Shown: positions 1 through 53,602 of the stretch, piece after piece | How the letters are laid out: each line of letters starts with the position of its first letter | Numbering within the stretch: position 1 is the first letter of the stretch | Source: Synergistaceae bacterium | Lineage (GTDB): Bacteria > Synergistota > Synergistia > Synergistales > Aminobacteriaceae | DNA: 53,602 bases | Assembly: GCA_017540085.1 (NCBI GenBank) | Contig: JAFYBQ010000009.1 | Span: 1-53,602 of the forward strand | Direction of reading: 5' to 3' | The notes under the pieces: generated by a model | The model's database searches: none | Told to the model about the DNA's origin: nothing | What the model saw: the letters and a program-made list of their open reading frames with translations, nothing else | Translations under genes and position numbers: made by a program

Positions 1-1
1 C

Positions 2-391
2 CCGCATGGACAGCTCCGAGAAAAATTAGCATATCTTTGCGAGCTTTACGGCATAAATTATGTAGAGCAGGAAGAAAGTTACACGTCAAAAGCAAGTTTC
101 TTTGATAATGACGAATTGCCGACCTACAACGCGGATAACCCACAAAAATATCAATTCAGCGGAACGAGAATAACACGTGGGCAGTACAGGACATCAACAG
201 GGTATATCTTGAACGCGGACGTAAACGGAGCATTAAACATACTGAGAAAAAGTAAACTGGTGAGTTTAACGACTCTACAGGATAGAGGCTGTGTAAGCCA
301 GCCCCGGCGAATAAGGGTATTCTGGAGCGGTAATATGCGTGTCCAGACGTTAGGCCGAGTACCAAACTTCACCGAAAGCCCCCGCCTTTAG
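2..391 (+). pseudogene. tnpB: TnpB (IS200/IS605-type OrfB), C-terminal part, truncated by window edge
   Basis: The reading frame is open from base 2 to a TAG at 389-391, so the N-terminal part lies outside the window. The visible protein has the C-terminal signature of one TnpB subgroup: YTSKASFFD, then LPTY, then a G-x-RI-x-RG-x-Y stretch and NADVNGALNILRK, which carries the third RuvC aspartate. TnpB is an RNA-guided nuclease encoded by IS200/IS605-like elements. No tnpA is visible. The stop codon sits inside a GC-rich hairpin typical of an element right end. Whether the upstream half is intact cannot be judged here. It is typed as a pseudogene only because it is incomplete in this window. 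Confidence 0.85.
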
Positions 392-399
392 GCGTGGGG
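379..399 (+). repeat. Right-end hairpin of the first IS200/IS605-type element
   Basis: CCCCCGCC, a TTTA loop and GGCGTGGGG form a stem-loop that overlaps the tnpB stop codon. Such subterminal hairpins at the tnpB 3' end are what the transposase recognises in this family, and the same region usually encodes the guide (omega) RNA 3' part. The element end is probably just downstream, near the TCGCTTAC at 400-407. The exact end was not determined. Confidence 0.7.
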
Positions 400-930
400 T
401 CGCTTACCCACATAAAGAGCCGCAATTTTTTCAGGAAGAAGAAAGCCTCAAACAACCGCGAGCGTGCATACAGGGAATTGATCCGAGCATACCGCAAAAT
501 GTTCCGGCAGCGCACGGATTTCCACTTCAAGACAGCAAGAAGACTCTGTGAACAATACGCTGTAATATGCCTCGAAACTTTAGACCTTCAGGCAATCGGC
601 AAAAGGCACGGCAGAAAGATTAACAGTCTTGCTTTCTATGACTTTGTGCAAACATTATCATATGAAGCAACAAAAACGGGAACAAAAATAATCTTCCTTG
701 ACCGCTATTATCCGTCAAGCCAGCTCTGCCACGTCTGCGGATTCAAGAACACTGCCCTGAAGGATGAGCGCATACGTTCGTGGGACTGCCCTTCATGCGG
801 GACACATCATGACAGGGACAGGAACGCGGCCATGAATATTTTGCGGGCTGGGGTGTCAGCCCTTGGAGGAGAGCCACTGTCGGCGGCGCGCTTCACGACA
901 AGCGTTGATTCAGCTGGCACGGTTCAGTGA
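394..930 (+). pseudogene. tnpB: Second TnpB remnant, C-terminal half, interrupted at its 5' side
   Basis: The frame starts directly inside the right-end hairpin of the preceding element. It encodes a TnpB segment from the basic helical region (KSRNFFRKKKASNN) through the second RuvC glutamate region (ICLETLDL), a four-Cys zinc finger (CHVCG...CPSCG, about residues 112-134) and the third RuvC motif DRDRNAAMN. The RuvC-I motif and N-terminal domain are absent, so it cannot be a working nuclease alone. It belongs to a different subgroup from its neighbour, which lacks the zinc-finger cysteines. The simplest reading is that the first element inserted into this gene. The GTG at 394 is not a natural start. 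Confidence 0.8.
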
Positions 931-938
931 TTCCGCAA

Positions 939-961
939 TCCGCAGGCTTGAGCCGGGCGGA
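939..961 (+). repeat. Possible right-end hairpin of the second tnpB remnant
   Basis: TCCGC-AGGC, loop TTGA, GCC-GGGCGGA can fold into an imperfect stem-loop shortly after the second tnpB stop codon, in the position expected for an IS200/IS605 right end. Evidence is position and pairing only. Confidence 0.4.
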
Positions 962-1002
962 GTACACCAACGATGGGCATCAGCATTTTTTTTCACACAC
1001 GC

Positions 1003-1030
1003 TAAAGTCTCACATATCACGCTCCGAAAC
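1003..1030 (+). promoter_or_regulatory. Candidate sigma-28 (FliA/SigD) flagellin promoter
   Basis: TAAAGTCT at 1003-1010 and TCCGAAAC at 1023-1030 are separated by 12 bases. They resemble the flagellar sigma consensus TAAAGTTT / GCCGATAA: 7 of 8 in the -35 box and about 5 of 8 in the -10 box. It lies about 180 bases upstream of the flagellin start, which gives a long untranslated leader. No better sigma-70-type promoter is evident between the IS remnants and the gene. Confidence 0.5.
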
Positions 1031-1122
1031 TGTCAGTGAAAAGAGAAGAGGCAATCACAAGACCGCCTCAAAGAATACCTAATCGCGATTTAGGACAAAG
1101 TTTCACAGCAGCACAAGATTTA

Positions 1123-1202
1123 CCCTCGTAACACGTGAGGGGAGGAACAATCCCCAGTACACGGAAGAATTGGGGAACAGCAACAAAAATACACAAGGAG
1201 GT
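1123..1202 (+). promoter_or_regulatory. Structured flagellin leader with two CsrA-like sites
   Basis: Two stem-loops occur in the leader: CCCTC/GAGGG (1123-1141) and TCCCCA/TGGGGA (1151-1176). The second loop holds GTACACGGAAGA, which matches the CsrA consensus RUACARGGAUGU at 9 of 12 positions with GGA in the loop. The ribosome binding site is embedded in ACAAGGAGGT (1193-1202), which matches the CsrA core at 9 of 10 positions. A hairpin site plus a Shine-Dalgarno site is the arrangement known from Bacillus hag, where CsrA represses flagellin translation and FliW relieves it. Neither csrA nor fliW is in this window. Confidence 0.5.
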
Positions 1203-1210
1203 AAAGCACC

Positions 1211-3988
1211 ATGTCAATGGTAATTCAGCACAACATACCGGCGTTGCAGACTTACAACATAGTCAATAACACCAGCAACGCTCTTCAGAAGTCAATCGCA
1301 AAACTCTCAAGCGGCCTCAGAATCAACTCAGCCGCCGACGACGCAGCAGGTCTCGCAATCAGTGAGAAAATGCGCTCCCAGGTCAGAGGACTCGACAGAG
1401 CCGTAGCCAACACTCAGGACGGTATCAGCTTAATTCAGACGGCAGAGGGCGCACTCAGCGAGACTCATTCAATCCTTCAGAGAATGCGTGAACTCTCAGT
1501 CCAGGCTGCCAACGACACACTGACACAGCAGGACAGAGCCTACATTCAGGAGGAAGTCGACCAGCTGAAAGACGAAATCACCAGAGTCGGCAACACAACC
1601 CAGTTCAACAAAAAGAAGCTCCTTGACGGCTCATCATCGGGACTTTGGAGTTCAAGCGACATGGAGACGAAAGCCCTCATCAGGGGATCACTCCGCGAAG
1701 TTGACCAGTTCGGGCAGAAAAAGTCAATCGAGGGCAACTACAAAATCCGCGTGAAGGCTGATCCGGGTCAGGCAGAAGTCCAGAAATCCGACATCATGAC
1801 AATCAAGCACCCCAACGTCCTCACCAACAAGACAATCAACGCTCCCGACGGTGTGAAAGACGTTCAGGTTGACAACATGACACCCGGCACTTATTCGCTG
1901 GTTACCGAAAAGAATCAGACAGCGGTTGGTGCGAAAGATGCAATAGTTACAGGCTCTTATGGTGTTGGTGGAACTCAGTATACAACTTCATACTCTATAT
2001 CGAGCGTTACGTCTCCGAGCGGAGGAAGTGGTACTTGGGCGTTTACTCTTGGTGGCGAGTCAATAGGTAGTGTAACAGTAGGTGACGGCGCTTCAGTTCC
2101 TGGTACTCTGTTCACTACGGGTGCTACAACATCAGGGTGGAATACAGTTGTCTCTAACGCAGCAGCAAAGGGCGTAACTTTGGGATTCGATGGAACGAAT
2201 ATTACGGTTTCGAAATTGGGTAGTGAGGGAGCTACACTTGCTGCAACGGCAAGTGGAAACAGTTTTGCGGCAACAGTGGGAAAAATTGCAACTACAGCTG
2301 CGACACCGAATCCTGCGAAGACAAAGGTCGGTGCCGGTGCCGTATTCAAAGTGAACTCCACTGCAAACAATATCGAGAATGCCAGTATCCTCTTCGAGGT
2401 TACCGGAAGGGATACCACGAACAAGACAATTACTCTCAAGGCTACGTCAACAAGGCTCACTCAGGATGGCAAAAACTACACGTCAACGATGGATGATATC
2501 GTAGTTACGGACGGCGGTGCAACAGTCAATATTGATAAGCTGGTGGGTGATAACGATTCGACTAACGCTGAGCTTACCATCGCACTTAACCAAGGAATGC
2601 TCTCTGCAGTGGAAGACAGCGGAAAGTTCGTAGCTTACGTTTCTGCCGGCAAAATGAGTAACGCAACTGGTGCATTGAAAGTCGATGTGACAGGCACTAT
2701 CGATAAAGATTGGGATGACGCTTGGGATACCGGCGTTTTCGGTCAGACTACAACGGGAACAACAACAAGCAATAACACTCTCGTTTATGCTCTCGACGGT
2801 GACAACCTTCAGAATACAGAAGTTCACTTCAAGAACTACATACTCAACGAGAGAACCGGCACAGTGTCAGAGGGAGATATTACCCTCATAACGAACAATG
2901 ACTTCAAGGTTACGGACGGAAAACTGAACGCAACCGACGGCGCAATCAAGAACGGCGATACTCTTGCTTCCTTCACATCGTCATACATCGGCAAGACGGC
3001 AAGCGGAGACGTGAAACTGCGCGACCTCGACAAGTTCTGGAACTCTGAGGGCAAATTCATGCTCGATGACGCGAAGACGCTGACACTGAATCAGGGCGAC
3101 GGCAAAACTGCGAATGTAACGCTGTATGCGAATGACACGCTTGACGAAGTTGCAAAGAAGATCAACAACGCGATTGCAACGGATCTGGGGCAGTCGAAGT
3201 ATGTTGACGATGCAACTAGATTTGCAACATTCGTAGACTCTAAGGGCGCGAACTCTGAGGCAGTACCCGGAACGTTCGTAATCAGGTCGGTAGTTCCCGG
3301 CGCACAGGGTGAAATCACCTTCTCAGGCGATCAGGAAATTCTTGACGCATTCTCGCTGAACACGATTCAGGATTCGAAAGAGACTGTGTACAACGTTGAC
3401 GTATTCGATGAGCATACGGGTAAAGTTCTTGCCCAGAACGTGAAGACGACCGGCAACGTAATGCACGGAGTAATTCATGAGAATGTTGACGTTGAGTTCG
3501 GCGCATTGAAGGGCGTTGAAGCGAAATGGAACAGCAACCTCAACAAGTTTGTCTACACGGCGAAAGAGCAGTCAACTACGCTTCATATTGCCGACAACAC
3601 GACAGTCCTTCAGATCGGAGCGAATGAGGGCGAGGATTTAGCGATGGACATCGGAGACATGAGGGCGCACGCACTCGGACTTGACGAGGTGAACATGATG
3701 AGTCATGACAGGGCAGCGCGCTCAATCACGGTCATCGACAACGCAATCGACAAGGTAAGCACTCAGAGGGCGAAACTCGGAGCGTACCAGAACCGCTTAG
3801 AGTACACCGCCAACAACCTCACCACAGCCAGCGAGAACCTGACCAGCGCAGAGAGCAGAATCAGGGACGCGGACATGGCCAAAGAGATGATGGAGTTCAC
3901 GAAGCTGAACATCATGCTTCAGGCCGGAAACTCAATGCTTGCTCAGGCGAACCAGCAGCCGCAGAACGTATTGAGCCTCATCAGGTAG
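1211..3988 (+). CDS. fliC: Flagellin, unusually large (925 aa)
   Basis: This encodes the structural subunit of the flagellar filament. Residues 1-140 carry the classic flagellin D0/D1 region (IQHNIPALQTYN, LSSGLRINSAADDAAGLAI, QTAEGALSETHSILQRMREL). The last about 110 residues carry the matching C-terminal helices (RAKLGAYQNRLEYT, MLAQANQQPQNVLSLIR). Between them lie about 650 residues of Thr/Asn/Gly-rich surface domains, making the protein nearly twice the usual 300-550 aa. The ATG follows AAGGAGGT by 8 bases. No other flagellar gene is adjacent, so it is probably transcribed alone. The middle, about bases 1930-2330, uses more T-ending and GT-rich codons than the flanks, which suggests a swapped-in surface domain. 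Confidence 0.95.
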   Translation: MSMVIQHNIPALQTYNIVNNTSNALQKSIAKLSSGLRINSAADDAAGLAISEKMRSQVRGLDRAVANTQDGISLIQTAEGALSETHSILQRMRELSVQAANDTLTQQDRAYIQEEVDQLKDEITRVGNTTQFNKKKLLDGSSSGLWSSSDMETKALIRGSLREVDQFGQKKSIEGNYKIRVKADPGQAEVQKSDIMTIKHPNVLTNKTINAPDGVKDVQVDNMTPGTYSLVTEKNQTAVGAKDAIVTGSYGVGGTQYTTSYSISSVTSPSGGSGTWAFTLGGESIGSVTVGDGASVPGTLFTTGATTSGWNTVVSNAAAKGVTLGFDGTNITVSKLGSEGATLAATASGNSFAATVGKIATTAATPNPAKTKVGAGAVFKVNSTANNIENASILFEVTGRDTTNKTITLKATSTRLTQDGKNYTSTMDDIVVTDGGATVNIDKLVGDNDSTNAELTIALNQGMLSAVEDSGKFVAYVSAGKMSNATGALKVDVTGTIDKDWDDAWDTGVFGQTTTGTTTSNNTLVYALDGDNLQNTEVHFKNYILNERTGTVSEGDITLITNNDFKVTDGKLNATDGAIKNGDTLASFTSSYIGKTASGDVKLRDLDKFWNSEGKFMLDDAKTLTLNQGDGKTANVTLYANDTLDEVAKKINNAIATDLGQSKYVDDATRFATFVDSKGANSEAVPGTFVIRSVVPGAQGEITFSGDQEILDAFSLNTIQDSKETVYNVDVFDEHTGKVLAQNVKTTGNVMHGVIHENVDVEFGALKGVEAKWNSNLNKFVYTAKEQSTTLHIADNTTVLQIGANEGEDLAMDIGDMRAHALGLDEVNMMSHDRAARSITVIDNAIDKVSTQRAKLGAYQNRLEYTANNLTTASENLTSAESRIRDADMAKEMMEFTKLNIMLQAGNSMLAQANQQPQNVLSLIR

Positions 3989-4013
3989 TTTGCAGCAATA
4001 ACGGAATCACAAA

Positions 4014-4043
4014 GGGGAGGGGAGCGAATCCCCTCTCTTTTTT
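4014..4043 (+). terminator. Rho-independent terminator after flagellin
   Basis: GAGGGGA / TCCCCTC stem (4017-4035) with a short AGCGAA-type loop, followed by CTTTTTTT. It lies directly downstream of the flagellin stop and separates it from rqcH. Confidence 0.85.
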
Positions 4044-4070
4044 TGTACCTGCGTGAAAGGATAAAAATCA

Positions 4071-5735
4071 ATGGCATTCGGACCAGAATTTATTTCAGGA
4101 CTCGCGGGAGAGATTCGCAAAATTCTTCCGCTCCGCATAAATCGTATAGAGGGCGGAGACTCATGGGCGGCCCTCAAAGTTTCCGGCGAAAAATGGCTGC
4201 TCATGTCGTGGACTTCCGGCGCGGCGGGAATCTGCACAGCGACTCAGCCCGAAATTAACGCGCTCCGGGAAATATCACCGTCAAGAGCTTCTATCACTGA
4301 GGCAATGAAGAGCCGACTCTCCCACGGCAGCGAAATATATTCCGTCAGACAGATAAATCATGACCGTATATTAGAGCTGTCAGCAAGGCGGCGAGTCTCG
4401 GCTGGTGTCAGCGTGAATTACTCCATCATTCTTGAGATCACAGAGCCTGTAGCAAACTTCCTTCTTCTTGACGAGTCCGGGAAAATTGACGAGGCCGCGA
4501 GGCATTCAGCACCCGACACAAACCGCTACAGGACAATTCTCCCCGGCCATTCGTACACCCCTCCGCCAGAATTTGACGGCCTGACGCTGACTCACGGAAT
4601 GAATTTGCGGCTTGAGGATGTCCCAAACGTGAAGGGAATCGGCAGGCCATTGGCGCGCCTCATCATGTCTCAGTGGCAGGAAAGGAAGCCGGAGTCGTGG
4701 CTTTCGGCTTTGCTGAAAATTGCTGACGGTGACTCGGACTCAGTGTGCAGGCTCATCATCAGGAATAATTATCTCACCCGCATAGATTTCCCCCTCGAAG
4801 GAACGCGGGAGCTTGGCCGGGATTCGCTCATGGCCGCAAGATTCGGAGTCCTTGTTCCGTTATTGAGGCGGGGAAGGGAGAAGACACTTCACGAGATTGA
4901 CGCGAAAATCAAACGCGCCGTGAAAGCAAAAGAACGCCACAGAGACGGACTCGCAAAGCAGCTCAGAGAGTGCCGGGAGGCCGAAATATTCAGGGCAAAG
5001 GGCGAGGCTATATTGTCGCATATGTACGAAATTCCCAAGCGGGCAGAGAATATCACCATCACCGACTGGGACGGCTCAATACTCGAAATCACGCTTGACC
5101 CGGATTTATCCCCGTCAAGAAACGCGGAACGTTACTTCAAACGTTACAGGAAAGCGAAAGGAAACCCTGCGGAAATTTCAGCAAGCCTTGACGCTGTGAA
5201 CTCATCAATTCTCGAACTCAAAGAACAGCGCACACTTCTTGAAGCCATTGATGACCCGGAGAATTTCACGGAGGCTGTGAAAGACCTCGCCGAATGGATT
5301 TCACCCGCCAAATCACAATCACGCAATCCCAAACGAAAGCGCGAAAATATCCCGCCTCATCTCAATATTGACCGGGACGGGGTGAATATCCTCGTGGGAC
5401 TCTCAGCAAGAGGCAACCGATATGTTACCCTCAAGACAGCAAGGCCGGAGGACATTTGGCTTCACGCTCACGAAATGCCGGGGGCGCACGTCATAATACG
5501 CGGGCTGAAACGCTCTGAGCTTGAGACAGACCGCCGGGACATTCTCGAATTTGCCGCAGGACTCGCCGCGGGGCATTCGTCCGGGAAAAATTCCGGCTCT
5601 GTTCCTGTCGACTACACAGAACGCAAGTATGTCCGCTCAGTGCCGGGAACTGTCGCGCTTGTTACGTACACAAATCCGGGGACTCTCAGAGTCAGCCCGG
5701 CAGAATATCAGGGAGGGGATACACATGAAGGATAG
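4071..5735 (+). CDS. rqcH: RqcH/Rqc2-like ribosome quality control factor (NFACT family)
   Basis: This is a 554-aa NFACT protein. The N-terminal NFACT-N domain contains an HDR motif at about residues 97-99; the Asp-Arg pair is the one needed for Ala-tRNA use in bacterial RqcH. A long charged coiled-coil middle (about 255-410) is followed by the NFACT-R/DUF814 domain, with DIWLHAHEMPGAHVII near residue 465. RqcH binds obstructed 50S subunits and adds C-terminal alanine tails to stalled nascent chains. Older annotation calls this family fibronectin-binding protein. The stop overlaps the start of the next gene by 11 bases, so the two are translationally coupled. Confidence 0.9.
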   Translation: MAFGPEFISGLAGEIRKILPLRINRIEGGDSWAALKVSGEKWLLMSWTSGAAGICTATQPEINALREISPSRASITEAMKSRLSHGSEIYSVRQINHDRILELSARRRVSAGVSVNYSIILEITEPVANFLLLDESGKIDEAARHSAPDTNRYRTILPGHSYTPPPEFDGLTLTHGMNLRLEDVPNVKGIGRPLARLIMSQWQERKPESWLSALLKIADGDSDSVCRLIIRNNYLTRIDFPLEGTRELGRDSLMAARFGVLVPLLRRGREKTLHEIDAKIKRAVKAKERHRDGLAKQLRECREAEIFRAKGEAILSHMYEIPKRAENITITDWDGSILEITLDPDLSPSRNAERYFKRYRKAKGNPAEISASLDAVNSSILELKEQRTLLEAIDDPENFTEAVKDLAEWISPAKSQSRNPKRKRENIPPHLNIDRDGVNILVGLSARGNRYVTLKTARPEDIWLHAHEMPGAHVIIRGLKRSELETDRRDILEFAAGLAAGHSSGKNSGSVPVDYTERKYVRSVPGTVALVTYTNPGTLRVSPAEYQGGDTHEG

Positions 5736-6147
5736 CGATTTAGGGCGGTTCTTCCCGTATCATGATAACGATTATCCGCAGGCACTCCGGGAAATCAGAG
5801 CGGGGCGGAAGGTGTCCCATTGGATATGGTACATATTTCCTCAGCTCCGCGGGCTTGGACGGTCTCAATACTCGTGGGATTTCGGGATTACAGGAGCGGA
5901 TGAGGCAAAAGAATATTTGTCGCACCCTGTATTAGGCGCACACCTCCGGGAAATTTCCGGGGCATTGCTTGAGCTTGAAGAGTCTGACCCCGTGAAAGTC
6001 ATGGGCGGAATTGACGCGCTGAAGCTGAAATCATCTATGACACTTTTCGCGGCGGTCTCGGAGAAAAGCTCAGTGTTTCACAGGGTACTCGATAAATTTT
6101 TCGGCGGGGAAACTGACGGCGAAACATTGTCGCGGCTCAAGCTGTAA
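5725..6147 (+). CDS. DUF1810 family protein
   Basis: This is a 140-aa protein with the full DUF1810 signature: RFFPYHDNDYPQALREIRAGRK, SHWIWYIFPQLRGLG, a YLSHPVLG stretch, and KLKSSMTLFAA followed by VLDKFFGGE-x-D. The function of the family is unknown. The ATG at 5725 sits behind GGGAGGGG and overlaps the rqcH stop codon, arguing for coupled expression. A longer open frame extends upstream inside rqcH but has no homology there, so it is not used as the start. Confidence 0.9.
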   Translation: MKDSDLGRFFPYHDNDYPQALREIRAGRKVSHWIWYIFPQLRGLGRSQYSWDFGITGADEAKEYLSHPVLGAHLREISGALLELEESDPVKVMGGIDALKLKSSMTLFAAVSEKSSVFHRVLDKFFGGETDGETLSRLKL

Positions 6148-6222
6148 AAGTCAACAAGTCTTGTTATCGCCGGGCGTAAATGGTAATCTCTCTCACATTC
6201 AGCAAGGAGGGAGATTATTTTT

Positions 6223-7581
6223 ATGTGGCACGGAAGATTCACGAAAGGCACAGCAAAAACCGTTCAGGATTTTACGCAGTCTCTTGACATTGACTGGCGC
6301 ATGGCCGAGTCCGACATTCAGGGGAGCATAGCCCACGCAAAAATGTTAGGCGAGACAGGAATTTTGACGCGGGAAGAGTCAGCGAAAATCATCGCAGGAC
6401 TAGGAAAGGTATCAGACGAAATCAGAGAGGGCAAATTCACGCCTTCAGAGTCGCTTGAAGATGTCCATATGAATATCGAGGCGCGACTCACGGAGATTGA
6501 GCCGCTCGGCGCGAAACTTCACACAGCCCGCTCGCGTAATGATCAGGTTGCGACAACGACAAGAATATATCTGCGCTCACGTCTTCAGGGACTCCGCGAA
6601 AATGTCCGGGACTTGCTCCGGGTGTTAGTCTCAAACGCTGAACGGCATATTGACATCATCATACCGGGCTACACTCACATGCAGCAGGCACAGCCGATCT
6701 CAATGGGACATTACTGGCTCTCATGGTTCGAGGCATTTCACCGGGATTTAGGGCGGCTTGATTTCGCGCTTGAGTCGCTGAATGAATGTCCCCTCGGAGC
6801 CGGGGCTTTGGCCGGGTCAACATTGCCGATTGACAGATTCATGACGTGTGAAATTTTGGGCTTTGACCGTCCCACGCGCAACAGCCTCGACACAGTAGCA
6901 AGCCGGGACTATATGACAGATTATCACTATTTCGCGTCAATCTTAATGCTTCACGTTTCACGCCTCTGCAATGATTTAATCACATGGAACACTCAAGAGT
7001 TCGGGTTTATCGTCCTGCCTGATGATTTCTGCACCGGGTCAAGCATGATGCCTCAGAAAAAAAATCCCGATGTCCTCGAATTAGCGCGGGGAAAAACGGG
7101 GCAGGTTATCGGGAATCTTGTCGACATTATGATTACGCTGAAGGGTCTGCCGATGACGTACAACCGTGATTTGCAGGAGGACAAGCGCGGGCTGTGGGAA
7201 TCAGTTGACACAGTAGAAGCAACCGTGAAAATTATTGCGGAACTGCTTTCACATGTTGAAGTTGACGAGGGACTCGCGCTGTCGGGGCTTGAGAAAGGTT
7301 ACTCGCTTGCGACTGACATCGCCGAGTATCTCGTGATGAAGGGAGTCCCTTTCAGGGAAGCTCATGCGATTGTCGGGCGGCTTGTGGGATGGTGCATAGA
7401 GAATAATATCAGGTTTGAGGATATGACGCAGGATCAGTGGCAGGAGCATGTACCCGAAGCAGATTCGGCCATGATGGGAATATTGTCGGCGCGTGAGAGC
7501 GTAAGTCGGAGGGATGTTTACGGCGGGACAGGATTCGCGCAGGTCAGGAAACAGATTGAGGACGCAAAATCGCGGATATGA
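6223..7581 (+). CDS. argH: Argininosuccinate lyase
   Basis: This 452-aa enzyme of the fumarase/aspartase superfamily cleaves argininosuccinate to arginine and fumarate, the last step of arginine synthesis. Visible signatures are the N-terminal WHGRF, TARSRNDQ near residue 105, GYTHMQQAQP with the catalytic His near residue 150, and the mobile loop GSSMMPQKKNPD near residue 275 that carries the catalytic serine. The length is normal. The start follows AGCAAGGAGGGAG. No other arginine gene is adjacent; it is a single-gene unit ended by the hairpin at 7594. Confidence 0.96.
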   Translation: MWHGRFTKGTAKTVQDFTQSLDIDWRMAESDIQGSIAHAKMLGETGILTREESAKIIAGLGKVSDEIREGKFTPSESLEDVHMNIEARLTEIEPLGAKLHTARSRNDQVATTTRIYLRSRLQGLRENVRDLLRVLVSNAERHIDIIIPGYTHMQQAQPISMGHYWLSWFEAFHRDLGRLDFALESLNECPLGAGALAGSTLPIDRFMTCEILGFDRPTRNSLDTVASRDYMTDYHYFASILMLHVSRLCNDLITWNTQEFGFIVLPDDFCTGSSMMPQKKNPDVLELARGKTGQVIGNLVDIMITLKGLPMTYNRDLQEDKRGLWESVDTVEATVKIIAELLSHVEVDEGLALSGLEKGYSLATDIAEYLVMKGVPFREAHAIVGRLVGWCIENNIRFEDMTQDQWQEHVPEADSAMMGILSARESVSRRDVYGGTGFAQVRKQIEDAKSRI

Positions 7582-7593
7582 CTCACAGAAAGC

Positions 7594-7626
7594 CCCCCGG
7601 AAATTTCTCCGAGGGGTAAATTTTTG
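7594..7626 (+). terminator. Terminator between convergent argH and parvulin genes
   Basis: CCCCCGG / CCGAGGGG stem with an A bulge, followed on the plus strand by TAAATTTTT. Its position between two converging genes suggests it serves argH and perhaps also the minus-strand gene. Confidence 0.7.
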
Positions 7627-7629
7627 CCG

Positions 7630-8487
7630 TTACTTGTCGGGGGAAGTCTCCTGCGGCTTGTCGTAGAGCCTCTCTACTTTGTACTTTCCTTCAAGCTCTT
7701 TCGCCCTGTCCTGAAGTGCCTGCTGTGTTTTCTGATCTTTAAGCTCCTGAAGCAGGCGCGCTTTCACCTGCTCAAACGGTATAGGGGACTCCGGGATTCG
7801 TTCCTCTAGTTTTATGATGTGCCAGCCGAATTGTGTCTTGACGGGTGCGGAGACATCGCCGGGATTCTTCAGCTCAAAGGCTGCCTTCTCGAACTCAGGA
7901 ACCATCATGCCCCTCGGAAATTCGCCCAAGTCCCCGCCGTTTGCCGCGCTGCCGGGGTCAATGGAGTATTCTTTCGCTACAACGTCGAATGATTTTCCGG
8001 CTTTGAGTTCGGCCTGAACCTTTGCGAGATTCTCATCGCCGCTCACGAGAATATGCCGGGCGTGTACTCTTTCGGGATTCTTGAACATTGCCGGGTTGCT
8101 GTCATAGAATTTCCGGGCCTCGTCATCTGTTACTGCGATGTCCTTCACAATTTCCCTCATGGCCGCCTGCGCCAGCATTGCCCGTTTTGCGTTCATAAGC
8201 TGGGACTGAAATTCGGCTGTCTGATCGAGTTTCGAGGCTTCTCCGTCAAGAGCGTAGAGCCTCATGGAGATAACATCATCGATAATCATCTTCCTGCCCT
8301 GCTCCGTGCCGTAAAGCGTAACCGCCTGCTGTCCGAAAGGCTGTATGAACTCTAAGACTTCAGCCTCGGTTACGTCCTGGCTTCCCACACGCGCCAGCAC
8401 TTTGCCGGACTCCGCGCCGAATGCTGAAAAAGTGAATGCCAGAACGAGAATGAACGCCGCAAAAATTTTCCTTGCCAAATGAATCAC
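7630..8487 (-). CDS. Secreted parvulin-type peptidyl-prolyl isomerase (PrsA/SurA-like)
   Basis: This is a 285-aa protein with a clear signal peptide (IFAAFILVLAFTFSAFG, then an AES cleavage region). A helical SurA_N-like chaperone segment follows (about 30-130), then a PpiC rotamase domain (about 140-235) with HARHILV, GGDLGEF, MVPEFEKAAFEL and FGWHIIKLEER. It probably assists folding of exported proteins in the cell envelope. No lipobox Cys is seen, so it is more SurA/PpiD-like than lipoprotein PrsA. The gene is monocistronic and divergent from the methyltransferase at 8604. Confidence 0.9.
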   Translation of the reverse strand: MIHLARKIFAAFILVLAFTFSAFGAESGKVLARVGSQDVTEAEVLEFIQPFGQQAVTLYGTEQGRKMIIDDVISMRLYALDGEASKLDQTAEFQSQLMNAKRAMLAQAAMREIVKDIAVTDDEARKFYDSNPAMFKNPERVHARHILVSGDENLAKVQAELKAGKSFDVVAKEYSIDPGSAANGGDLGEFPRGMMVPEFEKAAFELKNPGDVSAPVKTQFGWHIIKLEERIPESPIPFEQVKARLLQELKDQKTQQALQDRAKELEGKYKVERLYDKPQETSPDK

Positions 8488-8545
8488 TCCTGATGATATA
8501 TTTTAGTCCCGCAAAGTTTATCACATTAACGCATTTTGTTTATGA

Positions 8546-8551
8546 TATAAT
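8546..8551 (+). promoter_or_regulatory. -10 element for the FkbM methyltransferase gene
   Basis: A perfect TATAAT (in TGATATAATCCC) lies about 50 bases upstream of the 8604 start, with only a weak -35. Several plus-strand genes in the window show the same TATAATCC context (18202, 31771, 46852, 48216). Confidence 0.5.
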
Positions 8552-8603
8552 CCCGGCCGTGATAAATTTCCCATCTGTATCAAAATGAAATGAAGGCGGT
8601 ACA

Positions 8604-9557
8604 ATGAAACAGTCAAAATCAGACATTCCGATTCAGGAAACAGGCGGAGAAAGCATAACAGGACGGTTTATCGCAAAATGGCAAAGAATGCGGGCCGGAA
8701 TCATGACTCCGTTTGAGTTCGTGATGATGTGCGCCGACAAGGGACTCTCATTCGTAACAAGAAGCGATGTACATATGGGCGACTCCCTCATGGCGCGGAG
8801 AATCATAAAGCAGCTACGTTCAGAAGGCTGCGCGGAGAAAGATTATTACAGGCTGAAGGACGCGAAAATCCCCGTGCTTGAAGGCAAATACAAGTCTGAT
8901 TTCTTCTCGAACACCATTTTTGATGTCTTCTACTGCTACATGTATCTTGACGACAATTACAGCGAAAGTGAGATAAACAAATATTTCTATCTCTTCCCTG
9001 AAGGGCCTTACTGCCTGAAGAATGACCTTGTTGACGTGAGGATCAATCCCGGCGACATAGTGATGGACGCGGGAAGCTGGATAGGGGAATTTGCCGCTTA
9101 TGCCTCCGCTAAGGGTGCTACGTGCTATGCCTTTGAGCCGTTCGAGAAAAATTATGATGTTCTTGCACGGACAGCCGCCCTCAATCCGGGTATTGTGCCT
9201 GTCAAAAAGGCTGTAGGGCGTTCATCAGGCTTTGTGAGCATGTCAGGCGAGGCCGGGACAGCGGCGGTCAGCGAAAACAAAGACGGCGAAATCATTCAGA
9301 CCTCCGTTGATGATTTTGTGCGTGAAAACAACCTGCCCCGCGTGGATTTCATAAAGTCAGACATAGAAGGCTTTGAACGCAATCTTATTGAGGGAGCGCG
9401 GGAGACTCTCGCAAAATTCGCGCCAAAGCTGGCAATCTGCACATATCATCTTCCTGATGACCCCGAAGTTCTGCCGGCGTTAATCAAAGAAGCCAACCCG
9501 GAATATAACATCGTCCAGAAACACAAGAAGCTATTTGCCTCAGTTCCCCGCAGGTAA
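8604..9557 (+). CDS. FkbM-family SAM-dependent methyltransferase
   Basis: This 317-aa protein has a class I methyltransferase core in its C-terminal two thirds: GDIVMDAGSWIGEFA (SAM-binding glycine motif, about 150), YAFEPFEKN, and VDFIKSDIEGFERNLIEGA with the family's D-x-EG signature (about 250), followed by KLAICTYHLPDD. FkbM proteins O-methylate sugars or other small molecules, often in surface-polysaccharide clusters. The N-terminal about 110 residues show no motif I recognise. ATG follows GAAGGCGG. No glycan genes adjoin it, so the substrate is unknown. Confidence 0.85.
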   Translation: MKQSKSDIPIQETGGESITGRFIAKWQRMRAGIMTPFEFVMMCADKGLSFVTRSDVHMGDSLMARRIIKQLRSEGCAEKDYYRLKDAKIPVLEGKYKSDFFSNTIFDVFYCYMYLDDNYSESEINKYFYLFPEGPYCLKNDLVDVRINPGDIVMDAGSWIGEFAAYASAKGATCYAFEPFEKNYDVLARTAALNPGIVPVKKAVGRSSGFVSMSGEAGTAAVSENKDGEIIQTSVDDFVRENNLPRVDFIKSDIEGFERNLIEGARETLAKFAPKLAICTYHLPDDPEVLPALIKEANPEYNIVQKHKKLFASVPRR

Positions 9558-9565
9558 AACGCAAA

Positions 9566-9594
9566 GCCCCCCCTGCTTTCACATGAGGGAGGGC
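9566..9594 (+). terminator. GC-rich hairpin after the methyltransferase gene
   Basis: GCCCCCCCT / AGGGAGGGC form a perfect stem with an 11-base loop nine bases after the stop codon. No long T-run follows directly; six Ts occur about 17 bases later. A terminator is likely but not textbook. Confidence 0.55.
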
Positions 9595-9685
9595 GAAATT
9601 CCCGCCGAGAAATTTTTTCCGTAATACACTAAAATATAAAGGCTAATCACAAGAAACAATCTCAAAATTTGGGAGCTGATTCATT

Positions 9686-9961
9686 TTGCGTATCGTAAAC
9701 ACTCAGGCAGTATTGGGACTCTCAATATGGATTCTCGGATTCGCCTTCATGGTAATGGGCTGGCTTGTCGGGGAGCTGTCAGAAAAATACGGGAAAATCC
9801 CGGCGAAAATCCTCTACAAGATCGGTGTCGTAATCGTCGGAATCCCCGTGATAATTCTGCTGTGGAAAGTCTCGGCGACTCTCTACGTCAACCGCTTCAA
9901 CATAGCCGCCTACATCAACAACGCATTCCAATTCATTCAGGATGCCCTGAAAGTGCTGTAG
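9686..9961 (+). CDS. Small two-helix membrane protein, unknown function
   Basis: This 91-aa protein has two hydrophobic segments (about residues 9-28 and 45-67) separated by a short charged loop (GELSEKYGKIPAKILYK). The predicted start is TTG with a GGGAG about 12 bases upstream, which is weak, so the start is uncertain. Its stop is three bases before the protease start at 9965. The tight spacing across three genes indicates one operon. I do not recognise the family. Confidence 0.65.
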   Translation: MRIVNTQAVLGLSIWILGFAFMVMGWLVGELSEKYGKIPAKILYKIGVVIVGIPVIILLWKVSATLYVNRFNIAAYINNAFQFIQDALKVL

Positions 9962-9964
9962 CTC

Positions 9965-10516
9965 ATGGTCGGCTTCATACTGGTCAACATCATCGGACTC
10001 ATTGCCGCGGCCTTCATGCTGTATTTCCCGTACACGTGGTGCAGGTGGAAAAATGAGCCTGAAGAATCTTACGGCCTGAAATGGTTTCTCACGCGCCGGG
10101 CAAAAATTGACGTGATAACCGCGCTGGCTGTTACGCTGATTCCGTTGACGGTGATTGTCATGTATATGCCTGTGAGCTGGGGAGGGGGACTCAAGACTCC
10201 GCCGTTCTGGGACGCTCTGAACATTCTCGGAGGAGGAATCGCCGCGGCATTCATTGAGGAGACATTTTTCCGGGGATGGCTTCAGACTCTGGCGGTGCGG
10301 AAATTCGGAGCTTTCGCGGGAATCATAATAGCTACGGCGGTATTTGCGGCTGTACACTTAATCGCGGTTCAGAAAATCATACGGCTTCTGACATTTTTCC
10401 CCGGCTTAATCATGGCACTTTTGCGGCACAGGAACGCCTCTGTAATGCCGGGGATAATCTATCATGCTGTCTGCAACGTCTGGGCGGTATGGTTCTCGCC
10501 GCTGCCGGGGGTTTAG
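9965..10516 (+). CDS. CPBP-family intramembrane glutamic metalloprotease (CAAX/Abi type)
   Basis: This 183-aa polytopic protein carries the three CPBP motifs: EETFFRG (about 99-105), FAAVHL (about 127) and HAVCN (near the C terminus, about 168), which supply the Glu/His/Asn set of this family. Members cleave within membranes in prenyl-protein maturation, bacteriocin immunity and peptide or envelope processing. It sits in a three-gene unit with a small membrane protein upstream and a secreted protein downstream, both within 4 bases. The partner could be a substrate, but that is inference. Confidence 0.85.
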   Translation: MVGFILVNIIGLIAAAFMLYFPYTWCRWKNEPEESYGLKWFLTRRAKIDVITALAVTLIPLTVIVMYMPVSWGGGLKTPPFWDALNILGGGIAAAFIEETFFRGWLQTLAVRKFGAFAGIIIATAVFAAVHLIAVQKIIRLLTFFPGLIMALLRHRNASVMPGIIYHAVCNVWAVWFSPLPGV

Positions 10517-10519
10517 GCC

Positions 10520-11560
10520 ATGAGGAAAATATTTCTCACACTGATATTTCTGCTGGCGGTCTCGGAGTCGTGGGCGGAAAATCTCATTGAGCTTAGGCTC
10601 CCGTGTATTGTCGGCGAAAACGTTACGGCAAAATTGCCCGGGGGCAATGTGATTCCGTTAGGGCGCGTGAAAATGATTCCGTCAAAAACAAACTGGCCCG
10701 CTTACACCGCAAGCAGGTGGGCGAGTCCGTCAACCGTATGCGCGACTGCCGTCAACGCGATTCACATTCTTGTCCGCGCCGAGAATGACAGAGGAAGAAT
10801 CATCAGCCTTGTTCCGTCAGTAACGGTAGCTCCCGCGGCGGCTCCGGGGGCGTTTTTCGCGCTTGACATGGACGCGGGTACGGGGATATTCGGAGGGTTC
10901 GCGCCTCTCACAGGGTCAGGGGTTACGGTTGAGCATGACGGGATCGAGTCTCTGCTGACTGATACGCCTAGGGAGGGCGATATTCTGATTATACGTTCGC
11001 CCCTGCCTGAGAGACTCCCATACTACATGGCCGATTTCGAGAACAGGCCGGGCGGAAGGGTAATCGCTTACGGGGCAGACGGGCCTAAAGTTATCGCGAG
11101 GGTGATACGCCCCGTGAAGGGAGTCGGGCGTTTCGGAGGGAGCATATATCAGAACCGGGGAAGGATTCGGGCTTCACATTCGGGTGTGATATGCGTCGCG
11201 ACATCCCCGCGTGATTCTGTCGGAGGGATTCAGATTATGCCGCTGAAGCACGCGCTGACCTCGCCGGAAATGCTCAACGCCTGGAAGCTGACTCAGTGGA
11301 TGATTGTCGCGCCCCTGCCGGGAATGCCTGATCTTGAGGGGACTGCGCCACTGTTCAAGAATGCCTTTGTCCCCGGAGCGCAGTTATCGGACAGACTGCC
11401 GGACTTGTGGAGTCATTACGGGAGAAGGCCGCTCGTGCTGTGCAGGGTTGACGGGGGAAACTGGGAACGCCTGCCGGAAATTTCCGGGAAGGTTGATGAC
11501 GGGCTGAAGAGAGTCACGCACCTGAGATTGTATTTTCCGCTGTGGAGTTTGCCGCAATAA
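10520..11560 (+). CDS. Secreted protein of unknown function
   Basis: This 346-aa protein starts with a typical signal peptide (IFLTLIFLLAVSESWAE, cleavage near residue 20). The rest is Gly/Pro/Arg-rich, predicted mostly beta, with no transmembrane segment and no catalytic motif I recognise. ATG is 4 bases after the protease stop, consistent with translational coupling. Its 3' end overlaps the convergent WYL regulator gene by 47 bases, which is unusual and may create antisense effects between the two operons. Function unknown. Confidence 0.75.
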   Translation: MRKIFLTLIFLLAVSESWAENLIELRLPCIVGENVTAKLPGGNVIPLGRVKMIPSKTNWPAYTASRWASPSTVCATAVNAIHILVRAENDRGRIISLVPSVTVAPAAAPGAFFALDMDAGTGIFGGFAPLTGSGVTVEHDGIESLLTDTPREGDILIIRSPLPERLPYYMADFENRPGGRVIAYGADGPKVIARVIRPVKGVGRFGGSIYQNRGRIRASHSGVICVATSPRDSVGGIQIMPLKHALTSPEMLNAWKLTQWMIVAPLPGMPDLEGTAPLFKNAFVPGAQLSDRLPDLWSHYGRRPLVLCRVDGGNWERLPEISGKVDDGLKRVTHLRLYFPLWSLPQ

Positions 11561-12527
11561 CTTTCCGGGCTAAGTCGCATACCATTTCGCGCAGTTCATC
11601 CGGGGCTTTGACCGTTATCCCGGGGGAACATGACAGTATCCACCTTGCGGCCTCCTCAAGATCTGGGATTGTCGCAGTAAGCTCTATAGTGTCATCATTG
11701 AGGCGCGTTATTCTCTGCGTGGGATGGCGTTTCATTTCGCTGACGATTGAGGCCATCGGCTCGCGGATTTCGAGTCTTATCGTGTGCCGGAGCTGTCCGC
11801 CTTTCACGTACCATGAAGACTGCCTGAAGATTTCCGGGCTGTAGTCATCAGGAGGTGGGATAAATTTCCCGTCATCAGGGATAATTATCCTCTCAATTCT
11901 CGACAGCCTGAAGGTCAGAATCCTTTCTCCGTCCCCGGCGGCCATGTACCACGAGTGAGCCTTGAAGAACATATCGTAGGGGGAAATTCTGTGAGTCTTC
12001 ACCTTCCTGTCTCCGTACGGCGAAATGTAGTCTATCTCTATCGCTTCATGCTCGTGTATCGCCTCTAATACCGTCTCAAAGACCCACGGCTTTATGCCTG
12101 AAACAGGGTGCTGAATTGTCGTAAGTCCGGCTAGAATCTCGCCCAGCTCCACAAAACTGTCCGGGACAATCTCCGCGATTTTGTGCCATAATTCCCTGCA
12201 GTGACTCTTGAAGTCAGGCACGAAATGACTCGCCATTCCCAAGCCTATGCACAGTGCTGAAATGTCGTTCATGTTCAGACTCAGCGACATAAGGAACTCG
12301 CCTTCATACGTCATGCAGTAACGCCGTGGATAATCGCGCCTGAATGTGATTCCGGCTTTGTACTCGTCCCGCAGTAACCGTATATCATCCTGAAGAGCGC
12401 GCCGCCCGGAGTATTCGCAGTGTGTGATGAGGTCTGAGACTTCCGCGCCTGCCTCACCCTTTTTGCGGAGGTATGCCGCCAGTTTCAGGAGCCGCCGTAT
12501 TCTTACGGACGAAATTTCGCGACCCAT
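11514..12527 (-). CDS. WYL-domain transcriptional regulator (HTH-WYL-WCX)
   Basis: This 337-aa regulator has a DeoR-like winged HTH (about residues 5-75, including SGRRALQDDIRLLRDEY), a WYL domain (about 140-215, with IDYISPYGDR and HSWYMAAGDGERILTFRLSRIERI) and a C-terminal WCX extension (about 240-325, with HPTQRIT, RWILS and ITVKAPDELREMV). WYL regulators bind ligands or nucleic acid and control defence or stress loci. It is the last gene of the long minus-strand cassette; its start touches the stop of the LRAT-like gene. The HTH resembles the HTH-only protein at 17585 at the cassette head. Confidence 0.9.
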   Translation of the reverse strand: MGREISSVRIRRLLKLAAYLRKKGEAGAEVSDLITHCEYSGRRALQDDIRLLRDEYKAGITFRRDYPRRYCMTYEGEFLMSLSLNMNDISALCIGLGMASHFVPDFKSHCRELWHKIAEIVPDSFVELGEILAGLTTIQHPVSGIKPWVFETVLEAIHEHEAIEIDYISPYGDRKVKTHRISPYDMFFKAHSWYMAAGDGERILTFRLSRIERIIIPDDGKFIPPPDDYSPEIFRQSSWYVKGGQLRHTIRLEIREPMASIVSEMKRHPTQRITRLNDDTIELTATIPDLEEAARWILSCSPGITVKAPDELREMVCDLARKVIAANSTAENTISGA

Positions 12528-12991
12528 CAGCCGAAAAAGCGGGCGACAATGTCAAGAATCCTGTCGACCTGCGTGGAGTCCTTAACGCCTGTCTTGCACC
12601 ACACCGCGAAATGCTCGCAGTTGTTCAGCGCAAGATTGTAGCCGCCCTCGCCGAGTTTGCTTCTTGCGCGTCTCACGGTCTCTTCTCCGCTGTAAAGGTG
12701 GTAATCCATCATCTTTATGACGCGGATTAACTGTAGAATTTTGGCGAGTCCCTTAACGCCGGGGATTACGGGAAAATTATTCGGGTGTTCGGGAAAGTTG
12801 CAGACGCTGAAATCCTCTGAGCCGTTCAGGAACTCCGCTAATGTCGTCTCGCGCACAATGCCGTTGAAGTCGTCCGGGCCTGTCGCGCCTGTGTAGTGAA
12901 TGACGCGGCCGGGGTCAGCGTAGACTCCGTAGTGGGAATATAGTCCCCTATTCACGCGGAGAACATCGCCGTTTTTTGGACTGGGTTTCAT
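12527..12991 (-). CDS. LRAT/NC-domain (NlpC/P60-superfamily) protein
   Basis: About 154 aa. An N-terminal DVLRVNRGLYSHYGVYAD gives the catalytic-type His box, and a later NLALNNCEHFAVWC gives the NCEHF nucleophile motif of the lecithin-retinol-acyltransferase-like branch of NlpC/P60 thiol enzymes. Members act as acyltransferases, phospholipases or peptidases. The ATG at 12991 forms an ATGA overlap with the stop of the upstream gene and is preferred over an ATG 21 bases further upstream. There is no signal peptide, so it is cytosolic. A role in peptide acylation or cleavage is possible but unproven. Confidence 0.75.
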   Translation of the reverse strand: MKPSPKNGDVLRVNRGLYSHYGVYADPGRVIHYTGATGPDDFNGIVRETTLAEFLNGSEDFSVCNFPEHPNNFPVIPGVKGLAKILQLIRVIKMMDYHLYSGEETVRRARSKLGEGGYNLALNNCEHFAVWCKTGVKDSTQVDRILDIVARFFG

Positions 12992-13533
12992 TTGCCGATC
13001 ATCTCCCCGCATGAATTGAGCAGGAATTTCACTACGTCATCGAGAGTCATATTGTCAGTACAGACATGAATCAGGCCGGGAAGTTTCATGTAAACATCCT
13101 GCGCTTTCTTCTGCCCGTCAAAATCGCGGTCAAGAGCTGAGATGATTCCCCCTTTGCTTTTGCGGTCTGACATTCTTTCGCGTCTTGTGTCATCGCTGGC
13201 GCAGAGGAGGAAACTTCTGTCCGGCTTCCTGAGTCCCTCGAAATATCCGAAAATGTCATCAGGGATTTCACGGTCAAAAGGCCAGTTGTATGCGAGCGTT
13301 GAATGAATATACCTATCGCAGACTATATCATATTTTCCGGCCATGTCCGAGACGTAATAGCATGATGACAGATAATAGTGATACGCTGAATATTTGTTGG
13401 CGGCGGCGAATTTCCTCACGGGCATATATTCAGGGCCTGGGGTTGACGCAAATTTGAATCCGAGAGAGTCGGCGAGAATTTTTGCCGCGGAGCTTTTCCC
13501 GGTTCCGTCAGTGCCTTCAAGAGTGATTAGCAT
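12988..13533 (-). CDS. Thymidylate-kinase-like P-loop kinase
   Basis: This 181-aa protein begins with MLITLEGTDGTGKSS, a Walker A motif of the dTMP-kinase type, and contains YDIVCDRYIHSTLAY, which matches the DR[YF] substrate-binding motif, plus a charged lid segment (about 115-125). It is shorter than typical Tmk (about 205-215 aa), and the usual downstream dTMP-binding and lid residues are not obvious. It may phosphorylate something other than dTMP. It is translationally coupled to both neighbours (2-base gap upstream, 4-base overlap downstream) within the radical SAM cassette. Confidence 0.75.
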   Translation of the reverse strand: MLITLEGTDGTGKSSAAKILADSLGFKFASTPGPEYMPVRKFAAANKYSAYHYYLSSCYYVSDMAGKYDIVCDRYIHSTLAYNWPFDREIPDDIFGYFEGLRKPDRSFLLCASDDTRRERMSDRKSKGGIISALDRDFDGQKKAQDVYMKLPGLIHVCTDNMTLDDVVKFLLNSCGEMIGK

Positions 13534-13534
13534 T

Positions 13535-14011
13535 CTACAACACTTCCTCCACTGTGCAGCGCATAATTTTTGACGTGCGAAATTCTACGGTATCGCCCTT
13601 TTTCCTTCCCGCAAGAACTTTCCCTAACGGACTCTGCGGAGTTATGGCCGTGTATTTCCTGCCCTCGTGGACGACTGAGACTCCCGCCGCGCCTTTCGCG
13701 TCAAGCAGTATATAGCCGTTATGCGCTCCGTTCTGTTTAAGGATGATGATTGAGCCGTTAGCGATAATTTCGCCGCCTGTCCGTGAAATTTCCGCCTCAA
13801 GAAGGGATAATGCTTTCTCCATTTCGTTATGGCTCTTCTTCATTTCCGAGAGCTGCCACTGTCCTTCAACTAATGCGCTGTCGTAACGGCTCTGCATTGG
13901 GCCGGGCTGATCTGCAAGATATTCCTTCTGCATTTCGATACCCTCATTTGAGGACGATATATTTTCCTTCAGCTTATTGATTAAAAGTCCGAGTATTGTT
14001 TTTCTGTCCAA
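13535..14011 (-). CDS. GreA/GreB-like protein
   Basis: 158 aa, the usual GreA length. Residues 1-75 form a charged helical hairpin. The C-terminal part has ITPQSPLGKVLAGRKKGDTVEF, the standard GreA/GreB FKBP-like domain signature. True Gre factors rescue backtracked RNA polymerase through an acidic pair at the coiled-coil tip. Here the tip region reads ADQPGPMQSRYD and lacks the usual acidic S-x-E-x-(G)D-R-S-E pattern, so cleavage-stimulating activity is doubtful. Its position between a radical SAM and a kinase gene suggests a cassette-specific role. Confidence 0.75.
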   Translation of the reverse strand: MDRKTILGLLINKLKENISSSNEGIEMQKEYLADQPGPMQSRYDSALVEGQWQLSEMKKSHNEMEKALSLLEAEISRTGGEIIANGSIIILKQNGAHNGYILLDAKGAAGVSVVHEGRKYTAITPQSPLGKVLAGRKKGDTVEFRTSKIMRCTVEEVL

Positions 14012-14018
14012 GGTAAAA

Positions 14019-14822
14019 TTATCTCCTGTTCATTAAGTCTGCTATATGCTCCAATATATTATCATGCCCCGCTTCCAAGAAACTCCCTGTATCATCGAAC
14101 GGGCATAAAGTGATTCTTCCGTCAGGGTATACCCACACAGAACGGCATGAAGGGCAGCCTGTAGGGTGAGGGATTCGGCATTCGCGGCACATTTCGAGGC
14201 CGGGATTTTTCGCGCTCTCAATTTCTACACGCGTGTCGTCCCTGAAAATTTCGGCGAATCCAAGAAATTCGCGGTAATATTCCTCGTCCGCTGTCATGTC
14301 ATTCATGAGCTTGATTATTATCCCGTGAGGCAATAGAGCTTCGGCCATGCGCCTTATTGAGTCTGGATTCTGCCGTGCGAAAACGGTGTTGATCTTCACG
14401 CGGAGGCCATGCCCGGCAGCTTTTACGGCACTGTGAATTATGTCCGCGGGGCTGTATTCTGATGACGTGAGGCGTGAATATTCTTCCGGGACGAATGAAG
14501 GCACAGAGATATTCAGGGAGTCTGTGAGGGAGTAAAACTCTTCAGGCTGAAGGGGGAGCATAGATCCGTTTGTGGTGATTGCGTTAGTGAGTCCGAGGGA
14601 TTTTGACAGCCTCATGATGTCCAGAAGGTGAGGGAAGATTAGCGGCTCTCCGCCAGTGTAAGCGACTTTTTCCCCGCCGAGCGAGGCAAAAACTTTCACG
14701 CATTCTTTCAGGAAGCCGGGGGGAATATCTCTATTCCGGCACCTGTTGAAGTCATGGGAGCAGAACACACAGCGGTAATTGCACCTGTCAGATAATACGA
14801 GCCTGAGATTGTATTTGCTCAT
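14019..14822 (-). CDS. Radical SAM enzyme with C-terminal auxiliary Cys cluster (second in cassette)
   Basis: 267 aa. The radical SAM motif CNYRCVFC gives Cys14, Cys18 and Cys21, and GGEP lies at 57-60. The C-terminal region has Cys212, 215, 223, 226 and 240 around SVWVYPDGRITLC, a twitch/SPASM-like arrangement able to hold an auxiliary Fe-S cluster. Such enzymes install crosslinks or epimerise residues in ribosomal peptides. It is directly downstream of three small peptides and a PqqD-like gene, which supports peptide modification. MoaA-like sequence character is evident, but no molybdopterin genes are nearby. Confidence 0.85.
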   Translation of the reverse strand: MSKYNLRLVLSDRCNYRCVFCSHDFNRCRNRDIPPGFLKECVKVFASLGGEKVAYTGGEPLIFPHLLDIMRLSKSLGLTNAITTNGSMLPLQPEEFYSLTDSLNISVPSFVPEEYSRLTSSEYSPADIIHSAVKAAGHGLRVKINTVFARQNPDSIRRMAEALLPHGIIIKLMNDMTADEEYYREFLGFAEIFRDDTRVEIESAKNPGLEMCRECRIPHPTGCPSCRSVWVYPDGRITLCPFDDTGSFLEAGHDNILEHIADLMNRR

Positions 14823-14891
14823 AGTGAGTCATCCTTTCGGGAACGAACTGCCCCGGCTTTTCGGGCTGAGGCAGAAATATATTCCGTTCGG

Positions 14892-15107
14892 TCAGTCGAG
14901 GCAGGGTTCGAGCGCGCCTCCGGCAGAAGCTATGTCCGTAACTGCGAGCGCTATTGATGAAACTATTGATGAAAACGGTTTCGGGTCAGGGTCAGGCTTA
15001 AGCATTGCATTAATTGCCTGGACAACGGTGAACGCTATGCTGTAGCTGTTCCCCGTCCTGCGACCTGTAACAGTCGGCGAACGATATTCCTTCATGTATT
15101 CCTTCAT
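14892..15107 (-). CDS. Putative RiPP precursor peptide 3
   Basis: 71 aa. The N terminus has a duplicated MKEY followed by RSPTVTG, which contains the Y-x-x-P-x-V motif shared by all three small peptides here. The middle is hydrophobic with a PDPDPKP interruption. The C terminus is GGALEPCLD, which contains the only cysteine. The first ATG follows AGGGGG by 7 bases; the second in-frame ATG follows AAGGA, so either may be used. The C-terminal coding sequence is nearly identical in DNA to that of peptide 2. Assignment rests on shared motifs and the PqqD/radical SAM context. Confidence 0.75.
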   Translation of the reverse strand: MKEYMKEYRSPTVTGRRTGNSYSIAFTVVQAINAMLKPDPDPKPFSSIVSSIALAVTDIASAGGALEPCLD

Positions 15108-15119
15108 GGCCGTGTCCCC

Positions 15120-15320
15120 CTAGTCGAGGCAGGGTTCTAGTGCGGGAAGTCCCCCTGCAACGCTTTTGTCCCCTGATTTTGAGGTCAGCAGAGCCGCCGC
15201 AACGCCCCCCGCAAATGCCGCCGCAACTTTCGCCATCGTAACGCCCGCAATCAATGCCGCCGGGAACGCAAAGCCGCCTTCAGCCCCTCCCGTAACTGAC
15301 GGTGTAATGTACTCTTTCAT
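15120..15320 (-). CDS. Putative RiPP precursor peptide 2
   Basis: 66 aa. It starts MKEYITPSVTGG (leader motif Y-x-x-P-x-V), has an Ala/Gly-rich hydrophobic core (about 17-47) and ends GLPALEPCLD with a single Cys. The ATG at 15320 is well spaced behind AAAGGAGC and forms an ATGA overlap with the end of the PqqD-like gene, so it is preferred over a longer form starting 42 bases upstream. The long helical hydrophobic core resembles bacteriocin-like peptides, but no known family is recognised. Confidence 0.8.
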   Translation of the reverse strand: MKEYITPSVTGGAEGGFAFPAALIAGVTMAKVAAAFAGGVAAALLTSKSGDKSVAGGLPALEPCLD

Positions 15321-15619
15321 GATGATATTGCTCCTTTCTTCAGACGTATTAATTTCTTCCATTGCATATCGCGTATGAAACTCACTATATCGCGTTCGAG
15401 GGTCTCGCGGTCAACTTCATACTCACCGAGAATTTCAGCGCAAAGCCCTTCAATCGTCATATTGCCGTCAAGAATATTCCACATTTCCCGCGCCGTTCCG
15501 TTGAGGTAATATATCTCGCTGTTACGGTTCGAGGCTATGAGAAATTCGCCTTCATTGCGAGTCTTCAAGGCACTGTGAACGGGGATATAATCCTTCAGGA
15601 AATCATATGCCGCTGTCAT
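15317..15619 (-). CDS. PqqD-family RiPP recognition protein
   Basis: 100 aa with the PqqD pattern: GEFLIASNRNSEIYYLNGTAREMWNILDG, then an acidic helix and a D-x-V-S-F-x-R-D-M-Q-W helix. PqqD-like proteins (RiPP recognition elements) bind the leader peptide and present it to the radical SAM enzyme. The Y-x-x-P leader motif in the three neighbouring peptides is like the one bound by such elements in lasso-peptide systems. The gene lies between peptide 1 and peptide 2, 4 bases from one stop and overlapping the other start. No PQQ genes are present. Confidence 0.88.
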   Translation of the reverse strand: MTAAYDFLKDYIPVHSALKTRNEGEFLIASNRNSEIYYLNGTAREMWNILDGNMTIEGLCAEILGEYEVDRETLERDIVSFIRDMQWKKLIRLKKGAISS

Positions 15620-15623
15620 TGCC

Positions 15624-15809
15624 TTACTCCATTACGCACTCAGGCACACGCAAGTCAGACGAAAAAATCCGGTGTGCGTCCATAGCGTTTTTCACAGCCT
15701 TTGCGATTGCATAGCCTCCCACCATCGCAAGCCCTACAGCAAGAGGCACAACCCTTCCCCCGGCGGTCTCTGCTATATTTGTTACTTCCGGCTTCCTGTA
15801 CTCCCTCAA
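15624..15809 (-). CDS. Putative RiPP precursor peptide 1
   Basis: 61 aa from a TTG start 10 bases behind AGGAGG. It begins MREYRKPEVTN (Y-x-x-P-x-V), has a Gly-Gly at residues 17-18 and a hydrophobic helix-like stretch (VPLAVGLAMVGGYAIAKAV), and ends DLRVPECVME with the only Cys. It lies 18 bases after the first radical SAM gene and is the most divergent of the three peptides at its C terminus (PEC rather than EPC). Confidence 0.75.
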   Translation of the reverse strand: MREYRKPEVTNIAETAGGRVVPLAVGLAMVGGYAIAKAVKNAMDAHRIFSSDLRVPECVME

Positions 15810-15827
15810 GATATATATTCCTCCTCT

Positions 15828-16874
15828 CTATAATCTCACGTCAGCGTCAGAATAATTCCTCAGCCCGTGATTGATTTCCTCCTCATCCTCCCATGAGGCT
15901 ACATACTTCAATACTTCCGGCCTCGTCCAAGCGTCATGGGCTTTGGCATTCCACACGTCAAAAAAATCATCCTCAATCACATTCCCGATGACGAACGGCG
16001 CAACGCAGTCCAGCCTTATATCACCGTTCGGGCGGATAATCGCTCCCGTGTTGGGCGTACTCATGTCCCGCAGAAGCTGTATCTTTGTCCCGGAGCTTCT
16101 CTGTACCGACATTCTCCCGGCGTATTTCTGCGTGTTGACGCTGACGGCCTCGCCGAGAATATTGCGCTGTTCCCGCGTCATCATGATTTCGGGATTGAGC
16201 CAGCTCCGTCCGCTTGGCATGACCTCGCCCAGAATTATCCCGGACGCGCCTAACTCGTAGGCAAGCTCGCACATTGAGTCGACCTCGTGAAGGTTCGCGG
16301 GGGTTACTGTGTGGGCTATCGTTACGGGGATTCCCAGATTCGTCAGCATGAAGACGGCCTCCACTGCCTTGTCCCAGCTTCCCGCCCTCTGCCTGAAGTC
16401 ATCATGCCTTTCACGTGTAACTCCGTCTATTGAGACCTGAAACCACTTCCAGCGGTATTTTGTGAAACGCCTGGCCTTTTCCTGAGTCATCAATAAGCCG
16501 TTGGAGATTACGAGAAATGATGTCCCGTCATCGTGAAGGATGTCCATAATTCCGAAAAGGTCATCGCCCAATAACAGCGGCTCGCCTCCCGATATAACGC
16601 ACTGGAATATCCCGCCGTGATTCACGATGTAGCGGGCAAAATCCTTCCAGCGTTCCGGGGTCATTGGGTCATGGCCGGAATTGTCTTCCCCGGAAACGTT
16701 GTAGCAGTGCTTGCAGTGAACATTGCAGTGCGCGGTAAGCTCAAACTGAAGCGTCAAAGGCATCGTGAATCTCTCAGGGTAAAGATGATTCGCGACAAGG
16801 TTACGGATATTTTCGGCCTCGTCATTTGCGGCTTTCCTGTCCCTGACGAAATTAATTTTTGCCCAGTCTCTCAA
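15828..16874 (-). CDS. Radical SAM/SPASM-type peptide-modifying enzyme (first in cassette)
   Basis: 348 aa. CNVHCKHC gives Cys50, 54 and 57 for the SAM-binding Fe-S cluster; GGEP lies at 96-99. The C terminus follows the SPASM layout (IRPNGDIRLDCVAPFVIGNV...VWNAK), but only Cys291 remains of the usual cluster cysteines, so an auxiliary cluster is doubtful. Family members modify ribosomally made peptides and usually need a PqqD-like partner, which is encoded downstream. The start overlaps the stop of the YkgJ-like gene by 4 bases. Having two different radical SAM enzymes suggests two distinct modification steps. Confidence 0.88.
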   Translation of the reverse strand: MRDWAKINFVRDRKAANDEAENIRNLVANHLYPERFTMPLTLQFELTAHCNVHCKHCYNVSGEDNSGHDPMTPERWKDFARYIVNHGGIFQCVISGGEPLLLGDDLFGIMDILHDDGTSFLVISNGLLMTQEKARRFTKYRWKWFQVSIDGVTRERHDDFRQRAGSWDKAVEAVFMLTNLGIPVTIAHTVTPANLHEVDSMCELAYELGASGIILGEVMPSGRSWLNPEIMMTREQRNILGEAVSVNTQKYAGRMSVQRSSGTKIQLLRDMSTPNTGAIIRPNGDIRLDCVAPFVIGNVIEDDFFDVWNAKAHDAWTRPEVLKYVASWEDEEEINHGLRNYSDADVRL

Positions 16875-17143
16875 ATTTCATCACTCCTGATCTTTTCGCA
16901 GTATTCATTGAGTAGAGCGTCAAATTCCCCGCGTGTCATTGTGTCCTTGAGGCATTCGGCGTAATAGCGCTCGTTGTCGCAGATTATCGGCCTTCTGTCG
17001 TAGATGGAGCAGAGGCGGGACTCACGGTCGAAATACCTGCATGTCCCGTCCCCGCTGTCGAGAGTCCTGCGCTCCCGGCTGTCCTCCGGGAAAAACCTGA
17101 AGCACTCGCAGCACTTTCCGCACTTCCGGCAATGGAACGCCAT
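16871..17143 (-). CDS. YkgJ-family cysteine-cluster protein
   Basis: 90 aa. The N terminus CRKCGKCCECF and later CRYF, LCSIYDRRPIIC and C-x14-C match the YkgJ/UPF0153 Zn- or Fe-S-binding Cys pattern (C-x2-C-x2-CC ... C-x(n)-C). The family function is unknown; members often sit beside radical SAM or redox genes. Its start abuts the YkvA stop and its stop overlaps the radical SAM gene, so it is translated within the cassette. It could supply or protect metal centres for the radical SAM enzymes, but this is only inferred. Confidence 0.8.
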   Translation of the reverse strand: MAFHCRKCGKCCECFRFFPEDSRERRTLDSGDGTCRYFDRESRLCSIYDRRPIICDNERYYAECLKDTMTRGEFDALLNEYCEKIRSDEI

Positions 17144-17532
17144 CAGTCGAGGCCGTCCGATGTTCCCGGGCCAAATATGCTGTCTATCATTTCCCGCGCC
17201 TGCCGTTTGACCTCATCATTGACATACATCTGCGCCATAATCAGAGCCGCCGCAATCGCCGCTAAGTCATCAGTGAATCCCACGAACGGAATAAAGTCCG
17301 GGATTATGTCAATCGGCGAAATGAAGTAGCCCAGTGTCGCCACTATTGCCGCCTTTATGTGAATAGGGCAGTCGGGACGCTTCATGACGTAGTAAAGCTG
17401 AATGGCCTTGTAGATTAACGGAAGCCCCGCGGCCTTGAGGACTCCTTTCACCTTGTCCCAGAAAGAGTCGTCCGAGTAATCTTTCTGATATTTCGGGTCA
17501 ATATCTTCAACGCTCCGTATTTCCTTGCTCAT
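17143..17532 (-). CDS. YkvA/DUF1232 membrane-associated protein
   Basis: 129 aa with the DUF1232 core (IKAAIVATLGYFISPIDIIPDFIPFVGFTDDLAAIA), one or two hydrophobic segments, and a long N-terminal charged helix. Function is unknown. It is the first gene of the operon that contains the RiPP peptides; ATG follows TTAAGGAGGTAG. A promoter with the shared 18-bp element and -10 TAGAAT lies directly upstream (17561-17601). Confidence 0.85.
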   Translation of the reverse strand: MSKEIRSVEDIDPKYQKDYSDDSFWDKVKGVLKAAGLPLIYKAIQLYYVMKRPDCPIHIKAAIVATLGYFISPIDIIPDFIPFVGFTDDLAAIAAALIMAQMYVNDEVKRQAREMIDSIFGPGTSDGLD

Positions 17533-17560
17533 TGCGTATCTACCTCCTTAATATGCACAG

Positions 17561-17601
17561 ATTCTACAAGGGCATAACGACACCTTAGGCGTGTTTTGCT
17601 C
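17561..17601 (-). promoter_or_regulatory. Regulated promoter of the RiPP operon (18-bp element copy 2)
   Basis: Read on the minus strand: GAGCAAAACACGCCTAAG (17601-17584), a 17-base spacer, then -10 TAGAAT (17566-17561). The element covers the -35 position, which has no TTGACA-like hexamer, as expected for an activator-dependent promoter. It overlaps the stop codon of the HTH-only gene. Copies with identical spacing occur at 17862-17902 and 19371-19411. Confidence 0.7.
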
Positions 17602-17836
17602 CGGCGAGAATGTATTTCCCGGTATCCTCAAGATGATATGCCATGTTCCTGCGGCTGAAGCGGATTTTTGCGCCGAACGACTCGCGCAGGAAACGTATAT
17701 CGCTCTCAAGCGTCCGGCCTGACACGTAAGCGCACTCAGCCATGAGAGCCTCGCGGGAAATGTAGTCCTCCGATTTCAGGACTCCAAGAAGACGGTTGAG
17801 CCTCTCGATTCGTAATGATGACATTGATTTTGACAC
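17585..17836 (-). CDS. HTH-only WYL-family regulator
   Basis: 83 aa. SSLRIERLNRLLGVLKSEDYISREALMAEC then SGRTLESDIRFLRESFG is a winged HTH like that of the full-length WYL regulator at 11514, but the protein stops after the wing and has no WYL or WCX domain. It is the first minus-strand gene of the region. GTG at 17836 overlaps AAAGGAGG-type spacing; an in-frame ATG lies nearby. Its promoter and that of the RiPP operon share the same 18-bp element, so it is the leading candidate to bind that element. It does not look like a decayed longer gene. Confidence 0.75.
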   Translation of the reverse strand: MSKSMSSLRIERLNRLLGVLKSEDYISREALMAECAYVSGRTLESDIRFLRESFGAKIRFSRRNMAYHLEDTGKYILAGAKHA

Positions 17837-18245
17837 TGTATATTCCTCCTTTTGCTGACTCAGTATAGAGACTCAAGCGGTCAGCTTAGGGGTGTTTTGC
17901 TCACGGTGATAATACAGAAAATGCGCCGGGCTGATTCGACAACCTCAGCGCAAACTCTCAAGCGCACACGGCAAAGATACGCCCTTAACCGCGCTATGCT
18001 ATAATTGACACAGGACAAGTCAGGGCAAAATGCCTCCAGCATCAGCCGAATGCTTAGTTTATTTCAGACAGAATGAATTATAGCACATGGGCTTGTCCGA
18101 TTGTTTATTGTGCCGAAATTTATTCACCGTTTTCACTTTTCCTCCGCAAAATTTTCACAGCCCTTAACGTTTGTCATCTCCCGTGAGCTTATCACCTGCG
18201 CTATAATCCCATCAAATGCAACTGTCTATAGGGAGGCGCATAAAA
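17837..18245. other. Intergenic region between divergent regulator and FNT genes
   Basis: No gene is seen. It holds the minus-strand promoter described at 17862-17902. It also holds a block at 17994-18110 with CTATGCTATAAT-N7-GGACAAG on the plus strand and AATTATAGCACATG and CTTGTCC further right; a similar block occurs at 36459-36557. A TATAAT at 18202-18207 probably serves the FNT gene. Confidence 0.6.
17862..17902 (-). promoter_or_regulatory. Regulated promoter of the HTH-only gene (18-bp element copy 1)
   Basis: Read on the minus strand: GAGCAAAACACCCCTAAG (17902-17885), a 17-base spacer, then -10 TATACT (17867-17862). It differs from copy 2 by one base. The location 25 bases upstream of the HTH-only start fits autoregulation. 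Confidence 0.7.
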
Positions 18246-19079
18246 GTGTACAGTTCACCGTCAGAAATCGCAGACTCAGCCGTCAATATCGGAATCAGGA
18301 AGGCCGGAATGACCCTGCCCGCAAAATTTCTTCTCGGCATTCTCGCCGGGGCGTTTATCGCGTTCGGATCGCAGGCCGCGAGTCTCGTTACCCACACAAT
18401 CACAGACCCAGCCGCCGCAAAGCTCACAGCCGGATTGATATTCCCCGCCGGATTAATCGCCGTACTCATGGCCGGGGCGGAACTCTTCACGGGCAACTGC
18501 CTCATGATTATTCCCCTCGTCAAAAAACGTATCACCCTCACCGAATTATTATCCTCATGGCTGATCGTGTATCTCGGAAATTTCGCGGGGAGTCTCATTG
18601 TCGCCTGCCTCGTGTCATTGTCGGGGCAGTGGAACATGTCAGCCGGACTTCTCGGAGCTTTCACGCTCAAAGTCGCAGCAGGAAAAATATCTCTCTCATT
18701 CACTGAGACCGTAACGCTTGGGATTTTGTGTAACTGGCTTGTGTGCCTTGCGGTGTGGATGTCGTTCGGCGCAAAGGACGGAATCACTAAGGCAATTTGC
18801 GCGTTCTTCCCTGTGTGGGTGTTCATAGCGTCAGGATTTGAGCATTCAGTAGCAAACATGTACTACATTCCGGCGGGGATAATCGCGAAATCATCACCGC
18901 TGTATGTCGCAAAGGCTATTGAGATTGGAGTCTCTCAGGCGAATATTGACGCTCTCGGATGGGTCAGCATGTTCACGCGGAATCTAATCCCCGTAACAAT
19001 CGGGAACATAATCGGGGGCTGTGTGTTTGTCGGGCTTGCGTACTGGTATGTTTATCTCAGGGGGGAAAAATCACGATAA
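18246..19079 (+). CDS. Formate/nitrite transporter (FNT) family channel
   Basis: 277 aa with six hydrophobic helices and FNT landmarks: an N-terminal SPSEIADSAVNIG, GAFIAFGS, AGAELFTGNCLM, and the second-half NWLVCLAVWMSF and FPVWVFIASGFEHSVANMY-type repeat. FNT pentamers conduct formate, nitrite, hydrosulfide or lactate. The GTG at 18246 follows GGGAGG by 9 bases. An upstream ATG at 18216 lacks a ribosome site and lies almost at the expected transcription start, so it is rejected. The substrate is not decidable from the sequence. Confidence 0.9.
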   Translation: MYSSPSEIADSAVNIGIRKAGMTLPAKFLLGILAGAFIAFGSQAASLVTHTITDPAAAKLTAGLIFPAGLIAVLMAGAELFTGNCLMIIPLVKKRITLTELLSSWLIVYLGNFAGSLIVACLVSLSGQWNMSAGLLGAFTLKVAAGKISLSFTETVTLGILCNWLVCLAVWMSFGAKDGITKAICAFFPVWVFIASGFEHSVANMYYIPAGIIAKSSPLYVAKAIEIGVSQANIDALGWVSMFTRNLIPVTIGNIIGGCVFVGLAYWYVYLRGEKSR

Positions 19080-19387
19080 CGAGGACTCCCAACGGCCATG
19101 AAGTAACAGAAGAGGCATTAACGGCGCGTGTAATGAAAATCCCGGAAGTAAGAGATTTCCGGCTCATTCAGACGGGGCGCGACAGTTACAGGATTATGAT
19201 ACTGCCTGAGACGGGATCGGACATACGCGGGCTAAGGGGTGCTGTTCTTGATGCCCTTGTCGATATTTACGGAATGAGGGCGGAATACGACATTGACATT
19301 ACGCACGATGACCCGGAACTTCTGCCGGAAGGTGAGCGGGCAGCCGTGCGAATCTGTAATCCTGCGGAAAAAGCAAATCACGCCTAA
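19076..19387 (+). CDS. Small protein resembling the C-terminal domain of PaaK-like AMP ligases
   Basis: About 103 aa. The pattern VMKIPEVRDFRLIQTGRDSYRIMILPE, then VLDALVDIYGMRAEYDIDI and a final basic stretch, recalls the C-terminal lid of phenylacetate-CoA ligase-type enzymes, but no adenylation core is present. No ATG, GTG or TTG start is suitably placed. An ATA at 19076 overlaps the FNT stop as ATAA and follows AGGGGGG at good spacing; ATC at 19070 is the alternative. The start is therefore unusual or wrong. Coupling to the FNT gene is likely. Function unknown. Confidence 0.5.
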   Translation: MTRTPNGHEVTEEALTARVMKIPEVRDFRLIQTGRDSYRIMILPETGSDIRGLRGAVLDALVDIYGMRAEYDIDITHDDPELLPEGERAAVRICNPAEKANHA

Positions 19388-19411
19388 GCGGGCGGTGTGA
19401 ATTGGTATAAT
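19371..19411 (+). promoter_or_regulatory. Regulated promoter of the paralogous membrane-protein operon (18-bp element copy 3)
   Basis: AAGCAAATCACGCCTAAG (19371-19388), a 17-base spacer, then a perfect TATAAT (19406-19411), 43 bases upstream of the 19455 start. It matches the two minus-strand copies at 15-16 of 18 positions with the same spacing and overlaps the stop codon of the preceding gene. Confidence 0.7.
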
Positions 19412-19454
19412 TCCCTGCAATTCCAATACTTAACGTGAAGGGGATGTATCATGC

Positions 19455-20900
19455 GTGAAATTTCTGCGTGTACTGGCGTTAATTGCGCTGTTGTTTCTGC
19501 TGACGGGAAATTTGTCGGCAGCTGAAATTGACCTCAGCAAAATTCCGATGTCCCGGACAAAATTAGACTTCCTCACGCTGTACAAAACACAGTGGGAGCT
19601 TTTCGGCCTTCCCGGAAAACTGAAGCGGGCTGTTGAGGAGGCATTCACCGAGCAGACAGAAAATCTCATGTGGGGTACTATGAGGGCGCAGCTTGTCTCG
19701 AATTACGACAACATTCAGGAGAAGATTCAGCAGGCGGCGGAGTACAAATTCGCGGCGGATTACGACAAATTTCTGTCCGAGCTTGAAGACAACTGGGGCG
19801 AAAAGCTGAGATCTAACATTATGGACTTCTACAAGCGGCAGAACGAGTCTATGTATTTCGAGCTTTCCTCCAATCCGATGGCGCAGGCATTCCTCCGGCA
19901 GGATTACGACCGAATAACGGAGGACAACGGGAAATCGGTGATGGCTCGCATATCGTCTGAGCTTTCCGGGAAATATGGCACGTTCACGGTTTCAGGGGCG
20001 GGGATAATCGGAGGCGGGCTTATGGTTCTGGCACGCAAGCAGCTGCAAAAACAAATCGTGAAAATTGCAGGGCGGAAATTGGCCGGGTCTGCGCTGGGAA
20101 AAGCGGTGGGGGCTGCCGTTCCCGTAATCGGATGGGCTATGCTGGCCTGGTCTGCGTGGGATATGTATTCCATGCTCGCGGACGCTGAAGACACAATCAG
20201 GACAAAAATTTTCGAGTCCTACAACGCCATGTACTCTGAAGAAGTGCCGTTAGTGTACTGGGACGGAATAGAGTCTTACGTCCGGGACACGTATATATTC
20301 GCCTATAACTCACTTTCCGAAAGCATTGAGAAAGGTCTGGCAGTGTCAGAAAACGCAAAATTCAAGCTACTGACGCAGGGTCTGAAGAAACCGAAAGAAA
20401 GAATTTTCACAAACAGAATCGCGGACATTCTGCAAATAGTCGACAAGAAAAATTACACGCTTGATGACATTCTCACACAGCACGGCGAATTTATACGCGA
20501 CTCAAAGCAGGAAGATTTCGAGGACTTCGCGGCCATGCTGATAAAGTCAGAGGAGCTTCTCACAAAACGCGCCGTCCGTATCAATGAATTGTCGCGGGGC
20601 CTCCAAGAATCAGAGCGGAATTTGTTTGCCGACAAAATAGCAAGAGTCGAGGAAGTTGTCGCGGAAGGGAAAAATTATACCGTTGATGACGTTCTCACAC
20701 GTTACGGCAAATTTATACTCGGCACAAGCAACAGGGAGTTTGACAGGTTCGAGGAAGTACTGTATGAGTCAGACACGCTCCCTGAACATTACCCGCCCGA
20801 AACAGCCCCCGTAGTATCACGCGACATCACAAGCCCGGACATCAAGCCGGACTCACCGTCAGCAACACCAAAAACATTCCGCATACACGAAGGACATTAG
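19455..20900 (+). CDS. Secreted protein with Gly/Ala-rich hydrophobic segment, paralogue 1
   Basis: 481 aa from a GTG behind GAAGGGG. A signal peptide (VLALIALLFLLTGNLSAAE) is followed by a helical region (LTLYKTQWELFG...MWGTM...FYKR), a Gly/Ala-rich hydrophobic stretch (about 175-240, including GKAVGAAVPVIGWAMLAWSAWDMY), and a helical C-terminal part containing two internal repeats (NRIADILQIVDKKNYTLDDIL and DKIARVEEVVAEGKNYTVDDVL). There is no C-terminal anchor. It shares extensive similarity with the next gene. I do not recognise the family. It is in the 18-bp-element regulon. Confidence 0.75.
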   Translation: MKFLRVLALIALLFLLTGNLSAAEIDLSKIPMSRTKLDFLTLYKTQWELFGLPGKLKRAVEEAFTEQTENLMWGTMRAQLVSNYDNIQEKIQQAAEYKFAADYDKFLSELEDNWGEKLRSNIMDFYKRQNESMYFELSSNPMAQAFLRQDYDRITEDNGKSVMARISSELSGKYGTFTVSGAGIIGGGLMVLARKQLQKQIVKIAGRKLAGSALGKAVGAAVPVIGWAMLAWSAWDMYSMLADAEDTIRTKIFESYNAMYSEEVPLVYWDGIESYVRDTYIFAYNSLSESIEKGLAVSENAKFKLLTQGLKKPKERIFTNRIADILQIVDKKNYTLDDILTQHGEFIRDSKQEDFEDFAAMLIKSEELLTKRAVRINELSRGLQESERNLFADKIARVEEVVAEGKNYTVDDVLTRYGKFILGTSNREFDRFEEVLYESDTLPEHYPPETAPVVSRDITSPDIKPDSPSATPKTFRIHEGH

Positions 20901-20912
20901 GAGGAAAAATTC

Positions 20913-22853
20913 ATGCGTAAAATCACCACGCTGTTCATAGTTATGGCTCTCTGCGCTGTCTCATGGGCAGATGACAACATCATGAGGACAGAGACAGAGA
21001 GAAACGCCGACATTGACCGGGCAATAAATGAGATAGGGAATGTTCCTGAAGTTGACCGGGTGAATTTCCGGGACGGCCTCAAGAAAAGCCGGGCTAACTT
21101 CCTCAGATTATACCGCGCAAGGTGGCAGGCTCTCGGAATGAATGACAAGCTCGAAAAGGCCATTGACCGCGCATTTCAGGACAAAACCGGCGGAATGCTC
21201 TGGGGGACTAAGGGACTCAGGCTCGGCGCGAATATCGGCAACATCGTCAATGACATTCAGGAGGCCACGGCGTTCAATTTTGCCGAGACGTATGACGATT
21301 TCCTGCGTGATGTCGAGGACAAATGGGGCGAGTCATTGCAGGGGGATTTGTCTGACTTCTACAAGCGCGCAAGCATCATGCTCATAGCCGCCGACAGAAA
21401 TCCGATGATGAGGGCATATATCCGCCAGAGCACAGCCGCCCAAGACAGCGGAGAAAGAATCCTCGACGAAATCAGCGACACCCTCACCGCAAAATATCCC
21501 GACCTCAAAATCACAGGTGCCACAGCCGCCGCAGGAATCTCTCTGCTTTTCCGCAAACAGCTCGTGAAGTATCTCGCCAAATACGCGGGGAAGGCTACTG
21601 TATTCAAGAAGGTTGCCGCAAGTGCCGCCGGGAAATTAATCGGTAAGACTCTCCCCCTTGTAGGGCCGGTAATGCTCGCATGGTCTCTGTATGATGTAGC
21701 CTCTATCGCCTGGAACGCTGAAGAAGACGTGCGGAGAATGCTCACCGAGCGCAACATGAACATGTATTCACGCGAAATGCCAGCGGTGTATTGGGACGTT
21801 ATGGAGCCATATGTGATGGATGTCTTTGTGTCGTCTTACGGAATGCTTCAGACTGCAAGAAAGAACGCTGAAACTTTTGCGAATGACTCACGTGTTCAGG
21901 CTCTCAGCGCGGGACTCAGCGATACGGAGGCTATGCAGTTTGCTGAAAGAATATCGGCGGCGGTTGAGATTCTCGGCCATGATAAATATGATTACGTCAT
22001 CGGGAATTTCGGCGAAAGAATCCGCGAGTCCTCACCTCAGAATTTCCGCAGGCTAATGCAGGTTCTACAGCAGGAAAACACAGAGCAGGCTGTCGAATGG
22101 CTGAAACTTGCCGGGACTCAGTATTACGACTTCTACGCGCTGTTCCCCCGCGATGTGTGGGAGAAATTCCAGCCCGATTCGCAGTCCCTCGAAATATTGT
22201 CGTGGATGTCAAAGCGTCTCACACCCTCAGCGCGTAATACAGCGTCAAAACTTTCGGTGAATGATATTCTCTTTGTGATGAATGATTTGCCGGAGCGATA
22301 TTTGTCTCAGCTTTTCGGCGACAGAAGCAAAGACCCGGAGGCGGTGCATTATGAGATTGAGAGGCTGCGAGATTTGCCGGAGGACTCCCGCGTTCCGTGG
22401 ATGTCGGAATGGCAGTACATGTTCGCGAAATACAAGATATATATCATCATGGCCGGGGCGTTAGTGTTCATTGCGCTTCTGGCGAGGATATTAATACCTT
22501 TGTTCAGGGGACGGACTCAGGCACTTCCGCAAGCCTCACAGCCCGTGATAATCTCAATGCCCCCTCAGCCCGCACAGCCCGTTGTCATCAAGAAATACGA
22601 GGTCAAACTCATCATATCCCCTGAATTTGTCGCGGAAGCCCGTAAATCTCAGTGGGACATATCGCAGACATTAATCCCGGCGGATGACGGAAGCGGAAAT
22701 TACGTTTTCAGCGCGGAGCTTGAGAGCCTCGACACTATTTCGCGCTGGGTAAGTCGGCACAGAGAAAGTATTACGGTTATACAGCCGGAAGAACTCAAAT
22801 ATACAGCTATCACAGCTAAAAACATTGCGGGTAATGTTAATTCCCAACGATAA
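20913..22853 (+). CDS. Paralogue 2: signal-anchored membrane protein with C-terminal WCX domain
   Basis: 646 aa. Signal peptide (TLFIVMALCAVSWAD), a region homologous to paralogue 1 (FLRLYRARWQALG...MLWGTKGLRLG...LPLVGPVMLAWSLYD), and a transmembrane helix at about 509-531. A Pro/Gln-rich linker and an 87-residue C-terminal domain (560-646) follow the WCX pattern: SQTL, DDGSG, AELESLDTISRWVS, ITVIQPEELKY. WCX normally follows WYL in regulators. ATG follows TAGGAGG, 12 bases after paralogue 1. The last codons run into tnpB-derived sequence, so the natural C terminus may be slightly altered by the insertion. Confidence 0.75.
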   Translation: MRKITTLFIVMALCAVSWADDNIMRTETERNADIDRAINEIGNVPEVDRVNFRDGLKKSRANFLRLYRARWQALGMNDKLEKAIDRAFQDKTGGMLWGTKGLRLGANIGNIVNDIQEATAFNFAETYDDFLRDVEDKWGESLQGDLSDFYKRASIMLIAADRNPMMRAYIRQSTAAQDSGERILDEISDTLTAKYPDLKITGATAAAGISLLFRKQLVKYLAKYAGKATVFKKVAASAAGKLIGKTLPLVGPVMLAWSLYDVASIAWNAEEDVRRMLTERNMNMYSREMPAVYWDVMEPYVMDVFVSSYGMLQTARKNAETFANDSRVQALSAGLSDTEAMQFAERISAAVEILGHDKYDYVIGNFGERIRESSPQNFRRLMQVLQQENTEQAVEWLKLAGTQYYDFYALFPRDVWEKFQPDSQSLEILSWMSKRLTPSARNTASKLSVNDILFVMNDLPERYLSQLFGDRSKDPEAVHYEIERLRDLPEDSRVPWMSEWQYMFAKYKIYIIMAGALVFIALLARILIPLFRGRTQALPQASQPVIISMPPQPAQPVVIKKYEVKLIISPEFVAEARKSQWDISQTLIPADDGSGNYVFSAELESLDTISRWVSRHRESITVIQPEELKYTAITAKNIAGNVNSQR

Positions 22854-23984
22854 ACAGCAGACACGGTTATTTCAGTTTGCAGGAAGCGCGAGATACGCAT
22901 ACAACTGGGCATTGGAACAGGAAAGTAAAAATCATGCTGAGGGCGGAAAATTGCTGTCAGACTATGAATTACGCAGACGTTTCACGGAGTACAAGAATGA
23001 GCCGAATAATCAATGGCTTTACACGATAAGTAACAACGTATGCAAGCAGGCAGTGAAAGACGCAGTAACAGCATATCAAAAGTTTTTCAGAGGACTTGCG
23101 GAACACCCGAAATATAAGAGCCGTAAGCGCAATAAGCCTAGTTTTTATGCAGACCCGGTAAAGATAAAGTTCACGGCAACACATGTAAAGCTAGAAAGTA
23201 TAGCGACAAGCAAAAAGAAGAACCGCCAGAGTGCAAACTGGTTCAGAATGGCCGAGCATGACCGAGTGCCGAGTGCCGCAAAATATAGCAATCCGCGAAT
23301 AAGTTATGACGGGCTGAATTGTTTTCTGACTGTCGGAATTGAGATTGAGACTCGTGAACCTGTAGCAAGCACAAATGACGGTATCGGTATTGATTTAGGA
23401 GTTAAAGACTTGCGATATGCAGTACAGGCCATGTTTATGGAAATATCAACAAGACAAGCCGAGTGAGACGGCTCAAGAAGAAACAGCGAAGGTTGCAGCG
23501 CAAAATCTCACGTAAATACGAAAAGAACAAGAAAGGAGAAAGTTACCAGAAGACAGGCAACATTGTAAAAAGTGAAAAGCAGCTTTTACGCATAACCCAT
23601 AAGCTAACGGACATCAGGACAAATTACATTCAGCAAGTTACGACAGAGATAATAAAGCGAGAGCCAAGTTTTATTGTCATGGAAGATTTGAATGTATCAG
23701 GAATGATGAAAAATAAACATCTGGCGCGTGCTGTACAGGAACAGAAATTTGCGGAGTTTTACAGGATAATGCAGTACAAATGTTCATGGCACGGCATAAG
23801 GCTAATCACGGCGGATAGGTTTTACGCAAGCTCTAAGACATGTTCATTTTGTGGGAACGTCAAGAAAGATTTGAAGCTCTCGGACAGAACATATCACTGT
23901 GAAAAATGCGGGGCTGTGATTGACCGGGATTTGAATGCCAGCATAAATTTGTATCAATATGGGAAATCAATAATCAGCCACTGA
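22825..23984 (+). pseudogene. tnpB: tnpB (IS200/IS605 or IS1341-like) split by a one-base deletion
   Basis: The N-terminal part (to a TGA near 23466) reads VMLIPNDKQQTRLFQFAGSA through the RuvC-I motif GIGIDLGVKD. The C-terminal part (from before 23463) has the RuvC-II glutamate in VMEDLNVSGM, the zinc finger CSFCG...CEKCG and RuvC-III DRDLNAS. Restoring one G at about 23412 turns the junction into DLAICSTGHVYGNINKTSRV, the expected sequence, so a single-base deletion explains the break. The natural start is not visible; the frame begins inside the end of the upstream gene. No tnpA is present. All catalytic residues survive. Confidence 0.88.
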
Positions 23985-24130
23985 CACGGAATTATTGATA
24001 TGTACCCGTACGTTAGCGGGGAATTGAAGCCTCTGGAGCGTCATACCAAACGTGAATAGCCAGTAACAACAGCGAAAGCGGACGCGATGAATGAGGAAAG
24101 AAGCGCAAAAGTTAAAAAGCTGATAACTTT
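23985..24130 (+). ncRNA. Probable omega-RNA scaffold/right-end region of the tnpB element
   Basis: The non-coding tail after tnpB contains CCCG...CGGG hairpin sequence (24006-24020), a conserved-looking GAAGCCTCTGGAGCGTC block and a hairpin AAAAAG-CTGATAA-CTTTTT (24115-24133). This is the position from which TnpB guide RNAs are processed. The exact element end and guide were not determined. Confidence 0.45.
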
Positions 24131-24159
24131 TTATAAGTCTTCTGTAACGGCACTACAGC

Positions 24160-24495
24160 ATGAGCGAAAACAGCGCAGGCGGAATCACATTAAGCACGCG
24201 GGCATTTCCTCCGGCGGGGACTCAGGACATCGGCATTATATACGGAGTATCCTGCCTAAGCTCAAATTTCTTCAAAGACACAGCGGCTACCCTCACGAAT
24301 CTTACTGTCGGCGGCGAACTCTCAGGCTACACGGCCATGATACAGAAAGGAATCGAGGTTGCCCGCAAAAGACTCATAGGCGAGGCCGAAAGATTCGGGG
24401 CTGACGGTGTTTACGGGGTAATGATAGCGACTCCGCAGGTCGCAGGGGGCGCGGCGGAAATCATAATGTATGGGACAGCGTTCAAATATGTATAA
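24160..24495 (+). CDS. YbjQ/UPF0145 family protein
   Basis: 111 aa. GITLSTRAFPPAGTQDIGIIYGVSCLSS, then GGELSGYTAMIQKGIEVARKRLIGEAERFGADGV and a final YGTAFKYV match the YbjQ (heavy-metal-binding-domain, DUF74) fold, which forms beta pentamers. Function is unknown. The ribosome site is poor and the gene starts 30 bases after the tnpB element tail, so its original promoter may have been displaced. Confidence 0.85.
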   Translation: MSENSAGGITLSTRAFPPAGTQDIGIIYGVSCLSSNFFKDTAATLTNLTVGGELSGYTAMIQKGIEVARKRLIGEAERFGADGVYGVMIATPQVAGGAAEIIMYGTAFKYV

Positions 24496-24547
24496 CATGA
24501 ATCCTTCCTTGCGGTGATAATATTCATTAGTAAGGAGGGATTTTTTC

Positions 24548-25753
24548 ATGTCAAATTTATTCGGACTCTCACAGCTTGATTACTTCCGCGATTCACTTGA
24601 CGAACGTTCGCGGGAGGCTCTCACCTCAGCAGTAAAAAGAATCACAGACGCAAAACTTCACGGCGGGCGCGTAATGGTAGTAACCGGCTCAGGCCCTAAC
24701 ATTCATGAGGGCGTAACGACTCTCATCGCAGAATTAATCCGGGTTGGACTCGTTGACGCTGTGTCTACAAGCTCGGCGGTTGTCGCTCACGAAATGGCCG
24801 GAAGTCTCGACAGGGTTTACCGTGTTGACGCTGAAGCCCTCGGCATGGATATGGCCAAAATGCCGCGGGGAGATGTCTTTGAGTTCACCTGCATGAATGA
24901 CTCTGAGCTTGACGCACTGAGGCGCGAAATGCCGCTTGATGATGACCTTCTCGAACGCGGCAGGAATCTTCCGCACGTAAACGAAATCATAAAGGCCGCC
25001 GGAAATATGGCCTACCCTATGGGACTCTACACTGAGAGACTCGCGCATGAAGTCTTAGCCCTCGCGAGAATGTACGGGCTTCCCTTTGAGACTGTCGCGG
25101 GCTGGGGCTGTGATGAGCGCACTATGCTGGGAGCGGCCTCACGCAGGAATATTCCCGTGATGGTTACGATCCCTCAGCTTGTCGGCGGGGGGGCTGTCGG
25201 AATGTCAATCGGCGACTCTATTCCCGTCTCTCAGCGTTCCATGAGAATATCGCGTATGCTTGCTGACTGTGATGTGATTATTGAGTCGGCTGTGGCGTTG
25301 ACGCAGGAAATTCACGACGGCCCGTTTGAATGCTACACAGGGCACGGAATCTGGGCTTGGCACTCAGGGCAGAATACGTACAGCCTAAAGGACAAGGCAT
25401 TAATCCGCATTGACCTTGACGAAAATTTACGGAAAGCCGTTGACCTCAACAAAACAGTGCAGGAGGCAATCGACAAAGGACTCCCGAAAACGAAAGCCGC
25501 AAAGATTCCCTTCCGCATGGAAATGTCAGCGTTCGCCCGGCACGAGGGAAGCATACCCATTGTAGGCGACATCGGAAAAGTCTGGCCGTTAATCGCTCAT
25601 GACGCAGCCAAAAATCTAGGTATCACCCTCGAATTTCTGTCGGCCTCTCAGGACACGGACGAGGGGAAATCAATGCGGGAGTGGATTGTTGACACGGTGA
25701 AGCCTCTTGACGTTCAGAAAATGCGCGAACATTCAGCTAGTTTCGTGAAATAA
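24548..25753 (+). CDS. Deoxyhypusine-synthase-like (DHS-like NAD/FAD-binding fold) protein
   Basis: 401 aa. A central VMVVTGSGPNIHEGVTTLIAELIRVGLVDAVSTSSAVVAHEM and later NIPVMVTIPQLVGGGAVG, and SIPIVGDIGKVWP, resemble the Rossmann-type DHS-like fold shared by deoxyhypusine synthases and the LOR/SDH-type ornithine-metabolising domain. The DHS active-site lysine region is not recognisable, so the reaction is unknown. ATG follows AAGGAGGGATTTTTTC. The gene is single, with a hairpin-type leader (CCTTCCTTGCGG...AAGGAGG) just upstream. Confidence 0.5.
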   Translation: MSNLFGLSQLDYFRDSLDERSREALTSAVKRITDAKLHGGRVMVVTGSGPNIHEGVTTLIAELIRVGLVDAVSTSSAVVAHEMAGSLDRVYRVDAEALGMDMAKMPRGDVFEFTCMNDSELDALRREMPLDDDLLERGRNLPHVNEIIKAAGNMAYPMGLYTERLAHEVLALARMYGLPFETVAGWGCDERTMLGAASRRNIPVMVTIPQLVGGGAVGMSIGDSIPVSQRSMRISRMLADCDVIIESAVALTQEIHDGPFECYTGHGIWAWHSGQNTYSLKDKALIRIDLDENLRKAVDLNKTVQEAIDKGLPKTKAAKIPFRMEMSAFARHEGSIPIVGDIGKVWPLIAHDAAKNLGITLEFLSASQDTDEGKSMREWIVDTVKPLDVQKMREHSASFVK

Positions 25754-25844
25754 TTGTTGAACACAAATGCCTTCATGCGATAAAATTTTATGTATTCATA
25801 TTATCCCTGAATAATATACATAGATATACATGGAGTGATACGCC

Positions 25845-26681
25845 GTGAAGAAGTATGTTTTTCTTACCGTTATGCTTATGTGCCTGCCGCTGTTTTTTAT
25901 GTTAGGCGCAAAAAAAGAGGCAAAGCCCGCAAAACCTGTTCTTATAATCGGTGCTGAATGCGAGTACCCTCCAAATAACTGGGAGGAAATTATATCCTCA
26001 GACTACACCCTGCCCGTGTCGAATCACGCGGGATATTACGCTGACGGCTACGACATTCAGATAGTGAAGCTCATAGCCGAGCGCATGAATTATGATGTCA
26101 TGATAAAGCGAATCGCGTGGAATGATTTGCTTCCGTCCCTGAACAGGGGAGAGATTGACGCTATATTTTCATCAATGCTCGACACTCATGACCGCAGGAA
26201 AGTCGCGGCGTTCTCAGAGCCTTACGAGATAACTGTTACCGAATACGGAATAATAACCCGCAGGGAAACACCTTTCAGCGCGGGGAAAACGTTAAAGCAC
26301 TTCAGCGGGGCAAAGATAATCGGCGAGAGAGGGACAAAATTCGATGACGTTATAGAGCAGATACCTGGAGTCGTTCACATGAAGCCGGTTGATACAATCA
26401 AAGAAATGATTGACGCTGTTATGTCGGGTGAGGCTCACGGTGCTGTGATTGACATTGAAGCGGGGCAGTATTATGAGCTGGTAAATACTCCCCTGAAGCT
26501 GGTAAAGTTTTCCGGGGATGAGGGCTTTAATCTGGGCTTTCACGGAGTCTGCGCGGCGGTCAGGAAGGGAGACTCGGAGCTTCTTCACAGGATAAATCTT
26601 GCAATCGCAGGAATAGACAAGCATGAACGGCAGAGAATAATGGACGGCGTAAACAGCAGGATGCTTAACAGGCGGCACTGA
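25845..26681 (+). CDS. Extracellular solute-binding protein, family 3 (orphan), paralogue A
   Basis: 278 aa with a signal peptide (FLTVMLMCLPLFFMLGA), then the SBP-3 pattern: IIGAECEYPPNNWEE, YADGYDIQIVKLIAERMNYD, LLPSLNRGEIDAIFSSMLDT-x-DRRKVAAFSEPY, and GAKIIGERGT. Such periplasmic or lipid-anchored proteins bind amino acids for ABC importers. No permease or ATPase gene adjoins it. GTG start behind GGAGTGATACG. A likely promoter is TTGAAC-16/17-GATAAA (about 25756-25785). Paralogous to the next gene. Confidence 0.88.
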   Translation: MKKYVFLTVMLMCLPLFFMLGAKKEAKPAKPVLIIGAECEYPPNNWEEIISSDYTLPVSNHAGYYADGYDIQIVKLIAERMNYDVMIKRIAWNDLLPSLNRGEIDAIFSSMLDTHDRRKVAAFSEPYEITVTEYGIITRRETPFSAGKTLKHFSGAKIIGERGTKFDDVIEQIPGVVHMKPVDTIKEMIDAVMSGEAHGAVIDIEAGQYYELVNTPLKLVKFSGDEGFNLGFHGVCAAVRKGDSELLHRINLAIAGIDKHERQRIMDGVNSRMLNRRH

Positions 26682-26795
26682 GGAACGCAAATGCCGTATG
26701 AATTTCGTGAACAGCATTATGACTTGTTGACATTGATACAGCGTGATACGCTACAATTTCAGCAATAAAATTCAGTGGGCAGGAAGTGATACGTC

Positions 26796-27638
26796 ATGAA
26801 AAAGTATATTGCCGAGTTGCTGGTGCTTGTGGTCTGTACGTTTGCCTTCGCTTATTTCGGAGGAGAGAAGAAAGAGAAGCCCCGCGAAAAATTCGTGCTG
26901 AGGATCGGTGTTGAGTGTGATTACGCCCCGAACAACTGGGAAGAGAGAACCCCGACAGAATACACTGTCCCAATCTCGAATCATGAAGGGCATTACGCTG
27001 ACGGCTACGACATACAGGTAGCGAAATTTGTCGCCGAAAAGCTCGAAGCAGATCTTGAGGTGTATAAAATCTCGTGGAACAGCCTCATATCATCATTGCA
27101 GAAGGGAGAAATTGACGCGATATTTTCCGGTATGCTCGACACAAACGGACGCAGGCGGCTAATCTCATTCACAGACACATACGAGGTCAGCTCCACAGAA
27201 TACGCCGTAATCGTGAACGTCAACAGCCCCTACGCCATCGCAAAGAAGATGACAGACTTCCGGGGGGCGAAATTCACGGCTCAGAGAAGCACGAACCTTT
27301 ACGCGGCAATCTCACAGCTTCCGGGAGCGTTAGCCCTTCCGGCTGTCGATACTGTATCGGATATGCTGTTGGCCGTAACTACAGGCCGGGCGGATTGCAG
27401 TGTAATCAATCTTGACACAGGACGCTCCTATGAGCTGACGTACAAGAACATAAAGGTTATACGCTTCCCGCAGAATGAAGGCTTCAAGCTCGGCTTCACC
27501 GGGATATGCGCCGGAGTCAGGAAGAATGACTCATCCCTGCGCTACAGAATCAACGAGGCGTTAAGAGACCTCACGAAAGGCGAACGCCGCAGGATTATGG
27601 ACAGCGTGATTTCCCGCATACTTGACAGCACATTGTAG
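26796..27638 (+). CDS. Extracellular solute-binding protein, family 3 (orphan), paralogue B
   Basis: 280 aa, signal peptide (LLVLVVCTFAFAYFGG), and the same SBP-3 motifs as paralogue A (GVECDYAPNNWEE, YADGYDIQVAKFVAEKL, LQKGEIDAIFSGMLDT, NEGFKLGFTGICAGV). ATG follows AGGAAGTGATACGTC, nearly the same leader as paralogue A, showing that the duplication included the translation start region. It has its own upstream region with TTGACA and TACAAT about 19 bases apart (26735-26765). There is no transporter partner nearby. Confidence 0.88.
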   Translation: MKKYIAELLVLVVCTFAFAYFGGEKKEKPREKFVLRIGVECDYAPNNWEERTPTEYTVPISNHEGHYADGYDIQVAKFVAEKLEADLEVYKISWNSLISSLQKGEIDAIFSGMLDTNGRRRLISFTDTYEVSSTEYAVIVNVNSPYAIAKKMTDFRGAKFTAQRSTNLYAAISQLPGALALPAVDTVSDMLLAVTTGRADCSVINLDTGRSYELTYKNIKVIRFPQNEGFKLGFTGICAGVRKNDSSLRYRINEALRDLTKGERRRIMDSVISRILDSTL

Positions 27639-27650
27639 CGCACAAAAAAA

Positions 27651-27685
27651 TCCCCTCAGCCCTGAAGCCGGGGGGAATATTTTTA
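27651..27685 (+). terminator. Terminator between convergent binding-protein and DJ-1 genes
   Basis: TCCCC...GGGGGA stem around the CCTGAAGCC region, followed by ATATTTTT on the plus strand and preceded by AAAAAAA (a T-run on the minus strand). It likely acts in both directions. Confidence 0.7.
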
Positions 27686-28237
27686 CCTGTTATACACGAG
27701 CGGAATCAGGAATGCTTCTGCGACCTCATCAGCCATAGCTTTGCCCTCAAGAATCTCAAGCAGCTTCAGCGCAAAGAACGGAGTAACCGCAGGGCCTTTC
27801 GCCGTTGTGATGTTTCCGTCAGTTTCCACGATGTGAGAGCCAATTTTCGCGCCCGTGAGATGTGATTCGAGTCCCGGATAGCACACCGCAGTTTTTCCCG
27901 CGAGGACTCCCGCTCTGCCCAGTGCCGCCGGTGCCGCGCAGATTGCCGCGATTAATTTCCCCTCGGCGTGGTACTTCTTCACGAGTTCCTGAAGGCCGTC
28001 ATGATCCTTTATCGTGAGAGTCCCCCCCGGAAGTATGAGCATGTCGAATTTCTGCTCTTTCACGTCATCGAACATTGCATCCGCCCTCACCGGGATTTTG
28101 TTCTTGCTGATGACTTCCTGCCGTCCTGTGAGTGAGGCTGTTGTTACTACGACTCCTCCGCGTCTGAGTATGTCTACTGTCGTTAATGCTTCTGTCTCTT
28201 CAAAGCCGTCAATCAGAAATATTGCAGCTGTCTTCAT
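27683..28237 (-). CDS. DJ-1/PfpI family protein (YajL-like)
   Basis: 184 aa. AIFLIDGFEETEALTTVDILRRGG gives the conserved Glu, and LIAAICAAPAALG carries the nucleophile Cys in the elbow (about residue 101), both typical of the DJ-1/YajL branch. Members act as deglycase/chaperone-like or redox-sensor proteins. It is monocistronic, with its start behind GGTGATAT on the minus strand. Confidence 0.9.
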   Translation of the reverse strand: MKTAAIFLIDGFEETEALTTVDILRRGGVVVTTASLTGRQEVISKNKIPVRADAMFDDVKEQKFDMLILPGGTLTIKDHDGLQELVKKYHAEGKLIAAICAAPAALGRAGVLAGKTAVCYPGLESHLTGAKIGSHIVETDGNITTAKGPAVTPFFALKLLEILEGKAMADEVAEAFLIPLVYNR

Positions 28238-28400
28238 GTTAATATCACCTCGCCGGAAATTGTATCATGTATTATTGTGCGTGAGCGTAATTTTGTGGCT
28301 GTTGAAGGATTTTCGCCGCGTGAAATAATTATTGCCCGCTGTGTTTGTGCTATGATTTGGCAATATCCAGAAATCTATCATAAAAAGAGGAGGAAAATTC

Positions 28401-31151
28401 ATGTTCTCACCGAAAAAATTTCCGGCTGTTTTCGTCATGGCCGTGATTTTGTGCATGTTGTCTGTATGTTCAGCACTTGCTTACGAGGGCGGCTATGTCC
28501 CAAGCCCTATAGACCGCTCCCACCTAGAAAGCAATCCCCCGGTAATCAGGCGCGACTCAAGGAACGTAGGCGATACCACTATCCCGGAATCGTATGACCT
28601 CCGGGACGTGAACAGCAAAAGCTATCTTCCCTCAGTCAGAAATCAACGCTCATACGGAACATGCTGGGCGCACGCGGCACTAGGCGCACTGGAGTCCAAC
28701 TACCTCATGCAGGGCGGGACATATCTCACCGGGAGCGAGCCGGATTTGTCGGAGCTTCATTTGTCGTGGTTCGTGTACAAAGATCCGAGAGACGGGCATT
28801 CATTTACCATGAAGGACGGCAATTTTGTCGGCGGACCTGTTTTCGGCCAAGGCGCGAACGCGGACAAGGTAATAGCATTAATGTCTCGGCTTTCAGTCCC
28901 GGTGAATGAGTCAGAGCTTCCCTACACAAGCATTGACGCGGATGTCAGCACAATGCAGGAGACTATCCCCGCGACAGCTTGCCCGGAAGATTACACGCTT
29001 GTTATGAGGCTTCATGACGCATACACGCTCGGCAAAATGACAGAAAGCCTCCGGGATACGGTCAAGCAATTAATCATGGATAACGGAGCTGTTCAGATAA
29101 GCTACTATTCAAGGCAGACTGTAGCAGCAACATCAAGCGGCTCTGATGTGTCAGCGTACTACAAGTATGACGACAATACATACACGTATTACGACCCGGC
29201 AACAACAACCCCGAATCACGCTGTGCTTATCGTGGGATGGGATGACAATTTCAGCGCGGAAAAATTCGACACCAGCAGCAAACCCAGTGCCAACGGAGCA
29301 TGGCTAGTGCGTAACTCCTGGGGCAGCACATGGGGCAACAGCGGATATTTCTGGATGTCATACGAGCAGAACATCACGGACGTTACAGCCTATATCGGCG
29401 AGGCAGTTACGGACAACATGACGGTGTATTACCATGACGCTTTAGGGCAGTGCAGTATGTTCGGCACCAGCGGCTCTGAGGGCTGGGCGGCCAATGTCTT
29501 CAAGGCTGAAGGAGCGAACGAAACACTGACTCAGGTCTCACTCATCACTACAGAGAATAATGCGGGCTACGGTGTCTATGTCTACAAGCTGGGAACAACG
29601 AAGCCGTCCGGGTTCACTGTAACCGCTGAAGAAGCCGCCACAAAGCAGACAGGCACAATGACTTACGCCGGGTATCATGTGATTACGCTTGATGACCCTG
29701 TAGCACTTGACGAGGGCGAATATTTCGCGGTTGTCGTCAACACACTGAACACGGGTACATATAATATCGCGATTGAGCGTACAGTATCTTACACAAGCGG
29801 GGGATATTATTCACAGCCTGTAATCAATTCTGGGGAGAGCTATTTTGCTTTCGGGTCATCATTCCCATCCTCATGGTCAGACGGCTACGACGGAATAACA
29901 TTCAGAGGACAATCAAGCCCGACTCCCATGAACGCCTGCATAAAAGCCTTCACCGTAACGGCGGCTGAAACAATCACGGCTGACAAATCTACATTCCCCG
30001 ATGAGATTTTCCGCTCATACGTAACGGAGACTTACGGCGCGACACCGACAAAATCAGCACTTGAGGCCGTAACAGAACTCAACCTCAGCAACAAGGGAAT
30101 AGCGGACTTCACCGGGATAGAACACTTCACCGGGCTTACAGCACTTGACGTAAGCGGCAACGAGTCAGCAAAAGTCCTCGACATCTCGAATCTCACGGCT
30201 CTTACTCTGGACAATATCACCTGCGATCCCGGGTTGAGCATAACAAACGGGAATGACACAGTAGTGTTTGAGGGGCATTCGCTGCTTCTGAGCGGGCAGA
30301 TAGGAGTCATGTTCTACGTAAATGTTCCGGACAAAACAACATACAGCACCGCCGCTATGACATTCACGGTAAACGGCACGGCAGGAGACCCAATAGCGAT
30401 GAGCAGTGCCGCGGAGGACTCAGACGGAATATATTTCATCTGCCCGATAAACTCAATACAGATGGCCGAGAAAATCACAGCGACATTCGCATACGGGGAC
30501 GGACTCACAGTCAGCAACAAATGCAGTGCAAGCGACTATATTGACATGGTGCTTGCTGACACGACTCTTCAGGAGGGCGACGCGCTTTTGAACATCGTCA
30601 ACGCCATCAAAGATTACGGGCATTATGTCCAGATTCCCCTAGCGGATTATCACGAATGGACAATCGACACGGACTACGCCGAAATGACAGCGGCGACAGC
30701 GTACTCAGATGATACAGTAGCAGAGGCAAAAACAGCGGTAGCAGATTACGCCCTCACGAACACCGACATAAACAAGACATTAATCCAGTCCGCGCAGATG
30801 GATCTTGAGCTGAACTCCGCGACAACGCTTAACGTTTACATCACGTGCGCCACCTCCGCGACAGTAACAGCGGCTGACGGAATAACCGTAACAGACACCG
30901 GCAATAACACGTACACCGTAACAGTAAGCGGAATCTCAGCGCACAAGCTCGGCAACAAATACACGATTAACGTAACATCAGGCGGTACAACGTATGTCAT
31001 CACAGCCTCGGCTCTCTCGTACGCATATGCGGTGCTGAATGAGACAGGCGCGGAGAAATACAGCGGCCTCAACAACGCTGTAACAGCCCTGTACAACTAC
31101 TACGCCAAGACTATGGCATACAGAAATTCAGACTACTGGAAGAATAATTAG
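28401..31151 (+). CDS. Secreted papain-family (C1A) cysteine protease with C-terminal adhesion-like regions
   Basis: 916 aa with a signal peptide (AVILCMLSVCSALA). The peptidase domain holds the catalytic set: Cys88 in GTCWAH, His273 in NHAVLIVGWDD and Asn305 in RNSWGSTWG. A lectin-like beta domain follows (about 330-530), then a short leucine-rich-like segment (LTELNLSNKGIADFTGIEHF-type, about 555-600) and a Thr/Ala-rich C-terminal part. No sorting signal is seen. It probably degrades proteins outside the cell or in the envelope. ATG behind AGAGGAGG; terminator at 31168. Confidence 0.92.
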   Translation: MFSPKKFPAVFVMAVILCMLSVCSALAYEGGYVPSPIDRSHLESNPPVIRRDSRNVGDTTIPESYDLRDVNSKSYLPSVRNQRSYGTCWAHAALGALESNYLMQGGTYLTGSEPDLSELHLSWFVYKDPRDGHSFTMKDGNFVGGPVFGQGANADKVIALMSRLSVPVNESELPYTSIDADVSTMQETIPATACPEDYTLVMRLHDAYTLGKMTESLRDTVKQLIMDNGAVQISYYSRQTVAATSSGSDVSAYYKYDDNTYTYYDPATTTPNHAVLIVGWDDNFSAEKFDTSSKPSANGAWLVRNSWGSTWGNSGYFWMSYEQNITDVTAYIGEAVTDNMTVYYHDALGQCSMFGTSGSEGWAANVFKAEGANETLTQVSLITTENNAGYGVYVYKLGTTKPSGFTVTAEEAATKQTGTMTYAGYHVITLDDPVALDEGEYFAVVVNTLNTGTYNIAIERTVSYTSGGYYSQPVINSGESYFAFGSSFPSSWSDGYDGITFRGQSSPTPMNACIKAFTVTAAETITADKSTFPDEIFRSYVTETYGATPTKSALEAVTELNLSNKGIADFTGIEHFTGLTALDVSGNESAKVLDISNLTALTLDNITCDPGLSITNGNDTVVFEGHSLLLSGQIGVMFYVNVPDKTTYSTAAMTFTVNGTAGDPIAMSSAAEDSDGIYFICPINSIQMAEKITATFAYGDGLTVSNKCSASDYIDMVLADTTLQEGDALLNIVNAIKDYGHYVQIPLADYHEWTIDTDYAEMTAATAYSDDTVAEAKTAVADYALTNTDINKTLIQSAQMDLELNSATTLNVYITCATSATVTAADGITVTDTGNNTYTVTVSGISAHKLGNKYTINVTSGGTTYVITASALSYAYAVLNETGAEKYSGLNNAVTALYNYYAKTMAYRNSDYWKNN

Positions 31152-31167
31152 CGCGGAGCTTTAGCGG

Positions 31168-31207
31168 CAGGGCGGGGAGCGTGAAATAATCCTCACCCTG
31201 TTTTTTT
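31168..31207 (+). terminator. Rho-independent terminator after the papain-type protease
   Basis: CAGGG (31168-31172) pairs with CCCTG (31196-31200), with further internal pairing, and is followed by seven Ts. Confidence 0.8.
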
Positions 31208-31233
31208 GCTCACGTAAAGGAGGAATTACAGTC

Positions 31234-31707
31234 ATGAATCCAGTTGAGAGAGTCCGAAAAGCATTGGACGAGGCCGGAGCAGAGGACATCGAGATAATCA
31301 CGGCGGACAGTACAATATTCACCGTTGACGACGCAGCCAAAGCAATCGGGGTAACTCCGGGGGAAATCCTCAAGAGCCTTATACTTGTTGCGGACAAGAC
31401 AGAGCCTTTCCTCGCGCTTATGTGCGGGGCGAACAAAGTCGACGCGAAATCAGCCGCAAAAGTTATCGGGCATAACCGCGCAAGAATGATGCCGCCGGAG
31501 GAAGTATATTCGCGTTACGGCTATCATGTCGGAGGTGTCCCGCCTTTGGGATATGACGAGGATTTGAAGGTTGTTGTTGACGCTGATTTGTTCGCGCACA
31601 AAACTGTATGGGCCGCCGCAGGTACAGATCATGCATTTTTTCCGGTTGAGCCTGAAAGACTGCTGGCACTCACTAACGGAATCCGCGCTGACCTGAAAAA
31701 GCAGTGA
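31234..31707 (+). CDS. YbaK/EbsC family aminoacyl-tRNA deacylase
   Basis: 157 aa. TVDDAAKAIGVTPGEILKSLIL-type N terminus, GANKVDAKSAAKVIG with the conserved Lys, and a GYHVGGVPPLGYD segment are typical of the YbaK/ProXp editing fold, which clears mischarged tRNA (for example Cys- or Ala-tRNA-Pro). ATG behind AAAGGAGG. It is a single-gene unit between two terminators. Confidence 0.9.
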   Translation: MNPVERVRKALDEAGAEDIEIITADSTIFTVDDAAKAIGVTPGEILKSLILVADKTEPFLALMCGANKVDAKSAAKVIGHNRARMMPPEEVYSRYGYHVGGVPPLGYDEDLKVVVDADLFAHKTVWAAAGTDHAFFPVEPERLLALTNGIRADLKKQ

Positions 31708-31710
31708 GAC

Positions 31711-31754
31711 CGCTGCGGCAGTTCCTTTTTTGAGGGGGACTGCTGTTTTTTTGG
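31711..31754 (+). terminator. Rho-independent terminator after the YbaK gene
   Basis: GGCAGTTCC / GGGGGACTGCT stem with a T-rich loop, followed by seven Ts. Confidence 0.8.
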
Positions 31755-31818
31755 CCGTGAATTTCTCACTCTGCTATAATCCTTAATATTCACTTGAAAT
31801 TTGGAGGCTAATTAAATC

Positions 31819-33825
31819 TTGGGCAAGGTAGTAAAGAATCTCGGACTCTATCTCGTGTTAGTTCTTGTTGTCGTTACGATGGTCAACACGTTCCTAACAC
31901 CTGAGGAAGTCCAGAAGCAGTATGACGAAATAAGCTACAGCCAGTTCCTGAAAGAATTAGACGCGGGAAATATACGGGTTCTGCAGATACGGAACAACAC
32001 AGTGCCGGGGGAGTCAAGCTCGGCGACAATACAGGGCGAGCTTCACAGCGGGCAGAGATTCCTGACATACGGACTCGATGTCTCAGGGCTTGCGGACAAA
32101 GCATCGGCAAAAGGCATAACGGTTACTGTTGAGGCACCGCAAAAAAATACGTGGCTTATGTCGCTTATGACTTCACTTTTCCCGACTCTATTGCTTATCG
32201 GGGTATGGATATATTTCCTCAACAACATGCAGGGCGGCGGCGGGCGTATTATGTCGTTCGGGCGGAGCAAGGCAAAATTATTCCTCGACAACAAGCCGAA
32301 AGTAACATTTGCTGACGTTGCCGGGTGCGATGAGTCAAAAGAAGAGCTGCAAGAGGTAATACACTTCCTGAAAGACCCGGAGAAATTCAAGAAGCTGGGC
32401 GCGAGAGTCCCGAAAGGCGTATTGCTTGTAGGCCCTCCCGGTACAGGCAAGACTCTTCTTGCGCGTGCGGCGGCGGGCGAGGCTGATGTTCCGTTCTTCA
32501 GCTCAAGCGGGTCAGATTTCGTTGAAATGTTCGTTGGAGTCGGGGCGGCAAGAGTCCGGGACATGTTCGAGCAGGCGAAAAAGTATCAGCCCTGTATCAT
32601 ATTCATTGACGAGATGGACGCGGTTGGTCGGCACAGGGGAGCGGGACTCGGCGGAGGCCATGACGAACGGGAGCAGACATTGAATCAATTGCTTGTTGAG
32701 CTTGACGGGTTCGACGACACTAGCACAACGATACTAATCGCGGCTACAAACAGGCCGGACATATTAGACCCTGCACTTTTGAGGCCGGGAAGATTTGACC
32801 GTCATATTACGGTTGACCGCCCTGATGTTAAGGGACGCGAGGAAATATTGAAGGTTCACATGAAGGATAAAGTTTTTGCTGACGATGTAGATACGGCGGT
32901 TCTTGCGCGGAGTACTCCCGGGCTTGTGGGTGCTGATCTCGAAAATCTCGTGAATGAGGGCGCGTTACTGGCGGCTCGCAGAGGCCACGAGAAAATCACA
33001 ATGGAAGACCTTGAAGAGGGAATAGAGAGAGTCATGGCCGGGCCTGAGCGGAAAAGCAGAATCCTCAACGAGCGCGAACGGAAAATTATCGCATATCATG
33101 AAACGGGACATGCGATAGTCGCAAAAATTCTCCCCGGCTCTGACCCTGTTCACAAAATTTCAATCATCCCACGAGGCCACGCGGCTTTAGGCTACACATT
33201 GCAGGTGCCGGAGGAAGACAGATTCCTCATCTCAAAAAATGAACTCATGAACCGAATATCTATCCTCCTCAGCGGAAGAGTCAGCGAGGAAATTGTGTTC
33301 AATGACGTTACCAGCGGTGCGGCCAATGACCTTGAGAGAGCAACGCAGACAGCCCGCCAGATGGTTACTCAGTTAGGCATGAGCGAGACAATCGGACTGG
33401 TGAAACTCGGCAATAAGCGCGAGGAAATTTTCTTAGGGCGCGACATTTCGGAGGATCGGAATTACAGCGAGCAGATAGCGTATCAGATTGACAAGGAAGT
33501 GAAAGCAATAATCGATACATGCTACGAGACCGCAAAAGAAATTCTGACTTCACGCCGTGCATTGATGGACAAGATAGCCGGAGTCCTTCTTGAACGTGAA
33601 GTGATTGACGCGGAAGAGTTCGACAGGCTCATGAATGAGGAAACATCGCCGGACATACTCAGCAAGGAGGAAAATATCAGCCCCGCAAAAGATGATACCC
33701 CCTCCGATTCACCCTCACAGCCTCAGAATGTATCAGACAGCCCGGAAAAAGTATCAGACATTCCCGAAATCCCCGAAACTAGGGTAGACACACTCCCAAA
33801 AACGGGGCGGGATTTTATCGCATAG
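31819..33825 (+). CDS. ftsH: ATP-dependent zinc metalloprotease FtsH
   Basis: 668 aa, TTG start behind GGAGG. Two transmembrane helices flank a periplasmic domain (about 8-25 and 112-133). The AAA domain has Walker A GPPGTGKT near residue 205, Walker [12 protein letters not shown] and the second region of homology. The protease domain has HETGH at about 427-431. It degrades membrane and short-lived cytosolic proteins as a hexamer. The C-terminal tail (about 615-668) is Ser/Pro/Glu-rich and low-complexity. A TATAATCC promoter element lies at 31771. Confidence 0.97.
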
Positions 33826-33869
33826 CTTGACGGCTGAAAGTTAATCGGCAATAATTAGCGTGTTTGCGT

Positions 33870-33943
33870 TGGGATGTCGTCCAAGGGCAGGACGCGGGAC
33901 TTTGGATCCTGTAATGATGGTTCGAATCCATCCATCCCAGCCA
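33870..33943 (+). tRNA. tRNA-Gln (anticodon TTG)
   Basis: Acceptor stem TGGGATG / CATCCCA, anticodon arm CGGGA-CTTTGGA-TCCTG with anticodon TTG, T arm with GGTTCGAATCC, discriminator G and an encoded CCA end. It lies between ftsH and glmU. No attachment-site duplication is seen nearby. Confidence 0.95.
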
Positions 33944-33972
33944 CACGACAAATAATAGAGGTGATGCATGTC

Positions 33973-35370
33973 ATGAGTAAACTCTGCGTTCTAGTCATGG
34001 CCGCCGGAAAAGGCACACGAATGAAGAGCGCAACACCTAAAGTTTTACAGCCAGTGCTTGACCGTCCTATTATCGACTATGTTATACTCAGCGCATTATC
34101 AGCCGGAATCACTCAGGAAGATTTAGCGGTTCTTGTAGGTTCAGGCGGTGAGCTTGTCGAATCACACATTACAGAAAATTTCCCGAACGTAAAAATCATA
34201 TGGCAGCATGAACAGCTAGGCACAGGCCATGCGGTGAAGACAGCCCGCGAATTTTGGTCAGCCTATGAGACTCTCATTGTCCTTAACGGAGACCTGCCCA
34301 TGATGAAGCCTGAGAGCCTGAAGCGTTTAATCGCCTCAGCCGGGGAAAATGACTGCTCTGTGATAACGTTCGAGGCAGAAAACCCCGGTGCTTACGGCAG
34401 AATAATACGCGGGGAAAACTCGGTCTCAATTGTCGAATACAAAGACGCTTCCCCGGAACAGCGCGAAATTCACGAGGTCAACGCAGGATGTTACGCCTTC
34501 AATGTGAAATCACTTCTCGGAATCATAGACTCAATCACAAACAGCAACGCACAGCACGAATACTACATCACGGACGCATTAGCCCTCATGAATGACGCGG
34601 GAATGTCAACAGGAGCGTTCATCATGCCGGAGTCCGAAATGCAGGGCGTGAACACTCAGGAGGAATTAGCCCGGGTATCACGTGAAATGCGGCGTGAGAT
34701 TCTGACTCACTGGATGAGCGAGGGAGTCCGAATCGCTGACCCTGACACGGTGTATATTTCTGCGGACGCTGAATTGTCGCATGACGCAGCAATAATGCCG
34801 AACGTGCAAATTTACGGGCGTACGAAAATCGGCGCAGGGTCTGTAATCGGCTCAGGCTCAATCCTCACGAACGCCCAAATCGGCGAAAATGTACACGTAA
34901 TAGCCTATGCGGTAATCGAGAACAGTACACTCAAGAACAACACAAAGGCCGGGCCATTCTGCTACATTCGGGATAATACATGCCTTGAGGAAAACTCTTT
35001 CGCGGGGAAATTCGTTGAGCTGAAAAATTCGCGTATCGGAGAAGGCTCAAAAGTCCCGCACCTGTCATACATGGGAGACGCGACACTCGGCCATGATGTG
35101 AATATCGGCGCGGGTAGCATTACCTGTAACTATGACGGCATGAGGAAAAACAAGACAGTAATCGGCGATGAGTGCTTTATCGGATCAAATACAATGTTTG
35201 TGGCACCTGTTGAAGTCGGAGACAGGTCAACGACAGCGGCAGGCTCTGTGATTACGCAGAGAGTGCCGGAAAATTCACTAGGGGTAGGGAGGGCGAGACA
35301 GAAGAATATTGCGGACTGGTCATTGTTCAATCACCATCACCACAAGACTACAACGGAAGGGGATAAGTAA
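33973..35370 (+). CDS. glmU: Bifunctional GlmU (GlcN-1-P acetyltransferase / GlcNAc-1-P uridyltransferase)
   Basis: About 465 aa. The N-terminal uridyltransferase starts LVMAAGKGTRMKS and contains QLGTGHAVKTA. From about residue 260 the left-handed beta-helix hexapeptide repeats begin, with AGPFCYIR, NIGAGSITCNYDG and the C-terminal AAGSVIT region of the acetyltransferase. It makes UDP-GlcNAc for peptidoglycan. The ATG at 33973 follows AGAGGTG by 9 bases; longer open frames overlapping the tRNA are rejected. It ends with a His-rich stretch (NHHHHK). The prs gene starts 3 bases after the stop. Confidence 0.96.
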   Translation: MSKLCVLVMAAGKGTRMKSATPKVLQPVLDRPIIDYVILSALSAGITQEDLAVLVGSGGELVESHITENFPNVKIIWQHEQLGTGHAVKTAREFWSAYETLIVLNGDLPMMKPESLKRLIASAGENDCSVITFEAENPGAYGRIIRGENSVSIVEYKDASPEQREIHEVNAGCYAFNVKSLLGIIDSITNSNAQHEYYITDALALMNDAGMSTGAFIMPESEMQGVNTQEELARVSREMRREILTHWMSEGVRIADPDTVYISADAELSHDAAIMPNVQIYGRTKIGAGSVIGSGSILTNAQIGENVHVIAYAVIENSTLKNNTKAGPFCYIRDNTCLEENSFAGKFVELKNSRIGEGSKVPHLSYMGDATLGHDVNIGAGSITCNYDGMRKNKTVIGDECFIGSNTMFVAPVEVGDRSTTAAGSVITQRVPENSLGVGRARQKNIADWSLFNHHHHKTTTEGDK

Positions 35371-35372
35371 TC

Positions 35373-36338
35373 ATGCCCAGAGGAAACGGCCTCAAAATCA
35401 TATCAGGAAACGCGCACCCTGAGTTCGCGCAGAAAGTGAGCGAGGAACTTGGAGTCCCGATTGCGGACGTAAAGAGCTTCAAGTTTTCGGACGGCGAGAC
35501 GGGAATCAGATTCGGCGAAAGCGTGAGGGGCGCGGATGTCTTCATCATACAGCCGACATGCTGCCCGACAAATGAGCGAATAATGAATTTGCTGATAATG
35601 GCGGACGCTGTGAAGAGGGCCTCGGCGAATTATGTGAACGCTGTTATTCCGTATTTCGGTTACTGTCGGCAGGACAGGAAAGCCAAGCCCAGAGAGCCAA
35701 TTACGGCGAAACTTGTCGCGAATCTCATCATGCACGGAGGAATAGACCGTGTAATAACGGCGGATCTTCACGCGGGGCAGATACAGGGATTCTTTGACAT
35801 ACCTGTGGATCATCTGACGGCCATGAATCTTTTCGCGGATTACTTCCGGGAATTTCTTGCTGACGACCTGAAGGCGGGAAATGTCGTAGTAGTTTCGCCT
35901 GACGTGGGCGGAGTTGCGCGGGCGAGAAAATTTGCGGTGAAACTCGATGTTGATATAGCGATTGTGGACAAGAGACGCTCCCATGACGTTGCGAATCAGT
36001 CTGAGGTTATGGACATTGTCGGGAACGTGAAAGGACGCACGGCGATTCTTGTTGATGACATTATCGACACGGCCGGGACTATATGCCATGCCGCTGACGG
36101 ATTGATGGAGCGCGGGTGCAAGAGGGTATTTGCGTGCGCGACACATGCGGTTCTTTCGGGGAAGGCGATGGAATACATCAGCGAGTCCGCGATAGAGAGG
36201 CTGATATTCTCTGACACGATACCATTGACGGAGGAGAAGAGGACGGACAAGATATTGCAGCTGTCGATAGCTCCTGCGTTTGCTGAGGCGATAAGGCGGG
36301 TGCATGAGGAGCTGCCGTTGAGTCAGATGTTTGAATGA
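35373..36338 (+). CDS. prs: Ribose-phosphate pyrophosphokinase
   Basis: 321 aa. It makes PRPP from ribose 5-phosphate and ATP. Signatures: FSDGETGIRFGESVRG, YFGYCRQDRKAKPREPITAKLVANL (ATP/ribose-5-P loops), DLHAGQIQGFFDIPVDHL, and the PRPP-binding ILVDDIIDTAGTI. Co-occurrence of glmU and prs in one operon is common in bacteria. ATG behind GGAAGGGGATAAG-type spacing; ends at a strong terminator. Confidence 0.97.
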   Translation: MPRGNGLKIISGNAHPEFAQKVSEELGVPIADVKSFKFSDGETGIRFGESVRGADVFIIQPTCCPTNERIMNLLIMADAVKRASANYVNAVIPYFGYCRQDRKAKPREPITAKLVANLIMHGGIDRVITADLHAGQIQGFFDIPVDHLTAMNLFADYFREFLADDLKAGNVVVVSPDVGGVARARKFAVKLDVDIAIVDKRRSHDVANQSEVMDIVGNVKGRTAILVDDIIDTAGTICHAADGLMERGCKRVFACATHAVLSGKAMEYISESAIERLIFSDTIPLTEEKRTDKILQLSIAPAFAEAIRRVHEELPLSQMFE

Positions 36339-36354
36339 GGATATAGAGAAGATT

Positions 36355-36387
36355 ACGCCCCCGGTGAAAGTGCCGGGGGTAATTTTT
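36355..36387 (+). terminator. Rho-independent terminator after prs
   Basis: CCCCCGG / CCGGGGG perfect stem with loop TGAAAGTG followed by TAATTTTTT. Confidence 0.9.
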
Positions 36388-36458
36388 TGCGCGTATGTAA
36401 AAATTTATGTGATTAATTTATGGAAATTCAGAGATAAAAATATGGGTAAAACAACACT

Positions 36459-36557
36459 ATGCTATAATATTTGCTGTCTAAAGTTCATATTAAGCACCCG
36501 ATTATTCTCATGTAGTCTAATTATTCGTCTTGTCCGTTGCTTATTATAGCATAGCGC
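36459..36557. repeat. Inverted-repeat, promoter-like intergenic element
   Basis: CTATGCTATAAT on the left and ATTATAGCATAG on the right are perfect 12-base inverted repeats about 75 bases apart. The right copy, read on the minus strand, is followed after 7 bases by GGACAAG. The same CTATGCTATAAT-N7-GGACAAG occurs on the plus strand at 17994-18019. Each arm contains TATAAT. It could be a pair of inward-facing promoters or a small mobile (MITE-like) element. The remainder of the 36388-36663 gap shows no gene. Confidence 0.5.
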
Positions 36558-36663
36558 AAGACGTGTGATTGTTAGTTGTGTGCTTTTGCTCTTGCGCCGG
36601 GTAGTTTTCTTCGTGAAGGGGGCTGTTTGGCGCAACGTTTTGTACTTTGGGAAGGAGGCGTTA

Positions 36664-36788
36664 ATGAAGAGAGTCGCGTTTTTAGTGCTGTTGTCGCTTT
36701 TGTTCAGGCTTGGGAGTCCGATTGTGTAATTGTAGGTGCGGCTGTGGCGGGGGCTACTGCTGCTATCTCTGGTAAAAAAGAAAAATAG
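36664..36788 (+). pseudogene. Small signal-peptide ORF broken by one base in a T-run
   Basis: The ATG at 36664 has a strong site (GGAAGGAGG) and opens MKRVAFLVLLSLL. That frame then stops 5 codons after a TTTT run (36698-36701). Adding one T continues as FVQAWESDCVIVGAAVAGATAAISGKKEK to TAG at 36786, giving a sensible signal peptide and a 40-aa secreted or lipid-anchored peptide. Either the gene is decayed or the run is a slippage switch. It precedes the toxin gene by 13 bases. Confidence 0.5.
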
Positions 36789-36801
36789 GGAGGTAATAAT
36801 C

Positions 36802-37785
36802 ATGCTGAAAAGGTCAAAAAAAGTTGCGCTGCTTGCGGTGTGCGTAATGGTGTTCGGAGTTGTTCAGCCTGCGTTCGCGTGGGGAAATCGTACAGGCTCG
36901 CGGGAAGGTGATGCGGTTGCATACGGCGCGGGTGCCGGGACAGCTGCGGCAATAGGGGCGGCGGCTCTAATATTCTTCACGGGCGGCCTTGCGACTCCTT
37001 TTGTGGTTGGTGCTGCTGCTGTGGCTGGAGTTGCCGGAGCGGCCGGGGGAGCGTATTACGGTTACAACGTTGAAGAAAAATCGCTCGCAAAAGATACGGG
37101 TGTCTTGGTTGGAGCTGGCGCATTTGGTGCGGGCGCGGGGGTCGTGGCGGGAGCTGCTGCTGCTGCTGCTGCTGGCGGTGTTGTGGCGGGCGGTGGAGCT
37201 GTTGCCGGAGGAGCTGCTACGGGAGGTGCCGGTGCCACTGTTACAATCGGGAAGATCGGTTTAGGAACTGCTGCTATCGGCGGTACTGGCGGTGTTGTTG
37301 CGAGTCAGCAGAAATCTTCAAGTAATGGCTACTCTCATACACCGATTAACGGACACGGTGGAACGTGGGCAGGCGAACGCGGAAATTCAAACTGGATTAT
37401 GGACGAAAATACTGTACCTGCAAACAAGCTCTATAATCCCGAAAAACTTACATGGAACGAAATCAACGCAAAGTACAGGAACGACATCAAGAATATTCCT
37501 TACAAGAACGGAGAGCCGGACTTCTCTGCGGTGTCAGTCGGCACTGTAAAGATAAACAACTTCACACGCAGCCGTCCGGATAATTTCAGGAATGCCGATA
37601 AAATTTTTGCCGACAAGCTCAACGGAGAGAACAATTTGAATCTTTCAGCAAAAGATATAGCACAGTTCCGAAAAGATAACAATCTCACATGGCACGAACG
37701 CTCAGACATGGGGACAATGGATCTAGTTCCGAGAGAATATCATTCCTTGCCTCATTCAGGCGGGATCTCAAACGTCAACAAGTAA
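36802..37785 (+). CDS. Secreted protein with C-terminal HNH/Endo VII-type nuclease domain (polymorphic toxin-like)
   Basis: 327 aa from the ATG behind AGGGAGGT. A signal peptide (VALLAVCVMVFGVVQPAFA) leads into about 150 residues extremely rich in Gly/Ala with hydrophobic, glycine-zipper-like stretches. A hydrophilic C-terminal domain follows (about 180-327) with YKNGEPDFS, FTRSRPDNF and TWHERSDMGTMDLVPREYH, then PHSGG, matching the WHH-type HNH nuclease toxins. Those kill by cutting nucleic acid and normally have an adjacent immunity gene; none is seen downstream. A longer frame upstream of 36802 overlaps the small ORF and is not used. Confidence 0.75.
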   Translation: MLKRSKKVALLAVCVMVFGVVQPAFAWGNRTGSREGDAVAYGAGAGTAAAIGAAALIFFTGGLATPFVVGAAAVAGVAGAAGGAYYGYNVEEKSLAKDTGVLVGAGAFGAGAGVVAGAAAAAAAGGVVAGGGAVAGGAATGGAGATVTIGKIGLGTAAIGGTGGVVASQQKSSSNGYSHTPINGHGGTWAGERGNSNWIMDENTVPANKLYNPEKLTWNEINAKYRNDIKNIPYKNGEPDFSAVSVGTVKINNFTRSRPDNFRNADKIFADKLNGENNLNLSAKDIAQFRKDNNLTWHERSDMGTMDLVPREYHSLPHSGGISNVNK

Positions 37786-37814
37786 GACTGTAAATATTTT
37801 TGCCTTCGGACAAA

Positions 37815-37882
37815 ACACCGGGGCAATTTTTTTCCCCGTCAACAAAAAATCCCCCGCCATTCACGACAGGGGACTCAATTTC
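37815..37882 (-). terminator. Terminator region between the toxin and TRAP permease genes
   Basis: On the minus strand, CCCCTGTC...GGCGGGGG is followed by ATTTTTTG, serving the permease gene. A second hairpin, CGGGG-CAATTTTTTT-CCCCG at 37819-37838, may serve the plus-strand toxin gene. Confidence 0.65.
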
Positions 37883-39943
37883 TCACACAGCAGGACTCGC
37901 CCGGCCCTTCATGTATTGCACAGTGAAGACGAATCCCACAAGCATTAACCCGATAAGGTCGCTCACAATTCCAGGCACAAGCATACTCAGTCCACCCGCG
38001 CAGATTATCACCCTCATGATGATATTCATCCGCCCGAAAAGATACCCGTTCAGGCTCGCCACAACCCCGAAAATCCCAAGAAGAGCCGTCGCGCATATCA
38101 GCACGATCTCAAGCCCGACAAGTATATTCGTCAGCACTGCCCCCGCGCCCGTTATCGCGATTATCGGCTGTACGTTCTCGAACAGCATCGCAGGTGTGAA
38201 CGCGAATATATACGGCACAATGAACGCCCCTATCGCCAGCTTTGTCGCGTTGAAGGCAGTCCTCATCGGGGGAGCTTTCGCGATCGCAGAGCCAGCGTAA
38301 GCCGCCAAAGCTACAGGCGGTGTGATGTCCGCAACTATCCCGAAATAGAACACAAAGAAGTGTGCGCAGATTTTCTCTATCCCTATCGCAGGAGCCATCA
38401 GAATCGGGGCGCATGTCGCCGCCATTATGCAGTAGTTTGCCGTCGTAGGCACTCCCATTCCCAGAATTACACAGCATATCATTGTGAGTACGAGCGCGAT
38501 AAACGCATGTCCGCCCGATACGTTTACTACCATTGTGATTAATTCTGACGCAAGCCCCGTTGACGTTATGCACCCTGCAACAAGCCCGGCCATAGCACAC
38601 GCAACTGCTACCGTTATTGTTCCGCGCCCGCCTGCCTCTAATGCGTCAATGATTTTTCGCGGGGTGATTCGTTCGTCCTTGTTCAGCAATCCCACAAGAA
38701 TCGCAAAACCTATCGCAATGGCCGCTGAAAACTGCATAGTGTAAATATTCATCGACACCATCACAACGAGAATGATTAACGGCAGGAGCAGATATATTTT
38801 CGGCAGAAGGGAAAGTACACGGGGTAATTCTTCTTTCGGGATTCCCTTCAGGCCGAGTTTCTTTGCCTCTAGGTGAACAGCGATATATATTCCCGCAAAG
38901 TATAAAACCGCCGGCAATATCGCTTTCAGTGCGACCTGTGAATAGGGTATGCCCATGTATTCGGCCATGAGGAACGCCGCCGCGCCCATTATCGGAGGCA
39001 TTATCTGTCCGCCCGTTGACGCTGCTGCCTCGACTGCCCCGGCAAATTCCGGCCTGTACCCCGTGCGTTTCATCATGGGAATCGTAACGCTTCCTGTTGT
39101 TACTGTGTTTCCGACTGATGAGCCTGATACCATTCCGCAAAGTGCTGACGAAATCACCGCAACTTTCGCAGGCCCTCCCGCGCTCGCTCCTGCTATGGCG
39201 TTGGCCAAGTTTATGAAGAACGTAGAAATCCCGGTGCGCTCCAAGAATGCCCCGAAAATGATAAACACAACAATATATTTCGCGCAGACCTCAATAGGCG
39301 TACTTCTGAGGCCGTCCCCTGTCGAGTAAAACAAATCGTAGATGACTTTCCCGAATCTTACTGTCGAGAACGCATAGAACATTAACGCCCCGACAACGCA
39401 AAGTATTGGGATTCCCACGCACCTCCGGCACAGTTCCATAGCCGACAAAATCGCCATCACCGCAAGAGTTACCATCATCATATAATTCGGGTTACGGGGA
39501 CTCGTTACACGGAGCGCAAGTTTTATGATGCTCTCGGCGTTGAATGCAAAGTAGAAAAACGGTATAGCCCCGGCAAGCATTAATATTATGTCGTAGAACG
39601 GTATCGAGTTCACGCGGGGAGTCGTGTCGAACGTCAGCGGGATTGAAAGTGAGTCGCTTATTCCCGGCTTCAGAGTCCCGGATGATTTTCGTATCGGGTA
39701 ATGAAGGTAGCCGAGAATTATTATCAGTCCGAGAAAGACATTCAGCCGTATTTCAGGCATGGCCGTGCTGAAGAGAGTAACATATATGCAGTACAGCGAG
39801 AACAAAGCCGACAGCCACCGCACAATAACGCCCGGAGTCCCTTCCCATATTCTGACGTTGGACTCGCGGTCATACTTTTTCATTACTGCGTCAACATCTG
39901 CCTCCATTTGTGCTATGTCTTCACGTGTAATTTCATCGCTCAT
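37883..39943 (-). CDS. TRAP transporter fused permease (DctQ-DctM), TAXI type
   Basis: About 686 aa. After a charged N terminus come roughly four helices corresponding to DctQ and then about a dozen of the DctM part, with typical motifs: FIIFGAFLERTGISTFFINLA, SSALCGMVSGSSVGNTVTTG, GGQIMPPIMGAAAFLMAEY and GMGVPTTANYCIMA. It uses ion gradients to import carboxylates or amino acids delivered by a TAXI receptor. The ATG at 39943 follows AAAAGGAGG; a longer frame upstream runs into repeat sequence and is rejected. It is downstream of two TAXI receptor genes. Confidence 0.93.
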   Translation of the reverse strand: MSDEITREDIAQMEADVDAVMKKYDRESNVRIWEGTPGVIVRWLSALFSLYCIYVTLFSTAMPEIRLNVFLGLIIILGYLHYPIRKSSGTLKPGISDSLSIPLTFDTTPRVNSIPFYDIILMLAGAIPFFYFAFNAESIIKLALRVTSPRNPNYMMMVTLAVMAILSAMELCRRCVGIPILCVVGALMFYAFSTVRFGKVIYDLFYSTGDGLRSTPIEVCAKYIVVFIIFGAFLERTGISTFFINLANAIAGASAGGPAKVAVISSALCGMVSGSSVGNTVTTGSVTIPMMKRTGYRPEFAGAVEAAASTGGQIMPPIMGAAAFLMAEYMGIPYSQVALKAILPAVLYFAGIYIAVHLEAKKLGLKGIPKEELPRVLSLLPKIYLLLPLIILVVMVSMNIYTMQFSAAIAIGFAILVGLLNKDERITPRKIIDALEAGGRGTITVAVACAMAGLVAGCITSTGLASELITMVVNVSGGHAFIALVLTMICCVILGMGVPTTANYCIMAATCAPILMAPAIGIEKICAHFFVFYFGIVADITPPVALAAYAGSAIAKAPPMRTAFNATKLAIGAFIVPYIFAFTPAMLFENVQPIIAITGAGAVLTNILVGLEIVLICATALLGIFGVVASLNGYLFGRMNIIMRVIICAGGLSMLVPGIVSDLIGLMLVGFVFTVQYMKGRASPAV

Positions 39944-40264
39944 GAAAATTCCTCCTTTTGTTGTTATATCTCCCTTAATCCCTCTTGGCGGGTTCACCCC
40001 CCTTCCGCTTGCGCTCCCTCCCCCCTTGGCAGGTCTACCCCCCTTCCGCTGTCGCTCCCTCCCCCCTTGACAGGGGGGACAAGAGACTCGCGCCCATGTT
40101 CTTGCCTCCCCTGCGTAAGGGGAGGTGCCTGAAAGGCGGTGGGGTTGCTAACGGAGGGATCGCAGGCCGGAGGGGGCGCCGCGGGGTCGCAAGGAGCAAA
40201 GATTAACAAAAAACGGCCGCAACTCCTTAAAGCCGCAGCCGCGAATTTTCTGTTTTACGGGAAA
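39944..40264. repeat. Intergenic GC-rich repeat element
   Basis: No gene is seen. CCCCCCTTCCGCT-(T)G-CGCTCCCTCCCCCCTTG-CAG-type units of about 37 bases recur at 39999-40033 and 40039-40073, followed by CCCCTTGACAGGGGGG and CCTCCCC-TGCGTAA-GGGGAGG hairpins. Such REP-like sequence gives spurious long open frames on both strands. Close to 40204-40230 an AAAAAACGGCC...GCCG hairpin may terminate the upstream receptor gene. Confidence 0.75.
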
Positions 40265-41221
40265 TTATTTCCCCGCTACTTTGATGTCATGCTCGCCGAA
40301 ATATTTCACCGCGCCTTTGTGGTAGGGGACTGCCGTATACGATGCCGCGAATGTCATATCAAGCTCCGCGCCCTTTGCGTGTGCCTTCGTGATTTCGTCC
40401 TTGTTGTCGAACACTCCGCACAGGAAGTTATACACGTCAGCTTCTGAGACATCATCACGGGCGATTACGACAGCTCCGACAGCTACCGTTACTGTGTCGC
40501 TGTCCGTGCCGTAAACATCTTTCTTGATGACGTTCATGCTGTAGTAGGGCGATTTCGCGATAAGCGCGAGTACATGCTCATCATCGAACCCGACAAGGTA
40601 GACCTTCTTTGTCGCCGCGAGTGAGGTTACCGCTGTCGTTGGCGCACCCGCTACGATAAATGCCGCGTCAATTTTCCCGTCCTGCAGTGCCTCAACAGAG
40701 TCGCCGAATGACTGGTACGTCGGCTTAATGTCCTTGTCGACATCGAGTCCGTACGCCTCAAGAACATCTACCGCGTTGAAGTAGACCCCTGACCCTGCCG
40801 CGCCGACTGATACATTTTTCCCCTTCAGATCGGCCACTGTCTTTATTGACGGGTCAAGCGTTACTATCTGTACCTGCTCCATGTAGAGATTCGCCACCGT
40901 CGAGAAGTTTGTGATTTTCTCCTCGAACAGGCGCGTACCCTTGTAGGCGTATGCTCCTACGTCTGACTGTACAAAGCCTAACTGCGCGTCCCCGTTGTCC
41001 ATAGCCTCGATATTAGCCTTTGACCCACCGGAAGTTATTGCCGTGATTGTCGTTGATGTCTTCTCGCCGACTTTGCCCGCAAGGACTCCGCCGAAACCGT
41101 AATACGTTCCCTGTGCGCCGCCGGTCGTGAACACAAGTTTTGTCCCGCCCGGCATACCGTCAGCAAACGCACAGCCCGCGAACATCATCAGAACTGCGAA
41201 CGCCGCAAAAATTTTCCTCAT
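40265..41221 (-). CDS. TAXI-family TRAP solute-binding protein, paralogue 2
   Basis: 318 aa with a signal peptide (IFAAFAVLMMFAGCAFA), then the TAXI pattern: TKLVFTTGGAQGTYYGFGGVLA, SGGSKANIEAMDNGDAQLGFVQSDV, VSVGAAGSGVYFNAVDVLEAYG, QDGKIDAAFIVAGAPTTAV. TAXI receptors deliver substrates such as glutamate or dicarboxylates to fused TRAP permeases. The signal-peptide Cys could be a lipobox, although no consensus LxxC is clear. It starts 13 bases after paralogue 1. Confidence 0.93.
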   Translation of the reverse strand: MRKIFAAFAVLMMFAGCAFADGMPGGTKLVFTTGGAQGTYYGFGGVLAGKVGEKTSTTITAITSGGSKANIEAMDNGDAQLGFVQSDVGAYAYKGTRLFEEKITNFSTVANLYMEQVQIVTLDPSIKTVADLKGKNVSVGAAGSGVYFNAVDVLEAYGLDVDKDIKPTYQSFGDSVEALQDGKIDAAFIVAGAPTTAVTSLAATKKVYLVGFDDEHVLALIAKSPYYSMNVIKKDVYGTDSDTVTVAVGAVVIARDDVSEADVYNFLCGVFDNKDEITKAHAKGAELDMTFAASYTAVPYHKGAVKYFGEHDIKVAGK

Positions 41222-41233
41222 TATGATTCCCTC

Positions 41234-42223
41234 CTATTTCTTTTTGCCTGACACAAGGATTCCCTTTTCGCCGAGATACTTCACTGCGCCGGGGTGATAG
41301 GGGACTGCCGGATAGCCCGCCGCTTTCTTGAGGCTGAGAGAATTTGCGCGGGGCGTAACTTTCTTCAGGCCGTCAATGTTCTCGAATATCCCGTACATGA
41401 AGTTGTACACGTCATTTGCTTTCACGTCATCACGGGCGACAATTACCGCATTCACCGCAACCGTAACTTCATCCTCATCAGTGCCGTATATTGACTTGGC
41501 TATATCGCACTTGTTGTAGTAGGGGCATTTGGCGATTAAGTCCATGATGTGCCTGTCGTCAAAGCTGACGAGGTTAATTTTTCCGGCTTTAGCAAGCTCG
41601 CTGACAGCAGGAGTCGGAGTCCCGGCAACGATAAAAGCCGCGTCAATCTGTCCGGCTTTGAGAGCTTCTACAGAATTGCCGAATGACTCATACACCGGAT
41701 TGATGTCCGAGTCAACGTCCATCCCGTAAGCCGCGAAAACGTCAACCGCGTTGAAGTATGTCCCGGAGCCTTCCTCGCCTATTGAAACAGTTTTGCCCCG
41801 GAGTTGTTCTATGCTGTTGATTTTGGGATTGAGCGTTACTATCTGAACCGGCTCAGGATAAAGCACGGCGACTGTCGAGAAGTTGTCCATTTTCGTATTG
41901 AAGAGCCTTGTACCGCGTGAGGCGTAAAATCCTACGTCTGTCTGCGTGAAGGCAAGATTGGCGTAATTCATGTAGACCGCTTCAACGTTCGTCATCGCAC
42001 CGCTTGATGTGGCTATGCGTATCTGCGTTGTTGTCGCCCTGCTAACTGCCTCCGCAAGCACCGTGCCGAATGCGAAATACTCGCCCTGCTCGCCGCCTGT
42101 CGCAAATATCAGCTGTGTACCGTCCTTGTACGGCCCGCTGAGGGGCATTCCGCCGTCAGCAGAAAAAGCCGGGACACTGAGAGCCAGTGCCAGAATTACA
42201 GCAAGAGAAAATATTTTCCTCAT
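41234..42223 (-). CDS. TAXI-family TRAP solute-binding protein, paralogue 1
   Basis: 329 aa, signal peptide (LAVILALALSVPAFSAD), and the same motif order as paralogue 2 (TQLIFATGGEQGEYFAFGTVLA, NLAFTQTDVGFYASRGTRLF, VSIGEEGSGTYFNAVDVFAAYG, KAGQIDAAFIVAGTPTPAV). The two receptors share roughly half their residues and one permease, so they probably bind related ligands. First gene of the TRAP operon; its start has AGGAGGTT nearby. Confidence 0.93.
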   Translation of the reverse strand: MRKIFSLAVILALALSVPAFSADGGMPLSGPYKDGTQLIFATGGEQGEYFAFGTVLAEAVSRATTTQIRIATSSGAMTNVEAVYMNYANLAFTQTDVGFYASRGTRLFNTKMDNFSTVAVLYPEPVQIVTLNPKINSIEQLRGKTVSIGEEGSGTYFNAVDVFAAYGMDVDSDINPVYESFGNSVEALKAGQIDAAFIVAGTPTPAVSELAKAGKINLVSFDDRHIMDLIAKCPYYNKCDIAKSIYGTDEDEVTVAVNAVIVARDDVKANDVYNFMYGIFENIDGLKKVTPRANSLSLKKAAGYPAVPYHPGAVKYLGEKGILVSGKKK

Positions 42224-42285
42224 AATGCTACAACCTCCTGAAAAATTTTTGGATTGTCCGAATATTTTATCACGCTGAGGAATTT

Positions 42286-42567
42286 TTACTCCCCGCGTAA
42301 AACTCTCTTGTACCCACCCGGCCCGTAATCAATACACCTTTTCACGCGGCTGATTGTCGCTGTACCTGCACCCGTAAGCCTCATGATTTCAGGGTACGTT
42401 TTCGACTCGCTCAATAATCTTGCGACCTCTAAGCGTTGGGACATTGCGCGGATTTCCCCCGGCGAGGCTATATCATCGAGAAAAGCGCGGACGCTCTCAG
42501 GGTCATTCAGCACAGCAAACGCCCGGCACAAATTCAGCGTTAAATCATTCTGCTGACTCTCTGTCAT
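42286..42567 (-). CDS. YerC/TrpR-like helix-turn-helix protein
   Basis: 93 aa from the ATG at 42567. LNLCRAFAVLNDPESVRAFLDDIASPGEIRAMSQRLEVARLLSES then YPEIMRLTGAGTATISRVKRCIDYG matches the YerC/YecD TrpR-superfamily DNA-binding protein. The start lies 9 bases behind GGAGG and overlaps the end of the MscS-type gene by 23 bases. A longer frame starting at 42651 lies fully within the channel gene and is rejected. Likely a repressor; its target is unknown, although the TRAP genes lie directly downstream. Confidence 0.88.
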   Translation of the reverse strand: MTESQQNDLTLNLCRAFAVLNDPESVRAFLDDIASPGEIRAMSQRLEVARLLSESKTYPEIMRLTGAGTATISRVKRCIDYGPGGYKRVLRGE

Positions 42568-44812
42568 TGTCGGCGGCCTCCGGGATTTTTGCGCTGTCGT
42601 TTCCGGCCATGTGTATGACTCTCTGCGGGTAGGGTATATCGATTCCCTCACGCTTGAATACAGCTGCTATATGATGCCTCATGTCGCTTGATATTTTTGC
42701 GCCCGATCCTTTTCTCAGCTCGAACCAGTAATATATCTCAAATTCGAGTCCGTCATCCCCGAAATTCTTGAAGATAACAAACGGCGCAGGATTCTTCAGA
42801 ACGTTTGAATGCCCGCCCGCAACGTCAAGCAATATTTTCTCAACCTTCCGCGAGTCTGCGTCATATGACACGCTGACCTTCAGAATTTCGCGCTTCTTTA
42901 TGTCTGAGCCTGTCCAGTTTGTTACGGTATTCTCAAGAAAATAACGGTTGGGCAATACAACGTCGAGTCCGTCCCATGTCTTTATAGTTGTTGACCGTGA
43001 GCCGATGTCCTCAACGACTCCCTGAGTCCCGGCAACCTCCACAATGTCATTCACCTTGAAGGGGCGCGAGAATATCACGATGAAGCCGCTTATGAGGTTG
43101 TTGAAGATATTTTGCATTCCGAAACCTATACCGACCGCAATAGCTCCGCCCATGAACGCGAACGCAGTCAAAGGAATGTCAACGATATTCAGGGCAATCA
43201 ATGCGAACGCTATCCACAATATATAGAACGTTATGCGCTGAATCGCATTCGCCGCGGTTATGCTGGCCTTTGCGCGTTTCATTATCCGGCGTTTTATCCA
43301 TCTGCTGCCCCATGAGCTGAGGAAGAAACTTGAGAGCAATACAGCAACAGCTATCGTTAGTTTGCTGACTGTTACGGAATATCCTTCGCCCTGCCATAAT
43401 TCCGTGTTCAGGAAATTCATAACGGTCTCTTTGCTGAACTCGCTTACTTTCTCGGCGAGGCGTACCGCGCTCATTTTGTCGCTTGCCTCATCATATAGCC
43501 TCTGATAGTAGAAAACCATACGGGGAATCAGCAGCCCGTATATTTCGAATATGTCCGAAATAATTTTGCGCCTGTTGCTGACGACCTGAAGAAGATTCTG
43601 CTGAACGATTCCCGTAATGCCCTCCGCATTTGCCTGAGCCTGCGCGGAATTTACATCGCGGATCATTGCATTCTCCATCGAGCGCACTCCGTCAAGCTGC
43701 CTCTGTAATTCTGCGATTCTTGTCTGAGACTCCTCGCGTATCCTCCATATTTCCTCGCCTGCTGCTGTGTCGTTGAAGAGCTTGTATCTTTTGCGCCAGA
43801 CTTCCTGAAGCTCGCGTATAAATGCTGCTTCCTCATTGAGCATTGTTATCATGTATTCCCAGTAACGGACTCTAACGCTCCTTGCCATGTATGAGGCTGA
43901 AGCGTTCGTGAGAATGTTTACGTCAGCAGAACCGAGAGTAACCCTTGCGCGTTTTAGCGATGAATTTGCAGAGTCCAAAGCCTTGCGAGCCTCGCTCATT
44001 TCCGTGCTTAATTCTTTGAGTCTGGCGTTCAGTTTCTCAATGTTGGATTCTAATAACGACTGCGGGAATGACAGTTTGCCCTGCATATCGGAAAGCCGTC
44101 TCCTTAGCCGCAAAATCGCCGAGATGTTAGCCTCAAAAAATTTCATCTGCTCGCGAACCTGAAGCCGGGTTAATGCAGCGTCTATTCGTGCGTTCTCAAG
44201 CATAATTATATGAGTGTGAGGAAATTCGAGAGCCTCGCCGCCTTCTTGGGCTGCTTTGAGCTGTTTTCGGAGTGATGATGCTTCTGCGAGGTCTAATTTT
44301 AGCTTGCTGACTTTCGACTGCAAATAGAACACCTGAACATCGAGTCCGCGTGAGACTTTTGAGATTTCCTGCCGTAAATTGTCGCTTGCGTTTATGTCGG
44401 GTGAGGCGATATTCGCGAGGATTGATATATCATTTGAGTCTGGCTGGCGGACTGTCTGACCCTGAACGAGTCCGAGATAGGCGGAATATGCCGTGATTAA
44501 TTCTGAGACGATATTCGCGTGAATCTCTCTTTGTTCGGGAGTGTAGCCCCATGCGGCCATGTCATCGGAGAGAGTCTGACTCATCGCTTCAAGCTCATGA
44601 ATGCGGTTTGTGATGTCTGAGCTTGTGAGTCTCATATCGGCAAGCTCGGCTTCAGCTGTGTCCCTGAGTTTTGAGATGTCCGCGCTGATTTCGTTTTTGA
44701 TTCTTGTAACGTAATCGGCGGCCATTTCGTTTTCTTCCGCGCCGTAAAAAACTGATGGAGCTATCGTAATTATGAGAAGTGAGAACAATAACAGCAATAA
44801 TTTTCTGTGCAA
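42545..44812 (-). CDS. MscS-family mechanosensitive channel with large periplasmic coiled-coil domain
   Basis: 755 aa. A signal peptide (LLLLLFSLLIITIAPSVFYG) precedes about 400 residues of helical coiled coil. Several transmembrane helices follow (about 470-570), ending in the MscS pore helix AFAFMGGAIAVGIGFGMQNIFNNLISGFIVIFSRPFKVNDIVEV. The beta domain contains STTIKTWDGLDVVLPNRYFLENTVTNWT. It resembles the MscK/YbdG-type large MscS relatives that relieve osmotic shock. The gene is transcribed together with the YerC-like gene (overlap). Confidence 0.92.
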   Translation of the reverse strand: MHRKLLLLLFSLLIITIAPSVFYGAEENEMAADYVTRIKNEISADISKLRDTAEAELADMRLTSSDITNRIHELEAMSQTLSDDMAAWGYTPEQREIHANIVSELITAYSAYLGLVQGQTVRQPDSNDISILANIASPDINASDNLRQEISKVSRGLDVQVFYLQSKVSKLKLDLAEASSLRKQLKAAQEGGEALEFPHTHIIMLENARIDAALTRLQVREQMKFFEANISAILRLRRRLSDMQGKLSFPQSLLESNIEKLNARLKELSTEMSEARKALDSANSSLKRARVTLGSADVNILTNASASYMARSVRVRYWEYMITMLNEEAAFIRELQEVWRKRYKLFNDTAAGEEIWRIREESQTRIAELQRQLDGVRSMENAMIRDVNSAQAQANAEGITGIVQQNLLQVVSNRRKIISDIFEIYGLLIPRMVFYYQRLYDEASDKMSAVRLAEKVSEFSKETVMNFLNTELWQGEGYSVTVSKLTIAVAVLLSSFFLSSWGSRWIKRRIMKRAKASITAANAIQRITFYILWIAFALIALNIVDIPLTAFAFMGGAIAVGIGFGMQNIFNNLISGFIVIFSRPFKVNDIVEVAGTQGVVEDIGSRSTTIKTWDGLDVVLPNRYFLENTVTNWTGSDIKKREILKVSVSYDADSRKVEKILLDVAGGHSNVLKNPAPFVIFKNFGDDGLEFEIYYWFELRKGSGAKISSDMRHHIAAVFKREGIDIPYPQRVIHMAGNDSAKIPEAADNDRESAE

Positions 44813-44919
44813 GATGATTCCTCCTTTAATGATTGGGAAAATTTGCAGTGATTATAGCTTAATATGTTATATACTTATCGCACCCAATCAAAAATTTTTC
44901 AGAAGGAGCAATTACTATC

Positions 44920-46791
44920 ATGAAGAAAAAAGTATTTGCGCTTGTTTCAGCCATAGTGATAATTGTCATTATGGTAATCACACAGCAGAATCGCGGCTCG
45001 GCTGTAATGGGTTCGGGGACTGCTGACGGTTTCGGCGGACCGGGGGCGATCTCCGTAACAATTACCCTCAAAGACGGCAAAATCTCCGACGTAAAAGCCG
45101 ACGGCCCGAAAGAGACTCCCGGCATAGGCTCTGTAGCTGTCGAGAAAATGCCCGGCGAAATGGTTGCGGGAAACACAATCAACGTTGACGGCGTTTCAGG
45201 GGCGACAGTAACATCAACAGGAATCCTCAAAGCGGCAGAGTCAGCCCTCAAAGCGGCGGGCGTGAATCCTGCTGATTTCATGGGTGCCTCATCAGCAAAG
45301 GCCGAGGATAAGACATATGATGCTGATGTTGTCATCGTTGGCGCGGGCGGTGCGGGAATGATTGCGGCGATTACTGCGGCGGACGCGGGGAAAAAAGTCG
45401 TCCTCATTGAGAAGCAGGCCATGACGGGCGGGAACTCTGTGCGGGCTTCCGGCGGAATGAACGCGGCTCATACCCCTGAGCAGAACAGCAACAAATTCAC
45501 GGAGGATGCCGGAGTCGAGAAGACTCTAAAGAATGCCGCAGACAAATGGAAAGACCATCCCGCAATCACAAAACTTGCTGAGGCCGTCAAAAAAGAATGG
45601 GACGCATACAAAGCGAATCCCGACGGATATTTTGACCGCTCCGAATTAATGCAGCTCGATACTCTCATAGGCGGACACGGAATCAATAATCCCGAACTCG
45701 TGAAGACTCTCGCCGACAACACAGCAGACGCTATAGCATGGCTGAAGACGGTAAATATTGACTTGTCATCTGTAGGTTTTGCGGGGGCGGCATCAGTCAA
45801 ACGAATCCACAGGCCGTTGAACGAGCAGAAGAAAGTTGTTTCTGTCGGCGGCTATATGGTTCCGAGACTTGAAGCGGCCTGCAAATCACGCAAGAACATC
45901 ACAATGTTAATGGAGACGACCGCGAAATCAATCATGACCGACAAAGACGGCAAAATCTCAGGCATTGAGGCAGAAAGCAAAGGCGCGAAAATCACCGTGA
46001 ACGCAAAGGCCGTAATTCTTGCGACAGGGGGATTCGGCGCGAACCTGAAGATGGTAGCGAGACTCAATCCCGCGCTTGAAGGTTTCATGACAACGAACGC
46101 ACCCGGCATTAACGGCGAGGGAATCGTAATGGCTCAGGAACTCGGAGCGGCTACGGTTGACATGAAGCAGATTCAGATTCACCCTACAGTGCAGTATGAC
46201 TCATCGAATCTCATTACGGAAGGTTTGCGCGGGGACGGTGCTATTCTCGTCAACACGAACGGAAAGAGATTCGTTGATGAAGTTCTTGCGCGTGATGTTG
46301 TCTCAAAGGCAGAAATCGAGCAGCCTAACTCATTCGCTTACCTGATAATAGATCAGAAAATGGCTGATGAGTCGCTTCTCATTCAGGGATATATCGCAAA
46401 GGGTTATTCATTTAAGGGCGACACATACGAGGCATTAGCAAAGGAGATAAATATTCCTGCTGATGTTTTCGCAAAGACAATGGCCGATTGGAACAGCTAC
46501 GTAACGGCGAGGAAAGATCCTGATTTTGGGCGCACGAGCTTTATGAATCCTCTCGACAAAGCACCGTATTACGCGATAAAGGTAACGCCGGGAATCCATC
46601 ACACGATGGGCGGACTGAAGATTGACACGAGGACTCGCGTTCTCCGTGCTGACGGCTCAGTGATTGAGGGCTTGTATGCGGCCGGAGAAGTTACGGGGGG
46701 CGTTCACGGCGGTAACAGACTCGGAGGCACTGCGGTGTCAGATTTTGTTGTGTTCGGGAGAATCGCCGGGCAGGAAGCCGCGAAATTCTAG
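44920..46791 (+). CDS. Exported FMN-binding/FAD-dependent reductase (fumarate/urocanate reductase-like flavocytochrome family)
   Basis: 623 aa. An N-terminal hydrophobic segment (about 4-20) exports or anchors the protein. Residues 40-115 form an FMN-binding domain with DGVSGATVTS, where Thr96 is the expected covalent flavin site added by ApbE. From about 120 an FAD domain starts with DVVIVGAGGAGMIAAITAADAG, followed by GGNSVRASGGMNA; the C terminus has GIHHTMGGLKIDT and GGNRLGGTAVSDFVVFGRIAG. It probably reduces an unsaturated acid as a respiratory electron acceptor. No haem-binding CxxCH motif is present. ATG behind GAAGGAGC. Confidence 0.92.
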   Translation: MKKKVFALVSAIVIIVIMVITQQNRGSAVMGSGTADGFGGPGAISVTITLKDGKISDVKADGPKETPGIGSVAVEKMPGEMVAGNTINVDGVSGATVTSTGILKAAESALKAAGVNPADFMGASSAKAEDKTYDADVVIVGAGGAGMIAAITAADAGKKVVLIEKQAMTGGNSVRASGGMNAAHTPEQNSNKFTEDAGVEKTLKNAADKWKDHPAITKLAEAVKKEWDAYKANPDGYFDRSELMQLDTLIGGHGINNPELVKTLADNTADAIAWLKTVNIDLSSVGFAGAASVKRIHRPLNEQKKVVSVGGYMVPRLEAACKSRKNITMLMETTAKSIMTDKDGKISGIEAESKGAKITVNAKAVILATGGFGANLKMVARLNPALEGFMTTNAPGINGEGIVMAQELGAATVDMKQIQIHPTVQYDSSNLITEGLRGDGAILVNTNGKRFVDEVLARDVVSKAEIEQPNSFAYLIIDQKMADESLLIQGYIAKGYSFKGDTYEALAKEINIPADVFAKTMADWNSYVTARKDPDFGRTSFMNPLDKAPYYAIKVTPGIHHTMGGLKIDTRTRVLRADGSVIEGLYAAGEVTGGVHGGNRLGGTAVSDFVVFGRIAGQEAAKF

Positions 46792-46812
46792 CGCAGATTC
46801 ATTTTCACATGG

Positions 46813-46842
46813 CCGGGTCTCTTTCGGGGGACTCGGTTTTTG
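46813..46842 (+). terminator. Rho-independent terminator after the FMN/FAD reductase
   Basis: CCGGGTC / GACTCGG seven-base stem (one G-T pair) with loop TCTTTCGGGG, followed by five Ts and TG then TTT. Confidence 0.8.
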
Positions 46843-46894
46843 TTTGCTGATATAATCTCGGCAATTCCAAAATCAAACGAGGGGGAAAAATTTA

Positions 46895-48148
46895 ATGCCT
46901 CTGCACATAATCACAGAAGCCGAACGCTGTCTACAGTGCAAAAATCCCATGTGCCAGAAAGGATGCCCTGTTCACACTCCGATCCCGCAGGTGATACTGC
47001 TATTCAGGGAACACAAACTCATGGAGGCCGGAGAAATTCTTTTCCGCAACAATCCTCTGTCGCTCGTCTGCTCTATGGTCTGCAACCACGCAAATCAGTG
47101 CGCCGGAAACTGTATCAGGGGACGAAAGGACAGCCCCGTTCATTTCTCCAGCATTGAGACGTATATCTCCGACATGTATTTAGACCGTATGCCCGTCTCG
47201 GCACCGTCAGCGCAAAACGGGAAGCATGTCGCCGTAATCGGTGCAGGCCCGGCGGGGATTACTGTAGCTGTGATTCTCGCGCATGAGGGATACAGGGTAA
47301 CAATTTTCGAGTGGAAAAGCAAAATCGGCGGCGTAATGCAGTATGGGATTCCTGAGTTCAGATTGCAGAAATCCATTCTTGACCGCTACGAGTCCCGGCT
47401 TGAAGAAATGGGAATACAAATCAGGCTGAATGCGACAATCGGAAGTATATTGATGATTGATGACTTGTTTCGCGACGGCTACGACTCTGTTTTTGTCGGG
47501 ACAGGGGCGGAAAGGCCGCGAACGTTAGGGATTAGGGGCGAGAGTCTCGGAAATGTTCACTTTGCGATGAATTACCTTGCCAACCCTAAAGCCCATCACC
47601 TTGGGGATCATGTCGCTGTTATTGGCGTGGGTAATGCGGCAATGGACGTAGCCCGCACAGCCCTGCGGAACGGCACGAAATCCGTAACACTCTACGCAAT
47701 GGGAAAAGAGATAGCGGCAAGCTCAAGCGAGGTGGCATACGCAGAACTTGACGGAGCAGAAATTGAGACGGGAATGCAGGTTCAGGAGATCACAGAAAGA
47801 GGGCCGGTCTTCTGCCGGACGATTTACGGCGAAAATGATGAGATTATCGGCCATGAGGATGAGCGGATTCAGGTTGACGCGGACTCGACTATCATCTCAA
47901 TCAGCCAGATACCCCGCGGGAAATTGGTACGCACAACAAGCGGACTCACTGCCGCAGAAAATGGACTCTTGATTGTTGACGAGAATTATATGACGACAAG
48001 GGAAGGAGTTTTTGCGGCGGGCGATGTTGTTACTGGGGCAAAGACTGTAGTACATGCTGTTGAAGGCGCAAAGAAGGCAGCTGAGTCGATGATGAAATAC
48101 ATGAACGGCGAACTGAAGCAGAAGAGTGATACTACGTCAGAACAGTAA
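46895..48148 (+). CDS. GltD-like NAD(P)-dependent flavoprotein (glutamate synthase small-subunit family)
   Basis: 417 aa. The N-terminal Fe-S region has C-x2-C-x3-C-x3-C (CLQCKNPMCQKGC) and a second set CSMVCNHANQCAGNC. An FAD-binding motif (HVAVIGAGPAGITVAVILAHEG) is followed by a GGVMQYGIPEFRL signature and an NAD(P) motif (VAVIGVGNAAMDVARTALRNG). Such subunits shuttle electrons from NAD(P)H to partner enzymes. No large GltB-like subunit is adjacent, so this stand-alone form may serve another reductase, such as sulfide dehydrogenase/Nfn-like systems. Start behind GAGGGGG. Confidence 0.9.
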   Translation: MPLHIITEAERCLQCKNPMCQKGCPVHTPIPQVILLFREHKLMEAGEILFRNNPLSLVCSMVCNHANQCAGNCIRGRKDSPVHFSSIETYISDMYLDRMPVSAPSAQNGKHVAVIGAGPAGITVAVILAHEGYRVTIFEWKSKIGGVMQYGIPEFRLQKSILDRYESRLEEMGIQIRLNATIGSILMIDDLFRDGYDSVFVGTGAERPRTLGIRGESLGNVHFAMNYLANPKAHHLGDHVAVIGVGNAAMDVARTALRNGTKSVTLYAMGKEIAASSSEVAYAELDGAEIETGMQVQEITERGPVFCRTIYGENDEIIGHEDERIQVDADSTIISISQIPRGKLVRTTSGLTAAENGLLIVDENYMTTREGVFAAGDVVTGAKTVVHAVEGAKKAAESMMKYMNGELKQKSDTTSEQ

Positions 48149-48155
48149 CAGGACT

Positions 48156-48186
48156 CCCGGTCTGAAACATGGCCGGGAAATTTTTT
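48156..48186 (+). terminator. Rho-independent terminator after the GltD-like gene
   Basis: CCCGG / CCGGG stem followed by AAATTTTTT. Confidence 0.75.
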
Positions 48187-48191
48187 CATTG

Positions 48192-48221
48192 ACACAGCGG
48201 AATCATTTTGCATATAATCCC
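48192..48221 (+). promoter_or_regulatory. Sigma-70-type promoter of the nucleotidyltransferase operon
   Basis: A perfect TTGACA is followed, 18 bases later, by TATAAT (in GCATATAATCCC). It is the strongest textbook promoter in the window and lies about 155 bases upstream of the first long gene of the operon. Confidence 0.8.
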
Positions 48222-48257
48222 GGAAGCTCTATATCCCAATGAAAGAAGTGATATTTT

Positions 48258-48332
48258 ATGCTGACATACAGAATTACTACAGGCAATATTACGCATGAAA
48301 GTCTGCGTGTTTTATGTTATAGGGGAGGGTAA
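48258..48332 (+). CDS. Possible 24-aa leader peptide
   Basis: An ATG 10 bases behind AAGAAGTGA opens a 24-codon frame (MLTYRITTGNITHESLRVLC, then four more residues) ending at TAA 48330. Its 3' half covers the 5' strand of both stems of the structure at 48303-48357. It may be a leader peptide whose translation affects the structure, or it may be chance. Confidence 0.3.
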   Translation: MLTYRITTGNITHESLRVLCYRGG

Positions 48333-48357
48333 AAACCTCAGAAAACGCAGCCCTCTC
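48303..48357 (+). promoter_or_regulatory. Possible pseudoknot leader RNA element
   Basis: Stem 1 pairs CTGCG-(TG)-TTTT (48303-48313) with AAAACGCAG (48342-48350). Stem 2 pairs GGGAGGG (48323-48329), inside the stem 1 loop, with CCCTCTC (48351-48357), which lies directly after stem 1. Together they describe an H-type pseudoknot with coaxial stems, six bases upstream of the ribosome binding site (GGGAGG). Such a layout fits a translation-controlling riboswitch or protein-binding leader. No known class is recognised. Confidence 0.4.
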
Positions 48358-48376
48358 ACGAAGGGAGGTGATTAGC

Positions 48377-49093
48377 GTGAAAGCATTAATCCTCGCGGCG
48401 GGACTCGGAACAAGACTGCGCCCAATCACAGACACCCGCCCAAAATGTATGGCAGAAGTGAACGGTATCAAGATTATTGACCGTCAGCTCTCAAACCTTC
48501 AGGCAAACGGACTCAGCGACATATACATGATTTCCGGCTACAAGTCAGAAATTCTTTCAGCACACATCAATGACAGATGGCCTTCTGTCCGCGTAATCAC
48601 TAACAGAGACTATGACCGCACAAATAATATGTACTCGCTTTTCCTCGCACGTGAATTTCTTGACGGAAGCAATTTCCTTCTCATGAATGGAGATGTTTAT
48701 TTTGACGCGGGAATAACAGCCGGGCTTCTCTCCTGCGGCCATGAAGACGCAATAGCCTGCGACAAATCACAGTACCTAGAAGAGTCCATGAAGGTTATTT
48801 ACGACGGCAGGAAAATAACCCACATCAGCAAGACAATCACCCCGGAGGAATATTACGCGGTTTCGATTGATGTCTACAAGATTTCGGCGCGTACATCATC
48901 ATTGCTTTTCAGGAAAGCGGAAGAAACAATAAAGGTCCGCGGCGATGTAAATTCATGGACGGAGAAAGCTCTTGATGAAATTTTCCCGGACTCAGACTTT
49001 CAGCCGTATGTGATTCATGATAGATGGTACGAAATCGACAGCCTTCAGGATTTGGAGAAAGCCTCAGAGATTTTCAGGGGGGACTCGCTGTGA
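48377..49093 (+). CDS. LicC-like nucleotidyltransferase
   Basis: About 238 aa from a GTG 9 bases behind GGGAGG. KALILAAGLGTRLRPITDTRPKCMAEVNGI is the sugar/choline-phosphate nucleotidyltransferase signature, and NRDYDRTNNMYSL plus LLMNGDVYFD resemble phosphocholine cytidylyltransferases of the LicC type. It probably activates a phosphorylated alcohol with CTP. The neighbouring glycerol-1-phosphate dehydrogenase suggests a glycerol phosphate as substrate, which is an inference. Its stop overlaps the next start (GTGA). Confidence 0.85.
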   Translation: MKALILAAGLGTRLRPITDTRPKCMAEVNGIKIIDRQLSNLQANGLSDIYMISGYKSEILSAHINDRWPSVRVITNRDYDRTNNMYSLFLAREFLDGSNFLLMNGDVYFDAGITAGLLSCGHEDAIACDKSQYLEESMKVIYDGRKITHISKTITPEEYYAVSIDVYKISARTSSLLFRKAEETIKVRGDVNSWTEKALDEIFPDSDFQPYVIHDRWYEIDSLQDLEKASEIFRGDSL

Positions 49094-49890
49094 AAAGCCT
49101 GAAGGAAATAAAGCTGTTCATGCTCGACATGGACGGGACAATCTACCATGAGGACGAATTAATCCCCGGTGCGCTTGAATTTTTCGGACTCCTCAATGAG
49201 CACGGCATTCCCTATGTATTCATGACGAACAACTCATCACGGAGCAAAGCCGATTACGTCAGCAAACTAAACAGGCTCGGAATCAAAGCGGGCGTGAAGA
49301 ACATAACATCATCGGCGGACGCTCTCATACGCTATCTCAGACGGCAGGGAGAAGGGCGGAATATTTACCTTGCAGGCACGGAGTCATTGAGGCGCGAGCT
49401 TTCCGGGGCGGGCTTCAGGATAATGCCGGAAGATTACCGGGGAAGCGATATAGATTTCGCGGTTCTTGGGTTCGACACGGAGCTTACTTACGGGAAAATT
49501 GCGGGGCTTTGCTACTATGTCAGCCGCGGTTATCCGTATGTTGCAACAAACTGCGATCTGAAATGCCCGGTCCGTGAGGGGAAATTCATTCCTGACTGCG
49601 GGGCCATCGCCGAAATGATAAGCCACGCCGCCGGAAGAATGCCCGTCTTTGTCGGAAAGCCTGACCGCGAAATGATTGACTCAGTCTCAGCAGAATGGAA
49701 TATCCCAAACGAGTATATAGCCTGCATAGGCGACAGGTTATACACGGACATTGCAGCCGCTGTAAATGCCGGGGCGGTGTCGGTATGCGTTCTTACGGGC
49801 GAGGCTGACAGGGAAGAAATTTCTGCCTCAGAGATAAAGCCGGATTACTGTTTCGGGTCAATCATGAATGTTTATGAGGAGATACGCTGA
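49090..49890 (+). CDS. HAD superfamily IIA phosphatase (NagD-like)
   Basis: 266 aa. LFMLDMDGTIYHEDELIPGA (catalytic Asp13 and Asp15), FMTNNSSRSKADYVSKLNRLGI, and C-terminal VGKPDREMI and CIGDRLYTDIAAAVNAGA match the p-nitrophenylphosphatase/NagD/phosphoglycolate-type family. In some systems such enzymes act on glycerol phosphates. GTG start overlaps the upstream stop by 4 bases and its own stop overlaps the next ATG, so the three genes are tightly coupled. Confidence 0.9.
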   Translation: MKSLKEIKLFMLDMDGTIYHEDELIPGALEFFGLLNEHGIPYVFMTNNSSRSKADYVSKLNRLGIKAGVKNITSSADALIRYLRRQGEGRNIYLAGTESLRRELSGAGFRIMPEDYRGSDIDFAVLGFDTELTYGKIAGLCYYVSRGYPYVATNCDLKCPVREGKFIPDCGAIAEMISHAAGRMPVFVGKPDREMIDSVSAEWNIPNEYIACIGDRLYTDIAAAVNAGAVSVCVLTGEADREEISASEIKPDYCFGSIMNVYEEIR

Positions 49891-50882
49891 TGTTCTACGA
49901 TGAGTTCAAAGCACCCGCGCTGATAAAAACAGGAAGCGGCATTCTCGGAAACATTGACGGCATTCTCAGGCACAGGCATTTATATTTCCCGGACAAGATT
50001 CTTATCACGCAGGAATATTTGTACGACATGTACAGGAAAACGCTTGATGAGAACTCTTTTACCCGCAAAATTTTCGTGCAGGGCGGAATAATTGACGAGG
50101 CCGACTCAGTCATAGAGCAGATAAAGGGCAGGGACGCTGTTATTCTCGCGTTCGGAGGGGGGAGCGTTCTCGACATCGTGAAATACTGCGCGTCAAAATG
50201 CGACATGCCGTATATCACCCTGCCTTCTGCGCTGTCAAATGACGCTGTATATTCATGCGTTGCCCGGCTCACTGCTGACGGGAAAAAAAGAAGCTACGCC
50301 GTTCAGCCTCCCATGGGAATAATTGTAGACTTGGACATAATCAGGAAGTCCCCGCTGAAACTGATATATGCCGGAGTCGGTGATCTTGTGTCAAATCTTT
50401 CCGCGCTTGACGACTGGCTACTCTCACACAAAGACACAGGCGAGGACATCAACGAGCTTGCGTTCATGCTGTCAAAAGAAGCTGTTATGCCTATGCTTGG
50501 CTATAAGTCAGACGATATTATGAGCGGTGATTTTCTGATGGATTTGGCTGACGGCCTCATAACGTCAGGGCTTGCGATGATAATATGCGGTTCAACAAGA
50601 CCAAACAGCGGTGCCGAACACCTCATAAGCCACGCAATAGATGAGCATTTCCCGGAAAGGTCATCAATACACGGGCTTCAAGTAGCATGGGCGCATATGA
50701 TAATAGAGAGGAATTACCGCGAAAATCCCAAGCAGTATGAGACTCTCAGCAGATTTTTCCGGGACTTGGGCATGAACAGAATACTTGACGAGTGCATATC
50801 ATGGAGCGAGGACGAATTTTCCGGCCTTATACCCTACGCGCTAAAGATACGAAACAGATACACAGTCTTCAACACTCTTTAG
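49890..50882 (+). CDS. sn-Glycerol-1-phosphate dehydrogenase-like enzyme (EgsA/AraM type)
   Basis: 330 aa of the iron-containing alcohol dehydrogenase fold. AVILAFGGGSVLDIVKYCASK is the NAD(P)-binding motif, ITLPSALSNDAVYS carries a substrate-side signature, and GAEHLISHAIDEHF and HGLQVAWAHM hold metal-binding His residues. This family reduces DHAP to sn-glycerol 1-phosphate, as in archaeal lipid synthesis and in Bacillus AraM. In this operon it likely supplies a G1P unit for a nucleotide-activated surface glycan building block. Confidence 0.85.
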   Translation: MFYDEFKAPALIKTGSGILGNIDGILRHRHLYFPDKILITQEYLYDMYRKTLDENSFTRKIFVQGGIIDEADSVIEQIKGRDAVILAFGGGSVLDIVKYCASKCDMPYITLPSALSNDAVYSCVARLTADGKKRSYAVQPPMGIIVDLDIIRKSPLKLIYAGVGDLVSNLSALDDWLLSHKDTGEDINELAFMLSKEAVMPMLGYKSDDIMSGDFLMDLADGLITSGLAMIICGSTRPNSGAEHLISHAIDEHFPERSSIHGLQVAWAHMIIERNYRENPKQYETLSRFFRDLGMNRILDECISWSEDEFSGLIPYALKIRNRYTVFNTL

Positions 50883-50894
50883 GCCGCAACAAAA

Positions 50895-50938
50895 CCGGGA
50901 CTCCCGAAAAGGCTCACAGGAATCCCGGCAGCTTTTTT
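50895..50938 (+). terminator. Rho-independent terminator after the G1P dehydrogenase operon
   Basis: CCGGGA (50895-50900) pairs with TCCCGG (50923-50928); CAGC and six Ts follow. Confidence 0.8.
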
Positions 50939-51050
50939 CCTGCCCCCCTTTGTGATTTTGCCGTGAAGAATTGCCGCTGCCCTTTTGCGTTTTGCGGTTG
51001 ACGGGTAAAATTTGAGTCGTCAAAAACTTTTCACAGGAAGGAATTTTCAC

Positions 51051-53390
51051 ATGACGCTCAAAGAATTATCAGCAGGAAAATCAGCCGTCATTGAGACAGT
51101 CGGCGGTGAAGGCCATCTCCGTCAGCATTTGCTTGACATGGGAATAATCCCCGGCGCAAGAGTCAAAATGATTCGCCCCGCCCCTATGGGAGACCCGTTA
51201 GAGTTCAGGATTCACGACTACGAAATCACGCTCCGGGCAAAAGACGCTTCACGGATAACAATCACCCCGGCCAATGACACAGAGACAGCCACAAAACTCA
51301 TTGACGCTTTCCACAGCATAGAACACCCCGGACTCGGCGAGGAAGGAAAATATCACGTCAAAGGAGAGTCCGAGCCTCTGCCGGAAGGGACGACATTAAC
51401 ATTCGCGCTTGCAGGGAATCAAAACTCCGGCAAGACGACTCTGTTCAACCAGCTCACGGGAGCTTCACAGAGAGTCGGAAATTTTCCCGGCGTTACTGTC
51501 GACCGCAAAGACGGAATTATACGCGGGCATCCTGATACCCTCATTACCGATTTGCCCGGCATTTATTCTATGTCCCCCTACAGCGGAGAGGAGATAGTCT
51601 CAAGAAATTTCATCCTCAACGAAAAGCCCAAAGCCATAATCAATATCGTTGACGCTACGAACATTGAGCGGAATTTGTACCTTACTGTTCAATTGCTCGA
51701 AATGCAGATACCGACAGTTGTAGCCCTTAACATGATGGACGAATTGAGCGGCAACGGCGGAACAGTCGACATAAACAGGATGGAGTCATTGCTGGGAGTC
51801 CCTGTCGTGCCGATTTCAGCCCTCAAGAATGAAGGCGTTGACGAACTCGTGAATCACGCTGTCCACATCGCAAAGTATCAGGAAAAGCCATCGCGCTATG
51901 ATTTCTGCGATGAGAACGATCACGGCGGGGCGGTTCACCGGGCAATACATGCAATATCACACCTCATCAAAGATCACGCCGAACGCGCAAATATCCCCCT
52001 GAGATTCGCCGCAAGCAAAGTGATTGAGAATGACGAGCTGACATTAAAGCGTCTCAGTCTCGACACGAACGAGCGCGAAATGTTAGAGCATATTATTGTG
52101 CAGATGGAGCACGAGCGGGGATTAGACCGCCACGCGGCAATGGCTGATATGAGGTTCGCATTCATTGAGAAGGTCTGCGCCCAGTCCGTCAAGAAACCCA
52201 AGCAGAGCCGGGAACATCTCAGGAGTCAGAAGCTCGACAGCATTTTGACGGGGAAATATACGGCAATCCCTCTGTTTATTGCGGTCATGGCCGGAATTTT
52301 CTGGCTTACGTTCGAATACATCGGCGCATACTTTCAGGACGTGTTAGAGGAATGGATAGAGGCATTGACGGAACACGCAGACGAATTTTTGACGGCGATG
52401 GGAGTCAATGACGTTATTCACGGTTTTGTTATTGACGGAGTTTTTGCGGGTATCGGGAGCGTTCTGTCATTCCTGCCGATAATCGTAACGCTTTTCTTTT
52501 TCCTGTCGATTCTTGAGGACAGCGGATATACTGCGCGTGTAGCGTTCTTCATGGACAAGCTATTGCGGAAGATAGGACTCTCAGGGCGGAGCATTGTCCC
52601 GATGTTAATAGGTTTCGGCTGTACTGTCCCTGCTGTAATGTCAACAAGGACTCTTCCCAGTGAAAGAGACAGACGAATGACGATATTATTGACACCGTTC
52701 ATGAGCTGCACGGCGAAATTGCCGATATACGCATTTTTTGTTGACGCATTTTTTGAGGAACACGAGGGGCTTATCATAACGGGATTATACGTTCTTGGAA
52801 TCGTGATAGGGATTCTTGTGGCATTGCTGTACAAAAATACGCTGTTCAGGGGCGAGGCTGTGCCGTTCGTGATGGAGCTGCCTAATTACCGTATGCCCGG
52901 CGCGAGAAATGTAATCATGCTGATATGGCAGAAGGCAAAAGACTTCATTCAGCGGGCGTTCTCTGTGATATTCGTCGCAACGGTTGTGATATGGTTCCTG
53001 CAGACGTTCACGCCTCACTTCAGCTTCACGGCGAATCAGGACGAGAGCATTTTGGCGGCGGTTTCGGGGCTTCTTGTGCCTGTATTCGCTCCTTTAGGGT
53101 TAGGCGACTGGAGAATATGCACGTCATTAATCAGCGGATTTCTCGCAAAAGAAAGCGTAGTATCGACTCTCAATGTGCTTTTCGGGGATAATGTCAGCTC
53201 TGTATTGTCGTCAGTGTCGGCGGCCTCTCTGTTAGTGTTCAGCCTGTTGTACACACCATGTGCGGCGGCTGTAGCGTCAATACGGCGCGAGATGGGCGGA
53301 AAATGGGCGTTAGGCGTTGTGATCTGGCAGTGCGTGATAGCGTGGATTGCGGCCATGATTACGCGGTGGGTAATGCTTGCGGTGATGTAG
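51051..53390 (+). CDS. feoB: FeoA-FeoB fusion ferrous iron transporter
   Basis: 779 aa. Residues 1-75 form a FeoA SH3-like domain (LKELSAGKSAVIETVGGEGHLRQHLLDMGIIPGARV). From about 120 a FeoB G domain follows with the Walker motif AGNQNSGKTTLFNQLTG, DLPG, and NMMD. The membrane part (from about 405) has the two Gate regions, including MLIGFGCTVPAVMSTRTL and FMSCTAKLPIYAFFVDAFF. It imports Fe2+. ATG behind GGAAGGAATT; a longer frame from 51012 has no support. No FeoC or separate FeoA is present. Confidence 0.96.
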   Translation: MTLKELSAGKSAVIETVGGEGHLRQHLLDMGIIPGARVKMIRPAPMGDPLEFRIHDYEITLRAKDASRITITPANDTETATKLIDAFHSIEHPGLGEEGKYHVKGESEPLPEGTTLTFALAGNQNSGKTTLFNQLTGASQRVGNFPGVTVDRKDGIIRGHPDTLITDLPGIYSMSPYSGEEIVSRNFILNEKPKAIINIVDATNIERNLYLTVQLLEMQIPTVVALNMMDELSGNGGTVDINRMESLLGVPVVPISALKNEGVDELVNHAVHIAKYQEKPSRYDFCDENDHGGAVHRAIHAISHLIKDHAERANIPLRFAASKVIENDELTLKRLSLDTNEREMLEHIIVQMEHERGLDRHAAMADMRFAFIEKVCAQSVKKPKQSREHLRSQKLDSILTGKYTAIPLFIAVMAGIFWLTFEYIGAYFQDVLEEWIEALTEHADEFLTAMGVNDVIHGFVIDGVFAGIGSVLSFLPIIVTLFFFLSILEDSGYTARVAFFMDKLLRKIGLSGRSIVPMLIGFGCTVPAVMSTRTLPSERDRRMTILLTPFMSCTAKLPIYAFFVDAFFEEHEGLIITGLYVLGIVIGILVALLYKNTLFRGEAVPFVMELPNYRMPGARNVIMLIWQKAKDFIQRAFSVIFVATVVIWFLQTFTPHFSFTANQDESILAAVSGLLVPVFAPLGLGDWRICTSLISGFLAKESVVSTLNVLFGDNVSSVLSSVSAASLLVFSLLYTPCAAAVASIRREMGGKWALGVVIWQCVIAWIAAMITRWVMLAVM

Positions 53391-53401
53391 TCAGAAAAAT
53401 T

Positions 53402-53430
53402 CCGGGGCAGGTTTGCGCCTGATACCCCGG
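53402..53430 (+). terminator. Hairpin after feoAB
   Basis: CCGGGG / CCCCGG with inner AGG / CCT pairing, 11 bases after the stop. No clean T-run follows (ATTATTTG), so termination efficiency is uncertain. Confidence 0.55.
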
Positions 53431-53463
53431 ATTATTTGTCTCAGTATGCTATTTTGACTCCCG

Positions 53464-53602
53464 GGTCTGTCAAGTAAACTGTGTATGAGATTTTCTATGC
53501 CACTTTCGGAAAACGATCCGCGTATCTCACATAGAAGTGGCTTAACGCTTTTGACCAGTTGCTTATCGGCATTGTCCACTTGCGAGACGCATTCGACACC
53601 GC
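53464..53602 (-). mobile_element. End of an IS256-like (mutator) insertion sequence
   Basis: The terminal region GGGTCTGTCAAGTAAACTGTGT (from about 53464) resembles IS256-type inverted-repeat ends. It precedes, on the minus strand, the end of a transposase frame: KWTMPISNWSKALSHFY with a TAG at 53497-53495, matching the conserved C-terminal KWTMPI-x-NW motif of IS256-family transposases. The frame is open to the window edge and most of the element lies outside. Confidence 0.75.
53495..53602 (-). CDS. IS256-family transposase, C-terminal end (partial at window edge)
   Basis: 35 codons of the C-terminal end are visible. The KWTMPI-x-NW signature and the downstream inverted-repeat-like end support the family. 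The protein continues beyond the window; whether it is intact is unknown. Confidence 0.75.
   Translation of the reverse strand, partial: AVSNASRKWTMPISNWSKALSHFYVRYADRFPKVA

Follow-up and report, generated by a model that had tools for sequence, protein, structure and literature searches.

The leader motif [Y/W]xxPx[L/V/I/F/A] is read by the recognition elements of lasso, LPP and PQQ-type pathways (PMC13381572, PMC12710340). In the lasso systems (TbiB1, FusE/FusB1 and PbaB1) and in LPP (LppB), a YxxPx[V/I/L] leader is matched by a discrete RiPP recognition element (RRE) with the PqqD fold, and mutation of the LppB residues N33 and D70 impairs YxxP binding (PMC13381572). GeoRSP, SynChlorMet, PqqD/PqqE and mycofactocin pair a stand-alone PqqD-type protein with a radical SAM enzyme. 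Abstraction of a Cα hydrogen is common to epimerases and sactisynthases, and the proteusin epimerases (PoyD/OspD) possess only the radical SAM cluster together with a single strictly conserved catalytic cysteine (PMC8326336).

The locus described here lies in a window of 53,602 nucleotides (the whole stretch of DNA analysed) from a Synergistaceae species, a gut or rumen bacterium; all the features discussed are on the minus strand. An initial annotation had proposed an uncharacterised radical SAM/PqqD RiPP cassette with several precursors, outside the curated models, at 12527-16874. Our results support the reality of such a cassette but call for correction of its boundaries and of the features highlighted. 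The conserved unit consists of a YkgJ-like cysteine protein, a radical SAM enzyme (rSAM1), a PqqD-type recognition element and several short hydrophobic peptides, and the YkgJ-like gene (16871-17143), just past the proposed edge, had been overlooked. The unit is present in 10 of 43 genomes of the same genus and also in one other Synergistaceae genus, about 23 Selenomonadaceae and one Planctomycetia MAG, with the YkgJ–rSAM1–PqqD–peptide linkage maintained across these phyla. When the check put forward with the annotation, conservation of the peptides beside PqqD and radical SAM genes in relatives, was run, the peptides proved to be conserved in more than 30 loci from three phyla. In trees, the loci grouped by taxon, with long branches for the G010, Planctomycetia and Blautia sequences; we make no claim as to the direction of transfer. 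The Blautia locus (L031) has an rSAM1-like gene without PqqD, along with another radical SAM gene and a candidate peptide rich in Cys; we set it aside as an outgroup and do not count it as a member. Close relatives were absent from phage, plasmid and viral-contig collections, and predicted promoters and terminators showed no clear excess over shuffles.

Three small ORFs with YxxPxV near the N-terminus were confirmed. Peptide 1 (15624-15809; 61 amino acids, TTG start) has the leader YRKPEV and a hydrophobic core with VPLAV...GGYAIAK. Peptide 2 (15120-15320; 66 amino acids) has the leader YITPSV, a core with FPAA and an Ala/Gly-rich stretch, and an LEPCLD tail, its gene sharing an ATGA overlap with that of PqqD, whilst peptide 3 (14892-15107; 71 amino acids) combines the leader YRSPTV with the same LEPCLD tail. 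YxxPxV by itself is common enough, a shuffled window having about 1.5 small ORFs with it, but the tandem arrangement of three such ORFs by PqqD, their conservation in relatives and dN/dS values of about 0.16-0.28 in the pairs tested, indicative of purifying selection, argue against chance. Within the genus, each of the 10 genomes with PqqD also has the precursor family, and the remaining 33 yielded nothing beyond one weak partial match (E=0.077). Orthologues of peptide 1 lie immediately upstream of PqqD in most loci, and Y4, P7 and G32 are invariant among 14 peptide 1-type sequences from two phyla. The Y and P of YxxP are present in every peptide compared (in L017a the final position of the motif is Met); several divergent precursors with variable tails are encoded per locus, and the cores share no invariant residue pair. 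Nothing above cut-off was returned from Pfam, NCBIfam or PHROGs, as fits a cassette absent from curated models, and our searches of curated models and open-access papers gave no description of these peptides. The family and its modification appear to be undescribed. The leader motif, which had been presented as unrecognised, is the known one of the lasso, LPP and PQQ-type systems.

The PqqD-type element (15317-15619; Pfam PF05402, E=1.9e-15) is, as first described, interleaved with the peptide ORFs, and a pair of distinct radical SAM proteins accompanies it (15828-16874 and 14019-14822). A PF05402 domain is encoded together with a PF04055 modifying enzyme, rSAM1 (E=3.9e-24). The best solved relative of the PqqD-type element is the TbiB1 lasso RRE (5v1u/5v1v, E=5.9e-7). 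Residues K19, N40, G52, D77 and Q86 are invariant in 35 of 35 sequences, with N40 and D77 aligning without gaps to N33 and D70, the gripping residues of LppB. A discrete YxxP-binding RRE that recognises all three precursors is thus a strongly supported prediction at the sequence level. In contrast to the lasso and LPP systems, the cassette has a radical SAM enzyme and hydrophobic helical cores, and it conserves neither a B2 peptidase and lasso cyclase nor a leader peptidase of LPP type: neither a B2 transglutaminase-like peptidase nor an asparagine-synthetase-like cyclase was present among the scanned cassette genes, and none recurred in the flanks of 17 loci. Nor does it fall within GeoRSP, SynChlorMet, PQQ or mycofactocin, since the peptides match no model and both proteins score well under the curated cut-offs; against the GeoRSP models PqqD reaches 31 bits (cut-off 100) and rSAM1 86 bits (cut-off 400), and rSAM1 is far below every equivalog cut-off tested in NCBIfam (GeoRSP, SynChlorMet, mycofactocin and PQQ). 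The cassette is most likely of the RRE-dependent radical SAM RiPP type, with a recognition step of known kind.

rSAM1 (15828-16874; TTG start) has a degenerate SPASM/twitch C-terminal domain, the SPASM match being below cut-off. Its AlphaFold2 model (pLDDT 90.8) is closest to SkfB (Z 27.9, rmsd 3.2 over 287 residues), which is also the best match in sequence; SkfB and the SPASM/twitch sactisynthases are thus its nearest kin. It differs from SkfB-type enzymes, however, in having no fused N-terminal RRE, in the loss of the auxiliary-cluster cysteines and in the lack of a conserved core cysteine in its substrates. The CX3CX2C triad (C50/C54/C57) is invariant and the sole other conserved cysteine, C290, is found in 33 of 34 sequences, the exception being the Blautia relative; no other conserved cysteine fit for an auxiliary cluster was seen in these 34 sequences. 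C290 sits at an apparent former cluster-ligand position and may be a relic.

The gene for the YkgJ-like protein (90 amino acids; CxxCxxCC family PF03692, 26.4 bits, cut-off 23) overlaps that for rSAM1 by 4 nt (ATGA type). Of 17 loci, 15 carry it; the two without it are L019 and a locus on a cut contig. Eight cysteines (C5, C8, C11, C12, C35, C45, C55 and C82) are invariant in an alignment of 14 orthologues. The predicted structure (pLDDT 93) drew no Foldseek match in the PDB, and no match by sequence was obtained either. FliB, which has a related CX4CX3CC motif and eight conserved cysteines, binds one [4Fe-4S] cluster (PMC8598068), and YkgJ, translationally coupled to rSAM1, would most likely carry such a cluster and serve as electron donor or as an auxiliary cluster acting in trans.

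In the model that we favour, PqqD would bind the N-terminal YxxPx[V/I/L] leader of each precursor as a β-strand, in the manner of the lasso and LPP systems, and pass the hydrophobic core to a single radical SAM enzyme, the SkfB-like rSAM1, which would abstract Cα hydrogens. Loss of the auxiliary-cluster ligands and retention of one conserved cysteine point to D/L (Cα) epimerisation of residues in the Ala/Gly/Val/Ile-rich segment of the core as the most likely reaction, a leading prediction that we hold tentatively: the pattern resembles that of the proteusin epimerases (PoyD/OspD), and C290 is the candidate hydrogen donor. The leaders differ from those of PoyD/OspD and EpeE. EpeE, at Z 19.5, is not the closest fold to rSAM1. 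The model as a whole, an RRE-dependent radical SAM RiPP with a SkfB-like rSAM1 and YkgJ as Fe-S partner, we put at roughly 0.5, and epimerisation itself somewhat lower.

Radical SAM enzymes without auxiliary clusters also catalyse other chemistry. The same cassette might make a C-C or C-heteroatom crosslink (cyclophane- or PQQ-like, -2 Da), with YkgJ as an electron sink in place of the lost cluster; the next-ranking folds to rSAM1 include SuiB, ChlB and PqqE, YkgJ is Cys-rich and tightly coupled to rSAM1, and a GYAAGK motif recurs in peptide 1. The Tyr of this motif is, however, lost in L017, L024 and L030, no core residue pair is invariant, and known crosslinkers hold auxiliary clusters within the enzyme (PMC8326336) whereas rSAM1 has none, so that we regard crosslinking as rather unlikely. 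A cofactor-like product, in which a few residues are modified, excised and kept in the cell, as with PQQ or mycofactocin, would explain the absence of a conserved exporter. It would also suit the PqqD/PqqE-like logic of the locus and the weak matches of rSAM1 to models for PqqE and for the mycofactocin maturase (90 bits for the latter). A single defined small molecule is, though, hard to square with loci that each encode several divergent precursors whose tails vary, and neither a peptidase nor an oxidase partner is conserved, making this quite improbable. More improbable still is a thioether of the sactipeptide type that would join the C-terminal Cys to a residue upstream of it, despite SkfB being the nearest solved relative. 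That Cys had been offered as a signature of the peptides, but it is lineage-specific: LEPC is confined to the seven loci that adjoin the LRAT gene, where pep2-type peptides conserve it, whereas the tails of L019-L021 read LEPV or LEPI (L020 has a terminal Cys elsewhere), those of G010 end without Cys (LEPIY), nearly all Selenomonadaceae and Planctomycetia tails lack it, and most peptides outside the genus are Cys-free throughout. Thioether formation is therefore not the general reaction, and with no conserved core Cys and no cluster ligands in rSAM1 (only C290 in the C-terminal domain) it was rejected as such.

The remaining alternative concerns the genes downstream. The run into GreA-like, dTMP-kinase-like and LRAT genes with short overlaps was confirmed, but two radical SAM enzymes do not define the system: rSAM2 (14019-14822), a MoaA/twitch-type protein with CX2CX13C in its C-terminal part (99.8 bits against NCBIfam moaA, below the cut-off of 284), occurs in just 2 of 10 cassette loci. 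Among 83 genomes, its close orthologues (>60%) are limited to G053, G061 (frameshifted) and G062 (fragments). The GreA/Rnk-like gene (13535-14011; PF01272, 25.6 bits, slightly under the cut-off of 26.9) accompanies rSAM2 and the kinase in G053 and G061, and the dTMP-kinase-like P-loop kinase (12988-13533; PF02223, E=1.2e-11) is found in 3 of the 83 family genomes. The three form a separable accessory block, picked up by the cassette here. They might be an independent nucleotide-modifying or viperin-type anti-phage module that merely happens to sit inside the cassette: rSAM2 is MoaA/viperin-like, the kinase matches the PADLOC PDC-M51B and VakA models, and the block lies upstream of the cassette in G053 and persists in G061 without the core. 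Yet rSAM2 scores 69.8 bits against the viperin model NF038283 (cut-off 180), we know of no viperin with a MoaA/twitch-like C-terminal Cys cluster such as that of rSAM2, the pVip model also matches rSAM1 and is thus unspecific, and rSAM2 is broken in both core-less genomes, which fits functional dependence. We consider an independent module possible, if on the unlikely side. As the pVip matches to both radical SAM proteins are weak as well as unspecific, a viperin-type defence role for rSAM1 was rejected.

The cassette here would be cargo between two backbone genes, together with this block and WYL regulators. The LRAT/NC-domain gene (12527-13012; PF04970, E=6.8e-22) flanks the insertion on one side and the YkvA/DUF1232 gene (17143-17532; PF06803, E=2.7e-16) on the other, and G062 provides the empty site, with YkvA followed directly by LRAT, joining window positions 17150 and 12973. 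Both genes are part of the genus's chromosomal backbone, contrary to the inclusion of LRAT in the cassette. LRAT is present in most genomes of the genus, many of them cassette-free, and is sited elsewhere in G027, G029 and G030; its apparent covariation with LEPC therefore reflects synteny, and a role as S-acyltransferase of the LEPC cysteine was dropped. A WYL/WCX regulator (11514-12527; PF13280 and PF25583) goes with the cassette in this subclade: it adjoins it in L015, L016, L017, L018 and L022, and no intact copy was found at the cassette-less loci L136, L165 and L170. A truncated WYL-type HTH protein (17585-17836), resembling the N-terminus of that regulator but with no Pfam match, may be similarly associated, being present in L016, L017, L018 and L022.

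No exporter or peptidase was conserved among the flanks of 17 loci, and to our knowledge a secreted RiPP without either would be unusual. We speculate that the products are a set of modified membrane-seeking peptides that would act at the producer's own membrane or a neighbour's, their export being unexplained; several divergent hydrophobic peptides per operon and no exporter raise the question of where the products act.

The cassette adds a RiPP family, unnamed as far as our searches show, of more than 30 loci, mainly in Synergistaceae and rumen Selenomonadaceae; its recognition rules are clear, and its components are small and readily expressed. Through it the YkgJ (CxxCxxCC) family, which is poorly understood, becomes linked with a radical SAM enzyme stripped of its own auxiliary cluster, so that the disputed role of such clusters is directly testable. 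A bolder proposal, which we think unlikely, is of a widespread RiPP family of anaerobic diderms in which a radical SAM enzyme that lacks an auxiliary cluster, helped by a separate YkgJ-type Fe-S protein in trans, epimerises transmembrane Ala/Gly-rich peptides. If it were true, the products would be D/L membrane peptides made up of several components and without an exporter, and a biochemical function, partnering a radical SAM enzyme, would be defined for the YkgJ family.

Every ORF named in the initial annotation (three small motif ORFs, a PqqD gene, two radical SAM genes and GreA-like, kinase-like and LRAT genes) is present on the minus strand of the window. In transcription order, YkvA (17532-17143) comes first, followed by a YkgJ-like Cys protein (17143-16871) whose gene shares an ATGA overlap with that of rSAM1 (16874-15828; Pfam radical SAM domain, SPASM match below cut-off). 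Peptide 1 (15809-15624; TTG start, GAGGAGG ahead of it) precedes the PqqD-type RiPP recognition element (RRE; 15619-15317; Pfam 1.9e-15), with two further YxxP small ORFs, peptides 2 (15320-15120) and 3 (15107-14892), behind it. After a 69-bp gap come rSAM2 (14822-14019; Pfam radical SAM domain), a GreA-like gene (14011-13535; Pfam GreA match below cut-off), a kinase-like gene (13533-12988; Pfam thymidylate-kinase fold), LRAT (13012-12527; Pfam LRAT) and a WYL regulator (12527-11514; Pfam WYL/WCX). At 19455-22853, two adjacent long ORFs have similar N-terminal halves; the second, a putative membrane protein, has a WCX-like domain (PF25583, E=1.3e-6), which is odd in such a protein.

PqqD relatives occur in 10 of the 43 genomes of the genus (window counted) and in a single further genus of its family, with none in the remaining genomes of the 188 searched in the phylum. 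rSAM1 and YxxP peptides surround every such Synergistota PqqD, rSAM1 being missing only on a cut contig (L015), and a YkgJ gene lies beside all save on that contig and at locus L019. A scan with an rSAM1 alignment also located the unit in rumen Selenomonadaceae and one Planctomycetia MAG. PqqD is found in 26/189 Selenomonadaceae genomes searched (strong scores in ~23) and matches the reference set in 18 of 20 loci read; all 18 have rSAM1 and motif peptides, with the contig ending inside rSAM1 in L212 and L213. The peptides thus stay beside PqqD and rSAM1 in relatives from all three groups, in keeping with the cassette originally proposed. When 17 loci were clustered by blastp, three proteins proved cassette-wide, PqqD (17/17), rSAM1 (16/17) and YkgJ (15/17), and no transporter or peptidase recurred. 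Two further Selenomonadaceae loci, L219 (3141-5222) and L220, encode rSAM1 relatives that have diverged further (35-37%), together with a distant PqqD match, L219 having a second radical SAM gene directly upstream; these are possibly a sister system. In Blautia sp. MSJ-9 (locus L031, 6455-8930), an rSAM1-like gene (45%) without PqqD follows a second radical SAM/SPASM gene and a candidate precursor of 60 aa that is rich in Cys; this looks like a different RiPP cluster.

The flanking genes are another matter. Genome G062 lacks window 17149-12974 and has the order FNT, YkvA, LRAT, hypothetical, CAAX protease, with YkvA directly adjoining LRAT, an empty site that marks the YkvA-LRAT junction (window 12973-17150) as an insertion point. 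Placement around this pair varies in G046, where the cassette lies ahead of it, and in G053; in G027 the cassette lies behind YkvA with LRAT elsewhere. Since LRAT is also present in most genomes of the genus, YkvA and LRAT are neighbours of the cassette, and the inclusion of LRAT in it is not supported. At four Selenomonadaceae loci (L030, L203-L205) the cassette does have YkvA beside it, and YkvA may therefore be linked to it functionally in a looser way. Two proteins encoded at 9965-10516 and 10520-11560, one a membrane protein resembling CAAX proteases and the other uncharacterised but exported-looking, are conserved next to LRAT in cassette-less genomes too and belong to the backbone. Just two genomes, that of the window and G053, have an intact rSAM2-GreA-kinase block next to the cassette, and in G053 its position differs; it is accessory, and a pair of radical SAM enzymes is not the system's mark. 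G061 has lost the core and WYL and retains a frameshifted rSAM2, whilst G062 has the block as fragments. This decay where the core is gone hints that rSAM2 depends on it, in two genomes only and with a draft-genome frameshift that may be a sequencing error.

Profile searches gave no convincing family match for the three peptides, and a Y..P.[LVI] motif arises by chance in one or two small ORFs per shuffled window, so that the case for them is comparative. Within the genus, a peptide profile matches 10/10 PqqD-positive genomes, partly by construction; the informative part is its absence, save one weak partial match, from the 33 PqqD-negative genomes. For the closest pair, dN/dS is ~0.16 (peptide 1) and ~0.17 (peptide 2) versus 0.06 for PqqD. 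Behind the leader motif (residues 3-15) come a hydrophobic-P-[A/L/V] element, a hydrophobic stretch rich in Ala/Gly and in small-xxx-small spacings (top 19-residue Kyte-Doolittle mean mostly 1.3-2.2, lower in some) and a polar tail. The C-terminal Cys first taken as a signature is lineage-specific: LEPC(L/I/M/V)x tails predominate in the genus, with LEPV/LEPI at L019-L021, LEPIY in G010 and [T/A]RKxF-like tails in many Selenomonadaceae peptides. The largest precursor set found, at Selenomonadaceae locus L204 (4105-5787), comprises six motif peptides, one of which has a very long run of Ala/Gly.

The nearest solved relatives of the window PqqD are TbiB1 (a lasso RRE), the PqqD family protein 9x8z, which we take to be the LPP RRE LppB, and PqqD. 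N40 and D77 align without gaps to an Asn and an Asp of 9x8z, at a spacing that fits LppB N33 and D70. In LppB, these residues grip YxxP at its Tyr and at the Pro kink, and mutating them impairs binding (PMC13381572). The apparently matching pair in the cassette PqqD is invariant in 35/35 proteins compared, and the leader motif, initially unrecognised, is therefore a known one.

What rSAM1 does to the peptides is less clear-cut. The protein has a CX3CX2C motif and a SPASM/twitch-like C-terminal domain, and its AlphaFold2 model (pLDDT 90.8) most closely resembles the sactisynthase SkfB (Z 27.9, rmsd 3.2, 287 residues), with SuiB (Z 23.9) and the epimerase EpeE (Z 19.5) well behind. This predicted likeness might suggest thioether formation. 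Beyond CX3CX2C, however, C290 is the sole conserved Cys (33/34 orthologues; C92, 26/34), too few for an auxiliary-cluster ligand set, and the cluster has probably been lost; with no conserved core Cys in the peptides either, both requirements for a thioether would be gone. A lone conserved Cys has been described in proteusin epimerases (PMC8326336), and C290 may be its counterpart. On these grounds epimerisation is our first choice, at a probability of about 0.35. Ranked second is crosslinking by rSAM1 with YkgJ as electron sink. YkgJ has eight invariant Cys (14 orthologues), as many as are conserved in FliB, which carries a PF03692-like CX4CX3CC motif and a single bound [4Fe-4S] cluster (PMC8598068); we infer that YkgJ is a stoichiometric partner of rSAM1, which the ATGA overlap fits.

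No curated family model for the cassette was found, nor any description in open-licence PMC papers, although an earlier account elsewhere is possible; the initial view of a radical SAM/PqqD cassette without a named family stands to that extent. Taken together, the cassette is genuine, an RRE-dependent radical SAM RiPP system whose recognition chemistry is already known. It is unusual in that it has neither exporter nor peptidase and in that its SPASM enzyme, predicted to be cluster-less, is paired with YkgJ.
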